DNA of 40,461 nucleotides from positions 1 through 40,461 of the IMG/VR virus record IMGVR_UViG_3300046536_000145; one strand, 5' to 3'. Both the position numbers and the translations under genes were made by a program. The notes beneath the pieces were generated by a model. The model searched no databases and was not told the origin of the DNA. It was given only the letters and a program-made list of their open reading frames with translations. Shown here in pieces: positions 1-40,461 of this stretch (its first letter is position 1; each line of letters starts with the position of its first letter). Source of the DNA: a virus.

Positions 1-98
1 GTCGCGTGCCTGATCAGCAGCCGCGAGGATGAAGTTCTGTAGTTCGTCATCCTGCCGCGTATCGGCGGGATTCAGGTTTAGGTGCTTCTTGACGGACA
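1..98. repeat. Left copy of 98-bp terminal overlap
   Basis: The first 98 bases repeat at 40364-40461 with three differences (positions 7, 16 and 91 against 40370, 40379 and 40454). All three fall at third codon positions of the connector gene and are synonymous (Ala, Ala, Val). The repeat joins the two window ends in frame, so it marks circularity of the assembled molecule. Because the copies differ, it is more likely overlap between two population variants than a packaged terminal repeat. Confidence 0.85.
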
Positions 99-405
99 GC
101 AGGTCTACTAGCTGCTCAACGCCTTGAGGACGGACCGTGAATTGATCTTCGCTGGCCCACCCAACGCCGGTTCCCGTGGCAGTCCAGCGGACGAGCCAGT
201 TGCCAGCGGCGGCAACGGACGGGACAACGGCCGAGAGCGCCCCCAGGGGCCCCGTAGCGACTGTGGGATGGGTTACCGCTCCCGTTGGGTCAGTGACCGC
301 CAGAGAGGCCGTCAGAGACCCCGTGGCGGGATTCCCGCTGTCGTCTAGGGCCGTCGCCGTGAGGCCAACGTCCTGCCCCACGTAGTACATGGTCTGTGAA
401 GCCAC
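1..405 (-). CDS. Head-tail connector, N-terminal part (gene crosses the window ends)
   Basis: This is the N-terminal part of a head-completion protein that continues at 40363 on the other side of the junction, for about 297 aa in all. I chose the GTG at 403-405 because TAGGGGGCC lies a suitable distance upstream; an ATG at 388-390 is the alternative. Residues 1 to about 95 are rich in beta-forming, Thr and Gly residues (YYVGQDV, TATALDDSGNP, NWLVRWTATG) and look like an immunoglobulin-type domain. A gp6-like adaptor helix pair follows (LLSVKKHLNLNP, then DDELQNFILAAADQA). In HK97-like phages such adaptors join the portal ring to the tail. The gene follows the basic protein gene by 11 bp in the head operon. 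Confidence 0.75.
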   Translation of the reverse strand, partial: MASQTMYYVGQDVGLTATALDDSGNPATGSLTASLAVTDPTGAVTHPTVATGPLGALSAVVPSVAAAGNWLVRWTATGTGVGWASEDQFTVRPQGVEQLVDLLSVKKHLNLNPADTRQDDELQNFILAAADQARD

Positions 406-416
406 GCGCAGGCCCC

Positions 417-644
417 CTATCGGTAGCGTCTGTTCTGTCGCTGAGTCGAGCCCCGGCGGTCATGATTCGCGCCGTTGTGGTTGGGCGCCGGCCGCTGACT
501 TCCGCGACTCCGCCGGCTCTTACTCTGGGCACGTACGCGGCTTCGGCGATGCGCTCTCAGCGTGTGGCGATGTGCCGCCTTCTGGCGCTTCTTTTCGAGC
601 TTCTTAGCGACCCGGTGGGGAGGCCCGTAGTGCTTAATAGCCAT
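417..644 (-). CDS. Small arginine-rich protein in head operon
   Basis: The product is 75 aa, starting MAIKHYGPP, and lies between the capsid gene (28 bp upstream) and the connector. A strong ribosome-binding site, GGAGGGAGG, is placed 7 nt before the ATG, so the gene is very likely real. The protein is extremely basic: residues 14 to 75 are dominated by Arg, Lys, His and Gln, with no acidic patch and no hydrophobic core. That composition suits nucleic acid or capsid-interior binding. I do not recognise a family. A structural role is inferred only from position and charge, and a shadow frame is unlikely given the start signal. Confidence 0.65.
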   Translation of the reverse strand: MAIKHYGPPHRVAKKLEKKRQKAAHRHTLRAHRRSRVRAQSKSRRSRGSQRPAPNHNGANHDRRGSTQRQNRRYR

Positions 645-671
645 TTACGGGCCTCCCTCCGGAATCACTGC

Positions 672-2009
672 TTAGAACGTCGGGGCGACCAGACCGGTAC
701 CGCCGATGACCGAAATGGACGCCGGGTAGCGTGCCGCCTGGAACGACGCGTAGTTGTACAGCCGAACGAAAACCGACATCTGATTTGCGTAGGTCTGGGC
801 AAACGCCTCGGCGCGAACGTTGGACTCCCAGAGCATGAGGTCGGCGAGACGCGCGACGATGATCGTGTCCTGGTTAGTACCAGCGCCAAGGTTGGTCGGC
901 AGGGTGGCGTCCACGTAGACCGGTAGGCCCATGATGTAGCCCACGAAACCCTGCGAAGCAACCTCACCCGGGGTACCCATGGCGTTGAGCGGACCGCCAG
1001 CATTCGGGACCACTAGCGGGCGGCTCTGACCGTCTAGCGAGGCAACGATCCATGCCCACCGGGTCGGGTGCATGATGATGGTGTCCGGCGGCAGGAAGCG
1101 CTTCGTGTGAACCTGCTGAATCGCGCCCGCAAGCTTGCTGTACAGCAGCGCGAGGGTGGGCGACGCGGAGGTGAACGCGACCGCGTTGGTGCCGGCCAGC
1201 GTCAGGATTCCGGTCTGCTGGCCGGCCGTACCCGAGCCGCTGAGAACCTGTAGGTTGAGCGACTGCGCATAGGCGGCAGCGAGGTCCCCGAGAACGAGAT
1301 CGTCAACGTTCAGCGGGCTCTGCTCGATCAGCTGAAGGGAGATCGTCTGACCACCGGCGATGGTGCTGATACCGCTGGAAATGCTGGTCGTGGTCAGGTC
1401 GGTCACCTGAACCGCGCTGTTCTGCGTGGTCTGCACCGCCACCGCAGTACCGGTGTTCACCTTCGGCACGTTGATGCTGTCAGTGCCCGGCGGTAGCGGG
1501 TGGGACGGGGTCAGGTTCGCGGTAATCCGACCGGGCCGAGCGAGCTTGACGAACTGAGACTCCAGCCACAGAGGGGGCACGAACTCACCACCAGCGCCAT
1601 TTACGGTGCTGATCGCTCGGAACTCAGGGTCAGCAGCACGGCCCCGGTCGTTGCGGGCAAGGCGGTCGACGGCATCCCGGTCGCCCTTGTTCCGCGCCAT
1701 GTGGAGATCACGGAAGTAGGACCGGCCACCGACGCCGGAGCGGTAGATCTCAGGCTCGCTGACGACCTTGACGGCCGCGTAGCGCTTCTGCATCTCGCTG
1801 GCAGCGTCGTCCGCGCGAACCTGCTCGTCCAGTTCCTTGACCCGGGCGTCTAGCTCGCGGATCTCAGTCTCGGCAGCATCGAACGCGCCGGACTCAACGT
1901 CGGTCAGCGCACGGGCCTCGGTCTTGGCGCTGTCGACCAGCGCGGTTAGCGCGGCGGACTTCTCGGACCGCTTGGCCAGTAGGTCAGCGATCATGGAACG
2001 CTTGTCCAT
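672..2009 (-). CDS. Major capsid protein, HK97 fold
   Basis: The product is 445 aa. The start (MDKRSMIADLL) is preceded by CTAGGAGTACATCC, a good ribosome-binding site. The first 75 or so residues are charged and helical (ELDARVKELDEQVRADD), as in the delta/scaffold domain that the prohead protease removes in this family. The rest matches the phage major capsid family, with the usual Gly- and Thr-rich shell domain and a C-terminal region ending in VIGGTGLVAPTF. It forms the icosahedral shell. It follows the protease gene after a 100-bp gap that carries a 22-bp palindrome, so its transcription may be separately controlled. Confidence 0.92.
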   Translation of the reverse strand: MDKRSMIADLLAKRSEKSAALTALVDSAKTEARALTDVESGAFDAAETEIRELDARVKELDEQVRADDAASEMQKRYAAVKVVSEPEIYRSGVGGRSYFRDLHMARNKGDRDAVDRLARNDRGRAADPEFRAISTVNGAGGEFVPPLWLESQFVKLARPGRITANLTPSHPLPPGTDSINVPKVNTGTAVAVQTTQNSAVQVTDLTTTSISSGISTIAGGQTISLQLIEQSPLNVDDLVLGDLAAAYAQSLNLQVLSGSGTAGQQTGILTLAGTNAVAFTSASPTLALLYSKLAGAIQQVHTKRFLPPDTIIMHPTRWAWIVASLDGQSRPLVVPNAGGPLNAMGTPGEVASQGFVGYIMGLPVYVDATLPTNLGAGTNQDTIIVARLADLMLWESNVRAEAFAQTYANQMSVFVRLYNYASFQAARYPASISVIGGTGLVAPTF

Positions 2010-2087
2010 GGATGTACTCCTAGGTTCTGAGAGTGGGAATCAGCCCTAGGTGGTGCCCCGTGGTGCATGGGGTCCGGCGTAGGTGAG

Positions 2088-2109
2088 CACGTACCAAATT
2101 TGGTACGTG
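2088..2109. promoter_or_regulatory. 22-bp palindrome, site 1
   Basis: Perfect palindrome of CACGTACCAAA and its reverse complement, in the gap between the protease stop and the capsid start. It is one of eleven copies, probably a repressor operator or stoperator. Confidence 0.75.
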
Positions 2110-2110
2110 A

Positions 2111-2758
2111 CTAGAGGTTGAGCGCCCGCAGTCTGGCGCCGTACAGCGAGAGATCCGGCACGCTGGCAGAGGATCGCTCCGTCAGCGCGCGGACACGGTC
2201 CGGGTCGATGTCCCGCAGAGCCTCATCCGCCGTCAGGCCGCGAAGTGACGCCCCGTTAGTTGCGGGATTGGCCCCGTAGTTGACCACCGAAACGTCACCC
2301 TTGTTCAGGTTGACTTCGGTGATGTCTCGCTGCGTGTAGTCGGGTGACCACTCCTGCCGGAGGACCTGAAAAGCGAAAGACATCTCGTCCACGTCGCCCC
2401 GGTCCATGGCGCTCTGTAGGTCCCGCACGATGGACGAGTGAGGGTCTAGCTCCGCCTCGACGTGGAGCCCGGTAGCATCCTCTGCGAGGCGCATCGTGCC
2501 GCTCTTAGTCCGCGCCAGCGTCAGGCCAGAGTGGTTAATCTTGAACGGCACGTCGGCACCCTCGCCGAGCGTCTTAGTGAACGCGCCGCGCCGGATTACC
2601 TCCGTGTAGTCGCCGAGCCAGTCATTCATTTCGTACGGCGACTCGGTCACGGAGGCATAGCCGCGAAAAGTAAGGGTTTCACCCCCGCTGCCGTTCGGGG
2701 CGGACGATAGGCCAACCTCCCGGAAAGCGGTACTCCGAGTCTCAACGACATTTCGCAT
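2111..2758 (-). CDS. HK97-family prohead protease
   Basis: The product is 215 aa, near the usual length. The family pattern is visible: FRGYAS near residues 31-36, the catalytic His in KINHSG (H76) and the catalytic Ser in DEMSFAF (S127), followed by EVNLNKGDVSVVNYGANP. It would cleave the capsid N-terminal scaffold domain and itself during head maturation. The ATG overlaps the portal stop as TAATG, implying translational coupling. It sits between portal and capsid, the standard order. Confidence 0.93.
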   Translation of the reverse strand: MRNVVETRSTAFREVGLSSAPNGSGGETLTFRGYASVTESPYEMNDWLGDYTEVIRRGAFTKTLGEGADVPFKINHSGLTLARTKSGTMRLAEDATGLHVEAELDPHSSIVRDLQSAMDRGDVDEMSFAFQVLRQEWSPDYTQRDITEVNLNKGDVSVVNYGANPATNGASLRGLTADEALRDIDPDRVRALTERSSASVPDLSLYGARLRALNL

Positions 2759-3999
2759 TACAGCACCGCCCCCAGAGCGTCGGCCTTAGGCGCGGAAGAT
2801 GACGCGCCGGTGTCCTTCATTGGTTTCACGTTGGAATTCAGCGGAGCTGCAATATCGTCGCCGCCGTCGATCGGGCCATAATTCTCAAGTGCCCGGATTT
2901 CGTTGGTCGTGAGAATCGCAGCAGCGCGGGCAGCGCCGTACATGGCGTATCGGCCGGCCGTGTCCGTTCGCAGTAGAGCGTCAGCGTTGAACCGCGCTGT
3001 GTGAGGCTTCGGGAGCATGGCGGACCACGCATCCTCAATCCGGCCCAGCCATGGCGACAGCGTGTAGGCCAGAAAACCTAGGCCCTGCTGCTCAATGCCG
3101 GTTCCCCACGATGTGGTTTTGTCCACCTGCCCAAGCATGTGCGGGGGGATCCCGAACAGCGTGGCGACATCTAGATTTTGCGCCGCCCGAGTGCCCAGAA
3201 ACTGTGCGTCGTCGGGGGTGACGCTGATCGGCTTCCACTCGGCGCCGCCGGAGAGGACACCGACCGTGTGGGAATTCTTGAGCCCGCCGTGTGAGGCTTC
3301 AAAGGATTCCTTTAGCTGTCGGGCCCGTTCCTTGTCCAGATCACCCGGAACGTGCACGATGCCGGTCATATGGGCACCACTGCCGAAGAACCTCGCGCCA
3401 AATTCCTCGGCCGCGAGACCTAGCCCGATGGACTGGCGAGCGTGCGCAATGACGCTGATTCCGGTCGCACTCTCGGGGTAGCACATGCCCAGCAGGTGGA
3501 CGATATCCCCCGCATCGGCCGGCTTGCGGTCTACTTCGTATGTCCGTTCGCCCGCTTCGTTGAAAACGCACTTGACCCGGTCCGGGTGCAGCACGCGAAG
3601 CCGGGTAGGTCGATGCATGGAATCCCGCGAGACGACAGCGAGATACGCATTGCCCCGCAGCAGCAGCGACACCATGACCTGCGAAAGGCCCGTACGCCGG
3701 GTGGAAAACCGCGTGTCGTTCGCGCCGCCGAAGGGGTCCGCCACGATAGCGGGGGCGGGCTCGATAGTCGTACGAACCTCACCGTTGGCCCGGACCGCGT
3801 CAAGCGGCAGGCAGCTGACAGCGTCGGAGAGGATGCGGACACAGGCGGAAACAGCAATTAGCTGCATCGCTGTGTCTTCCGTGACCGGTACGCCGGACGA
3901 CGTGACAGCGGCGAGCGAGCCATTCGACGGAATGGACCACGGATCGCCACCGCCGGATGGTGCATAGAATCGCTTCTCTAGGCGCCGGAGTAGGCCCAT
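2758..3999 (-). CDS. Portal protein, HK97 family
   Basis: The product is 413 aa, starting MGLLRRLEKRF. I chose this start over upstream in-frame codons because its ATG overlaps the stop of the small membrane gene as TAATG. Recognisable portal features are AVSACVRILSDAVSCLP near residue 50, PNP/RVLHPDRV-type strands, and the late segment TTSWGTGIEQQGLGFLAYTL typical of phage portal family PF04860. It would form the dodecameric ring for DNA entry and tail attachment. The stop overlaps the protease ATG. Confidence 0.92.
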   Translation of the reverse strand: MGLLRRLEKRFYAPSGGGDPWSIPSNGSLAAVTSSGVPVTEDTAMQLIAVSACVRILSDAVSCLPLDAVRANGEVRTTIEPAPAIVADPFGGANDTRFSTRRTGLSQVMVSLLLRGNAYLAVVSRDSMHRPTRLRVLHPDRVKCVFNEAGERTYEVDRKPADAGDIVHLLGMCYPESATGISVIAHARQSIGLGLAAEEFGARFFGSGAHMTGIVHVPGDLDKERARQLKESFEASHGGLKNSHTVGVLSGGAEWKPISVTPDDAQFLGTRAAQNLDVATLFGIPPHMLGQVDKTTSWGTGIEQQGLGFLAYTLSPWLGRIEDAWSAMLPKPHTARFNADALLRTDTAGRYAMYGAARAAAILTTNEIRALENYGPIDGGDDIAAPLNSNVKPMKDTGASSSAPKADALGAVL

Positions 4000-4148
4000 T
4001 AGCCGATCACCCAGCCCAGAATCAGCAGCCCAGCGCCGATCAGCAGCATGGCCATCACGGGACTCCAGCCGAGCACAACCGCCGCCAGCAGGCAGAGCAC
4101 TCCGCAAATGTCGGCAACTTCGGAAATTGCCTCGCGCAGTCGCTTCAT
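3999..4148 (-). CDS. Small membrane protein between terminase and portal
   Basis: The product is 49 aa. The ATG at 4146-4148 has an excellent ribosome-binding site, AAGGAGGCGAGT, that overlaps the terminase stop. After a charged N-terminus (MKRLREAISEV) there are two closely spaced hydrophobic stretches (about residues 15-27 and 33-48, ending LLILGWVIG), so it is probably a membrane hairpin or one long segment. The stop overlaps the portal ATG. Function is unknown; its position in the packaging operon is stable, but no lysis role can be assigned. Confidence 0.72.
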   Translation of the reverse strand: MKRLREAISEVADICGVLCLLAAVVLGWSPVMAMLLIGAGLLILGWVIG

Positions 4149-4158
4149 ACTCGCCTCC

Positions 4159-5670
4159 TTAAAGGTCGGCCCAGGAAAAGAATTCGGCGACTGGCTCGCG
4201 CTCCGGTTCCTGGCAAGCACGCTCAAGCGCCATTACGGCGGAAATGGCAAGGTCGATTTTGCGCGGAGAACCCTTGGCGTCTTTCGACAGCCGGCTACCG
4301 CGAGAATCTGTGCGGATCACGCAGTTGGAAAGGTGCCGCGCTAGGCGCTGGTCACCGGAATGCGTCAGAGTCTGATTCATGACGCTCTCAAAGAACCGCG
4401 TGGTCGCCGGAATCATCCGCGACGGACTTTGCGGGAACTCCACGACCGGCAGACCCTCACCCTCAAGAATCTGATAGGTGCGAGCCCAGCGATAAGGGTC
4501 ACAGACAATCTCGCGAACCTGCCACTTACGGCAAGCGCGCCGGATCTCGTCTTCCACGTCGATAATGGGGACGGTCCAGTCATTGCCGACGCTGGCCGGC
4601 CTTTCCCACGCCGCTACGACGTCCACGTGCGGAGCCACGTCGCCATTCGGCACGCTGACCACAACAAGCGCCGTGCTGTCATTGTTGAAAGAACCATCAA
4701 AACCTAGAACTACCTCGCTGCCGTCCGGAATGGTCACGGATTCGTCAGCGCACTCGTCCCATGCACCGGCCGGCAGCCAAGCTTGCGCCGTGCTCACCCA
4801 TTGGTTAAGTCGCTTTGTGCGGAATTCCGCTTCGGGCGTGCGGAGAACGGCGGAGTGGAAGTCATCCGCCGAGACAATGTCGTCAAACCCGGGGTTTGCG
4901 GCTTCCCACACAGCGCGGTCGCGGTGGTCGGCACCTTCCGGCGCGCCCCACCACTCAAAGTAGAACGTGGGGTCGGGAACCTCACCGCTGGCTACCTGGC
5001 ACCCGTACTGGTACATGCCGTAGCACAGCGAATCGGCGCCCGTGCTGTCCGACTTCACGCCCGCCGTGGTGATGCCCACTAGTAGGGGCTCTGTGCGGGC
5101 GCCCGTGGCTAGCGCCATGACGTCCCACAGTTCACGATTGGGCTGTGCGTGGACCTCATCGAATAGGACGAGGTGCGGGTTCAGGCCCTCTTTGGTGAAC
5201 GCTTCGGCGCTGAGCACGCGGTAGACGCTGCCGGTTGCCGGAAACTCGATTGCGTCCCGGTAGGTCTTGAACATGCTGCCGAATTGCGGCTCAAGCTCCA
5301 GCATCTTCTTTGCCGTGCCGAAGACAATTCTCGCTTGCTCTTTGTCAGCAGCGCACGAGAAAACCTCACCACCACGGGGACCGAATGCTAGACCGAACAG
5401 CGCCACGCCAGCACCTAGGGCCGATTTGCCGTTCTTTCGGGGAACGCCGATCAGCGCCTGCCGATGCTTTAGCCGGCCGTCGGGTCGCCGGGCCAGTAGA
5501 CGGCGCATCATGTCCGTCTGCCAGTCGCGCATCACCATCGGCTCGCCGGCCGAACCGCCTACGCTGTCTTTGGTGACCCGCAGAAACTGAGTGAAGTTGC
5601 CGAAGTCGATCCCATCACCCTTGACTAGATCGGCGGGATCGACGTCCGTGAGCCACAGAGGGCTACCCAT
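4159..5670 (-). CDS. Terminase large subunit
   Basis: The product is 503 aa, starting MGSPLWL with GGCGGAGGCGCTCA upstream. The ATPase domain has Walker A GVPRKNGKS (about 75-83) and Walker B LVLFDE followed by VHA (about 167-175). The C-terminal nuclease has LGFDGSFNND, a central PYRWARTYQ segment and a final RKIDLAISAVMALE, giving the expected acidic residues. It is the motor that cuts and packages DNA with the small subunit and portal. It overlaps the preceding 44-codon gene by 8 bp. Confidence 0.94.
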   Translation of the reverse strand: MGSPLWLTDVDPADLVKGDGIDFGNFTQFLRVTKDSVGGSAGEPMVMRDWQTDMMRRLLARRPDGRLKHRQALIGVPRKNGKSALGAGVALFGLAFGPRGGEVFSCAADKEQARIVFGTAKKMLELEPQFGSMFKTYRDAIEFPATGSVYRVLSAEAFTKEGLNPHLVLFDEVHAQPNRELWDVMALATGARTEPLLVGITTAGVKSDSTGADSLCYGMYQYGCQVASGEVPDPTFYFEWWGAPEGADHRDRAVWEAANPGFDDIVSADDFHSAVLRTPEAEFRTKRLNQWVSTAQAWLPAGAWDECADESVTIPDGSEVVLGFDGSFNNDSTALVVVSVPNGDVAPHVDVVAAWERPASVGNDWTVPIIDVEDEIRRACRKWQVREIVCDPYRWARTYQILEGEGLPVVEFPQSPSRMIPATTRFFESVMNQTLTHSGDQRLARHLSNCVIRTDSRGSRLSKDAKGSPRKIDLAISAVMALERACQEPEREPVAEFFSWADL

Positions 5671-5797
5671 TGAGCGCCTCCGCCTTCCAAGCGCGAGTTT
5701 CCATACGCTTGGCACGGCGCTTACGCCATTTCGGGTACGCCGGAGTATGTCCAGGACAGCAATACTGCACCGACCGAAATCGCCCGAGCATGTGCAT
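5663..5797 (-). CDS. 44-aa basic protein linking the terminase genes
   Basis: This short gene (MHMLGRFRSVQ to ALNG) exactly fills the gap between the terminase subunits. Its ATG overlaps the small-subunit stop as TAATG, and its TAG overlaps the start of the large subunit. A GGGAGA ribosome-binding site lies upstream. The protein has a Cys-Cys-Pro-Gly-His cluster near residues 13-17, then a strongly basic stretch (KWRKRRAKRMETRAWK). It may bind DNA or metal, but I know no family for it. The double overlap is the main evidence that it is translated. Confidence 0.6.
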   Translation of the reverse strand: MHMLGRFRSVQYCCPGHTPAYPKWRKRRAKRMETRAWKAEALNG

Positions 5798-6270
5798 TAC
5801 GTCTCCCGATTCTGGCGACGCGCTAGCATCTCCTCAAAAGCGTTCTTCGCCTTTACCTCGGCCACACCCATTCGCGTTCGGTCAGCGGGGGTGAGGCCAA
5901 GCGCGGCGAAAAGCTTGGCTATTTCCGTCTCGATCGTCGAAAGCATTCCGACGAGAGGGTTGGCGTAGGCGTAGGCCTTATCCGTGAAAAGGACAGGCTC
6001 GCTCTCGTCGAGCAACTGCCGGAACAGCGCGCGGCGGTCTACCTTCTCGCAAGCGAGCTGCAAGGTTAGGTGGTCCGTCTCGGCGAGCCACACACAGCCG
6101 CCTACGACGCTCTCCCACGCTGCCCGGCCCTCCGGTCCAAGGTGGAGCGGCGCGGCCGTCTGGACCCCCGCCACGGGCGCCACAGAGGCAAGTGCGGGTA
6201 GGTCTCGTTTCCCCGGATTGCCCAGCTTGCGCTTACGCTCCGCCGGGACGGGGGGTCGACCAGCAACCAT
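5797..6270 (-). CDS. Terminase small subunit, P27 family
   Basis: The product is 157 aa, starting MVAGRPPVPAE after GGGGGTATCG; an upstream in-frame ATG lacks a comparable site. The RPPVP...KRKLGNPGKR opening is characteristic of the P27-type small terminase family. The helical middle contains LTLQLACEKVDRRALF, and the tail LGLTPADRTRMGV is also typical. It would recognise the packaging start site and recruit the large subunit. It is the first gene of the packaging operon, with a 180-bp non-coding stretch upstream. Confidence 0.88.
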   Translation of the reverse strand: MVAGRPPVPAERKRKLGNPGKRDLPALASVAPVAGVQTAAPLHLGPEGRAAWESVVGGCVWLAETDHLTLQLACEKVDRRALFRQLLDESEPVLFTDKAYAYANPLVGMLSTIETEIAKLFAALGLTPADRTRMGVAEVKAKNAFEEMLARRQNRET

Positions 6271-6450
6271 CGATACCCCCCGGGTCATAATTTCGCGGCG
6301 GTGCGTGTTTCACCTGGGGCCGGGTCCCCATCGAGTGACGAACCGAAGACTGATGTGCCCCCCTATGGGCCCTAATGTCCGTTTCGGGCATCACGCTAAG
6401 TAAACGGCGCAGGTTGCAGCGCGTAGGCGCACGTCAGCAGCGCCAGCGGG
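6271..6450. other. Non-coding stretch upstream of terminase; possible packaging (cos) region
   Basis: I see no credible gene here. The stretch separates the HNH gene from the small terminase and contains GC-rich dyads (GGGGCCGGGTCCCC near 6318-6331 and GGGCCC near 6367-6372). In related actinophages with cohesive ends, the cos site usually lies by the HNH and small terminase genes, so this is the best place for it. The actual cut position cannot be read from sequence. Confidence 0.3.
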
Positions 6451-6792
6451 CTAGGCCGGCCGATCGCGCTTCCTGGCATTGCAGCTTCGGCAGAGCACTC
6501 GGAGATTGTCCTTAGTACTACTGCCACCCTTGGCCTTAGGGATGATGTGGTCCACGGTGAGATCAGCACTGCCATGGGCAGGCACTCCATAGCCAGTACA
6601 CCAGTTGCCATACACAGCCCTGTGCTGGGCTAGGACAGTGGCAGCAGTAGCACGCCACACAGAACCATAGCCACGTGCTGTAGAACTACCACGCTGCTTA
6701 TCCCTCGCTGCCATATAGGCTCGCTGGTGATCGTCACAGCGCGATGGATTGCCTGTTAGTCGCCCGCAATCTAGGCACGGTCGCTTTGGCAT
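6451..6792 (-). CDS. HNH endonuclease next to terminase
   Basis: The product is 113 aa. It has an N-terminal CLDCGRLTGNPSRCDDH zinc cluster, then the HNH core: DHIIPKAKGGSS with N and LRVLCRSCNARK. HNH proteins beside the terminase are needed for efficient cohesive-end cleavage in several cos phages, so a packaging role is likely. The ATG directly follows the TAG of the upstream gene, which suggests coupled translation. A homing role is less likely because the gene sits in the packaging cluster. Confidence 0.88.
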   Translation of the reverse strand: MPKRPCLDCGRLTGNPSRCDDHQRAYMAARDKQRGSSTARGYGSVWRATAATVLAQHRAVYGNWCTGYGVPAHGSADLTVDHIIPKAKGGSSTKDNLRVLCRSCNARKRDRPA

Positions 6793-7143
6793 CTACCAAC
6801 CAAGGGGTAAAGCTGGGCCAGAATCAATCGGCACAGTAGGGGGCAAAGACTCCGGCGCACAATTACATACGGGCGGCGCACTGCACGCCGAAGCATGTAC
6901 GCGCGACGCTGCATCTAGCGGAATCGCATGGGCAGCGCAGGCGGCAATGCTCAGCAGCGTATCGGCTGCCGACGGCAGGGGGCCGAATACCAGCGGCGGA
7001 GCTTGCGGGTCAGCGAGCAGGGTAGCCATTTCGCGCCGAGCATTTTCGGCGGTCACCATAGCGGCCAATTCGGAATCCGTAGGACGGCGATTCCACTGAA
7101 CAACGGCGTTCGCCCCGCAAGAGCGACATAGTGGCGCTGTCAA
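6793..7143 (-). CDS. Unknown protein with N-terminal CxxC pair
   Basis: The product is 116 aa. It starts at TTG behind a good ribosome-binding site (TTAGGGGGATCCA); no better ATG is available. The protein opens MTAPLCRSCGANAVVQW, a possible half zinc ribbon. It has a central helical part (DSELAAMVTAENARREMATLL), and later C and H residues (AACAAHA, CNC). I do not recognise a family. Its placement between two HNH genes and its tight coupling to the downstream one suggest a partner in DNA processing, but that is inference. Confidence 0.65.
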   Translation of the reverse strand: MTAPLCRSCGANAVVQWNRRPTDSELAAMVTAENARREMATLLADPQAPPLVFGPLPSAADTLLSIAACAAHAIPLDAASRVHASACSAPPVCNCAPESLPPTVPIDSGPALPLGW

Positions 7144-7152
7144 TGGATCCCC

Positions 7153-7506
7153 CTAAAACGGTGGCGCGGAAAAGTTGAAATCGGAGCGCGTCTTGAGCTT
7201 GTGGCACGGCCGGCAGAGGATTTGAACGTTGGAGTCGATATCCTCGCCGCCTAGTGCCAGCGGAACGACGTGATCGACGTCCGCAGCAGACGGAAGAACG
7301 CGGCACGGGCATTTCGCGCACTGCGCCCATCCCGCTTCTCGGATTGCCTTGCGCATTCGCGCCGCAGCGTCGTTTCCCCGCGCGATGGCCTCACGGCGCT
7401 TGCGATGGGCCTTGACGGACGGTCGAGCCGCGTAGGCAGCGTGGTGCGTCGCACAGCGGCCACGATGGGTCGCCGGACACTGGCAGTCAAGGCAGGAAGT
7501 AAGCAC
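7153..7506 (-). CDS. HNH endonuclease
   Basis: The product is 117 aa with a GTG start. The first 20 residues carry a C-x2-C and C-x3-H cluster (CLDCQCPATHRGRCATHH), and the catalytic core reads DVDHVVPLALGGEDIDSNVQILCRPCHKLK, split by the usual spacing of the H, N and H residues. This is a second HNH gene in the cluster before the terminase and differs from the 6451-6792 gene. A 22-bp palindrome lies 26 bp upstream. It could be a mobile homing-type nuclease or part of DNA packaging. Confidence 0.85.
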   Translation of the reverse strand: MLTSCLDCQCPATHRGRCATHHAAYAARPSVKAHRKRREAIARGNDAAARMRKAIREAGWAQCAKCPCRVLPSAADVDHVVPLALGGEDIDSNVQILCRPCHKLKTRSDFNFSAPPF

Positions 7507-7531
7507 TGCGACCGCCGATCACGCGAAAGAG

Positions 7532-7553
7532 CACATACCAAATTTGGTATGTG
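7532..7553. promoter_or_regulatory. 22-bp palindrome, site 2 (symmetrical variant)
   Basis: Here CACATACCAAA is followed by its exact reverse complement. Both arms carry the change (G to A, and C to T), so symmetry is kept. It lies between the tRNA array and the HNH gene. Confidence 0.75.
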
Positions 7554-7638
7554 CCTGGAGAGAAGTTATCAGCAGACCCGGCAGTTGCCGGATGGTGGGG
7601 TCCACCCGTAGCCCGTTACGGGGTCGCTGCTGATTCCG

Positions 7639-7712
7639 TAGCCGCTCCCGGACTCGAACCGGGAACCTCGGGCACCTAGGGCCCGCGCCTCTGCCGATTG
7701 GGCTAAGCGGCC
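7639..7712 (-). tRNA. tRNA with UAG anticodon by position (Leu-like), C33
   Basis: A full cloverleaf can be drawn: acceptor GGCCGCT with AGCGGCT, a D-arm, anticodon stem CGGGC/GCCCG, and T-arm CCCGG-TTCGAGT-CCGGG. The 7-nt loop is CCTAGGT, which puts C instead of U at position 33 and UAG at 34-36 (Leu, CUA codons). The variable region is only 5 nt, whereas Leu tRNAs normally have a long variable arm, so its charging identity is doubtful. No CCA is encoded. Confidence 0.65.
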
Positions 7713-7716
7713 ATTG

Positions 7717-7786
7717 CTGGCGCAACAGGACTCGAACCTGTCCCGCACGGCTGATCGACCGTGGGATGCTCCCTTTGCTCACGCCA
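7717..7786 (-). tRNA. Atypical tRNA-like gene, short D region, 8-nt anticodon loop
   Basis: The acceptor TGGCGTG/TGCGCCA and the T-arm ACAGG-TTCGAGT-CCTGT are clear. The D region is only 16 nt and lacks the usual U8. The anticodon stem CACGG/CCGTG closes an 8-nt loop, TCGATCAG (or a 6-nt loop if a T-G pair is added). The triplet GAU is preceded by C. The identity cannot be assigned by eye; it may be degenerate or specialised. Confidence 0.5.
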
Positions 7787-7787
7787 T

Positions 7788-7862
7788 TGGTAGTCTCTGC
7801 CGGATTCGAACCGGCGTTACCGCCGTGATGGGCGGAGTTCTGGGCCGCTGAACTAAGAGACC
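7788..7862 (-). tRNA. tRNA with 6-nt anticodon loop, possibly CAU (Met-like), CCA encoded
   Basis: The acceptor GGTCTCT/AGAGACT, D-arm GTTC/GAAC and T-arm GCCGG-TTCGAAT-CCGGC are regular, and discriminator A plus CCA is encoded. The anticodon stem CCGCC/GGCGG leaves a 6-nt loop, CATCAC, or CCATCACG if the last pair opens. CAU is the most natural anticodon, but no U33 precedes it. Confidence 0.65.
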
Positions 7863-7863
7863 G

Positions 7864-7919
7864 ACAGGGGGTGAAGCGGTGGCCACCGCGACTTTCCTGC
7901 CAAGGGAGCAACCCCTCTG
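7864..7919 (-). other. Structured spacer between tRNA genes
   Basis: The ends are partly complementary (ACAGGGGGT on the plus strand against ACCCCTCTGT). Inside is a perfect 14-bp palindrome, GCGGTGGCCACCGC (7876-7889). There is no T-loop consensus, so it is not a standard tRNA. It may be a decayed tRNA or a processing element. Confidence 0.35.
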
Positions 7920-7994
7920 TTCGCCCGACGGGATTTGAACCCGTGACCTACGCCTTATCGGGGCGCTGCTCTAACCAGACTGAGCTACAGGCAA
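7920..7994 (-). tRNA. tRNA-Ile (GAU) with C33
   Basis: The cloverleaf is regular: acceptor TTGCCTG/CGGGCGA, D-arm GCTC/GAGC, anticodon stem GCGCC/GGCGT and T-arm ACGGG-TTCAAAT-CCCGT. The loop is CCGATAA, giving GAU at 34-36 with normal A37 but C at the near-invariant U33. A normal Ile loop would read CTGATAA, so this is a single-base departure. No CCA is encoded. Confidence 0.78.
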
Positions 7995-7999
7995 CATGT

Positions 8000-8044
8000 G
8001 CAAGGCTTTCGATCCAGACCCCGGCTTTCGCCTCGGTACCTTGC
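8000..8044 (-). other. 45-nt hairpin element between tRNA genes
   Basis: The ends GCAAGG and CCTTGC pair perfectly. Inside, GGC-GAAA-GCC forms a GNRA-capped stem flanked by ACC/GGT. It fills most of the space between the Ile and His tRNA genes. It could be a processing signal, a small RNA or a remnant tRNA. Confidence 0.35.
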
Positions 8045-8055
8045 TGCTGGGCGCG

Positions 8056-8126
8056 TCCCTCCGCCCGGAATTGAACCGGGGTAATCGGTGCCACAGACCG
8101 ACGCTCTACCACTGAGCTACGAAAGG
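8056..8126 (-). tRNA. tRNA-His (GUG)
   Basis: The cloverleaf is canonical: acceptor CCTTTCG/CGGAGGG, D-arm GCTC-AGTGGTA-GAGC, anticodon stem TCGGT/ACCGA and loop CTGTGGC with U33 and anticodon GUG, and T-arm CCCGG-TTCAATT-CCGGG. This is the only member of the array with an ordinary anticodon loop. The extra G-1 and C73 usual for His tRNAs are not obvious, and no CCA is encoded. Confidence 0.83.
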
Positions 8127-8272
8127 TACGAAATACCCGCTAGAGCTCTACCAACGGACGGGAGAGAGCGTCAGACACTGGGAGCGTCTAGCGGGGGTCA
8201 TTAGTGAGAGACAGGCACTCGGTCCGCCTGTCGCGTAGTCGTCGGTGCGCGGTAGTCCCGCTCTCAGGTGTA
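8127..8272. other. Leader of the tRNA array
   Basis: There is no credible gene. A long-range inverted repeat (CCCGCTAGA near 8136 and TCTAGCGGG near 8186) could fold in the transcript. The stretch lies between the promoter-like motif at 8273 and the first tRNA and is probably the untranslated leader of the array transcript. Confidence 0.4.
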
Positions 8273-8291
8273 CTAGAGAGCAACGCATTCC
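8273..8291 (-). promoter_or_regulatory. Phage promoter-like motif, copy 1 (tRNA array)
   Basis: The minus strand reads GGAAT, four bases, then TGCTCTCTAG, one of seven copies. It lies 147 bp before the His tRNA in the direction of transcription. Confidence 0.6.
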
Positions 8292-8327
8292 AGGCGAAAA
8301 GGGCGGAAATCACAGCGAAGGGGCGCC

Positions 8328-8426
8328 GAGTGACGGAGGTGACGAATGGAGGTGCTTTTTGTGTATCCCTATAGGATTTCCTTAGGGATACATAAAACAG
8401 TATCCCAAACGTCACCGCCGTCACTT
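8328..8426. repeat. 99-bp nested inverted repeat, copy A
   Basis: Outer arms GAGTGACGGAGGTGACG (8328-8344) and an inverse copy with one internal mismatch (8410-8426) enclose an AT-rich inner hairpin: TTTTGTGTATCCCTA (8357-8371) against TAGGGATACATAAAA (8383-8397), with one G-T pair. The outer arm itself contains a direct repeat of GTGACG. A 99-bp copy in the same orientation lies at 27362-27460. No gene is present from 8292 to 8551. It may be an origin, a regulator-binding array or a mobile remnant. Confidence 0.8.
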
Positions 8427-8551
8427 CCGCTGGTCAGAGCTGGTGCCGCTGAGAGTCCGTCAGATGAACCGTCACGCGCCTGCCCGCTGAAATGCCAAAG
8501 TCGGCCACACCGTGACCGACTCGTGACGTAGGTTAGGGTTACCTGTGTGAG

Positions 8552-10285
8552 CTAGCTCACTTCGTCTGGGGTCTCGTCATGCACCCATTCGACCGACACC
8601 CGCTCGCTAATTGGCGTAGTGCTGCCCCGCCTCGCGGCCTTTCGCACGGTGATGCGACTGACGAACAGCCGCACGAACGCCCGTCGCTGTTCCAGCGTGG
8701 CGCTGTCCCACCATGAACCCTCTCCCACCGGGTCGGTGTCGGGGTCCTCCGGCAGCCATTCACGGATTGGGAGCGGCGGTGTGTCTGCTGCCTCAAGCGA
8801 TCGGATGCGCTCTTCTGCTGCGTCCATGCGAGCCAACATCTCTGTTTCCTCTGCTACGAACATCTGCACACCCCGTGCACCCCGGTACCCGCCTGCCTTG
8901 CGGGTCGCGTAGAGCTCTTCTAGCGCCTGTGCAGCGTCCGCCCGCTCCACCACTAGCGCCGCCCGCTCTCCGGCCCGTTCGGGGGCTTCTAGGGCCCGTC
9001 CGAATCGTCGGGTTGCTTCCCGCAGAACATCGCCAGTCTCGGGGTCCTCTTCGGCCGTGTTGATCAGCCCGAAGATACGGCGGGCCACGTAATCGTCAAG
9101 TACGCGACGACTGACTGTGCATTCTCCCGGATGCTGGCCGGCCTGCGCCTGCCCCGGCTGCCTGCCACACCGGTATGACGCGTTGCTTGGCTTGGCGCTG
9201 GAATGGGCGGCCATAGAGCTTCCGCACTCACAGCGCAGAATCCCCAACCCGGACAGCAGCGTAGTTTGCCGACTTAGACCCTGCCCACGCCCGCGTGTGT
9301 CGAGCCACGCTTGCAGCTCGTACCATTCAGCGGCCGGAATGATCGGATCGTAGGCTACTAGCGGGCGCGTCGTTTCCGGGTCGCGCAGAATACGGTACGT
9401 GTCGACGTTTTTGGTTTTGGTCCCGTCCGCACGCACCTTATAGACGATTTCCACGCTAAAGCCAGCGATGCGCGGGTCCCGCATGATTCGCTTAAGTGTT
9501 GTGGTGTCCCACGCGCTGTTTTTGGTCTTCTTGCCGTAGGTCGCGCCCCGGGTGGGTACCTTCTCTGCGTTCATCCGTGCGACAATTCCCGTCAGCGAGC
9601 CCGGATGGCGCCCCTGCGTCTGTGTAGGGTCGTATGCCGCGTTCATGTGCTCGCGAATGGTGGCCCACACGGTGCGAACAATGCTGGCTTCTTCGGAACT
9701 GTGGTGGAGTTCCTGGACAACGATCGGGCGCCCCTCTGAGTTGAGCCGTGTTGCGGGCACCATGCGGAACCCATACGGGGCTTGTCCGCCGACCCAGCCG
9801 CCCAATTCCTTTGCGGTTCGCTTCGCGCCGCCTACTGCGATGCTCTTGTTTTTGCTTTCGCTGTGGGCAGCGTCAAGGCGCATGATCAGGTGAATCAGAT
9901 CCATAAGGTTGCCCTTGCGGAACTCACCCTCCGTCACACTCACGATGGTGACGCCGAGATTAAGCAACTCCGAGACGATAGGAATCGCGTCAAGCGGGTC
10001 GAGCCGTGAAAACCGGCTGATGTAATAGACGATGATCATGTTTAGTCGACCCGACCGACAGTCCCGCAACATGCGCTCAAAGTCGGGCCGCTCTACCCCG
10101 CTGAATGCGGAAATGCCCAAATCTTCGTACAGCTCGATTTTCTTTGCGTTCCGGCGGCTCGCTTCCTCAATTCCCCGGGCACGCTGTGTTGCCGTACTTG
10201 CTTCGGACTTGTTCTCGCGCTCATTCGACTGGCGCCCGTATACTCCGGCGTGAACGTCCATCCCCGAAACCACCCCTAGTGACAT
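8552..10285 (-). CDS. int: Large serine integrase, phiC31 type
   Basis: The product is 577 aa, close to the 600-residue size of phiC31-type integrases. The N-terminal resolvase domain has AGVYGRQS with the nucleophilic serine (Ser20, or Ser12 if Met9 is used), then SRFSRLD and the helix to about residue 150. A recombinase domain follows. Next come a zinc-binding CECGSS...YRCG...CTVSRRVLD segment near 360-410, a coiled-coil region (about 450-500) and a basic C-terminus. It catalyses attP x attB integration. attP lies 12 bp upstream. The ATG at 10285 has little leader, so leaderless translation or use of Met9 (after GGTTTCGGGG) are both possible. Confidence 0.93.
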   Translation of the reverse strand: MSLGVVSGMDVHAGVYGRQSNERENKSEASTATQRARGIEEASRRNAKKIELYEDLGISAFSGVERPDFERMLRDCRSGRLNMIIVYYISRFSRLDPLDAIPIVSELLNLGVTIVSVTEGEFRKGNLMDLIHLIMRLDAAHSESKNKSIAVGGAKRTAKELGGWVGGQAPYGFRMVPATRLNSEGRPIVVQELHHSSEEASIVRTVWATIREHMNAAYDPTQTQGRHPGSLTGIVARMNAEKVPTRGATYGKKTKNSAWDTTTLKRIMRDPRIAGFSVEIVYKVRADGTKTKNVDTYRILRDPETTRPLVAYDPIIPAAEWYELQAWLDTRGRGQGLSRQTTLLSGLGILRCECGSSMAAHSSAKPSNASYRCGRQPGQAQAGQHPGECTVSRRVLDDYVARRIFGLINTAEEDPETGDVLREATRRFGRALEAPERAGERAALVVERADAAQALEELYATRKAGGYRGARGVQMFVAEETEMLARMDAAEERIRSLEAADTPPLPIREWLPEDPDTDPVGEGSWWDSATLEQRRAFVRLFVSRITVRKAARRGSTTPISERVSVEWVHDETPDEVS

Positions 10286-10296
10286 GCGAGAACTCT

Positions 10297-10342
10297 AGTG
10301 CCTGATCTGACAGAACTCAAAGATGCTATCAGTTAGGGGACT
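10297..10342 (-). other. attP: attP, attachment site of the serine integrase
   Basis: This is a 46-bp imperfect dyad centred on AA at 10319-10320 (TT on the minus strand), with about 14 of 21 arm positions symmetrical. On the minus strand the centre reads CTTTGAGTTCTGTCAG, preceded by CTAACTG. The phiC31 attP, from memory, has CTTTGAGTTCTCTCAG with AACTG on the left, so core and arms correspond. It lies immediately upstream of the integrase gene, as in phiC31. Integration would separate int from the plus-strand genes at 10452-10837. Confidence 0.85.
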
Positions 10343-10451
10343 ATGGGGGACAGGGCGGCTGACCTGCGGTTTTACCCGTTACCGACCCGTTCCCCCGCCT
10401 ACGCCCGCAGGATGATGCCGCCGCCCGACCGCCAGACATACCGTCGGGCGC

Positions 10452-10667
10452 ATGGCCACTTACCTCCGCTCTCGCTGCCTGACCTACCGGGACGCTGTCC
10501 GGCTGTGCCTGGATCTGGCAGCGTTCTACACCCGCACCGGACGGCCCGAGAGGGCATCTGTGCACCGCTACGCGCGTGGGTTCGGCGTCTACGTGACCAC
10601 GCCGGACGACGCGGGGAATACCGGGTTGCTCGCGGACGCTGTGACTCGGGTACCTGTTGAACGATGA
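10452..10667 (+). CDS. Plus-strand small protein beside attP
   Basis: The product is 71 aa (MATYLRSRCLTY to RVPVER). It is one of very few plus-strand genes and is transcribed away from attP and divergently from int. The sequence is helical at first (YRDAVRLCLDLAAFY), then basic (RPERASVHRYARGFGVYV). The ribosome-binding site is weak (CGTCGGGCGC). I recognise no family. The plus-strand location next to attP suits a lysogeny or host-interaction gene, but this is inference. The long complementary frames look worse, so I prefer this one. Confidence 0.55.
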   Translation: MATYLRSRCLTYRDAVRLCLDLAAFYTRTGRPERASVHRYARGFGVYVTTPDDAGNTGLLADAVTRVPVER

Positions 10668-10678
10668 ACGAGAGATCG

Positions 10679-10837
10679 ATGCACGACTCAGTAATGACCA
10701 TCCGTACATACAAGATCAACGCCGCTGGCGACAGCTACGCGACCAGCGAGACGCGAGCACTTCGCGGCGAGCTTGCCAACCCATTCACGGTCAACCCGAA
10801 CGCGTGGCCCGCATGTGCCTGTTCTCGCTGCGCCTAG
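10679..10837 (+). CDS. Plus-strand 52-aa protein with C-terminal cysteines
   Basis: The gene begins 11 bp after the preceding plus-strand gene, with GAGAGATCG as a possible ribosome-binding site, so the two form a small operon. The protein starts MHDSVMTIRTYKIN and ends NAWPACACSRCA, giving three cysteines in the last seven residues. Its stop overlaps the end of the convergent minus-strand gene at a CCTAGG palindrome. No family is recognised. The start and operon spacing support it; the short length limits confidence. Confidence 0.5.
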   Translation: MHDSVMTIRTYKINAAGDSYATSETRALRGELANPFTVNPNAWPACACSRCA

Positions 10838-11187
10838 GCCCCCTTAACGCGAAGCGTCGGCACAGTCTTCGCTGCCTCCCGCAGGGCATCCTCACGGGCC
10901 ATTCCGCCAGCCTGTAGCCGGTCGTACGCGTCGGCGAACACGGTCAGTTGCTCCAATACCGCCGCCTCTTTCAGTGCGATGCGGCGTGCCTGTTGCTTCG
11001 CTGCCATGGCGGCGCGGAAGGCTTCGGCATCCTCTGCTAGGGCGGCCTCACGCTGCCGCTTAAGCTCCGCCGCCTTGCAGATCTTGCATGGATACCCGAA
11101 CTCCCGCGTCCTTCCCCCAAGGGGCCAATGCTCCGCCGTGAGCGGCTTGTCCTGCCCGCACGTGTTGCAGTGCCGTGTCTCTACCAT
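10834..11187 (-). CDS. Zinc-cluster protein, internal start within the DUF402 frame
   Basis: This is an in-frame internal gene of 117 aa starting MVETRHCNTCGQDK. The ATG is preceded by TAGGATTTCCCCC, and the 13 bases ATCCTAGACAGCG (plus strand, 11195-11207) recur exactly before the start of the long frame (11815-11827). Four cysteines form two pairs (CNTCG near residue 7, CKICK near 34), a layout like small zinc-finger and HNH-type proteins, followed by a long charged helix. It may be made alone, as the tail of the DUF402 protein, or both. Confidence 0.5.
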   Translation of the reverse strand: MVETRHCNTCGQDKPLTAEHWPLGGRTREFGYPCKICKAAELKRQREAALAEDAEAFRAAMAAKQQARRIALKEAAVLEQLTVFADAYDRLQAGGMAREDALREAAKTVPTLRVKGA

Positions 11188-11808
11188 GGGGGAAATCCTA
11201 GACAGCGCCACGCGGGCCGGGGCACGCCAGTGCGCGGGAGGCGAGAAGTCGCAATGCGTCCCGTCGAATGGGAACATCCCGGCTTCCGCGAGCTTGACCA
11301 CCCGCTCACCCTCCGCCCGGATCTCCCCCGCCTCGCTGGCTGTCCAGTAGGACGGGTGCCCAGTCTTCGCGGCGAACGATTCGGCGTCCTTCCATTCCCA
11401 CGTGCGATCCGGGTAGACGACTAGGTCTAGCTCAAGATCAGTAACGGTGATGTCAGCTCCGCTACGTTCCCGCCGTTCAAGATTCACGTACCAGCCCGTG
11501 AACGCTCCGCGTAGGTCGAACCGCCACCAGACAGCGTGGCCGGCCCCGTGCGGTTGGTAGATCAGCGCGCTGTCGGGGAACCATGTTCCGGCCACGAGCG
11601 GGAAGCCTCCGGCCGGCCGGTCCGCCGGATCCACGTCGCGTAGGTGTAGGCCCTCCGGGAGGTCTGCGCGCCACGCTGGCGAGCTACCAGCAACCCAGAG
11701 GTACAGTCCGTCAGTTGTCTCCCGTACGACCCGCAGGGGCACCACGACGCTTGTCTGACCGCCGAAGGTGAAACGCCACCGGACCACGCTGCCAGGTTCG
11801 AGATTCAT
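10834..11808 (-). CDS. DUF402-domain protein with zinc-cluster C-terminus
   Basis: The product is 324 aa. Residues 1 to about 205 match the DUF402 family: FTGWYVNLER, TVTDLELDLVVYPD, WEWKDAESFAAK and the final AGMFPFDG. Some family members, such as FomD, hydrolyse nucleoside diphosphate bonds, so a nucleotide phosphohydrolase role is possible. The remainder is a zinc-cluster region with its own start signal, in frame and with no stop between. DUF402 genes are common in Streptomyces chromosomes and unusual in phages, so this may be a host-derived accessory gene. It is convergent with the plus-strand pair. Confidence 0.7.
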   Translation of the reverse strand: MNLEPGSVVRWRFTFGGQTSVVVPLRVVRETTDGLYLWVAGSSPAWRADLPEGLHLRDVDPADRPAGGFPLVAGTWFPDSALIYQPHGAGHAVWWRFDLRGAFTGWYVNLERRERSGADITVTDLELDLVVYPDRTWEWKDAESFAAKTGHPSYWTASEAGEIRAEGERVVKLAEAGMFPFDGTHCDFSPPAHWRAPARVALSRISPMVETRHCNTCGQDKPLTAEHWPLGGRTREFGYPCKICKAAELKRQREAALAEDAEAFRAAMAAKQQARRIALKEAAVLEQLTVFADAYDRLQAGGMAREDALREAAKTVPTLRVKGA

Positions 11809-11831
11809 GGGGCGATCCTAGACAGCGAGAA

Positions 11832-11872
11832 GCCCCGCCCATGCGCCACGGGGGACGACGTATGGACGGGGC
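11832..11872 (-). terminator. Hairpin terminator candidate
   Basis: GCCCCGCCCAT and ATGGACGGGGC pair with one mismatch around a 19-nt loop, in the gap between the 44-aa gene and the DUF402 gene. There is no U-tract, as is common in high-GC actinobacteria. Confidence 0.5.
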
Positions 11873-11892
11873 CGATTCGGGGTCCTACATGG

Positions 11893-12027
11893 TCACGCGC
11901 TTTCCTGCTCAGACTCGGCGGGAGTCGGCTCGGGCTCAGGGGCGGGCTCAGCGGCTTTGCTGTACGCGTCCCGGGGCGGGTGCGCGTCGAAGTAGCCGGA
12001 CTGTTGGCGATCATGGTTCACGGGCAT
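11893..12027 (-). CDS. 44-aa Pro/Glu-rich small protein
   Basis: This is a short gene with a good site, CTAGGGAGTAGTGCA, before its ATG. The protein begins MPVNHDRQQSGYFDAH and ends in a Pro-Ala-Glu-rich tail (PEPEPTPAESEQESA), probably disordered. An overlapping 69-codon frame on the same strand lacks a start signal and reads like noise, so I prefer this one. Function is unknown. Confidence 0.5.
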   Translation of the reverse strand: MPVNHDRQQSGYFDAHPPRDAYSKAAEPAPEPEPTPAESEQESA

Positions 12028-12038
12028 TGCACTACTCC

Positions 12039-12239
12039 CTAGTGTTGGTGCCGGTTGTAGGCCCTGCGAGCGTTGAGGATCTTCGTACGCTCGCGAAGAC
12101 GTCGCAAGGTATCCGACTCTACGGCCGGCTCAAGCGGCGGATCCTCGTCGTCCTGGTCCTCCGGCACAGGCTCAGGGGCCGGACCGCCGAGAGCGTAAGT
12201 CCACGACGGGGGAAGGGAGTTGGGGCCGTCGTCACTCAC
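12039..12239 (-). CDS. Small acidic protein
   Basis: The product is 66 aa and starts at GTG, which overlaps the TGA of the upstream gene (GTGA). It has an acidic, proline-rich N-terminal half (PEPVPEDQDDEDPP) and a basic helical end (TLRRLRERTKILNARRAY). No family is recognised. The coupled start and shared direction place it in a run of small accessory genes. Confidence 0.6.
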   Translation of the reverse strand: MSDDGPNSLPPSWTYALGGPAPEPVPEDQDDEDPPLEPAVESDTLRRLRERTKILNARRAYNRHQH

Positions 12240-12412
12240 GAGACCACCCGACCACAGAACTGTTCCTCGCGGTGCCTGTCCCGCCGGACTCGGACGTCCA
12301 GCAACGCCGAACGGTCGGCCACCGCCGCTGCCTCGCTCGCCTGTGCGTCAAACTCTGCACAGCGTGCACAGTCGTCCTGTCGCGGCGGCTCGAAGGTCTC
12401 AGGGAGCGTCAT
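12236..12412 (-). CDS. 58-aa protein with CxxC motif
   Basis: The ATG at 12410-12412 is preceded by ACAGGGGGCTGACCC. The start overlaps the end of the upstream gene by 14 bp, and the stop overlaps the next GTG. The protein has CARC near residue 15 and a further Cys near residue 53, with a charged helix between (VRVRRDRHREEQF). A metal site is possible, but there are too few ligands for a named family such as WhiB. Confidence 0.55.
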   Translation of the reverse strand: MTLPETFEPPRQDDCARCAEFDAQASEAAAVADRSALLDVRVRRDRHREEQFCGRVVS

Positions 12413-12695
12413 GGGTCAGCCCCCTGTCAGGGCAGGCTTCGCGGCCACACTCACAGAACGGCCACGCGTCCGGGATGCCGCGCCCAGGGCCGCGCTGACG
12501 CTCGTACCACGTGGGGTCGTACTCGGCCAGCACGGCGGCGCTGTAGGCCGCGCTTACGGTTCGTCGGGGCCGCCTGCGGGGCATGGAAGCGGCGGCCGAT
12601 CGTTGGGGGTTCTGGCTGTCCGGAGAACCCACATGACCAACCGCCGCAGCAGTGGAGTCAAGTGGCATTCTCCGTGACGTCACTGGATGTGACAT
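12399..12695 (-). CDS. Small protein with paired cysteines at the C-terminus
   Basis: The product is 98 aa. I chose the ATG at 12695 because AAGGGGACCGT stands directly before it; internal ATGs at 12668 and 12584 are weaker alternatives. It has an N-terminal Ser/Arg-rich half, then YSAAVLAEYDPTWYERQRGP and a C-terminal CECGREAC cluster that may bind metal. No family is recognised. It overlaps the next gene by 14 bp, as is typical of this run. Confidence 0.55.
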   Translation of the reverse strand: MSHPVTSRRMPLDSTAAAVGHVGSPDSQNPQRSAAASMPRRRPRRTVSAAYSAAVLAEYDPTWYERQRGPGRGIPDAWPFCECGREACPDRGLTHDAP

Positions 12696-12829
12696 ACGGT
12701 CCCCTTGGGGTTTTGGAGTTTGGTTCCCTCAGCGCTGGACAACTCGCAGCACTGATGGGAGAACCAACAGTAGACCCGTTCCGGCCATTGGTCCACGCAG
12801 TACGGCAGTTGATCACTCGTCAGGAGTAG
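12674..12829 (+). CDS. Possible plus-strand 51-aa protein
   Basis: A GTG-started frame reads MTSLDVTYGPLGVLEF and then SLSAGQLAALMGEPTVDPF, ending VRQLITRQE. The amphipathic helical pattern looks protein-like, and it fills most of a gap between minus-strand genes. However, the ribosome-binding site is weak and it overlaps the start of the opposite gene by 22 bp. If real, it would be the third plus-strand gene in the accessory region. Confidence 0.3.
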   Translation: MTSLDVTYGPLGVLEFGSLSAGQLAALMGEPTVDPFRPLVHAVRQLITRQE

Positions 12830-12853
12830 CGCACGCCCCTCGCGCGCCCCCTG

Positions 12854-13282
12854 TCACGTAATGGTGCAGCCCGCACAGCGCGTCACCCTCTGCGGGCCGT
12901 CAGCGCGACCAGCGATCGCCGCTTTCTGCGCTGCTGTCATGTCCCCAGGCTTCGGCCATGTGATCCAAAGGTCACCTTGCAGCGCGTACCGGCCGGGGAT
13001 GGGGTCCCATACCCATACGGCGTGCCCGAGCATCGTTCCGCTGACCAGCCCCCGTGCGCGCAGGCGGAACCGGGGGTAGCTGCTGGGGCGCAGGACCGTA
13101 CTGCCCAACTCGCCCCAACTCCGCATCACGCGGCACAGTTCTTCGGGCGTGTAGACGTACTCCTGCACGGGCGGGACCAGTTGGCACGGCGTCCACTCCC
13201 AGTAGGCCGGCCGGGTCTCGTCGGGGCAGCCTGTTGGCACGTCCAACGCGATTTCTACGGTTGGACGCTCGTAACACGACAT
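12854..13282 (-). CDS. Unknown 142-aa protein
   Basis: The protein opens MSCYERPTVEIALDVP and contains YWEWTPCQLVPPVQEYVYTPEEL, then a basic beta-rich part (RFRLRARGLVSG, HAVWVWDPIPGRY) and a final RCAGC cysteine pair. I do not recognise a family. GGTGGCGATAGACCC precedes the ATG with long spacing. A 22-bp palindrome lies about 140 bp upstream, and that 139-bp leader holds nothing else I can name. Confidence 0.6.
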   Translation of the reverse strand: MSCYERPTVEIALDVPTGCPDETRPAYWEWTPCQLVPPVQEYVYTPEELCRVMRSWGELGSTVLRPSSYPRFRLRARGLVSGTMLGHAVWVWDPIPGRYALQGDLWITWPKPGDMTAAQKAAIAGRADGPQRVTRCAGCTIT

Positions 13283-13421
13283 GGGTCTATCGCCACCTTA
13301 TGGGGGGATTTTATCTACTGCGGGGGTATGCGCACCATACGGCACGAAAGTGAACTTCGCGCAACGCGCGTAGATGTTCCTTTAGTTCCGCTAAGCAACC
13401 TTCGCTGCGCAAAAAAGAGAC

Positions 13422-13443
13422 CACGTACCAAATTTGGTACGTG
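13422..13443. promoter_or_regulatory. 22-bp palindrome, site 3
   Basis: Perfect copy, extended to 26 bp by ACC/GGT-type flanks (ACCAC... ...GTGGT). It lies 21 bp after the stop of the 55-aa gene and upstream of the 142-aa gene. Confidence 0.75.
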
Positions 13444-13464
13444 GTTCCCTGGTGGAGCTAGCCG

Positions 13465-13632
13465 CTAGCGGCACTCAACGTCGTTGATCAGGTCCCTACT
13501 GCTGGCCCAGTCGTGCATGGAAGTCCCAACGTAGCGCTTGACGTCCTCCCGCACCTCACTGCGGTCGACCCCGTACTCGTTGGCCCATGCCTCCGGGTCG
13601 ACGTCCACCGTGAGCACAATTCGAACCTTCAT
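13465..13632 (-). CDS. 55-aa small protein
   Basis: The ATG is preceded by GAAAGGTTCGGGA. The protein opens with a short beta strand (MKVRIVLTVDVDPEAWANEY), then a helix with VREDVKRYVGTSMHDW, and ends NDVECR. Small proteins of this style recur in actinophages without known function. The strand-helix-helix order resembles a ribbon-helix-helix regulator, but I cannot confirm that. It lies just above palindrome site 3. Confidence 0.6.
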   Translation of the reverse strand: MKVRIVLTVDVDPEAWANEYGVDRSEVREDVKRYVGTSMHDWASSRDLINDVECR

Positions 13633-13678
13633 TCCCGAACCTTTCGCTAGACGGTTGGAACCTACCCACTATCGTACC

Positions 13679-14134
13679 CTACTCAGGGTTGTTCCACGGT
13701 CGCATCGTGTCAACCATGCACGCCCCCAGCCAACGCGCGTCATCCTCGCGAATCTTGTACACCTTGACGGTACCGCCCGCCGTCACAGCGCGGATGTTGA
13801 GCCACCGCCCCTCGCTGTCGTCCGTGGTCCACGTGGTCACCACGTCCGCGATGGTCTCCGTGTGCTCAAGCATGTTGCGCCCCTCATCTGCCGCTGTTCT
13901 GACGATCTTCCCGGCGAATCGCCGGGCAATCCTGCTGGCCGTTGCCGCATCCCATGCGCCCCGCAGTGTGCCGCCCTCGCAGGCGATCCGATACGGCGTC
14001 AGGGCCCGCGCCACGGCGGTCTGCACAGCCTTGCTGAGCCGCTCGTATTCCTCCCCTACCCCGCTGTGCATCCGGAACGCGCGGAACGCCTGCCGTCCCT
14101 CCGCCTCCGTGGTCGGGTCATACAGTCCGCTCAC
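13679..14134 (-). CDS. Unknown 151-aa protein
   Basis: I chose the GTG at 14132-14134 because GGGAGAGGGCATC precedes it; the frame runs further up without a start signal. The protein (MSGLYDPTTEAEG) is mostly helical and Ala/Arg-rich (YERLSKAVQTAVARALTPY) with a beta-rich end (GTVKVYKIREDDARWLGACM). No family is recognised. It lies in the early minus-strand run downstream of the 184-aa gene. Confidence 0.65.
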   Translation of the reverse strand: MSGLYDPTTEAEGRQAFRAFRMHSGVGEEYERLSKAVQTAVARALTPYRIACEGGTLRGAWDAATASRIARRFAGKIVRTAADEGRNMLEHTETIADVVTTWTTDDSEGRWLNIRAVTAGGTVKVYKIREDDARWLGACMVDTMRPWNNPE

Positions 14135-14221
14135 GATGCCCTCTCCCGTCGCTACGCTGCCCGCTACCGGCCGAACGGGGCGGGGGTGGACCAATCGGCC
14201 AACCCCCACCCGGAACGCCCG

Positions 14222-14776
14222 CTAGCGAGCCAGCGAGAAGCTTCGGACGATGTCCATGATCGAAAGGTGCTGCGCCTCATCCTCCTCCCGAGTGCCCTCC
14301 GGAAAACACACCGCATCCGGGTCGATGGTTTCGAACGTCACACCGTCGTACTGCGCGGCCAGCGAGGCGGGGTCGGTGTCGTTGTAGCGGATCGCTGGGA
14401 ACCCCTTTCGGCAGTCTGTGTACTTGCCCGCCACGTTCGGGAAGCGCTTGGCGGCGCTGAGTTCCTTGTCGCGCTGCACCATGGCCCCGGACATGAGCTG
14501 AGTCACGGCGTTCTCTCCGGCGCCCTCTGGCGTGCCGTACTCAAACCCCATCTCTGCGTAGCGCTTCTCCGCAGCCTTGCGGACCCGGCCGGCCGTCGAC
14601 ACCGTCTCGGCGTAACGCTGCTCAGCGGTGGCAACCTTGCGGGCCGTCAACGCAGCCTTGACAGCCTTCGTGTGGGCCGTTTCCAGCGCGCTGACGGACC
14701 GTCGACCCTGCTCGGTGCGGATGACCTGACGCCCACTGCCCCATCGAAGGGTGGTCTCGCGGTAGCTGTCGTTCAT
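14222..14776 (-). CDS. Unknown 184-aa helical protein
   Basis: The start MNDSYRETTLRWG is preceded by GAGGGGCAAGGCA. The middle is a long basic helix (ALETAHTKAVKAALTARK, then RYAETVSTAGRVRKAAEKRY), probably coiled coil, followed by an acidic C-terminal part. I do not recognise a family. A palindrome copy lies 46 bp upstream of the start, so expression may be repressor controlled. Confidence 0.68.
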   Translation of the reverse strand: MNDSYRETTLRWGSGRQVIRTEQGRRSVSALETAHTKAVKAALTARKVATAEQRYAETVSTAGRVRKAAEKRYAEMGFEYGTPEGAGENAVTQLMSGAMVQRDKELSAAKRFPNVAGKYTDCRKGFPAIRYNDTDPASLAAQYDGVTFETIDPDAVCFPEGTREEDEAQHLSIMDIVRSFSLAR

Positions 14777-14821
14777 TGCCTTGCCCCTCTCGTTTGGTTC
14801 GATGAGCCGACCATAGCAGAG

Positions 14822-14843
14822 CACGTACCAAATTTGGTAGGTG
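14822..14843. promoter_or_regulatory. 22-bp palindrome, site 4 (one mismatch)
   Basis: Same sequence with one base off symmetry (GGTAGGTG instead of GGTACGTG). The flanks GAG/CTC extend the dyad to 28 bp. It lies between the lipoprotein stop and the 184-aa gene. Confidence 0.7.
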
Positions 14844-14853
14844 CTCCGCCGGA

Positions 14854-15051
14854 TCACTTCTCGTACTCCTGACAGTAGCTAGTCGACATGGGGATGAGTG
14901 TCATGCTATTGCCGATGGGGACCATGTGGTACGTCGTGATCACGCCCCAGCGCTTGCACGGCTTGTCAGGTACACACGCGGTCAGCGCGACGGAAACCAG
15001 CCATGCAGCCACCAGCGCGGCGACGAAACGGCCCGACGGGTAACGGTTCAT
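14854..15051 (-). CDS. Small lipoprotein
   Basis: The product is 65 aa. The ATG has GGGAGGATGC upstream. The N-terminus is a classic lipoprotein signal: MNRYPSGRF, a hydrophobic core (VAALVAAWLVSVA) and the lipobox LTAC, giving a mature protein of about 40 residues that begins CVPDKPC and contains two more Cys. It would be anchored outside the host membrane. Phage lipoproteins of this size often block superinfection, for example Ltp of TP-J34. It is bracketed by palindromes at 14822 and 15066, consistent with control separate from its neighbours. Confidence 0.75.
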   Translation of the reverse strand: MNRYPSGRFVAALVAAWLVSVALTACVPDKPCKRWGVITTYHMVPIGNSMTLIPMSTSYCQEYEK

Positions 15052-15065
15052 GCATCCTCCCTTCG

Positions 15066-15087
15066 CACGTACCAAATTTGGTACGTG
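15066..15087. promoter_or_regulatory. 22-bp palindrome, site 5
   Basis: Perfect copy, ending 14 bp upstream of the lipoprotein start codon, so a bound protein would sit on the leader or promoter of that gene. Confidence 0.75.
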
Positions 15088-15129
15088 ATGGGTCATCCTT
15101 TGGGCGTACTCGGTCACGATGCGGCAACG

Positions 15130-15170
15130 CCGGGCCGTATGGCTGGTGGATCCCCAACCCTACGGCCCGG
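15130..15170 (-). terminator. Hairpin terminator candidate
   Basis: CCGGGCCGTA and TACGGCCCGG pair perfectly (10 bp) around a 21-nt loop, in the gap after the 54-aa gene and before the lipoprotein cassette. Confidence 0.6.
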
Positions 15171-15179
15171 GTCTGACAA

Positions 15180-15344
15180 TCAGCTTGCCCCGTGGTGGAT
15201 CTTGTAAACCAGCGCCAAGGCTTCCGCGTGGGTCATCCGCACGGTTGCCGTGGTCTCGCCGGCAGCGTTGCGAAGCTGTACGTCATGCGCGTGGGCGATG
15301 CGGGTGATCTCGACCGACCCGCCGTCTGGCGTAGTGAACTTCAC
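15180..15344 (-). CDS. 54-aa small protein
   Basis: The GTG start overlaps the endonuclease VII-like gene stop (GTGA), with GAGGACGAGTC upstream. The protein (MKFTTPDGGSVEITRI to KIHHGAS) is a short beta-alpha unit and ends in a Strep-type helix (MTHAEALALVYKIHH). Function is unknown. The last gene of the polymerase-sigma operon; a strong hairpin follows 10 bp later. Confidence 0.62.
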   Translation of the reverse strand: MKFTTPDGGSVEITRIAHAHDVQLRNAAGETTATVRMTHAEALALVYKIHHGAS

Positions 15345-15784
15345 GACTCGTCCTCTCGGTCAACGGTGCGGTAGTCAGCGCCACGGGTCAGGTAGTGGAT
15401 TGCTCGGCTGAGAATTTCAGGGGAGTGCTGAAGCTTCCCAATGCCGGTATTGCATGACATACACAGCGATCCCCGCACCGCGCCTGTCTCTCCGCAATGG
15501 TCAATAGCAGTGCCCCCCTTACCGCTAGCTGGGGGTGCCCCGCAGATGTCGCACGGTCGAGCCCGCAGCTCTAGCCCGACAGACTCAGCGATTCCGTACT
15601 TTGCGCTTCGCTGCCGCTTTCGCTGCTGCGCCGACATGGTGGCATTCCGCGCGTCCCTGTTTCTCGCGTGGTACTCCGCAGCGCAAGACTTGCAGCTAGA
15701 CCGCAAGCCGTCGGGCCGCAGACTATCCTTATGAAACTCGCTAGTCGGCTGCCGGTTTTTACACTTGGCGCAAACCTTGCTCAT
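15341..15784 (-). CDS. Recombination endonuclease VII-like protein
   Basis: The product is 147 aa. It opens with a zinc pair (CAKCKNRQP) and a second pair (CKSCAAEYHARNRD). The catalytic part has CDICG, DHCGETGAVRG and SLCMSCNTGIGKL, the pattern of the T4 endonuclease VII (gp49) family. Such enzymes cut branched DNA before packaging. The ATG overlaps the sigma-like gene stop (ATGA), so both are co-translated. An HNH homing enzyme is the alternative, but VRG-LC-CN-G is more specific. Confidence 0.85.
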   Translation of the reverse strand: MSKVCAKCKNRQPTSEFHKDSLRPDGLRSSCKSCAAEYHARNRDARNATMSAQQRKRQRSAKYGIAESVGLELRARPCDICGAPPASGKGGTAIDHCGETGAVRGSLCMSCNTGIGKLQHSPEILSRAIHYLTRGADYRTVDREDES

Positions 15785-16596
15785 GCCGCCGCACCCTTCA
15801 CGTACAGCTCGGCGAAACGCGCCCTGCCCTTCGTGCGTGCCTGCTGAACCTGGTACGGCGTCAGCCCCATATTGGCGGCCATCTCGTCGTCAGCGGCGGC
15901 CACCTCGTCGCCGTAGTACGGAACATCCCCGATGCCGTAGTCGCGCCGCAGGACGCCGCTCATGCGCTCCGAAAGCTTGTCCAGCGTCGCCCGGACGTGC
16001 TCCCGTACGACGCGCTGACGAGCCGTGCGGACGTCGTTCGGAGTCATGAGTTCGGCCGGCAGTCCGACCGTGTCACAGACGGCATCCCAACGGCTCACAG
16101 TGCCGCCGTCGGCGTCCGGGGCGGGGGCGTCAAGGTACTCGATCCCCTGCCACGACAGGCGGGCCGCGTAGGCCATCTCCGGGGACATCTTGCGGGCCCC
16201 CATCACCTCCGCCGTGCAGACGATCCGCTCTGCGTCGTACGGGTCCCCCTTGGCCGCAATGATGGCCTTTTCGAAGTCCTTCGCGGCCTGCGGGGCTACG
16301 CCGTGACGGGTGAGGGCCCGCCGCTCGTCGCTCAGCGCCGTGTTCAGCGTGCGGTCGATGTACGTGAAGAACTGAGCCACGCTCGCGCCCTCAAACCGGC
16401 CGATCGCCTGCCAGACGGCGATGCGCCCTACCTGCGCCAAGTCGTCGGCGAGATCCAGGTCCGTCCGCCCGCTGGTGGTGGCGAACTTCCGGGCCACCTG
16501 GACTACCCGCTCGTCCGTCGCGGTGACCACCGCCGACACGGCGCCAAGGTCGTTGTTCTTCGCGTCGGCTATCTGCTGCTCGGTCAGCTCGATCAT
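15781..16596 (-). CDS. Phage sigma-70-like RNA polymerase factor
   Basis: The product is 271 aa, starting MIELTEQQIADA. The frame extends further up but crosses the promoter-like motif and has no better start. Residues about 25-95 resemble sigma region 2: VVQVARKFA, LADDLAQVGRIAVWQAIGRF, FFTYIDRTLNTALSDERR. Near the end, DKLSERMSGVLRRDYGIG and LTPYQVQQARTKGRARFAEL resemble region 4 with its helix-turn-helix. It would redirect host RNA polymerase, plausibly to the seven GGAAT-N4-TGCTCTC motifs, one of which stands 35 bp upstream of this gene. The long insert between regions is unusual. Confidence 0.72.
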   Translation of the reverse strand: MIELTEQQIADAKNNDLGAVSAVVTATDERVVQVARKFATTSGRTDLDLADDLAQVGRIAVWQAIGRFEGASVAQFFTYIDRTLNTALSDERRALTRHGVAPQAAKDFEKAIIAAKGDPYDAERIVCTAEVMGARKMSPEMAYAARLSWQGIEYLDAPAPDADGGTVSRWDAVCDTVGLPAELMTPNDVRTARQRVVREHVRATLDKLSERMSGVLRRDYGIGDVPYYGDEVAAADDEMAANMGLTPYQVQQARTKGRARFAELYVKGAAA

Positions 16597-16630
16597 GTCT
16601 GGTTCCGTCCTGTTCGGGTCTCTGCTCAGG

Positions 16631-16649
16631 CTTGAGAGCAAGGAATTCC
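16631..16649 (-). promoter_or_regulatory. Phage promoter-like motif, copy 2 (sigma-like gene)
   Basis: The minus strand reads GGAATTCCTTGCTCTCAAG, ending 35 bp before the sigma-like gene start. If the factor reads this class of site, the gene would be autoregulated. Confidence 0.65.
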
Positions 16650-16691
16650 CGGGACGGGGCAGGCACGCGGGCATGCCAAAGAAGGCCCTTT

Positions 16692-16740
16692 GCACAGCCA
16701 CCACACACCCCGTCCGGGGAGCGCTAGACGGGGGCTGTGC
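16692..16740 (-). terminator. Strong two-part hairpin, terminator candidate
   Basis: The outer stem GCACAGCC/GGCTGTGC and inner stem CCCCGTC/GACGGGG form a long hairpin just before promoter motif copy 2 in the direction of transcription. It would close the transcript from the DNA polymerase side. Confidence 0.6.
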
Positions 16741-16992
16741 ACGGCCTGTCGTCGTTGCGAGAGCTGAAACGTACGCCTGTGCGGTGACACTCACAACGGG
16801 TTAGGTCGCTGACCAACCGTCAGATGGACCAACCGTTATCCGACGATTCGAAGGCTGAGATGCGCCTCATCCTTAGGGATGACGGGTCAGCTGCCGTTAC
16901 CAAACGGTTGCGCCGTCAACTACGCGGGTAGACTCCAAACATTGCTGTTTTGAAATCAGCGCGAAGTTACCGGCCGGTCGTGACCTAAGGTT
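16741..16992. other. 250-bp stretch with no clear gene
   Basis: I see no convincing gene. A plus-strand frame of 35 codons (16824-16931, MDQPLSDDSKAEM to RLRRQLRG) is weakly protein-like and contains a rare TTA codon. No tRNA is visible, and the only strong structure is the hairpin at 16692. Confidence 0.3.
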
Positions 16993-17014
16993 CACGTACC
17001 AAATTTGGTACGTG
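16993..17014. promoter_or_regulatory. 22-bp palindrome, site 6
   Basis: Perfect copy, 53 bp after the polymerase stop. A separate perfect palindrome, GAACCGGCCGGTTC, follows at about 17024-17037. Confidence 0.75.
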
Positions 17015-17067
17015 ACTAGAAACGAACCGGCCGGTTCCAGAGCGTGACGACGAGTGTGACGCAGGTC

Positions 17068-18912
17068 TCAGTAGTCAGCGCCGTAGAGACTCCCCCACGA
17101 CCGACCGCCGATCTCAGCTTCGGCAGCAATGGGCACGTCAAACAGGTTGAACGTCATGCACCGCTCAATCTCGCGCGCGATCTCAGCAGCCTCTCCCGCT
17201 GGCGCGGACACCAACACCTCGTCATGGATCAACAACCGTAGGTAGTCGAGCAGGCCGGCCGCTTCCATGTCGATCACTGCCTGTCCGAGACAGTCACGCG
17301 CTGTCGACTGGCACATGTAGTTCGTGGCCGTGTACGTGCGGTCACGGTCGAGAGGCAGCCGCCGCCCGGTAGGCGAAACCAGTACCATCCCGGTCTGCGC
17401 CGCCTCTCGCTGCCAGCGCCGAGACGCGCGCTTGATCTCCGGGTAGACCCGGTCATATACGCCCATGGCGTACTGGACATCGGCCAGCGGTGCGCCGGTT
17501 TGCAGGGCAGTCGTTGCCGCCCCTCCCCCGTAGACCTTGGAAAGGCCGACACCCTTGCAGGTCTTTCGGTTCTTTGGCGTGAATCCCTCGCCATAAACGA
17601 GCGTGGTTGTAAAGTCGTGCAGGTCTTCGTCAGCAGCAATGGCCCGCTTCATCGCCTTGACGTCCGCCAGTGCCGCCAATACGCGAAGCTCAATCGCCTT
17701 GAAGTCCGTGGAAATTACGACATGCCCTTCATCCGCCAGCAGGCAGCGCCGAATCATCTTGTCCGCGCTGGGCAGGGTCTGAATCGCATGGTCAGCGCTC
17801 ATGCGGCCCGTGCGTGCGGCCAGCGTGTTTATGCCCGGGTGGATGCGCCCATTGGCGTCAACCTTCGCTAGGAACTTCTCAGCGTAGGTTGTCCCCCACT
17901 TCCCGGCTCGCTTGCTCCGCAATACCGCCATGGCAAGCGGGTTCGGCGTACGGGTGTCGAGCGGTTCCCATTCCTTATTGACGTCGGCAAGTCGGCGAAG
18001 CGCGTCCCCGTCGACTTGGATCTTCCCCGTCGGGGTGCGCCCGGGGAGGTCTTCCCCCATCCCGAGTAGTGCTTCCGCAATTTGCGCGTCAGAGTTGACG
18101 TTATCGACGCCATACCGGGCCGCGCGCTGGCCGAACTCTTCGGCCTCACGGGCTAGGACGCCCTTAAGCTCGCGCGTGTAGTCAACGTCAAGCACCATGC
18201 CGCGCCGCTTCATGATCGCGCACACGCGCGCTAGCTCATGCTCGTACTGCCGCAACTCCGGACGCACGCCCAGCCGGTCAAGCTCGCTGCGCAGAATGGG
18301 CTCAATGCGCGAGCCGAGAATCACGTCGAGTCCGGCATACAGGTTGTACGTTGGATCGTCCAGCGGGATGCCGGCCCAGCCCGTTGCCTTTGTCAGGCCA
18401 AGGGACCGGAAGATCGCCGTCAAGTCCCCTTGCGTATCCGGGGCCGACGGGTCAAGGTAGTACGCGCTGAGGGGCTTGAGGCCAGTCCCTATGCCGCCTT
18501 CCATGGCTTGGCGGGGGTCCACCAGTGCCGCCAGCACCTGCGTGTCTGCGGTGCGGGGTGCGAGCGATTCGAGCGGGATTCCGGCGTGTTCGTCTAGGAC
18601 AAGCCAGTCGAACGGCGCGTTATGGATGGTGAACCGGTGCGCGTTGCGGAGCACGGTCAACGCGGCCTCGCGGAATGCTCCACCCCGCTCCCAGTGAATG
18701 ACGAACGCCGTGTCACGGGTGCCGAATTGGACCGTACGAAGCCGGTAGCCCGCCGTATAGATGTCGAGCCCGGTCGTCTCGGTGTCGAGCGCCAGCGGTC
18801 CGCGCCGGTCGGCATCTTCGGCCCACGCGATGAACGCGTCAAGGTCCGCGCCGGTTTCCGGGACCCGCACCGTGGCCGTGTCACCCGCGATTTGATGAAA
18901 GTACGTCCGCAT
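17068..18912 (-). CDS. DNA polymerase, family A with 3'-5' exonuclease domain
   Basis: The product is 614 aa; the start MRTYFHQ has GGGGAGAGAAC upstream. Exonuclease motifs are LALDTETTGLD (40-50), NAPFDWL (98-104) and YAGLDVILG (192-200). Polymerase motif A is STDFKAIELR (401-410), motif B runs R449, K453, L457, Y461, and motif C is IHDEV (562-566). Leu457 replaces the Phe found at this place in E. coli Pol I (F762). There is no 5'-nuclease domain. It is the replicative enzyme of the phage with the primase-helicase encoded just upstream, separated from it by palindrome site 7. Confidence 0.94.
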   Translation of the reverse strand: MRTYFHQIAGDTATVRVPETGADLDAFIAWAEDADRRGPLALDTETTGLDIYTAGYRLRTVQFGTRDTAFVIHWERGGAFREAALTVLRNAHRFTIHNAPFDWLVLDEHAGIPLESLAPRTADTQVLAALVDPRQAMEGGIGTGLKPLSAYYLDPSAPDTQGDLTAIFRSLGLTKATGWAGIPLDDPTYNLYAGLDVILGSRIEPILRSELDRLGVRPELRQYEHELARVCAIMKRRGMVLDVDYTRELKGVLAREAEEFGQRAARYGVDNVNSDAQIAEALLGMGEDLPGRTPTGKIQVDGDALRRLADVNKEWEPLDTRTPNPLAMAVLRSKRAGKWGTTYAEKFLAKVDANGRIHPGINTLAARTGRMSADHAIQTLPSADKMIRRCLLADEGHVVISTDFKAIELRVLAALADVKAMKRAIAADEDLHDFTTTLVYGEGFTPKNRKTCKGVGLSKVYGGGAATTALQTGAPLADVQYAMGVYDRVYPEIKRASRRWQREAAQTGMVLVSPTGRRLPLDRDRTYTATNYMCQSTARDCLGQAVIDMEAAGLLDYLRLLIHDEVLVSAPAGEAAEIAREIERCMTFNLFDVPIAAEAEIGGRSWGSLYGADY

Positions 18913-18936
18913 GTTCTCTCCCCATGCAAGGCGGGC

Positions 18937-18958
18937 CACATACCAAATTTGGTACGTG
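18937..18958. promoter_or_regulatory. 22-bp palindrome, site 7, with GC arms
   Basis: The left arm has CACATACC, the right arm is consensus. GCGGGC and GCCCGC flanks extend the dyad to 34 bp (18931-18964), so the transcript could form a strong hairpin 11 bp after the primase gene. Confidence 0.75.
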
Positions 18959-18974
18959 GCCCGCTAGTTGATGA

Positions 18975-21413
18975 CTACTTCCCGAAGATCCCGGGGCCGA
19001 CTGCCGCCGGGCTCTTGCCGGCCATGCGCACACCGACCAGCGCAATGCCGGTGTTGGACTTCTTTCGCTGGATTCCGCGCTCTTCAAGAGCGTCGTAGAA
19101 CGTCCGGCGGGTCCACCGCTCACGGGCGGGCAGGTTCTCCGCCTCGCACCACTCCAAGTAGGAATTGAACGCGTCAGCGCCGCTGAGAGGGGTCGAGTCG
19201 CTGCACGGCTCCAACACACCGGGCAGGAATCCGGCGAGTGCGTCGCTGGTCTCCCGGTACTCCCGGCCGGCATCCGTGATCACAGGCGGGTCGCCGAGTC
19301 CGTCGCGGTACCACTCGACAGCGCCAGCGACGGCCCATGCGGCAATGCCTTCGGCCTCCGCCAGCAACTTGACGTCAAGCTTGTGGTCCCGCTCGTCCGG
19401 TGCAAACCAGCGCCTGAAAGGGATCATCTTGACGCGTCGCCACAGACCCTCGTCCTGACCGCGAAACTTCGGCTTGTGGTTGGTCGCCAGCATGAGCAGA
19501 AAGCTCGGCTTGAACTCGAAGAACTCTTGCCGCAGGAACCGCGCCGCGATCATGTCTTTGCCGGTCACGCGCTTGAGCACGGCTTCACTCATGGGCTTGC
19601 CGCTCTCCCCCTCGCTGGCCATCACCAGACGCGAACCGCGAAGCGCCGCAATGTCGTTGGGGATCCCGCCGCCTTGCTTCTCTTCGAACGTGGCGAACGG
19701 GGTGGTCTTCGAGATGCTGCGGAATACAGCGGTCAGCGTGTCGGTGAAAACGCTCTTGCCGTTCGCGCCCTTGCCCCACAGCACGGCGAAACACTGCTCT
19801 GCCACGCTGCCCGTGATGCCGTATCCGACCAACCGCCGCATGTACGCGGGCAGTTCGGGGTGGTCCGGGAAGATCTCCCCGAGGAACTGAGTCCAGCGCG
19901 GGCACGTCGCCTCCGGCCGGTAGTTCACGTCTACTTCGTACGTGAGCATGTCGCCCTGCCGGTGGGCGTGCATCTTGCCGGTTCGCAGGTCCACCGTGCC
20001 GTTCGCGAAGCTCAGAAGCTCTGCCTTGGCATCGAATTCGGTAGCTTCCACGTGCACCGACGGGACCGAGCGAAGCTCCCGCAGCAGCGCGTCAATGCGG
20101 CTCGTCATGGTGAATCCGCGCGCTTCGGTCAGCTTGCCGTCGAAAACCAGCGCGGCACCCATGCGGTGAATTTCCTGCCGGACCTTGACCTCACTGCGCT
20201 CCCACACGCGGCCGTTCCAGACGTAAAAGCCCAGCCCTGCCGCGTACTTGATCCGCCCACCGGTCCATCCGACCAGCGCGTAGGCGTTCATCGCGTCAGT
20301 TTCGCCGTACTTCTCGACCAGCCCCGAGAGCACACGGGCAGCCTCGCGGCCCTGCTCACGAGTTACCACGTCGGTGCCTGTGCGGTCGGCCAGTTCTTCG
20401 GCTATTGCCTGTGCCATGGCGTCGGCAGCGTTGCCGACGGGACGGGCGTACTTGACCGCCGAGTGCAGCGCATCCGGGAAGAGATGCGGATCACGCGCCC
20501 GCCAATCGGTCAAGTCATCGCCGGAGGTGGGGATTTCCAGCGTGTAGACCGCTACACCATGCTCGGCGAGACCATCCGCGAGCCGGCGCGTGAACCCTTG
20601 GCCGGCCGTGTCGTTGTCTCCGGCCACCACGACCTGAGTTCCGGCGAGTCCGGCCGCAAGCTCCGCGATCAGCTCCGGCGAGCCGGCCAGCGAAGCGCCG
20701 CGAATGGCAACCGCGTCGTAGCCGACGGCAACCGCTGTGAGCGCGTCTCCCGGACCCTCACAGACGAGAGTGACCCCGTACCCGCCCTGCCCCTTGAACA
20801 CGCCGTAGGAAGCCCACCGGGCCCCTTCCGGGTTGCTCAGCGACACCCAACGTCCCGGGCAGTTACCCGTCAGGTCCCGACCCTGCAAGCCCCGGGCAAC
20901 GCCGCGAAAGTCGCGAAGCGGGACCGTCAATCGCGGGAACGAGGTGAACGCTCGTGAGCGGTACGGGAAGTGGGGGCAAACCTGCCCGAGAGAATCGACC
21001 CCCAACATGAGGTCAAGCGCTGTGTCCGGGTCGAGCCCGAACCGGTCGCCGATGTAGTTCCGGGCGTGCTCGGCGTGCGCGTAGTCGTAGTCAAACAGTG
21101 CCATCGCGGTAGCGTCAACGTACTGCGCCAGCGCGGCAGTTGGACCCGGACCGACCATGGCCGGACGCTCACGGGGAACGGTCGCGCCGTCGCCGTCCGC
21201 GTCGAAAAGGTCAGTCCAGTTCAGGCGAGCAGCGATGCGGACGCTGTCCGGGGTGCAGCCGGCCCGACAGTTGATCCGAACCTTGTTGTCATCCCCGCGC
21301 CAGATGCGGAGTGACGGGCGGGAGTCTGCGTGTGCTGGGCACAGCGCCAGATATCCCCCGTCCGCCTGCTCTGCCACGTCGGTGAATCGGGCCAGTACGT
21401 CAGTGAACTTCAC
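18975..21413 (-). CDS. Primase-helicase (toprim plus superfamily 3 helicase)
   Basis: The product is 812 aa with a GTG start behind GAGAGAGGAACGCCC. A zinc-binding head has CPAHADSRPS (25-34) and CRAGC (49-53). Toprim residues are in VCEGPGDA (E219) and VVAGDNDTAG (D266, D268). The C-terminal helicase has Walker A GKGANGKS (547-554), a Walker B region SRLVMASEGESGK and the ATNHKP sensor with LWRRVKMIPF, as in D5-like enzymes. It unwinds and primes phage DNA for the polymerase. Promoter-like motif copy 3 lies 24 bp before the start. Confidence 0.93.
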   Translation of the reverse strand: MKFTDVLARFTDVAEQADGGYLALCPAHADSRPSLRIWRGDDNKVRINCRAGCTPDSVRIAARLNWTDLFDADGDGATVPRERPAMVGPGPTAALAQYVDATAMALFDYDYAHAEHARNYIGDRFGLDPDTALDLMLGVDSLGQVCPHFPYRSRAFTSFPRLTVPLRDFRGVARGLQGRDLTGNCPGRWVSLSNPEGARWASYGVFKGQGGYGVTLVCEGPGDALTAVAVGYDAVAIRGASLAGSPELIAELAAGLAGTQVVVAGDNDTAGQGFTRRLADGLAEHGVAVYTLEIPTSGDDLTDWRARDPHLFPDALHSAVKYARPVGNAADAMAQAIAEELADRTGTDVVTREQGREAARVLSGLVEKYGETDAMNAYALVGWTGGRIKYAAGLGFYVWNGRVWERSEVKVRQEIHRMGAALVFDGKLTEARGFTMTSRIDALLRELRSVPSVHVEATEFDAKAELLSFANGTVDLRTGKMHAHRQGDMLTYEVDVNYRPEATCPRWTQFLGEIFPDHPELPAYMRRLVGYGITGSVAEQCFAVLWGKGANGKSVFTDTLTAVFRSISKTTPFATFEEKQGGGIPNDIAALRGSRLVMASEGESGKPMSEAVLKRVTGKDMIAARFLRQEFFEFKPSFLLMLATNHKPKFRGQDEGLWRRVKMIPFRRWFAPDERDHKLDVKLLAEAEGIAAWAVAGAVEWYRDGLGDPPVITDAGREYRETSDALAGFLPGVLEPCSDSTPLSGADAFNSYLEWCEAENLPARERWTRRTFYDALEERGIQRKKSNTGIALVGVRMAGKSPAAVGPGIFGK

Positions 21414-21437
21414 GGGCGTTCCTCTCTCTCAATGGAG

Positions 21438-21456
21438 CTTGAGAGCAAGGAATTCC
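21438..21456 (-). promoter_or_regulatory. Phage promoter-like motif, copy 3 (replication genes)
   Basis: The minus strand reads GGAATTCCTTGCTCTCAAG between the HNH stop and the primase-helicase start. It should drive the primase gene. Confidence 0.65.
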
Positions 21457-21462
21457 TTACGC

Positions 21463-21864
21463 TTAGTGACTGCCTACCCACTCCGCGAGAGTCTTGGCCC
21501 CCTTGGACAGGTTGCAACCGGCGCACGCCGGAACGATGTTGGACTCAACGTCGCTCCCACCCCGAGACAGCGGCTCCACGTGGTCCAGGTGGGTTGCCCG
21601 CTGGTCGCAGTAGGCACAGCGGTAGCGCCAGCGGACCAGGATGGCCGTGCGACTGTAGGCGATGTGCTCGACGCCGTATGTTTCGGCGCGCCGCTTGTGT
21701 GTCGCCGTGTGCCGCTCGTCGGGCGTGAGGCTTCTGTAGTGGTTTTTGATGTGTCGGGCTCGCCGCTTGTTCCGGCATGACGCACACGCGCGGGATGGCT
21801 TGCGCGCCTTGCCCGCTAGGAAGTCCTCCGGCGGACCGGACTTGCCGCACAGTTCGCAGTTCAT
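21463..21864 (-). CDS. HNH endonuclease in the replication operon
   Basis: The product is 133 aa. An N-terminal zinc module (CELCGKSG, then CASCRNKRR) precedes the HNH core CAYCDQRATHLDHVEPLSRGGSD and IVPACAGCNLSKG. The ATG overlaps the stop of the upstream 60-aa gene (ATGA). It ends just before promoter motif copy 3. A free-standing homing nuclease is the simplest reading; a role in recombination is also possible. Confidence 0.87.
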   Translation of the reverse strand: MNCELCGKSGPPEDFLAGKARKPSRACASCRNKRRARHIKNHYRSLTPDERHTATHKRRAETYGVEHIAYSRTAILVRWRYRCAYCDQRATHLDHVEPLSRGGSDVESNIVPACAGCNLSKGAKTLAEWVGSH

Positions 21865-22043
21865 CGACGCTCCCCAATCATCCGAATCTCAGCGCCACGG
21901 GCCCATGCCGCGCCCAGCGCATCCCAATACCGCGCGTAATCTGGCCTTTCGATCGCACTGCAATGCAGAAACACGATGTCCCCCTCGCCAAGCTGCCGCA
22001 CGTCGCCCAGAGCCAGTGCACTGCCAAATCCGATATAGACCAT
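21861..22043 (-). CDS. Unknown 60-aa protein
   Basis: I chose ATG 22041-22043 because GAGAGAGGGAATCGG precedes it and the longer frame would start inside palindrome site 8. The product (MVYIGFGSALALGDVRQL to RMIGERR) is mixed alpha/beta and ends coupled to the HNH gene. It resembles part of a nucleotide-sugar or SIR2-type fold only vaguely. No family is assigned. Confidence 0.6.
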   Translation of the reverse strand: MVYIGFGSALALGDVRQLGEGDIVFLHCSAIERPDYARYWDALGAAWARGAEIRMIGERR

Positions 22044-22057
22044 CCGATTCCCTCTCT

Positions 22058-22079
22058 CACGTACCAAATTTGGTACGTG
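22058..22079. promoter_or_regulatory. 22-bp palindrome, site 8
   Basis: Perfect copy, 14 bp before the start of the 60-aa gene and directly after a terminator-like hairpin. Confidence 0.75.
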
Positions 22080-22090
22080 CTAACGACAAT

Positions 22091-22125
22091 GGGCCGGACC
22101 GCACCACATAGGTACGATCCGGCCC
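22091..22125 (-). terminator. Hairpin terminator candidate
   Basis: GGGCCGGA and TCCGGCCC pair perfectly around a 19-nt loop, 6 bp after the 93-aa gene and next to palindrome site 8. Confidence 0.6.
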
Positions 22126-22131
22126 GTTGGC

Positions 22132-22413
22132 TCAGTCTTCGTTCTGCACAACTTGCGACGCGACTAGCCGCACGTGTTCGGCGGCAATCCACTCGGTTCG
22201 CAGCGACTTGCGGCGCGTGAATCCGGACTCGGTGCCCGTCGGCTGCACCTTGAGCATGGGCCGTAGCCGGCCACCCTCAAGTACGGCGGTCACCTGTAGG
22301 ACCAGCGCGTCACTCAGGCGGACCCGGTTGCCCTGTCGCGCCGCGTAGGCGACGAGATCACCGGGGTACAGTTCCTCGCCCGCGTAGTCTGTGACCACGC
22401 CGCGCTTACCCAC
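22132..22413 (-). CDS. Unknown 93-aa beta-rich protein
   Basis: GTG start at 22411-22413, overlapping the upstream stop, with GAGGGCGACC as binding site. The sequence EELYPGDLVAYAARQGNRVR and the later strands (VLQVTAVLEG, PMLKVQP) suggest a small SH3-like barrel. A similar style of protein is frequent in actinophage early regions. It may bind nucleic acid; this is inference. Confidence 0.62.
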   Translation of the reverse strand: MGKRGVVTDYAGEELYPGDLVAYAARQGNRVRLSDALVLQVTAVLEGGRLRPMLKVQPTGTESGFTRRKSLRTEWIAAEHVRLVASQVVQNED

Positions 22414-22696
22414 GGTCGCCCTCGGTCCACTCGGCCGGGTAGTCATTGAAATGCACGCCCGGACCGTCGGAAAGGTCGAATGCGTGCCGATAGGGCGTGA
22501 ACATGCCGTGACTCACCTGGGCCCGTGCGAGCGCTTCCGCAATGGACTTTTGGTGCTTGCGGGGACTGTTGGTCTCGCTGCCGCCAATCTTGAGCATCAC
22601 GGCGGCAAGGAACTCAGCCTCGCGAAGCGACATCGTAAGCGTCACAGTCTCCGTGACGACCGTTACCGCCTCGCTGATCTTCTCGGCGCTAGCCAT
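22406..22696 (-). CDS. Unknown 96-aa helical protein
   Basis: The ATG at 22694-22696 overlaps the stop of the upstream gene. The N-terminal part is a beta strand rich in Thr and Val (VTVVTETVTLTMS), followed by helices (LREAEFLAAVMLKIGG and SIAEALARAQVSHG). No family is recognised. It belongs to the coupled run 22132-23104 below the RDF gene. Confidence 0.62.
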   Translation of the reverse strand: MASAEKISEAVTVVTETVTLTMSLREAEFLAAVMLKIGGSETNSPRKHQKSIAEALARAQVSHGMFTPYRHAFDLSDGPGVHFNDYPAEWTEGDRG

Positions 22697-22868
22697 TCCC
22701 GTACCCCTCGTCGTCGTCAACGCCAAACCGACGGCGCCGCTCGTGAACAACCGCTAGCCGTTCCTCCGGTGCCCACTTCCACAGCGGGGACCGGATCAGG
22801 TCATCGGGCAGCGTGGACAGGTGCTTTGGGAAGTCCACGTCCACGCTGCCAACTTCGGTGTTGCTCAT
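22689..22868 (-). CDS. 59-aa small protein
   Basis: The gene is MSNTEVGSVDVDFPKHL to DDDEGYGNG. It begins 6 bp after the preceding gene and its stop overlaps the next ATG. The middle SPLWKWAPEERLAVVHERRRRFG is amphipathic. Function unknown. Support is from tight packing and coupling. Confidence 0.55.
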   Translation of the reverse strand: MSNTEVGSVDVDFPKHLSTLPDDLIRSPLWKWAPEERLAVVHERRRRFGVDDDEGYGNG

Positions 22869-22873
22869 GCGGG

Positions 22874-23104
22874 TTACGCCGCGAAGTACGAAGCGACGAT
22901 CACGCGGTTGTCGGCGTCGCGCGTGTCAGCGATCCGCTCCACGGCCACGTTCGAGCCGTCCGCCTTGACACCCTGGAACGGCTGGTCAGCCACGGCCTTC
23001 GTGACCAGCTCCAGAGCCTGCTTACGGCCCTTCGCGCGGACGACGAAAGCGTCGTACTCGTTCTCGTCGGTCGCGTCGGTGCGAAACACGTGGTAAAGCG
23101 CCAT
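22874..23104 (-). CDS. Unknown 76-aa protein
   Basis: The ATG is preceded by TTAGGAGAGAACA. The protein MALYHVFRTDATDENEYDAF and VVRAKGRKQALELVTK forms an apparent beta-alpha-beta unit ending VIVASYFAA. It is shaped like a small phage regulator or modifier, but no family is known to me. It is the next gene after the RDF gene, with a 49-bp gap. Confidence 0.68.
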   Translation of the reverse strand: MALYHVFRTDATDENEYDAFVVRAKGRKQALELVTKAVADQPFQGVKADGSNVAVERIADTRDADNRVIVASYFAA

Positions 23105-23153
23105 GATTGTTCTCTCCTAAGTCAGTGGAACTGCAACGGGGTTGGGCTTTGGC

Positions 23154-23846
23154 CTAGCGGGGGTCGCTGATCGCGTCGCTGTACGACTTCAGGACCTTGA
23201 CGACGGGCTTGCGGTACGAAACGGCCCGGCCGGCCTTCGTGGTGTACTCGACCAGCTCTAGCGTCAGCTCGCACAGCGCCTCACCATCGACGCGGGACAG
23301 CGCGTTGTCGTACTCGTGCAGGACCTCGGCCATGGTCCACGAACCAGTCTTGAACTTGAACTCGCCTAGGTCGTAGTCGTCGGCGAGCCGGAAGCGGATG
23401 GTGATGGACGGCGACGGGCCCATGTAGTCCTTTGCCGCCGCCTTGCGCTCCGCGAACAGCTCCGGGCAGCCGCACGGCTTGCCGGCCTTTTCGTCCGGCG
23501 ACAGGAAGTCCACACCGTCGCAGTGGTGGATCAGCTTGTTGCGGTTCCACAACTTCATGTCCGACTGGATCGCCGACGGGCCAGCGAGGACAACCTGAAT
23601 GGTCTCCCGCTCGGTCAGAACCTCAATGAAGTTCTCACTCGCGCTGTCCGTCTCGTCCGGCGTACCGCCGAGAAGCTGGGAAACCGCGTCGGCAGTCGCC
23701 CGGTCGCCGGTCGTGAATCGCCACTCGGCGAGGGAAACCGGCTTGCCGTCGACCTGCATGCCGCTGTGGAACTGGCCGGCCGCCTCATCGGTGTATCGGG
23801 GCTTCGGTGCCGCATCCGGGTCAGTCTCGAAAATGCGTAGTGCCAT
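23154..23846 (-). CDS. Recombination directionality factor, phiC31 gp3-like
   Basis: The product is 230 aa; the start MALRIFETDP has GGGAGAGCAC upstream. Several stretches match the phiC31/phiBT1 gp3 protein as I remember it: EWRFTTGD, the segment LIHHCDGVDFLS and GKPCGCPELFAERKAAAKD, then KFKTGSWTMAEV and a final YTTKAGRAVSYRKPVVKV. gp3 binds the integrase and switches it to attL x attR excision. Its length is close to gp3 (about 245 aa). Promoter motif copy 4 lies 78 bp upstream, so excision would be part of early lytic expression. Confidence 0.85.
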   Translation of the reverse strand: MALRIFETDPDAAPKPRYTDEAAGQFHSGMQVDGKPVSLAEWRFTTGDRATADAVSQLLGGTPDETDSASENFIEVLTERETIQVVLAGPSAIQSDMKLWNRNKLIHHCDGVDFLSPDEKAGKPCGCPELFAERKAAAKDYMGPSPSITIRFRLADDYDLGEFKFKTGSWTMAEVLHEYDNALSRVDGEALCELTLELVEYTTKAGRAVSYRKPVVKVLKSYSDAISDPR

Positions 23847-23923
23847 GTGCTCTCCCATTGTCGGGACGGCCCGGGGGATACTCTCTCCGGCCCGGACCGT
23901 CCGCCTTTTCTTCTCTGGCTTTC

Positions 23924-23942
23924 CTAGAGAGCAGGCAATTCC
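23924..23942 (-). promoter_or_regulatory. Phage promoter-like motif, copy 4 (RDF gene)
   Basis: The minus strand reads GGAATTGCCTGCTCTCTAG, located between a terminator hairpin and the RDF start. Confidence 0.65.
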
Positions 23943-23959
23943 CGCGCACGCGGGCAGCA

Positions 23960-23995
23960 GAAAGCCCCCAACTACCGGAGTAGTCAGGGGCTTTC
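23960..23995 (-). terminator. Strong hairpin terminator
   Basis: GAAAGCCCC/GGGGCTTTC encloses a second perfect stem, ACTAC/GTAGT, with a 4-nt loop. It follows the 125-aa gene by 8 bp and precedes promoter motif copy 4. Confidence 0.75.
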
Positions 23996-24003
23996 AGGTG
24001 GAA

Positions 24004-24381
24004 CTAGAACTCGATGCCACGCGGCAGGTTCTCAGCGGCAGCGAGGGCAGCCGACCACGTCGCGCCAGCGTCCTGGGCATCCTGCGCACGGGCAAGCGCG
24101 TTTCGGGCGGTGTCCGGCATGTAGGCGGTCATCCCGGCCACGACGTAGGCGCCGGAACCCTCCCACGTGGCGAGCTTGTCCAGCGGAACGCCGATACGGT
24201 GCAGGACGGTGCCGACCAGACAGCCGGGCCCGTCCCGGTGGACGTAAAGGCAGCTGATTCCGTCGGCGTCGCCGCTAGCGAACTGGCCGTCGCGCTCATA
24301 GACGTACTCCGGCCGCTCCGCCACAACCTCCCGCAGGGTGGCCATAACTCGCGCCTCGGAAACGGTGGGTAGCTCGCTCAT
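24004..24381 (-). CDS. Unknown 125-aa protein
   Basis: The start MSELPTVSEARVM is preceded by CTGGAGAGAGC. The product contains YERDGQFASGDADGISCLYV and a segment LVGTVLHRIGVPLDKLATWEG, then an Ala-rich helix. Similar hypothetical proteins occur in actinophage early regions. No catalytic motif is evident. It is transcribed from motif copy 5 and ends at the strong hairpin, so it forms a single-gene unit. Confidence 0.68.
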   Translation of the reverse strand: MSELPTVSEARVMATLREVVAERPEYVYERDGQFASGDADGISCLYVHRDGPGCLVGTVLHRIGVPLDKLATWEGSGAYVVAGMTAYMPDTARNALARAQDAQDAGATWSAALAAAENLPRGIEF

Positions 24382-24419
24382 GCTCTCTCCAGAGTGAGTG
24401 CTTTTCGCTTACACGCACC

Positions 24420-24438
24420 CTGGAGAGCAGGGAATTCC
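24420..24438 (-). promoter_or_regulatory. Phage promoter-like motif, copy 5
   Basis: The minus strand reads GGAATTCCCTGCTCTCCAG and overlaps the last base of the endolysin stop codon. It is 39 bp before the 125-aa gene. Confidence 0.65.
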
Positions 24439-25190
24439 TACGGGGTGACCGGAGCGTTCCACGTGGCAGCCCAGGTGACCGGCCCCACGATGCCGTCGTT
24501 ACCCAGACCCTTTTCCGTCTGGAAAGCGGCACACACGCTGCGACTCTTGTTGCCGTACCAGCCGTCAGCGCTGATCTCCCAGCCCCGATCGGCCATGTGC
24601 TGCTGCCACGTGCGCACGTTGTCGTCGTGGAGCATGGGGCTCTGCACCGACAGGTACTCACCGGGCCACGCGGGACCAGCGGGGGCGGCAGCCGGAGCCG
24701 GGGCGGGCTGCTGAGGGGCCGGAGCGTCGGCGGGGTACGCCGGGTAGCCGTAGCCCAGGATCAGGCCGTTACGCGGACGCGTGCGCTGATAGGCACCCCC
24801 GCCGTTGCTCTGCGAGCCAGCGTCGCCGGAAGACGTGTTCCCCTCGTACGTGGTGATCGCGTTGTCGTCGAACGAGACGACGATACCCACGTGATCCGCC
24901 GCGCCGTCGCCATTCCAGTCGTAGAACACCAGCGCGCCGACCTGCGGCGAACCGCCCCACTGGCCACGCGACTTGAACCAGTTCACGTGCGAAGGGCAGT
25001 ATTGGAACTTGCCGACCGCATCGCCGTTGCCGCTGACGTCGCCCGCGTAGCTCACAAACTGGTCACACCACGGCTCGTACTGGTCGCCGTACCACGCACC
25101 GAACGGGGTCTCATTGTTACCGGGACCCTCTACGTAGCCCCCATCGACCCAACGCTCACACTCGGCGAGCATCGCATTGACACCTGACAT
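24438..25190 (-). CDS. Endolysin, CHAP domain plus peptidoglycan-binding domain
   Basis: The product is 250 aa, starting MSGVNAMLAE after AAAGGGGCAAGA. The CHAP fold has the nucleophile in EPWCDQFVSYAG (C42), DHVGIVVSF (H100) and TTYEGN (E116). A Pro/Ala linker (about 160-182) joins a C-terminal PG-binding repeat with VRTWQQHMADRGW, DGWYGNKSRS and DGIVGPVTW. It would cleave cell-wall peptide or amide bonds at lysis. It lies in the early region, 5 kb from the holin candidate, which is unusual. There is no signal peptide. Confidence 0.92.
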   Translation of the reverse strand: MSGVNAMLAECERWVDGGYVEGPGNNETPFGAWYGDQYEPWCDQFVSYAGDVSGNGDAVGKFQYCPSHVNWFKSRGQWGGSPQVGALVFYDWNGDGAADHVGIVVSFDDNAITTYEGNTSSGDAGSQSNGGGAYQRTRPRNGLILGYGYPAYPADAPAPQQPAPAPAAAPAGPAWPGEYLSVQSPMLHDDNVRTWQQHMADRGWEISADGWYGNKSRSVCAAFQTEKGLGNDGIVGPVTWAATWNAPVTP

Positions 25191-25217
25191 TCTTGCCCCT
25201 TTCTGGGCATGGGTGAG

Positions 25218-25245
25218 CCCCGCCCCGGCGAATTCCGGAGCGGGG
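25218..25245 (-). terminator. Hairpin terminator candidate
   Basis: CCCCGCCCCGG and CCGGAGCGGGG pair with one mismatch around GCGAATT, between the RNA ligase stop and the endolysin start. Confidence 0.6.
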
Positions 25246-25252
25246 AAACCTG

Positions 25253-25879
25253 CTAGCGCGCGCTCTCCCACTTACCGGCGTCCTGGTTATCGAGCGTCAC
25301 CTTGGACACCTGACGGGTCTGGGAATGCCAGACGCAGATGCCCTCCGGCCGCTCGAACCCCGGGGCAGCCCAGGAACCGTGATCCCGCAGCTCCGTCAGT
25401 ACGCGCCGGATCGCATCCTCGCTGAACGTGCCCCGATAGAGCACGGGAACGGGCTTGACGATCACCCCGCCAATCAGCGTGGACACGTGGCGGTGCTTGT
25501 CTGTGTTGAACAGCGAGAAGTTCCGGCCGCTCTGGTCGTAGCCGCGCTGTATGCCGCGCCCCCACCACTCGCCGAAGTGCAGCCCCGGGCCGAGAAGTTC
25601 GATCAGGTCGGCGGCATTCTCGGCAACCCATGCGGCGAAACCGTAGTTATCGTTCCCGGGGAAGATCAGCCGGTTGCGGCTCTGCGCTGTCACCTCCCAC
25701 ACTTCGCCGGCGACTACGTAGTTGCCGGGCGGGTAGGGGTAGGCGTCCAGCACCATGTCAGACACAGCGGGACCGCGCAGCTGAATGTGAATGGCCGCGT
25801 TGGTGCCGTCGATCTTCTCGGAAACGATGATGTCGCGGAACAGCCGGCGGGTCTTCGGCCACGGAGTGAACTCAACCAC
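25253..25879 (-). CDS. RNA ligase (nucleotidyltransferase family)
   Basis: The product is 208 aa. The GTG overlaps the preceding stop as TAGTG. The ligase signature is clear: EKIDGTNAAI with the adenylated Lys22 (motif I), HFGEWWG (motif III/IIIa area, E104), PEGICVWH (motif IV, E179) and SKVTLDN (motif V, K193). It fits the Rnl2-like RNA ligase family, shorter than T4 Rnl2, and lacks an obvious C-terminal extra domain. It would seal broken RNA, perhaps tRNAs. It lies in a coupled run with small unknown genes below the nuclease. Confidence 0.85.
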   Translation of the reverse strand: MVEFTPWPKTRRLFRDIIVSEKIDGTNAAIHIQLRGPAVSDMVLDAYPYPPGNYVVAGEVWEVTAQSRNRLIFPGNDNYGFAAWVAENAADLIELLGPGLHFGEWWGRGIQRGYDQSGRNFSLFNTDKHRHVSTLIGGVIVKPVPVLYRGTFSEDAIRRVLTELRDHGSWAAPGFERPEGICVWHSQTRQVSKVTLDNQDAGKWESAR

Positions 25880-26085
25880 TAGTAGACCCTTTCCCAGATA
25901 CCGCCGATGACCTCGACGTGGCCAGTGACTTCCTTGCCCCGGTTCCAGTAGTCGCCCCGCTCACGGCTAATGGCAGTCGTGGCAGCGCCCCGGGTGGCGT
26001 ACGGCCCGTAGACCGTCACGGACCCGTCGACGCTGACGACAGCGCGGTAGACGTGCTCACTGTCCTGCGACATCTGGCGCGCCAT
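25879..26085 (-). CDS. Unknown 68-aa protein
   Basis: The ATG overlaps the upstream stop (TAATG), and the stop overlaps the ligase GTG. The product has EHVYRAVVSVDGSVTVYGPY, then TRGAATTAISRERG, a beta hairpin and helix. No known family. Strong coupling on both sides suggests co-expression with the RNA ligase. Confidence 0.65.
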   Translation of the reverse strand: MARQMSQDSEHVYRAVVSVDGSVTVYGPYATRGAATTAISRERGDYWNRGKEVTGHVEVIGGIWERVY

Positions 26086-26300
26086 TACTCGGCCCCCTTC
26101 ACGAATTCCGCCGTGACGTTGGTCGGGTAGCCGTACTCGGTCACGATGATCTCTGCCTTGCGTCCGTGGTAGCCGCGAATTCCGGCGATGGACGCGGACA
26201 GCGCGCGGACGGGAGTATCGATCTCGTCGTCAACGATTCGGATCTTCTCTTCCCATCCCCACCGGCCCCGGTAGCGGATGCGGAACAGTCGCTCACTCAC
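26085..26300 (-). CDS. Unknown 71-aa protein
   Basis: GTG start in a GTGA overlap with the preceding gene. The protein opens MSERLFRIRYRGRWGWEEKI and has IAGIRGYHGRKAEIIVTEYG, a basic beta-rich small fold. Function unknown. It is part of the coupled run from the nuclease to the RNA ligase. Confidence 0.62.
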   Translation of the reverse strand: MSERLFRIRYRGRWGWEEKIRIVDDEIDTPVRALSASIAGIRGYHGRKAEIIVTEYGYPTNVTAEFVKGAE

Positions 26301-26458
26301 TTGGCACCCGCCGGCGGGGTGGTGGTGGAGTACCGCAGCAGCGAGCCGCGAACGGTAACCTCTCCGGCGAAGTTGCGGCGGAAGGACGGGAGCTTGTCCG
26401 GCGTACTGTTGTGCACGTGCCGATTGGCAGCAGCAACGACGTTGGCAGGCAGGAACAT
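26297..26458 (-). CDS. 53-aa small protein
   Basis: The ATG overlaps the nuclease stop (TAATG), and the TGA overlaps the next GTG. The product is MFLPANVVAAANRHVHN, then PDKLPSFRRNFAGEVTVRGS, basic and mostly polar. No family. The two overlaps and the compact operon are the evidence for translation. Confidence 0.55.
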   Translation of the reverse strand: MFLPANVVAAANRHVHNSTPDKLPSFRRNFAGEVTVRGSLLRYSTTTPPAGAK

Positions 26459-27297
26459 TACTTACCCCTTCGCTGAGTACCGGTCACGAGCTTGCCCGCC
26501 GACTTGGCGATGGCTCGGCCGATCACGGTCTTACTGACTTCCCGGTCCCACTCGAAAACCTTGCGGAGCGTCAGGAAGAACTCGAAAACGTCCTGATCGA
26601 TCCGCACGGGCTTGAGCGCCCACTGTTCCGCCGTGATGTGCAGCACCACAGCGCCGTCAAAGGTCGGCATGGGGCGCGACGTACCGTCCGGCGAGATGAT
26701 CCGGTCAGCGTGCGCGTACGCGGCCATTTGCAGCGCCACGCTGGCGTAGGTGTCCTTCGACGTCTTCCAGTCGCCGATCAACAGGACGGGATCGCCGGAA
26801 CGGTCCGGGGTAGGGTTGCCGTCGGCGTCGAGCCACACGCGGAACATGACGTCGAACGATCCGGCGTACTGGTGAGTGTCGGACCATGCGACGTCTTCGG
26901 CGCCAACGAGTTCCGGGTTCACCCTCGCAAGGAAGTCAGCGAAGAGCGCCCGATACGGCTCGATATCCGGATGGACACGGCCAACGTCCTCGCCACGGAT
27001 CATCCGCTCGAAGACGTCGTGAGCGGCAGAGCCGATGTCCGCGCGGATCTTCGTGTAGCGCCTCGCTGCGCCCTTCAGGTAGTCGACGGCGCCCTGTCGG
27101 TCGCGAGCGGCCATCTGCTCGACAAACGCGAGGCTGTCGACGGCGAGTTCGGCCGTGAGCTTGGCGTTCCACGGGGCGAGGAAAGGCATGGGCAGCATGT
27201 TGATCACGCTGGTCACGCCGGGCACCGTAATTTCGGGCTTTTCCGGATGGACGTAGAAGCGGCTGTTGCCGCGATGGATTGTGCGTACTGCGGTCAT
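26458..27297 (-). CDS. PD-(D/E)XK nuclease, Cas4/RecB-like
   Basis: The product is 279 aa. The motif series of RecB-type nucleases is in order: IGSAAHDVFE (H93), YAGSFDVMF (D149), LLIGDWKTSK (D176, K178) and ALQMAAYA (Q190, Y194). There is no four-cysteine iron-sulfur cluster, so it is RecB-like rather than a classical Cas4. It probably works in phage recombination or end processing. It is the first gene after promoter motif copy 6 and heads the run of small genes that includes the RNA ligase. Confidence 0.87.
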   Translation of the reverse strand: MTAVRTIHRGNSRFYVHPEKPEITVPGVTSVINMLPMPFLAPWNAKLTAELAVDSLAFVEQMAARDRQGAVDYLKGAARRYTKIRADIGSAAHDVFERMIRGEDVGRVHPDIEPYRALFADFLARVNPELVGAEDVAWSDTHQYAGSFDVMFRVWLDADGNPTPDRSGDPVLLIGDWKTSKDTYASVALQMAAYAHADRIISPDGTSRPMPTFDGAVVLHITAEQWALKPVRIDQDVFEFFLTLRKVFEWDREVSKTVIGRAIAKSAGKLVTGTQRRGK

Positions 27298-27334
27298 GCC
27301 GGGTCCCTAGGTCGGGTGTTTGCTTACACCTGAG

Positions 27335-27353
27335 CTAGAGAGCAGGACATTCC
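27335..27353 (-). promoter_or_regulatory. Phage promoter-like motif, copy 6 (nuclease operon)
   Basis: The minus strand reads GGAATGTCCTGCTCTCTAG, 38 bp before the nuclease start and 8 bp after nested inverted repeat B. Confidence 0.65.
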
Positions 27354-27361
27354 AGCGGGCC

Positions 27362-27460
27362 GAGTGACGGAGGTGACGAATGGGGGTGCTTTTTATGTAT
27401 CCCTATAGGATTTCCTTAGGGATACATAAAAACAGGGTCGAACCGTCACCTCCGTCACTC
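27362..27460. repeat. 99-bp nested inverted repeat, copy B
   Basis: The outer arms GAGTGACGGAGGTGACG (27362-27378) and their perfect inverse (27444-27460) enclose a perfect 16-bp inner stem, TTTTTATGTATCCCTA (27390-27405) with TAGGGATACATAAAAA (27417-27432). The tip AGGATTTCCT is itself near-symmetrical. The left half and inner arms match copy A at 8328-8426 almost base for base, while the right spacer differs. The AT-rich core is conspicuous in this GC-rich genome. Confidence 0.85.
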
Positions 27461-27503
27461 GCTGGCCGGCGCGGTGCTGTAGGGGGCCGTCAGGGCACGC
27501 AAA

Positions 27504-27537
27504 AGCCCCCGCCCGACCAGAGGGCCGGACAGGGGCT
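27504..27537 (-). terminator. Hairpin terminator candidate
   Basis: AGCCCC and GGGGCT, with further GC pairing inside, follow the 173-aa gene by 22 bp and precede nested repeat B. The gap 27461-27558 holds no gene. Confidence 0.55.
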
Positions 27538-27558
27538 CAGAGGGCCGCTACGGGGCGG

Positions 27559-28080
27559 CTAGGGGGTCTCTTGCCCCGCACCCTCGTTCCACAGGCGAGT
27601 CAGTTCGCCGAACACCCAGTCGGCAGCCTTGAGCGTTGGCGCGTCGGGGTCGTCGTCTCCCAGGTCCCATCGTCCGGCCTCACGGATGGTTTCCGGGTCA
27701 CGGGTCGCCAGTGCCGTAGTCATCCGGTCAGACAGCGGGTACGGGCAACGGCTGGTGTCCAGCTTGGCCAACGCTGCCGCCCACTGTCCATCGGATGCGG
27801 GCTCTTCGTCGTCATCCGGCTCGCTGGCGTCGATTAGCGCTTCCCCGCGCTCCGCCAGCGAAACGGGACCGAAGTACGTCACCTCAGCCACATGACCACG
27901 GAAGCCTACGGTCCGAACTGCCAGCGCAAGATGCGCCGCACACGCGAAGCCTTCCCATTCCCGCTGCCCGTCCACCGCGAGCCGGAATTCGACGGGCGTC
28001 GTGCACTCGTCCACGCAGGGGGAAGCCATCCAACGCCCCATACGCTCCCCGCCCGTTTCCTGCCCTGCCCAATTCGGCAT
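27559..28080 (-). CDS. Unknown 173-aa protein with possible zinc site
   Basis: The start MPNWAGQETGG has AAAGGGGAGAGGCAGC upstream. The N-terminal third has spaced Cys and His (PCVDECTTP, then GFACAAHLALA), a layout possible for a small zinc ribbon. The C-terminal half is acidic (ASEPDDDEEPASDG, DLGDDDPDAP). No family is recognised. It sits between the repressor candidate and the early nuclease operon, bounded by terminators on both sides. Confidence 0.68.
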   Translation of the reverse strand: MPNWAGQETGGERMGRWMASPCVDECTTPVEFRLAVDGQREWEGFACAAHLALAVRTVGFRGHVAEVTYFGPVSLAERGEALIDASEPDDDEEPASDGQWAAALAKLDTSRCPYPLSDRMTTALATRDPETIREAGRWDLGDDDPDAPTLKAADWVFGELTRLWNEGAGQETP

Positions 28081-28118
28081 GCTGCCTCTCCCCTTTGAGT
28101 GTGTGGTACCTACAGCGC

Positions 28119-28156
28119 GGCCCCCGCCCTACCGGATCAGCGGCGGAACGGGGGCC
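28119..28156 (-). terminator. Hairpin terminator candidate
   Basis: GGCCCCCG and CGGGGGCC pair perfectly around a 22-nt loop, directly after the repressor-candidate gene. Confidence 0.6.
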
Positions 28157-28166
28157 AGGTGGCTGA

Positions 28167-29186
28167 CTAGCCCAGCGCGGCCAGCAGCGAGGCAAGCTCG
28201 GTCATGCGGGCCTGAATCTGCTCGCGAGCCTCCGCCCGCTGTGCGGCGTCCTTGACGGCCTTGACGTTTTCGGCTGCCTTCTCGTTCGCTTCCTTCATCG
28301 CGTTGAGGTTCGCGAACAGACGCGGGGTGCGCTCGCTGCCGCCCTCGCTGTCGCCGTCGCCCTCGCCACCTTCCGGTGCTTCGCCGGCCGCCTCAAGTTC
28401 CTTGGCCTTCGCGGCAAGTGCCGCCTTTTCCTGCTCCCGCTCCCGCGCCTTATCGATCTCGCTCTTGTCAGAAATGTTGTAGTGCGTGCGGACAGCCTCC
28501 GTCGGCGACAGGTCCGGGTACTTCGCGGCGAGCGGGCCGAACAGCTCCGCATATGCCTCCGGCGAGTTGTCCAGCGCCTCAACCCAGCGCACGAGAACGT
28601 CCGACATTTGGTAGTTCACCCCGCGCCGCATGGTCTTCAGGACCAACTCCCGCTGTCCGGGGTCAATGTCCATGCTCGCAAGCGCGTTGTCGTAGATGTC
28701 CGAGTGGCTGTCCCGTGTAGCCTGACGCGTCGCCTTGAGGTCAGGCAAACCTTGCTTAGTGTGGATGGACAAGCGAATGTCCATCATGATGCTAGCCACT
28801 TCCCGCGCCATGCTGCTGACCTTGAGTCCGGCCGAAATGCCCTCGCGCACCTTATCGGCGCCCATGCTGACCAGTTCAACGGCCTTCGGAAGGCTGTGGT
28901 AATCGTCGATGATTGCCGCATCGGCGACCGTAGCCACCTCGCTACTCGGCGTGACCGGCGGCTGGGCCTTGCGCGCTTCGGCGGCATCCGCGCGGTACTT
29001 CTTACGCTTCGCCGTGTCCGCCTTGCCGTCCGCCTTGACGACGCCGGAGATCAGCGTCTCAGTGTCGTTGAACAGGGCAGCAGCGGCGTCCGCCTCCCCC
29101 GCGATGCTCAGGGTGCGGATGCGCTCGATGTTCGCGCTGATCTGGTCGCCCGCGTCAGCCACGGGGGTTTCGTTCTTCTCAGGCAT
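28167..29186 (-). CDS. Repressor candidate, short form
   Basis: The product is 339 aa. ATG 29184-29186 has a very strong site, AAGGAGAGAGACATC. The frame is MPEKNETPVADAG, a charged helical N-terminus, a conserved-looking middle (DDYHSLPKAVELV, VREGISAGLKVSSMAREVAS, GLPDLKATRQATRDSH) and an acidic, coiled-coil C-terminus. I see no textbook helix-turn-helix. The repressor proposal rests on position (a palindrome upstream, early genes and gp3-like RDF downstream) and on the nested in-frame starts, as in phiC31 c. A scaffold-like or DNA-binding accessory protein is possible. Confidence 0.5.
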   Translation of the reverse strand: MPEKNETPVADAGDQISANIERIRTLSIAGEADAAAALFNDTETLISGVVKADGKADTAKRKKYRADAAEARKAQPPVTPSSEVATVADAAIIDDYHSLPKAVELVSMGADKVREGISAGLKVSSMAREVASIMMDIRLSIHTKQGLPDLKATRQATRDSHSDIYDNALASMDIDPGQRELVLKTMRRGVNYQMSDVLVRWVEALDNSPEAYAELFGPLAAKYPDLSPTEAVRTHYNISDKSEIDKAREREQEKAALAAKAKELEAAGEAPEGGEGDGDSEGGSERTPRLFANLNAMKEANEKAAENVKAVKDAAQRAEAREQIQARMTELASLLAALG

Positions 29187-29417
29187 GATGTCTCTCTCCT
29201 TGTTGGTTGCGGGGGCAATCTCGCCTCCCCGAACGAGCCACATGGTGCGGGCAGCAAACGGCCGGCGGAAGCCTGCGCCCATCGGTGCATACTGCTTCCG
29301 GGGCAGATCTTCAACGGTCTGGACAGTAAACCAGTCGTTGTGCGGGAGGGTCCCCGCGCGACTCTTGAGCTTAACCACCATGCCGGGCCTAAGCTCGTCG
29401 GTGCGCAGTTCCTTCAC
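28167..29417 (-). CDS. Repressor candidate, long form with N-terminal extension
   Basis: The same frame is open upstream of the strong internal ATG. A GTG at 29415-29417 with AGGGAGCGGGAATC before it adds 77 residues: MKELRTDELRPGMVVKLKSR, then WFTVQTVEDLP and TMWLVRGGEIAP, which look like a small beta barrel. No stop separates the two starts, so a 416-aa protein and a 339-aa protein sharing one C-terminus are both expected. The phiC31 repressor gene is known to make nested in-frame forms. Alternatively the extension is a separate small gene that reads through. Confidence 0.45.
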   Translation of the reverse strand: MKELRTDELRPGMVVKLKSRAGTLPHNDWFTVQTVEDLPRKQYAPMGAGFRRPFAARTMWLVRGGEIAPATNKERDIMPEKNETPVADAGDQISANIERIRTLSIAGEADAAAALFNDTETLISGVVKADGKADTAKRKKYRADAAEARKAQPPVTPSSEVATVADAAIIDDYHSLPKAVELVSMGADKVREGISAGLKVSSMAREVASIMMDIRLSIHTKQGLPDLKATRQATRDSHSDIYDNALASMDIDPGQRELVLKTMRRGVNYQMSDVLVRWVEALDNSPEAYAELFGPLAAKYPDLSPTEAVRTHYNISDKSEIDKAREREQEKAALAAKAKELEAAGEAPEGGEGDGDSEGGSERTPRLFANLNAMKEANEKAAENVKAVKDAAQRAEAREQIQARMTELASLLAALG

Positions 29418-29507
29418 GATTCCCGCTCCCTGTCTGCCGTGCTGTTGGAACAACTGTAGGCCCTGACGCGCTGTCAGCACAAACATGCTGGTCAGCGGCG
29501 TGGCGAC

Positions 29508-29529
29508 CACATACCAAATTTGGTACGTG
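29508..29529. promoter_or_regulatory. 22-bp palindrome, site 9
   Basis: Left arm CACATACC, right arm consensus. It lies 91 bp upstream of the long-form start of the repressor candidate, a place for autoregulation. Confidence 0.72.
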
Positions 29530-29535
29530 AACGGC

Positions 29536-29574
29536 GAAAGCCCCCTACCGCCGAGTAGGGCAGTAGGGGGCTTC
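29536..29574 (-). terminator. Strong hairpin terminator
   Basis: GAAAGCCCCCTAC and GTAGGGGGCTTC pair over 12 bp, 3 bp after the dNMP kinase gene. It should close the late transcript before the repressor candidate. Confidence 0.72.
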
Positions 29575-29577
29575 GGG

Positions 29578-30144
29578 TCATACGAGCAGGTCAGCGCGCG
29601 CATGTAGATCGGCGAGCGTTCCGCCGTTGACCACGGTGACATCCGGCACGTAGCCATCTAGGGCGGTCTCGCTGACGTGCTGCCGGGCAGCCAAGCCTTC
29701 GGCGTCGACCGTGACAGCCGGATAGCGTGGACGCCATACACGGACCATGAGGAATCCACGCGCGCGAAGGGCCTGTGCCTCATTGGGGTAGCGAACGTCC
29801 GTGATGACCACGGGGCCAGCGATCGAGTCGACCCGGTCGAGCGCGAGCCGTAGCCAGAAGTTCGGGTCCACGTCGCGAACGGACTGGCCCAACGCCTGTA
29901 GCGTGCGCCGGACTTCGGGCAAATACTCCTTTGCCTGCTCCCAGCCGACGTTACGGACAACTCGACTGAGACGGAGTGGGGCACTGTCGCCCGGCGATAC
30001 GACCCACGGATCCAGCGCAAGCGCCATGTCCCGCAGGGGGTCGGCGAACGCCACGCGCGAGTAGTTGTGTTCCGCCACGAGGCGGGCCGCAACGGAGTCT
30101 TTCCCGCTACGCGCCCGCCCCATGAGTGCGATTCCCTGTGCCAT
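29578..30144 (-). CDS. Deoxynucleoside monophosphate kinase
   Basis: The product is 188 aa, starting MAQGIALMGRARSG after GGGAGAGAGC. The P-loop is GRARSGKDS (9-17). Further family features are YSRVAFADPLRDMALALDP, LQALGQSVRDVDPNFWL and VVITDVRYPNEAQALRARG, matching T4 gp1-like dNMP kinases of actinophages. It converts dNMPs to dNDPs for phage DNA synthesis. It lies after the holin-like gene and before the repressor candidate. Confidence 0.88.
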   Translation of the reverse strand: MAQGIALMGRARSGKDSVAARLVAEHNYSRVAFADPLRDMALALDPWVVSPGDSAPLRLSRVVRNVGWEQAKEYLPEVRRTLQALGQSVRDVDPNFWLRLALDRVDSIAGPVVITDVRYPNEAQALRARGFLMVRVWRPRYPAVTVDAEGLAARQHVSETALDGYVPDVTVVNGGTLADLHARADLLV

Positions 30145-30170
30145 GCTCTCTCCCAACTGGCAAGGGGCTC

Positions 30171-30425
30171 TTAGCCGTTGACGTTGGCCGGCGCGACGGC
30201 AGACTCAACCGCCTGGACATCCTTGGCGACCGCCGCGACGATGCCGTGCCGCGCCATGTAGCCCGACGCGAACGTGATGCCAGCGGTGACGATGGTCTCG
30301 ATCAGGCCCTGAAGATCCGGGGACAGCTGACCGTGGAAGACATGCGGCGCGAGGATGGAACAGACCAGCGTGGTGCCGGACGCTGCCACGGTGGACGCGG
30401 TGACCTTACCGGAAATCGGAAGCAT
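30171..30425 (-). CDS. Holin candidate
   Basis: The product is 84 aa; ATG 30423-30425 has CTGAAAGGCAGTCAG upstream, and the longer frame would cross promoter motif copy 7. Two hydrophobic segments are visible: TASTVAASGTTLVCSILAP (about 9-27) and LIETIVTAGITFASGYMA (about 41-58), with a charged tail. Size and topology suit a small phage holin, which lets the endolysin reach the wall. No other gene here fits better. It stands after the tail genes. Confidence 0.65.
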   Translation of the reverse strand: MLPISGKVTASTVAASGTTLVCSILAPHVFHGQLSPDLQGLIETIVTAGITFASGYMARHGIVAAVAKDVQAVESAVAPANVNG

Positions 30426-30483
30426 TCTGTCTGACTGCCTTTCAGAAAGTGCGCGGATTTCGCGCGTGATGGTGTCACTTGAT

Positions 30484-30502
30484 ATAGAGAGCAATCAATT
30501 CC
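30484..30502 (-). promoter_or_regulatory. Phage promoter-like motif, copy 7
   Basis: The minus strand reads GGAATTGATTGCTCTCTAT and overlaps the last base of the upstream stop codon. It precedes the holin candidate and dNMP kinase. Confidence 0.6.
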
Positions 30503-30741
30503 TACTTGATCGCCGAGTAGACAGCGGCCCCCACGGAGATCAGACCGGACAGCGTGGCTACGGGGACGCCGTACTTCCATCGCTCCACGCTACGTAGGCG
30601 GTCTTCATGATCGTCTAGCGTCTCGTTCACGTCCACGCGGGTCTGCGCCAGCGAGCGGACGTCATCGCGCATGCCCAACAGCTCGTCATAGATCTCCCGC
30701 GCGCCGATGTGGACGACTAGCGGATCCTCGCCGTTAGGCAT
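30502..30741 (-). CDS. Coiled-coil membrane protein (possible second lysis protein)
   Basis: The product is 79 aa; start MPNGEDPLVVHIG has TAGGTGGTCCC before it and overlaps the fibre gene by 8 bp. Residues 12 to 50 form an amphipathic heptad helix (EIYDELLGMRDDVRSL, TLDDHEDRLRSVERW). A single C-terminal membrane segment follows (GVPVATLSGLISVGAAVYSA). This architecture is like XhlA-type and DUF2746-type phage proteins near lysis genes. It may assist holin function. Confidence 0.68.
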   Translation of the reverse strand: MPNGEDPLVVHIGAREIYDELLGMRDDVRSLAQTRVDVNETLDDHEDRLRSVERWKYGVPVATLSGLISVGAAVYSAIK

Positions 30742-31267
30742 GGGACCACCTAACCCATAGGCCCGTACGTAGGTCGCCGTCAAGGATGGTGCTTAGACTT
30801 CCGCCGGATCCCTGATAGGCACACACTTCGACGTAGTCGCCGGCGTTCAAGTAGACGTCCTTTGTGGGGGTGACGATGCCCATTTCGGCCCCCATGGCAC
30901 CCAGGTACGCGGCGGTGCCCAGAATGGCGGTGCCGTTCACGTTGATTTTCGCGGCGCGAAAGCTTGTGCTGTTGCCCGTCGGGGCGTACACGCCACAAAC
31001 GGTGTACCACCCAGCAACCTGCGCTGTGTAGCGGGAATTGTTGGTCACATTGCTGTGTCCGCCGTAACTGTCCACAGTGGTTGTATCCAGCGAAAGGGCC
31101 GTCCATGTGCTGTTCGGGATTGACTGCACTGTGCTCTGATATCCCACGAACACCGGCGGATTGAGCAGGAACGTTAGCCCGTTGTAGACGTTGGCATTCC
31201 ACAGCGCGCCCGTGATGAAGTTTCCCGGGACTTCCGAAGCGGGAATGGGTACGGGTAGGTTGGTCAT
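30734..31267 (-). CDS. Minor tail or receptor-binding protein, C1q-like
   Basis: The product is 177 aa; ATG preceded by TAGGGGGCCGC. The C-terminal two thirds look like a C1q/TNF-type jelly roll: YTAQVAGWYTVCGVYAP, RAAKINVNGTAIL, VYLNAGDYVEVCAYQGSGG and the closing LRTGLWVRWSHA. Such domains trimerise at the tips of phage fibres and bind host surfaces. It directly follows the large tail-tip gene, so a host-range role is likely. Confidence 0.75.
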   Translation of the reverse strand: MTNLPVPIPASEVPGNFITGALWNANVYNGLTFLLNPPVFVGYQSTVQSIPNSTWTALSLDTTTVDSYGGHSNVTNNSRYTAQVAGWYTVCGVYAPTGNSTSFRAAKINVNGTAILGTAAYLGAMGAEMGIVTPTKDVYLNAGDYVEVCAYQGSGGSLSTILDGDLRTGLWVRWSHA

Positions 31268-31275
31268 GCGGCCCC

Positions 31276-34122
31276 CTAGTAAGAGAATGCAGCGCTGTCG
31301 AACTTCGCGCTTGCGTCGTAAGTGGTGGGGTCAGTCATGCCGGACGGCAGGGGCTCACAGACCACGGAGTTGGCCGCATGCGTCTTCGTGAGATTCGCCG
31401 TGAGAGTCACGGTCCCCGTGGTCCATCCCGCTGACGTCGTCCCGACCGCCTGAACTGTGACGGTTTCGGCGTTGGCCGTGCCAGGCTCCAGCACAAGCTG
31501 TTGCCCGACACCCAGTTGTGCGGCTAGCGGGTTCGTGCTGTCCGCGCCCACTTTCAGCGTGAGCGTGTTAACCCCGGTCGATGCCTGGACATTCAGCGCC
31601 GTGTGGAACGACGCGACCAGCCCGTACGGAGTGGCGTCTACTGGCGAGCATTCCAGCGTCACGAATGCTTCGTTCTGGTCGTCTAGGTCCCATTGGATGT
31701 GCTCGACAAACGCATCTACGGCGATGGCCGGCGCCCCGAACGGACGGCGCATGACGCGAACCCGGGTGTTGAGCTCTAGGCTCAGGCAGACTGGCCACAG
31801 CGCGGGAATCGCCGACGGGTGCAGTCGCATGCGCGTGACGCGGGTAAGCGGATTCTTGTATCGGCTAACCAGGTAGTTCGCCGCATCCTGGCATTCGAGC
31901 CCGCTCGTGCTGTTCACCGCGCGGGACATTGTGCGCGGAAAATAGTTGCTTTGCGACGTTGCGTCCTGCGCTGTGAACACCTGCGAGCTTGACGCTTGGG
32001 TCACGGTCGCGATGTTGCCTAGGTGAGTGGAGTCGAAATCTAGCTCTAGCTCTTCGTACGGCCACTCCCCCGCGCTGACGTTCTCACCAAAGGTGTAGGC
32101 CGGAACGGTGGAGTTGTAGCGGGTGCCGCGCCCCCGGAAAGTGATCAGTCCCGACCGGTTGACGTAGTGGACCCCGCCTTCCGTCTCAACTACGGACGCA
32201 AGTGCAGACAGCGCATCCTGCCCGCCAACGCTGGCCGGCCCCATGCTGCGGGTCTGTCCGGCGGTAATATCGGTCGGCCCTGTGTAGCCGGCCCACCCGA
32301 GAATGCGGGCGTAACGAGCGTCCGTCGACTCGCCCGAGAACGAGTTCTTCCACGCGTTGTAGATGGTCGTGATGTCAGAGGATGTCAGCGCTATCGGGAA
32401 TTCGGCGACATACGACAGATCACCCTGATAGTTGTACGTGGTGCCGTTTCCCACCGTCGCGTCCACGAATCCGCCGACACAGTCACTGATCATCCCGCTT
32501 GGCTCCAGCGCCGGACTGAGACTGCCGAATGTTGCGTTGGCGCCGTCCACGCTGACGTTCATGGCAGCGCCCGCGTGACTGTACGAGACGACCAGCAGGT
32601 GCCAGTTTCCGTCTGCCACAGTCGGGCCTGGGACGAGTGCAGCAACGGCCCCAGTTGGCCCCTGCAAAATCAGAACCAGCTTTGCGGTATCCGCAATCTG
32701 AATCAGCATTTGCGAGCCACCCGACACGTTGGACATGCAGGACCAAATGCCCGCGTTATTGCCGCTGGTCGGGGTCGGCCCTGTGTAGCGGAAAGCAATC
32801 ATCCGCGACCAGTCACCGGATGGGTTCGCAGGCCCGGTGATTCCAGCAGAACTGAGCGAAATGTAGTTCGCCGCTGATATCAGGTTTGTGCCTGGATTTG
32901 GGTTGTTGACGTTGACGACGCTCTCGGCGGATCCGATGTAGGCCCCGCCCGGCGACGCTGAAGTGATCGAGTTACCCGACGTCAGCGTGCCCGCCCCGTA
33001 CTTACTTACCGCGATCGGCGCCGGCCGCTGATTGCCCGTGGAGTCCGAGAAGCTTCCGGAGTTCTGAGGATCCCCGAGCGTGTACAGAAAGCGCGGATGC
33101 CGCCGGTAGATTTCCTCCGTCAGCGGGTCCCGCAGCGTTCGCTGAGACAGCAGCGCGAAACCATCGACGGCCGTTGGCGACACAACCCCATAGGTGCCGT
33201 CATTGACCCACTTGGACGGCCAACGCTCGACGTATCCGCCGTAAATCGGGTAGGTGATACCGGGCACGGTGAACGTCGTTGCGGTGGAGCCCTTTTCGAG
33301 TTGCCACCCGTCAACCTGCGCGGAACAGGTGGCCGATGGGATAGCGGCGACCATCACGCCGTGCGCCATGCCATAGGCATTCGCGGGAACCGTGCCCGTG
33401 ATCGTAATCGTGGTCCACGCGGCGGAAGTTGAGCCCGTGAGGGTGTAGGTACTGCCAGTCAGCCACGTTGCCGACGCGGACGACAGCGTAGAGTCGTACC
33501 ACTCGAAGAACGGCATTACTTGCAGGGTTGTTGACGCCGTGATGTTCCGGACCCGCATTTGCATTGTGTACGCCTGCCCCGGCAGTGCGGCAGTCTGCAA
33601 GGTGTAGCAAATCCGGTTGTTGCCAAGCGGGCTGACCGCCGTACCGGAAGGGACGTTGCACTGAAAGACGTTGCTGCCCTGAAACGCCGAAGCGCTGGCA
33701 GCAATTGACGCATTGTTCGGGTCGGTCGCCGAGAAAACGTCGATGCCGTTCCCGCCGGTGTTGATCACGCCTAGCGGCGCCCCCCCGAGGTCACCGCCGG
33801 TCGCCTGAGCCTGCGTCAGGAGGTTCTGAGTGGGCGGGTACTGCGCCCGCACGCGGAACGGCTGATAGGGCTTGATATGCCCCGCCCACGGGCCAGCAGT
33901 GTTCACCGGGTCCAGCGCGCCGTCAGTGTTGCTGAGAACTGCCGACGCAGTGCCGGCCTGAACCTGGTCAGTCTCATACTGCCGGCCACGCGCTGTGGAC
34001 ACAGAGCCAATGGCCCGACCAGTGACGTCTACGTACCTGTCCAGCGGCACGGTCCCACCAGCAGCGTTCCAGCCCGGCCCCCAAGCATGCTCGACTGTGG
34101 GCCAGTTGGTGTTGATCGTCAT
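31276..34122 (-). CDS. Large minor tail (tail-tip) protein with concanavalin-like domain
   Basis: The product is 948 aa, starting MTINTNWPTVEHAW after TTGGGGGCACGC. The N-terminal part has VDVTGRAIGSVSTARGRQYE and TDQVQAGTASAVLSNTDGALD, typical of actinophage baseplate-hub proteins. The middle has a LamG/concanavalin-type segment (DGNWHLLVVSYSHAGAAMNV). The later part includes HYVNRSGLITFRGRG and FVEHIQWDLDDQNEAFVTLE, like tail-hub fold repeats. There is no separate distal tail gene, so it may combine those functions. It follows the tape measure after palindrome site 10. Confidence 0.85.
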   Translation of the reverse strand: MTINTNWPTVEHAWGPGWNAAGGTVPLDRYVDVTGRAIGSVSTARGRQYETDQVQAGTASAVLSNTDGALDPVNTAGPWAGHIKPYQPFRVRAQYPPTQNLLTQAQATGGDLGGAPLGVINTGGNGIDVFSATDPNNASIAASASAFQGSNVFQCNVPSGTAVSPLGNNRICYTLQTAALPGQAYTMQMRVRNITASTTLQVMPFFEWYDSTLSSASATWLTGSTYTLTGSTSAAWTTITITGTVPANAYGMAHGVMVAAIPSATCSAQVDGWQLEKGSTATTFTVPGITYPIYGGYVERWPSKWVNDGTYGVVSPTAVDGFALLSQRTLRDPLTEEIYRRHPRFLYTLGDPQNSGSFSDSTGNQRPAPIAVSKYGAGTLTSGNSITSASPGGAYIGSAESVVNVNNPNPGTNLISAANYISLSSAGITGPANPSGDWSRMIAFRYTGPTPTSGNNAGIWSCMSNVSGGSQMLIQIADTAKLVLILQGPTGAVAALVPGPTVADGNWHLLVVSYSHAGAAMNVSVDGANATFGSLSPALEPSGMISDCVGGFVDATVGNGTTYNYQGDLSYVAEFPIALTSSDITTIYNAWKNSFSGESTDARYARILGWAGYTGPTDITAGQTRSMGPASVGGQDALSALASVVETEGGVHYVNRSGLITFRGRGTRYNSTVPAYTFGENVSAGEWPYEELELDFDSTHLGNIATVTQASSSQVFTAQDATSQSNYFPRTMSRAVNSTSGLECQDAANYLVSRYKNPLTRVTRMRLHPSAIPALWPVCLSLELNTRVRVMRRPFGAPAIAVDAFVEHIQWDLDDQNEAFVTLECSPVDATPYGLVASFHTALNVQASTGVNTLTLKVGADSTNPLAAQLGVGQQLVLEPGTANAETVTVQAVGTTSAGWTTGTVTLTANLTKTHAANSVVCEPLPSGMTDPTTYDASAKFDSAAFSY

Positions 34123-34144
34123 GCGTGCCCCCAAGGGAGGGGGT

Positions 34145-34166
34145 CACATACCAAATTTGGTACGTG
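34145..34166. promoter_or_regulatory. 22-bp palindrome, site 10, with GC arms
   Basis: Left arm CACATACC, right arm consensus; GGGGGT and ACCCCC flanks extend it to 32 bp (34140-34171). It lies between the tape measure stop and the tail-tip start. Confidence 0.75.
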
Positions 34167-34179
34167 ACCCCCATCGGTG

Positions 34180-37077
34180 TTAGCGCCGGTACGGCGTGTA
34201 GGTCTGCGGGTTGCGGGCACCGTTCTGCCCCATGACCCGCTGAATCGTGCTGGCTAGGTCCCGCTCAGCCACCACGCTCCCGGATACGGTCACGTTGATG
34301 ACAGTCACCGGGCCGGAGTTGCCGCCGTAGTCGGCATTGGAGCCACCAGCGAAAGCGGGCTCAAGACTGCCGGGGCTGCCGAAACCGATTTTCGCCATAC
34401 CGCCCGCCAGCGACGTGACAGCGCCGTGAGCTAGGTGCGCGCTGTCGTTCACACCCTTGGCGATACCCTCAGGAATGGCGGTACCGACGTTGTCGGCGAA
34501 CAGCTTGGAAGGCGAGTTGATCCCCAGGAAGCTCTTAGCCGCGTCTAGCGCGCCATTCGCCAAATCCTTCAGGGTGCCGAAGAGCGCGTTTCCCGCCTTC
34601 TTCACGCCGCTGATGATCCCGCTGACAATTCCGTCGCCGATGCTCTCGAAGAATTGGCCGAAATGCTCCACAGTGTGCCAGGCGGAAACAAGCCCATTCC
34701 AGAGCTCAGTACCGATGTTGCTGATAATCGAGCCCACCCGGCTAACCGCGCGCTCGATCGGCTGAATGATCTGGGCTTCAAGCTGACCCCAAACGACCTG
34801 TGCCTCATTGACCAGGCTTCGCCAGACGCCGGAAAGCCAGCGCATCAGCCCATCCCAGAGGCCGACTAGGTAGTGCCAGATAAGCTCCGCCGGCCCGACC
34901 ACTGCGGCATACACGTCGTTCCATGCGGAAGTCGTGTCATCCGAGATTTTCCGCCACGCGGATTTCGCGAATTTCACCAGCGAATCCCACTTGTCCGACA
35001 GCCACGCGACGGAGGTATCCCAGAGTCCGACCAGCCAATCCCAGACTTCCTGACTGGGCTTTACGATGTAATCCTTGATCAGCCCCCAGGCGTCTTTTGC
35101 TAGGCCGGAAATCGTGGCCCAATTTGACGACAGGAATTCCTGGATATGCCCCCAGACCATTTTCGCGGCAGCTTCGGCAGTCGTGTGAAGGTGATTCCAG
35201 GCCGCGATCATCAGCGCGATGGGAAACGCGAAAATGACCAGCAGTAGCGGCCACCACTTCGCGAAGAATCCAGAGATGCCGTTCCAGACAGTGGCCGTTA
35301 CGCCAGCAATCCAGTGCCAGGCACCAACGATCGGATCCGCTACCGCGTGCCAGGCTGAGCTGAGCCACTGCTGAAGTTTCGTCCATGCCAGCGTGATCGG
35401 CAGGTAGATGTACGTATTCCACGTCTCGTACGTGTTTACCTTTAGCCAGTTCCACGCGCCCGAGACAATGTCCGTCACGCTGTGCCAGGCACCCGAGAAG
35501 AACGACGCGAGGGCATTCCACGCGGCTACTGCCGGGGCGACAATGTGGTCTTTCCAGACGCTGACCGTTTCGCCGGCGAGCCAATGCCAGGCACCAACTA
35601 GCCAGTTGACGACGTCGGACGTGATTTCCTTGATCCACGTCCAAACGGTCTTCCAGTTCAGCGCGAGAAGCACGACAGCTGCACCTAGCGCCATGATGCC
35701 GAGAATGATCCACGTCAGCGGGTTGGCCAGAAGTGCAACCGCGAATGCCTGCGCTGCCATCGTGGCCGCCCAAAGGCCAACGACCAGAATGCCGAGAATG
35801 GCGCCGCCGACAGCCTCTAGAACTAGCTTATGCTTGCCGAGCCAGTCGGTTGCCTTGGAGACCCAATCGAGCATGGCGGACGCGTACGGCATAAGCTTCT
35901 GCCCGATCGCAATTGCCATTGCCTCCGTGGAAGCCTTGGCCTCTGCTAGCCGCTGATTGAAAGTCCCCTGAACTTCCTTCCAACCCTCAACGGCGTTTCC
36001 TCCGGCCTTCACGTGCTCGGCAACTGCTGCCGTGTTGGCCTTGAAGGTTTCCATGTGCGGGCCGGTCAGCTGTAGCGCGGCCATCATGGATTTGGTGCCA
36101 CCGACCATGTCGGCAAGCGCGCCGATTTGGGTCTGTTCGGCTGGCTTGAGATTCGCCAGTGCCTTTTCGTACTCGGTGGTACTCTGGCCAGCCTTGCGGA
36201 GCGTCTCGACAATGACAGTTCCCGACGGGCCGAGCTTGCTCTGAATGGCGTCCGTGAGTTCCGTCAGCGTCGCGGCTAGGCCGTTCTTTCCCAGATTCTG
36301 CGCCACCTGGACACTGTCGAGCCCGAGCCCGCGCATTTCCTGCGCCGCCTTGGCGGACGGATTGGATAGCTGACCGATGGTCTGCCGCAGGTAGGTTGCC
36401 GCAACGTCCGCAGAGGTGCCCTGCGCTGTCATGGTGGCCATCGCGCCCATGACTTCATTGAAGCCAACGTGTGCGGCAGCAGCAACCGGCAGGATGCTGG
36501 ACATGGACCCGGCGAGAGCTTCCATGTTTGTCTTGCCCAGCGACTCAGTGGCCACCAGAGCGTTCATCACGTTCGTCGCGTCGCTGGCCTTTAGCGAGTA
36601 GGCATTCAGCGCGGTAGTGACAGCGTCCGTAACGGGTGCCATTTCGGCAGCACCCACCTTTGCGCCTTCCGCGCTGACCTTAAGTACGTTCAGCGCGTCT
36701 GCACCGTGATAGCCGGCGCTCTCGACCGTGTATAGGCCCGACGTCAGCTGTTCGGTGGACTGTCCCACTTGGCCGGCCATGGCGAGAACACCATCGCCAA
36801 CCATCTTCATATTGCCCGCTGCCTCACCAGCACCGGTCTGTACGCGGGTCATCTGAGACTGGAAATCACCGGCCATGTGAACGACATGGGCACCCGCGAT
36901 TAGGGCAGCGGCACCGACGCCAAGGAATGCGGCTTGCGATATGCTCGCGAGCTTTTCCATATTGCCGGCGCCTTCGGCCTCTACGGTCGCAAGCTTGGCG
37001 GTAACACCGTCGGCGGTCGTGTGGAATCCCGCCGCGCTTCCTAGAAACTCGATGAACACCGGGGGCAGTGCGCCCAT
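34180..37077 (-). CDS. Tape measure protein
   Basis: The product is 965 aa. The N-terminal 400 residues match the TP901-type tape measure core (AAFLGVGAAALIAG, YTVESAGYHGADALNVLKVSAEG, ALAGSMSSILPVAAAAHVGFNEV). A hydrophobic stretch (AVGGAILGILVVGLW to ALNWKTVW) follows. A Trp-rich repeated part has units like VGAWHWLAG and FSGAWHSVTDIVSGAWNWL. The C-terminal part has GINSPSKLF, found in many tape measures. At the usual 0.15 nm per residue the tail would be about 145 nm. No lytic domain is visible. It heads the tail-tip genes. Confidence 0.93.
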   Translation of the reverse strand: MGALPPVFIEFLGSAAGFHTTADGVTAKLATVEAEGAGNMEKLASISQAAFLGVGAAALIAGAHVVHMAGDFQSQMTRVQTGAGEAAGNMKMVGDGVLAMAGQVGQSTEQLTSGLYTVESAGYHGADALNVLKVSAEGAKVGAAEMAPVTDAVTTALNAYSLKASDATNVMNALVATESLGKTNMEALAGSMSSILPVAAAAHVGFNEVMGAMATMTAQGTSADVAATYLRQTIGQLSNPSAKAAQEMRGLGLDSVQVAQNLGKNGLAATLTELTDAIQSKLGPSGTVIVETLRKAGQSTTEYEKALANLKPAEQTQIGALADMVGGTKSMMAALQLTGPHMETFKANTAAVAEHVKAGGNAVEGWKEVQGTFNQRLAEAKASTEAMAIAIGQKLMPYASAMLDWVSKATDWLGKHKLVLEAVGGAILGILVVGLWAATMAAQAFAVALLANPLTWIILGIMALGAAVVLLALNWKTVWTWIKEITSDVVNWLVGAWHWLAGETVSVWKDHIVAPAVAAWNALASFFSGAWHSVTDIVSGAWNWLKVNTYETWNTYIYLPITLAWTKLQQWLSSAWHAVADPIVGAWHWIAGVTATVWNGISGFFAKWWPLLLVIFAFPIALMIAAWNHLHTTAEAAAKMVWGHIQEFLSSNWATISGLAKDAWGLIKDYIVKPSQEVWDWLVGLWDTSVAWLSDKWDSLVKFAKSAWRKISDDTTSAWNDVYAAVVGPAELIWHYLVGLWDGLMRWLSGVWRSLVNEAQVVWGQLEAQIIQPIERAVSRVGSIISNIGTELWNGLVSAWHTVEHFGQFFESIGDGIVSGIISGVKKAGNALFGTLKDLANGALDAAKSFLGINSPSKLFADNVGTAIPEGIAKGVNDSAHLAHGAVTSLAGGMAKIGFGSPGSLEPAFAGGSNADYGGNSGPVTVINVTVSGSVVAERDLASTIQRVMGQNGARNPQTYTPYRR

Positions 37078-37086
37078 TGCCCCTCC

Positions 37087-37569
37087 CTAGGGTCTTGCCG
37101 ACGCCTTAGCCCAAGCGGCTTCCCAAATGGCGGGCATCTTCGGCTCAGCGTTTTTGATACCGGGCGCGAAAAACGGATACTTAGCTTCCGTGGCGCCCTT
37201 GTAGTTGTTCTGATAGCCCTTTTGCCCGCCGGACATGACCACAGCGGAATAGGCCCCGGGTCCCGCCGAGCGGGGAACCTTGCTACCGCGAATCGAGCGG
37301 GCCAGGTCACCGGTCAGCTTTCCGGGACCGCCGGACTTCTTTACTACCTTCGGGTTCAGCATGAGATTCACGCCCTGCCCCGTGTTCGAGCTTGCCCCAC
37401 GGTGATCCCAGCGCGGACGGCCACGCATTCGGGACTTGATCGACGTCTTTGCCACGCCCTGAACCTTTTTCAGCGCGTATTTCGTGCCTACGTCCACTTT
37501 GCGCTGAACCTTGCGGATAACCGCATTCAGCTCTTTGGTCCCGGAAACGCTGGCGCCGAAACTATCCAT
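37087..37569 (-). CDS. HK97 gp10-like tail protein
   Basis: The product is 160 aa; ATG 37567-37569 overlaps the stop of the second chaperone frame. The frame above it is the chaperone shadow. The product is strongly basic at the start (VIRKVQRKVDVGTKYALKK) and has GKLTGDLARSIRG, AYSAVVMSGGQKGYQNN and YPFFAPGIKNAEPKMP, the gp10-like pattern (a tail completion or connector protein). It normally lies between connector and tail terminator, but here follows the chaperones. Confidence 0.7.
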   Translation of the reverse strand: MDSFGASVSGTKELNAVIRKVQRKVDVGTKYALKKVQGVAKTSIKSRMRGRPRWDHRGASSNTGQGVNLMLNPKVVKKSGGPGKLTGDLARSIRGSKVPRSAGPGAYSAVVMSGGQKGYQNNYKGATEAKYPFFAPGIKNAEPKMPAIWEAAWAKASARP

Positions 37570-37852
37570 TTCGCGCCGCCTCTTCTTTGTTACGCCGGGC
37601 GGTGGACACGGCGTCGTCAACGGCGAGCAACCAATCCAGCTCAATGGCGGATTCGTCTTCAAGGTCGGACGGGCGACAATGCAGCAGCGTGCAAAGTCGC
37701 CACGTCCGATACTCGTCCATCGGCAGTTCATCCGGCGCGAAGTTGAACGACCCCTCAAGCGCCTGACTTAGACGCCGGAGGGAACGGTAGGGGAATCGGC
37801 GGCCGGCGTCGGCTCGAAGTTCGGCATGAGATCCTTGAGGTACGGGGCACAC
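37562..37852 (-). CDS. Second frame of the tail-assembly chaperone (expressed by -1 frameshift)
   Basis: The frame overlaps the end of the first chaperone gene and is open to 37562. Its unique part, after the first-frame stop, includes NFAPDELPMDEYRTWRLCTLL, ELDWLLAVDDAVSTARRNKEE. This matches the layout of the lambda G/GT pair. The overlap is -1 relative to the first frame. The best candidate slip site is TTCCCCT (minus strand, 37789-37795), which is not a standard heptamer. The displayed start is only where the frame first has an ATG. Confidence 0.68.
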   Translation of the reverse strand: MCPVPQGSHAELRADAGRRFPYRSLRRLSQALEGSFNFAPDELPMDEYRTWRLCTLLHCRPSDLEDESAIELDWLLAVDDAVSTARRNKEEAARNG

Positions 37853-38208
37853 GCCGCACGGAGCGCGTCTAGGTCCCGACCGGGAAGATCCTGCGACGCG
37901 TCGGCGGACACGGGGAAGGGGTACGACCAGCCCCGGACGACAGCACCGATTAGGGAGTCGTTCAGCTCCTCTAGTAGGTCGAACGCCTCGCCCATGCCCC
38001 CCGCGATTGCCAGTTGCTGATCCGGAGTCAGCGCGCCGCCGTCAGCGTTCTGTGCGGCTTCCGCTTCCTTGATAGCAGCGACGAACGAGGGAAGCGCGGC
38101 GAGCTTGGCCTGAATGCGCTTGATCGGTCGCCGCTGACGCTCGGTCACGTCGACAGCGTCCCGCAGGTCAGCGGTCGCGCCGGAGGGTAGAGTCACGTGC
38201 TCGGCCAT
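37768..38208 (-). CDS. Tail-assembly chaperone, first frame
   Basis: The product is 146 aa, starting MAEHVTLPSGATADLRDA; the ATG overlaps the tail tube stop. The middle is helical (RIQAKLAALPSFVAAIKEAE, EAFDLLEELNDSLIGAVVRG). It lies between the tail tube and tape measure genes, as all lambda G-like chaperones do, and overlaps a second frame. Some of the ribosomes should shift -1 to make the longer product. It helps polymerise tube on the tape measure. Confidence 0.82.
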   Translation of the reverse strand: MAEHVTLPSGATADLRDAVDVTERQRRPIKRIQAKLAALPSFVAAIKEAEAAQNADGGALTPDQQLAIAGGMGEAFDLLEELNDSLIGAVVRGWSYPFPVSADASQDLPGRDLDALRAACAPYLKDLMPNFEPTPAADSPTVPSGV

Positions 38209-39176
38209 TACTTGTACGTCCCTGAAGTGATTGCGTTCTGAAGAGTGACCTTGATCGGCGAGTAGCCGCCGGAAGCGCCAACGTCGGTGGAGTTCGCAAC
38301 TGCCTTGAAGGAAATCGGCAGTTCGACGTAGTCCTTACCGCGCGAAATGTCGGCGGACTCGTACACGACATTGGTCATGTGCAGCTTGAGTTGCTGGGCA
38401 GCCGCACCCGTACCGGTCGTGAAATTCACGTCAAGCGCGGTGGTCGAGCTGTTCAGGTAGTTGGTCAGCTGCGTCTCGTCTTCCATGACGAGCGTCAGCT
38501 TTCCGGAGACAGCGACCGGACCGGACCACAGCGCGTGAGGGGCCTGAGATCCGTCGACAGTGTCGATCACGGTGACGGGCCGCTTGATCTGGATATTTCC
38601 GTCTAGGACGGACAGGTTCGCGCTGCCGCCGATCGTCACAGCGCCTATCCAACCCGCGAGGGGCTGAACGTTGGTGAACGACGCGGTGGGGGCCGTGGTA
38701 GTGGCCGACGGAAGCGCGACAGCCTTGGCCGAGTAGGTCAGTAGGCCGTCCGCGTTGAACTTGATATCCAGGTCGCTGAACTTCGCACCCGGATACTGGC
38801 GCGTGTTGATGCTGTAGGCATCCGTGATGGTGTAGGACGGGGTCTGACCATCGCCGGTATTCAGCACGGCCATCGCGTGCGTGAACGGGGCAGACACGCC
38901 GGTCGTAGTGACGTCACCCAGAACCCCGGCCAGCAGGAATCCGAAAGTGTCCGCGAAGACGTCGCCAGCGAAATCAAACGTGCTGTGCTTGACGGTCTGG
39001 ATCTCGCCGTACACGTCGACCATAGCGCCGCGTAGACCCTTGTCCTGCGCGAGCTTGACGACATCCTTGGGAGTCGGCGGGCTGATCGGCAGGAAGTTGG
39101 TGGCCGCTACGGGGGTGCCAAAAGTCGTTTCCTTGGCAATCCCCATAACCGTAGCGGCTGTGGGACGAATACCCAT
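38208..39176 (-). CDS. Major tail (tube) protein
   Basis: The product is 322 aa. Features include ATVMGIAKETTFGTPVAATNFLP at the start, TVKHSTFDFAGDVFADTFGFLL, AYSINTRQYPGAKFSDLDIKFN and SGKLTLVMEDETQLTNYL, the pattern of the phage tail tube family PF18906. It polymerises into the tail tube. It lies between the 58-aa gene and the tail-assembly chaperones. Length is normal. Confidence 0.9.
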   Translation of the reverse strand: MGIRPTAATVMGIAKETTFGTPVAATNFLPISPPTPKDVVKLAQDKGLRGAMVDVYGEIQTVKHSTFDFAGDVFADTFGFLLAGVLGDVTTTGVSAPFTHAMAVLNTGDGQTPSYTITDAYSINTRQYPGAKFSDLDIKFNADGLLTYSAKAVALPSATTTAPTASFTNVQPLAGWIGAVTIGGSANLSVLDGNIQIKRPVTVIDTVDGSQAPHALWSGPVAVSGKLTLVMEDETQLTNYLNSSTTALDVNFTTGTGAAAQQLKLHMTNVVYESADISRGKDYVELPISFKAVANSTDVGASGGYSPIKVTLQNAITSGTYK

Positions 39177-39178
39177 GA

Positions 39179-39355
39179 TTACCCCTCTAGCGGTTCAGGA
39201 ACGAAAGCGTTGACGGTTGGTGCAGAGCCCGGCGTTTCGGACCATCGGCCGTCGTCGGGAAGTTCGGGGAGGTCGACCACCAGTCCCGGGGTCGCATTGA
39301 CTCCCAGCGAGGGGTAATAGCGGTCATCCTCGCCCGCGTAGGTGCACAGCGGCAT
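39179..39355 (-). CDS. 58-aa conserved-looking structural-operon protein
   Basis: The ATG at 39353-39355 has CTTGGGAGTGACCT upstream, and the stop is 2 bp before the tail tube ATG. The protein is MPLCTYAGEDDRYYPSLG, then TPGLVVDLPELPDDGRWSE. I recall similar small proteins of unknown function before tail tube genes in actinophages. A longer frame at 39187-39384 lacks a start signal and has an improbable composition, so it is rejected. Confidence 0.68.
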   Translation of the reverse strand: MPLCTYAGEDDRYYPSLGVNATPGLVVDLPELPDDGRWSETPGSAPTVNAFVPEPLEG

Positions 39356-39374
39356 AGGTCACTCCCAAGGGGGT

Positions 39375-39396
39375 CACGTACCAAATTTGGTACGTG
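39375..39396. promoter_or_regulatory. 22-bp palindrome, site 11
   Basis: Perfect copy, extended to 26 bp by GT/AC flanks. It lies between the tail terminator stop and the 58-aa gene, 20 bp before its start. Confidence 0.75.
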
Positions 39397-39401
39397 ACTA
39401 G

Positions 39402-39875
39402 CTAGATGCGGTTAAGACACTCGATCTCGATCAGGCCCGTAGCGCGTCGGCCCATGTGCGCCGGATCCTCCTCAACGTCGACAGCGACGGAGTGAGGTTT
39501 CGCGACCAGCACGCGACCCCCGAGCGACGGATCGCCCCGCAGTACGGCGATGATCGAATCGCATAGCGCGCTGGCTTGGATGTAAGCAGCCTGCGAGGTG
39601 GGGTCGTCTCCGCCCCGGAAGACATCCACGACGATTTCCAGCGTGTACCGCTCGTCAAGCCAACCGGCCCCACCACCGCCGACCAGCGCCATGACGCCAA
39701 CCTGTGAGGTGGTCTTGCCGACGGCCACAATGTCGTCAGGCTGACCGGCCCCCGGGTCGTCAAAGCAGACCAGCAGAGATGATGTCTTACTGAACGGGTC
39801 CGGCGTGAGTTGCGCCGTGAGCATGTCGTAGAAGTACTGGCGGACGCTCGGGGCGGAAGACGTAGGAATGGTCAT
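39402..39875 (-). CDS. Tail terminator-like protein
   Basis: The product is 157 aa; the ATG overlaps the connector stop (TAATG). The sequence has RQYFYDMLTAQLTPDPFSKTS, WLDERYTLEIVVDVFRGGDDP and ATGLIEIECLNRI, a mixed fold like the tail terminator or minor capsid proteins that cap the tube next to the head. The name depends on position (directly after the connector, before the tube) as well as the pattern. Confidence 0.72.
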   Translation of the reverse strand: MTIPTSSAPSVRQYFYDMLTAQLTPDPFSKTSSLLVCFDDPGAGQPDDIVAVGKTTSQVGVMALVGGGGAGWLDERYTLEIVVDVFRGGDDPTSQAAYIQASALCDSIIAVLRGDPSLGGRVLVAKPHSVAVDVEEDPAHMGRRATGLIEIECLNRI

Positions 39876-40461
39876 TACGCGATCCCCGGGGGTCGACGGA
39901 CGGGCGACCAGAGCTCAATCACCCGGTCGGGCAGCGCAAAGCCCATCGGCGTTCCCGCGCTGTCGCCGTCCATAGCTGCGCCGCCGAACTTCGGCCGGCC
40001 GGACTGCTGCGTCTGCTGCCAGAGGTGGCGAATCAGCTCAAGCGCGCCAAGACGGACCGTGAAAGGAACCTGACCGCTGCGACCCGCTGTGTAGACAAGT
40101 TTGATGTTCTTCGAACCGGCCGCGAATAGGGCGGCATCGCCACCAAAGGTCCTGCGGGTGAGAGTCCCGGTCGTGTAGTCAGCGGTGAAAGCGAAGGCGT
40201 TCATCTGAGTGCCTAGCGGCTGCTCGTTCAGCACGAACGCGCCTAGGCCGTAGTACTCCGTGCAGCTGAGCACCGACGCCAGCGGAAGCCAGTCCGGCGA
40301 TAGGGTCGACACTCCCCCGTCGAAATACTGCGTATGGGTCTCGGGGAGGAACGGGCCGCACACGTCGCGAGCCTGATCGGCAGCCGCGAGGATGAAGTTC
40401 TGTAGTTCGTCATCCTGCCGCGTATCGGCGGGATTCAGGTTTAGGTGCTTCTTAACGGACA
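39875..40461 (-). CDS. Head-tail connector, C-terminal part
   Basis: This is the second part of the connector gene that begins at 405 across the window junction. The stretch 40364-40461 repeats bases 1-98, so the unique C-terminal part is 39875-40363 and starts at CGPFLPETHTQYFDGG. Later strands include TAGRSGQVPFTVRLGALELIR, and it ends WSPVRRPPGIA. No start signal is needed here. The whole frame is consistent with a gp6-like adaptor after a beta-rich N-terminal domain. Confidence 0.78.
   Translation of the reverse strand, partial: SVKKHLNLNPADTRQDDELQNFILAAADQARDVCGPFLPETHTQYFDGGVSTLSPDWLPLASVLSCTEYYGLGAFVLNEQPLGTQMNAFAFTADYTTGTLTRRTFGGDAALFAAGSKNIKLVYTAGRSGQVPFTVRLGALELIRHLWQQTQQSGRPKFGGAAMDGDSAGTPMGFALPDRVIELWSPVRRPPGIA
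40364..40461. repeat. Right copy of 98-bp terminal overlap
   Basis: Matches bases 1-98 with three differences, each synonymous for the connector gene. Removing one copy gives a circle of 40,363 bp with an intact connector frame. Confidence 0.85.

What the first reader, a model, noticed from the sequence alone, without database searches (positions are those of the whole stretch)
7639..8126. tRNA array with aberrant anticodon loops in four of five members
Four tRNAs have non-standard anticodon loops while their acceptor and T-arms remain intact. The UAG and GAU tRNAs have C at position 33 in place of the near-universal U. Two others have loops of 6 nt and 8 nt. Only tRNA-His is normal. Published work describes phage tRNAs with anticodon-loop changes that escape host anticodon nucleases. 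This array may be a set of cleavage-resistant replacements, or the genes may be decaying.
Basis: partly seen in the sequence, partly recalled or inferred. Interest (0 to 1): 0.8.

Follow-up and report, generated by a model that had tools for sequence, protein, structure and literature searches.

The report
Phage tRNAs with altered anticodon loops
This Streptomyces-type virus carries a row of five tRNA genes, four of them with abnormal decoding loops, and many related viruses carry similarly altered tRNAs whose other parts stay intact, which suggests selection on that loop, possibly to survive bacterial enzymes that cut tRNAs there.

Summary
On the minus strand, 8126-7638, lie tRNA-His (normal), Ile(GAU) with C33, a tRNA with a 6-nt loop, a D-arm-less tRNA with an 8-nt (or 6-nt) loop, and Leu(UAG) with C33. 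The window is a complete phiC31-like temperate phage, probably of Streptomyces. A near-identical contig shares all of these except the Leu C33, a single substitution.

The pattern is clade-wide. A scan blind to both the anticodon and T loops found 242 unique tRNAs in 72 related arrays. Anticodon loops were aberrant in 36 (15%) and T loops in 9. Control rates were 3/83 in other phages and 0/40 in Actinobacteria. U33 became C with the anticodon kept in seven isoacceptors. Orthologous 6-nt-loop tRNAs keep their stems through compensatory changes. Leu(UAG) is probably used: CTA is 8-fold commoner in the phage than in the host. Simple decay is therefore disfavoured, except for the D-arm-less gene.

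Best reading: fast-evolving phage tRNAs whose anticodon loops depart from the host form, as proposed for nuclease-resistant phage tRNAs. C33 forms probably still decode; 5-, 6- and 8-nt forms may not. No nuclease was identified, aberrant tRNAs are not clustered by phage, and relaxed constraint on U33 remains a serious rival.

The parts
8055..8126 (-). tRNA-His(GUG), normal loop CUGUGGC (U33)
   Evidence: ARAGORN; Rfam 64.8 bits; arms 7/4/5/5
7919..7994 (-). tRNA-Ile(GAU) with C33 (loop CCGAUAA)
   Evidence: shared with L005; the other 7 aligned Ile tRNAs (6 clade relatives and isolate Shaeky) have U33
7791..7862 (-). tRNA with 6-nt anticodon loop CAUCAC (Glu/Asp-like; equals a CUAUCAC loop without U33); CCA follows at 7788-7790
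   Evidence: orthologs in L012 and L117 also have 6-nt loops
7717..7786 (-). degenerate tRNA: acceptor and T arm intact, D arm lost, 8-nt loop UCGAUCAG (or 6-nt CGAUCA)
   Evidence: model R1, 23 bits, E 4.6e-4; occupies the place of tRNA-Asn in L012 with identical 3' flank
7638..7712 (-). tRNA-Leu(UAG), short variable loop, C33 (loop CCUAGGU)
   Evidence: 19-ortholog alignment, U33 in 16; SNP 7679 against L005
7863..7918 (-). inter-tRNA spacer, two hairpins, homologs in L012 and L117
   Evidence: fold z-score not significant on its own
7995..8049 (-). inter-tRNA spacer element E1, paired ends conserved with compensatory changes in L008, L012, L010, L023, L170
   Evidence: no Rfam match
8552..10285 (-). 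serine integrase, phiC31-like (50% identity), upstream of the array
7153..7506 (-). HNH endonuclease downstream of the array, same place as in phiC31
25253..25879 (-). RNA ligase (PF09414) with KxDG motif (EKIDGTN), possible tRNA repair

Best explanation
This is a tRNA array of a phiC31-like temperate phage, probably of Streptomyces. It belongs to a family of fast-changing arrays in which the anticodon loop, and not the rest of the tRNA, departs from the host form. SHOWN: loop-specific divergence across the clade; recurrent U33 to C with the anticodon kept; conserved stems; high phage use of the CUA codon read by the conserved Leu(UAG). INFERRED: the C33 tRNAs (Ile, Leu) still decode, less efficiently. 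INFERRED AND UNTESTED: the pressure is host tRNA-cutting enzymes acting in the anticodon loop during infection, so that phage tRNAs with altered loops escape cleavage. The 6-nt tRNA has probably lost normal decoding and may bind such an enzyme without being cut. The D-arm-less tRNA is probably a relic. The phage RNA ligase may repair cut tRNAs.
For: 1. Loop specificity. In a scan blind to the sequence and length of both loops, 21/122 anticodon loops and 5/122 T loops were aberrant (McNemar p=9e-4). A second set of 120 tRNAs gave 15 vs 4 (p=0.003). At universally conserved positions, U33 is violated in 17/223 against 0-5 of about 240 for U8, G53, T54, T55, C56, A58 and C61.
2. Direction. 14 C33 tRNAs keep their anticodon (Ile, Leu, Asn, Asp, Glu, Gln, His); none has A33 or G33 with its anticodon kept. 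C33 occurs naturally in mammalian initiator tRNA (PMC8080527), so it is compatible with decoding.
3. Controls. Actinobacterial chromosomal tRNAs 0/40; other phages 3/83 against 36/242 (p=0.005).
4. Retention. 6-nt orthologs in the window and L012 differ by compensatory pairs in the acceptor (GGTCTCT/AGAGACT vs GGTCTCG/CGAGACC) and the anticodon stem (CCGCC/GGCGG vs CCACC/GGTGG).
5. Use. CTA is 9.8 per 1000 in the window and 11.2 in clade loci against 1.24 in Streptomyces; the UAG anticodon is invariant in 19 orthologs.
6. Known anticodon nucleases cut next to U33 (PMC2610378), and phage tRNAs with loop changes are proposed to resist cleavage (PMC10264068).
Against: No host nuclease, cleavage or expression data exist here. 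C33 is also the mildest loop change and the commonest mutation type (T to C), so nearly neutral drift explains much of it. Mutating U33 to C in yeast tRNA-Gln gave a phenotype read as poor decoding or poor charging (PMC3664417), so it carries a cost. Aberrant tRNAs are not clustered in particular phages, as a host-specific nuclease would predict. 5-, 6- and 8-nt loops and 20-23-nt insertions (L115, L116, L124, L128) are hard to reconcile with replacement tRNAs. The RNA ligase also occurs in phages with a single tRNA. tRNAs in related arrays are not independent samples, and the controls are small. The window's Leu C33 rests on one contig.
Confidence: 0.4

Rival explanations
1. Relaxed constraint. 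Phage tRNAs are dispensable supplements. Fold and processing positions stay under selection because a misfolded tRNA is useless or harmful, while U33 and loop length drift because small losses of decoding efficiency hardly matter. U33 to C is simply the mildest step, and there is no nuclease.
For: Nearly all intact-anticodon changes are the transition T to C. Aberrant tRNAs are scattered at random over arrays. Tandem duplication of a whole anticodon stem-loop occurs in one Asp tRNA (L115), as tolerated damage would look. C33 also occurs in a Pseudomonas phage Ile tRNA and a LilMartin Val tRNA.
Against: The rate exceeds that of other phage arrays (36/242 vs 3/83), though controls are small. Six-nt loops persist through compensatory stem evolution. 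Leu(UAG) is clade-wide and matched to an 8-fold CTA excess, so it should be under constraint, yet C33 arose in it in at least two lineages.
Confidence: 0.3
2. Decay. The array is a graveyard of tRNA genes losing function, and the anticodon-loop changes are the first visible damage.
For: The tRNA at 7717-7786 has lost its D arm and U8. Arrays contain tRNA fragments and duplications. Leu C33 is absent from the 99.5% identical contig.
Against: Decay should hit all arms. T loops, G53-C61, U8 and stems are largely intact in aberrant tRNAs, stems show compensatory changes, and anticodons stay fixed beside C33.
Confidence: 0.17
3. Processing marks. The tRNA bodies with non-decoding loops are kept as RNase P and RNase Z sites that cut a long transcript and free the structured spacer RNAs and neighbouring tRNAs; the anticodon arm is then free to vary.
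For: RNase P recognises the acceptor and T arm (own knowledge), which are the intact parts. Spacers are conserved structured RNAs, and element E2 lies within 300 nt of a tRNA in 57 of 57 contigs. Anticodon arms vary from 5 to 20 nt in one tRNA whose acceptor, D and T arms are near-identical (L121, L124, L127, L128).
Against: D arms are also kept and are not needed for processing. It does not explain C33 with the anticodon kept. Most tRNAs in the arrays are canonical.
Confidence: 0.1

Closest known systems
Phage tRNAs proposed to evade anticodon nucleases (van den Berg et al. 2023, PMC10264068; mycobacteriophage cluster C1)
   Same: Phage-encoded tRNA arrays in an actinobacterial phage with anticodon-loop differences from host isoacceptors.
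   Different: There, point changes at known VapC cleavage sites; the text searched does not mention U33 or position 33. Here the changes are loss of U33 (mostly to C) in seven isoacceptors and loops of 5, 6, 8 or 20+ nt, and no nuclease is known.
T5 tRNA-Lys resistant to AriB of PARIS (PMC12409363)
   Same: A phage tRNA with changed anticodon-arm bases is not cut by a host tRNase.
   Different: Changes lie at positions 39 and 41, resistance was shown in vitro, and the loop is canonical.
PrrC/RloC anticodon nucleases and T4 Pnk/Rnl1 repair (PMC2610378)
   Same: Cleavage 3' of U33; the window encodes an RNA ligase.
   Different: No PrrC, RloC or Pnk partner was found in the window; the ligase family is PF09414 and also occurs in phages with one tRNA.
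phiC31, TG1, Shawty, Shady, Shaeky and AbbeyMikolon tRNA genes
   Same: Same place between serine integrase and HNH/terminase; Shaeky and Shawty share spacer element E2.
   Different: Anticodon loops there are almost all canonical (1 of 29 scanned aberrant); AbbeyMikolon has three odd ones, two with about 20-nt insertions.
tRNA-dependent lysogeny (PMC10865867)
   Same: Temperate actinophage with tRNAs near the integrase.
   Different: That system needs a tyrosine integrase at a host tRNA attB; here the integrase is a serine recombinase.

Membership tests
Canonical bacterial elongator tRNA | 7-bp acceptor and 5-bp T stem with TTCRA loop | tested here: met
   All five window tRNAs
Canonical bacterial elongator tRNA | 7-nt anticodon loop with U33 | tested here: not met
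   Met only by tRNA-His; four of five fail
Canonical bacterial elongator tRNA | D arm | tested here: inconclusive
   Present in four, lost in 7717-7786
Nuclease-resistant phage tRNAs (van den Berg type) | Phage-encoded array with anticodon-loop differences from host isoacceptors | tested here: met
Nuclease-resistant phage tRNAs (van den Berg type) | Host nuclease known to cut that isoacceptor at the changed site | not tested
   Host strain unknown; no nuclease survey was made
Nuclease-resistant phage tRNAs (van den Berg type) | Measured resistance to cleavage | not testable with these tools
   Needs biochemistry
tRNA pseudogenes | Damage spread over all arms | tested here: not met
   Anticodon loops 36/242 against T loops 9/242; met only for 7717-7786
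tRNA-dependent lysogeny | Tyrosine integrase with attB in a host tRNA | tested here: not met
   Serine integrase (phrog_95; 50% identity to phiC31 Int)
phiC31-like phages | Serine integrase, Gp3-like RDF, repressor c, HNH-terminase-portal order with tRNA between int and HNH | tested here: met

The most novel reading that the evidence does not exclude
The arrays are RNA counter-defence cassettes. Tightly folded tRNA-shaped RNAs with rebuilt anticodon arms (C33, 5- to 8-nt loops, GNRA-like caps, extra hairpins) and interspersed unannotated structured RNAs act as uncuttable substrates or decoys for tRNA-targeting immunity, turning over by duplication and anticodon-arm replacement.
Probability: 0.15. 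Interest if true: 0.8.

Novelty: new variant of a known kind. Interest (0 to 1): 0.5.

Why it matters
U33 makes the anticodon U-turn and is nearly universal. A phage clade that repeatedly replaces it with C, keeping the anticodon, offers a natural set of matched U33/C33 tRNA pairs for testing whether anticodon nucleases read U33 and whether phages pay in decoding speed to escape them. The accompanying unannotated RNA elements would give tRNA arrays a second kind of cargo.

Tried and rejected
Re-registering loops: no 7-nt U33 reading exists for the four window tRNAs, but it rescued false positives elsewhere (Trp and Thr with a mismatched 31-39 pair, L018 'taccgaat'), which were moved to canonical.

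Assembly error: rejected for Ile, the 6-nt tRNA and the 8-nt tRNA (shared with L005); possible for Leu C33.

Window special within its clade: rejected, since permutation gives no clustering.

A first classifier demanding a paired 31-39 overcalled aberrant loops and was replaced.

Codon compensation as the sole cause: fits Leu(UAG) (CTA) but not His (CAC is rarer in the phage than in the host).

RNA ligase as proof of tRNA repair: rejected, because it also occurs in phages with one tRNA.

No PDB sequence match for the ligase. No Rfam family for the spacers. A cluster C1 control (EU826467) was not in the collection. tRNA-dependent lysogeny: rejected on integrase type.

Full report
What it is. 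The window is a complete phage genome: 98 bases repeat at its ends, as contig L005 shows by running across the junction. It is phiC31-like, with a serine integrase 50% identical to phiC31 Int, a Gp3-like directionality factor, repressor c, and a capsid, portal and terminase block. The nearest prophages in sequenced bacteria are in Streptomyces (77% terminase identity). The tRNA array lies between integrase and HNH endonuclease, where phiC31 and TG1 have a single tRNA-Thr.

The observation. Five tRNAs are encoded on the minus strand. ARAGORN and Rfam see four; a model of relatives' tRNAs also sees the one at 7717-7786. The loops are CUGUGGC (His), CCGAUAA (Ile), CAUCAC (6 nt), UCGAUCAG or CGAUCA (fifth tRNA) and CCUAGGU (Leu). 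Acceptor and T stems are intact in all. The fifth has no D arm and A at position 8. L005 shares everything except Leu C33, one of two SNPs in 3.7 kb.

Relatives. Besides the window, the Ile alignment holds L005 (C33) and seven tRNAs with U33. Leu(UAG) has U33 in 16 of 19 orthologs; C33 occurs in the window, L115 and L226, and later L294. Relatives carry their own 6-nt loops (L009, L010, L012, L023, L117, L170) and 5-nt loops. Several have 20-23-nt anticodon-arm insertions with all other arms intact (L115, L116, L124, L128 and AbbeyMikolon).

Is it loop-specific? Ordinary tRNA finders favour intact T arms, so a cloverleaf scan was written that ignores the sequence and length of both the anticodon and T loops. 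One hit, at the cutoff of 30, came from shuffled arrays. In 122 unique clade tRNAs, 21 anticodon loops and 5 T loops were aberrant (p=9e-4). Arrays fetched independently through a spacer RNA pattern (57 contigs) added 120 unique tRNAs with 15 against 4 (p=0.003). U33 was violated more often than any of seven other conserved positions (p from 0.007 to 3e-6). Controls: 40 actinobacterial chromosomal tRNAs, none aberrant; 83 tRNAs of other phages, 3 aberrant, against 36/242 (p=0.005). These tests treat tRNAs as independent, which they are not fully.

Direction. Fourteen 7-nt loops have C33 with the anticodon kept: Ile, Leu (3), Asn (4), Asp (2), Glu (2), Gln, His. No A33 or G33 loop keeps its anticodon. 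Nearest same-anticodon relatives mostly have U33 (for example L262 Asp, 97% identical to a U33 version), so the change arose many times. C33 is found in mammalian initiator tRNA (PMC8080527). Changing U33 in yeast tRNA-Gln has a phenotype attributed to poor CAG decoding or poor charging (PMC3664417).

Function of Leu(UAG). CTA is used 9.8 times per 1000 codons in the window and 11.2 in clade loci, against 1.24 in Streptomyces, while TTA is avoided in both. The anticodon is invariant in 19 orthologs. This tRNA is probably used, so C33 in it is probably tolerated.

Function of the 6-nt tRNA. Orthologs in L012 and L117 also have 6-nt loops with different letters, and stems changed in compensating pairs. 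Loss of decoding with retention of fold is the simplest reading. Other members of this Glu-like group end in GNRA-like caps (GCGAA, GAGAA, GGAAA).

Mechanism. Escape from anticodon nucleases is the best single account. The loop is where such enzymes act, PrrC cuts 3' of U33 and RloC cuts there as well (PMC2610378), and loop-changed phage tRNAs have been proposed (PMC10264068) or shown (AriB, PMC12409363) to resist. It is not demonstrated here. Relaxed constraint on U33 is nearly as good: C is the mildest change, and aberrant tRNAs are scattered at random among arrays. Decay fits only the D-arm-less gene. Processing marks could explain tRNAs with absurd anticodon arms.

Novelty. Loop-changed phage tRNAs are a known proposal. 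Convergent loss of U33 and non-7-nt loops in an arrayed, clade-wide form was not found in the papers searched, which cover open-licence papers only.

Noticed in passing
L007:3883-3943, L020, L022, L025, L115, L121, L123-L125, L127, L128, L134, L212 (Shaeky), L214 (Shawty), L239; L248-L304: Element E2 (GGGYGAAACCGGC ... GCGAGTARCCCTAAA): an unannotated structured RNA found in 57 viral contigs, every one with a tRNA within 300 nt; covarying hairpin; no Rfam match.
   Followed up: partly
window 7995-8049 (-); L008, L012, L010, L023, L170: Element E1 between tRNAs: 9 pairs, 100% kept across 6 sequences, two with changes on both sides. Further spacer families are visible, e.g. L022:3869-3945 and L023:3587-3661.
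   Followed up: partly
L121:3068-3143, L124:2887-2971, L127:3342-3413, L128:3734-3818: One orthologous tRNA (GCCGCAT..ATGCGGC) with anticodon loops of 8, 20, 5 and 20 nt while the rest is nearly unchanged.
   Followed up: partly
L115:3901-3988: tRNA-Asp with an exact tandem duplication of its anticodon stem-loop.
   Followed up: no
L215 (AbbeyMikolon) 2811-2889, 3175-3260, 3292-3367: Three tRNAs of a cultured phage with 20-23-nt or 9-nt anticodon loops, two annotated 'tRNA-OTHER': available for experiments.
   Followed up: no
window 7638-7712 and 18 orthologs; L223 752-826, 966-1039: Leu(UAG) tRNAs with a short class I variable loop instead of the long leucine arm, common in Streptomyces phages.
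   Followed up: no
window coding genes: CTA codons about 8-fold enriched over Streptomyces, TTA absent.
   Followed up: yes
L117:3057-3129, L225:827-899 (-), L212:2618-2690, L274: A recurrent alternative T loop ATCATNC in place of TTCRANN in several tRNAs.
   Followed up: no
L349:3335-3410 (Pseudomonas phage 20Sep418): tRNA-Ile(GAU) with the same C33 loop CCGATAA as the window, in an unrelated Pseudomonas phage.
   Followed up: no
window 25253-25879 (-): RNA ligase (PF09414, KxDG motif intact) common in actinophages; no kinase or phosphatase partner recognised.
   Followed up: partly
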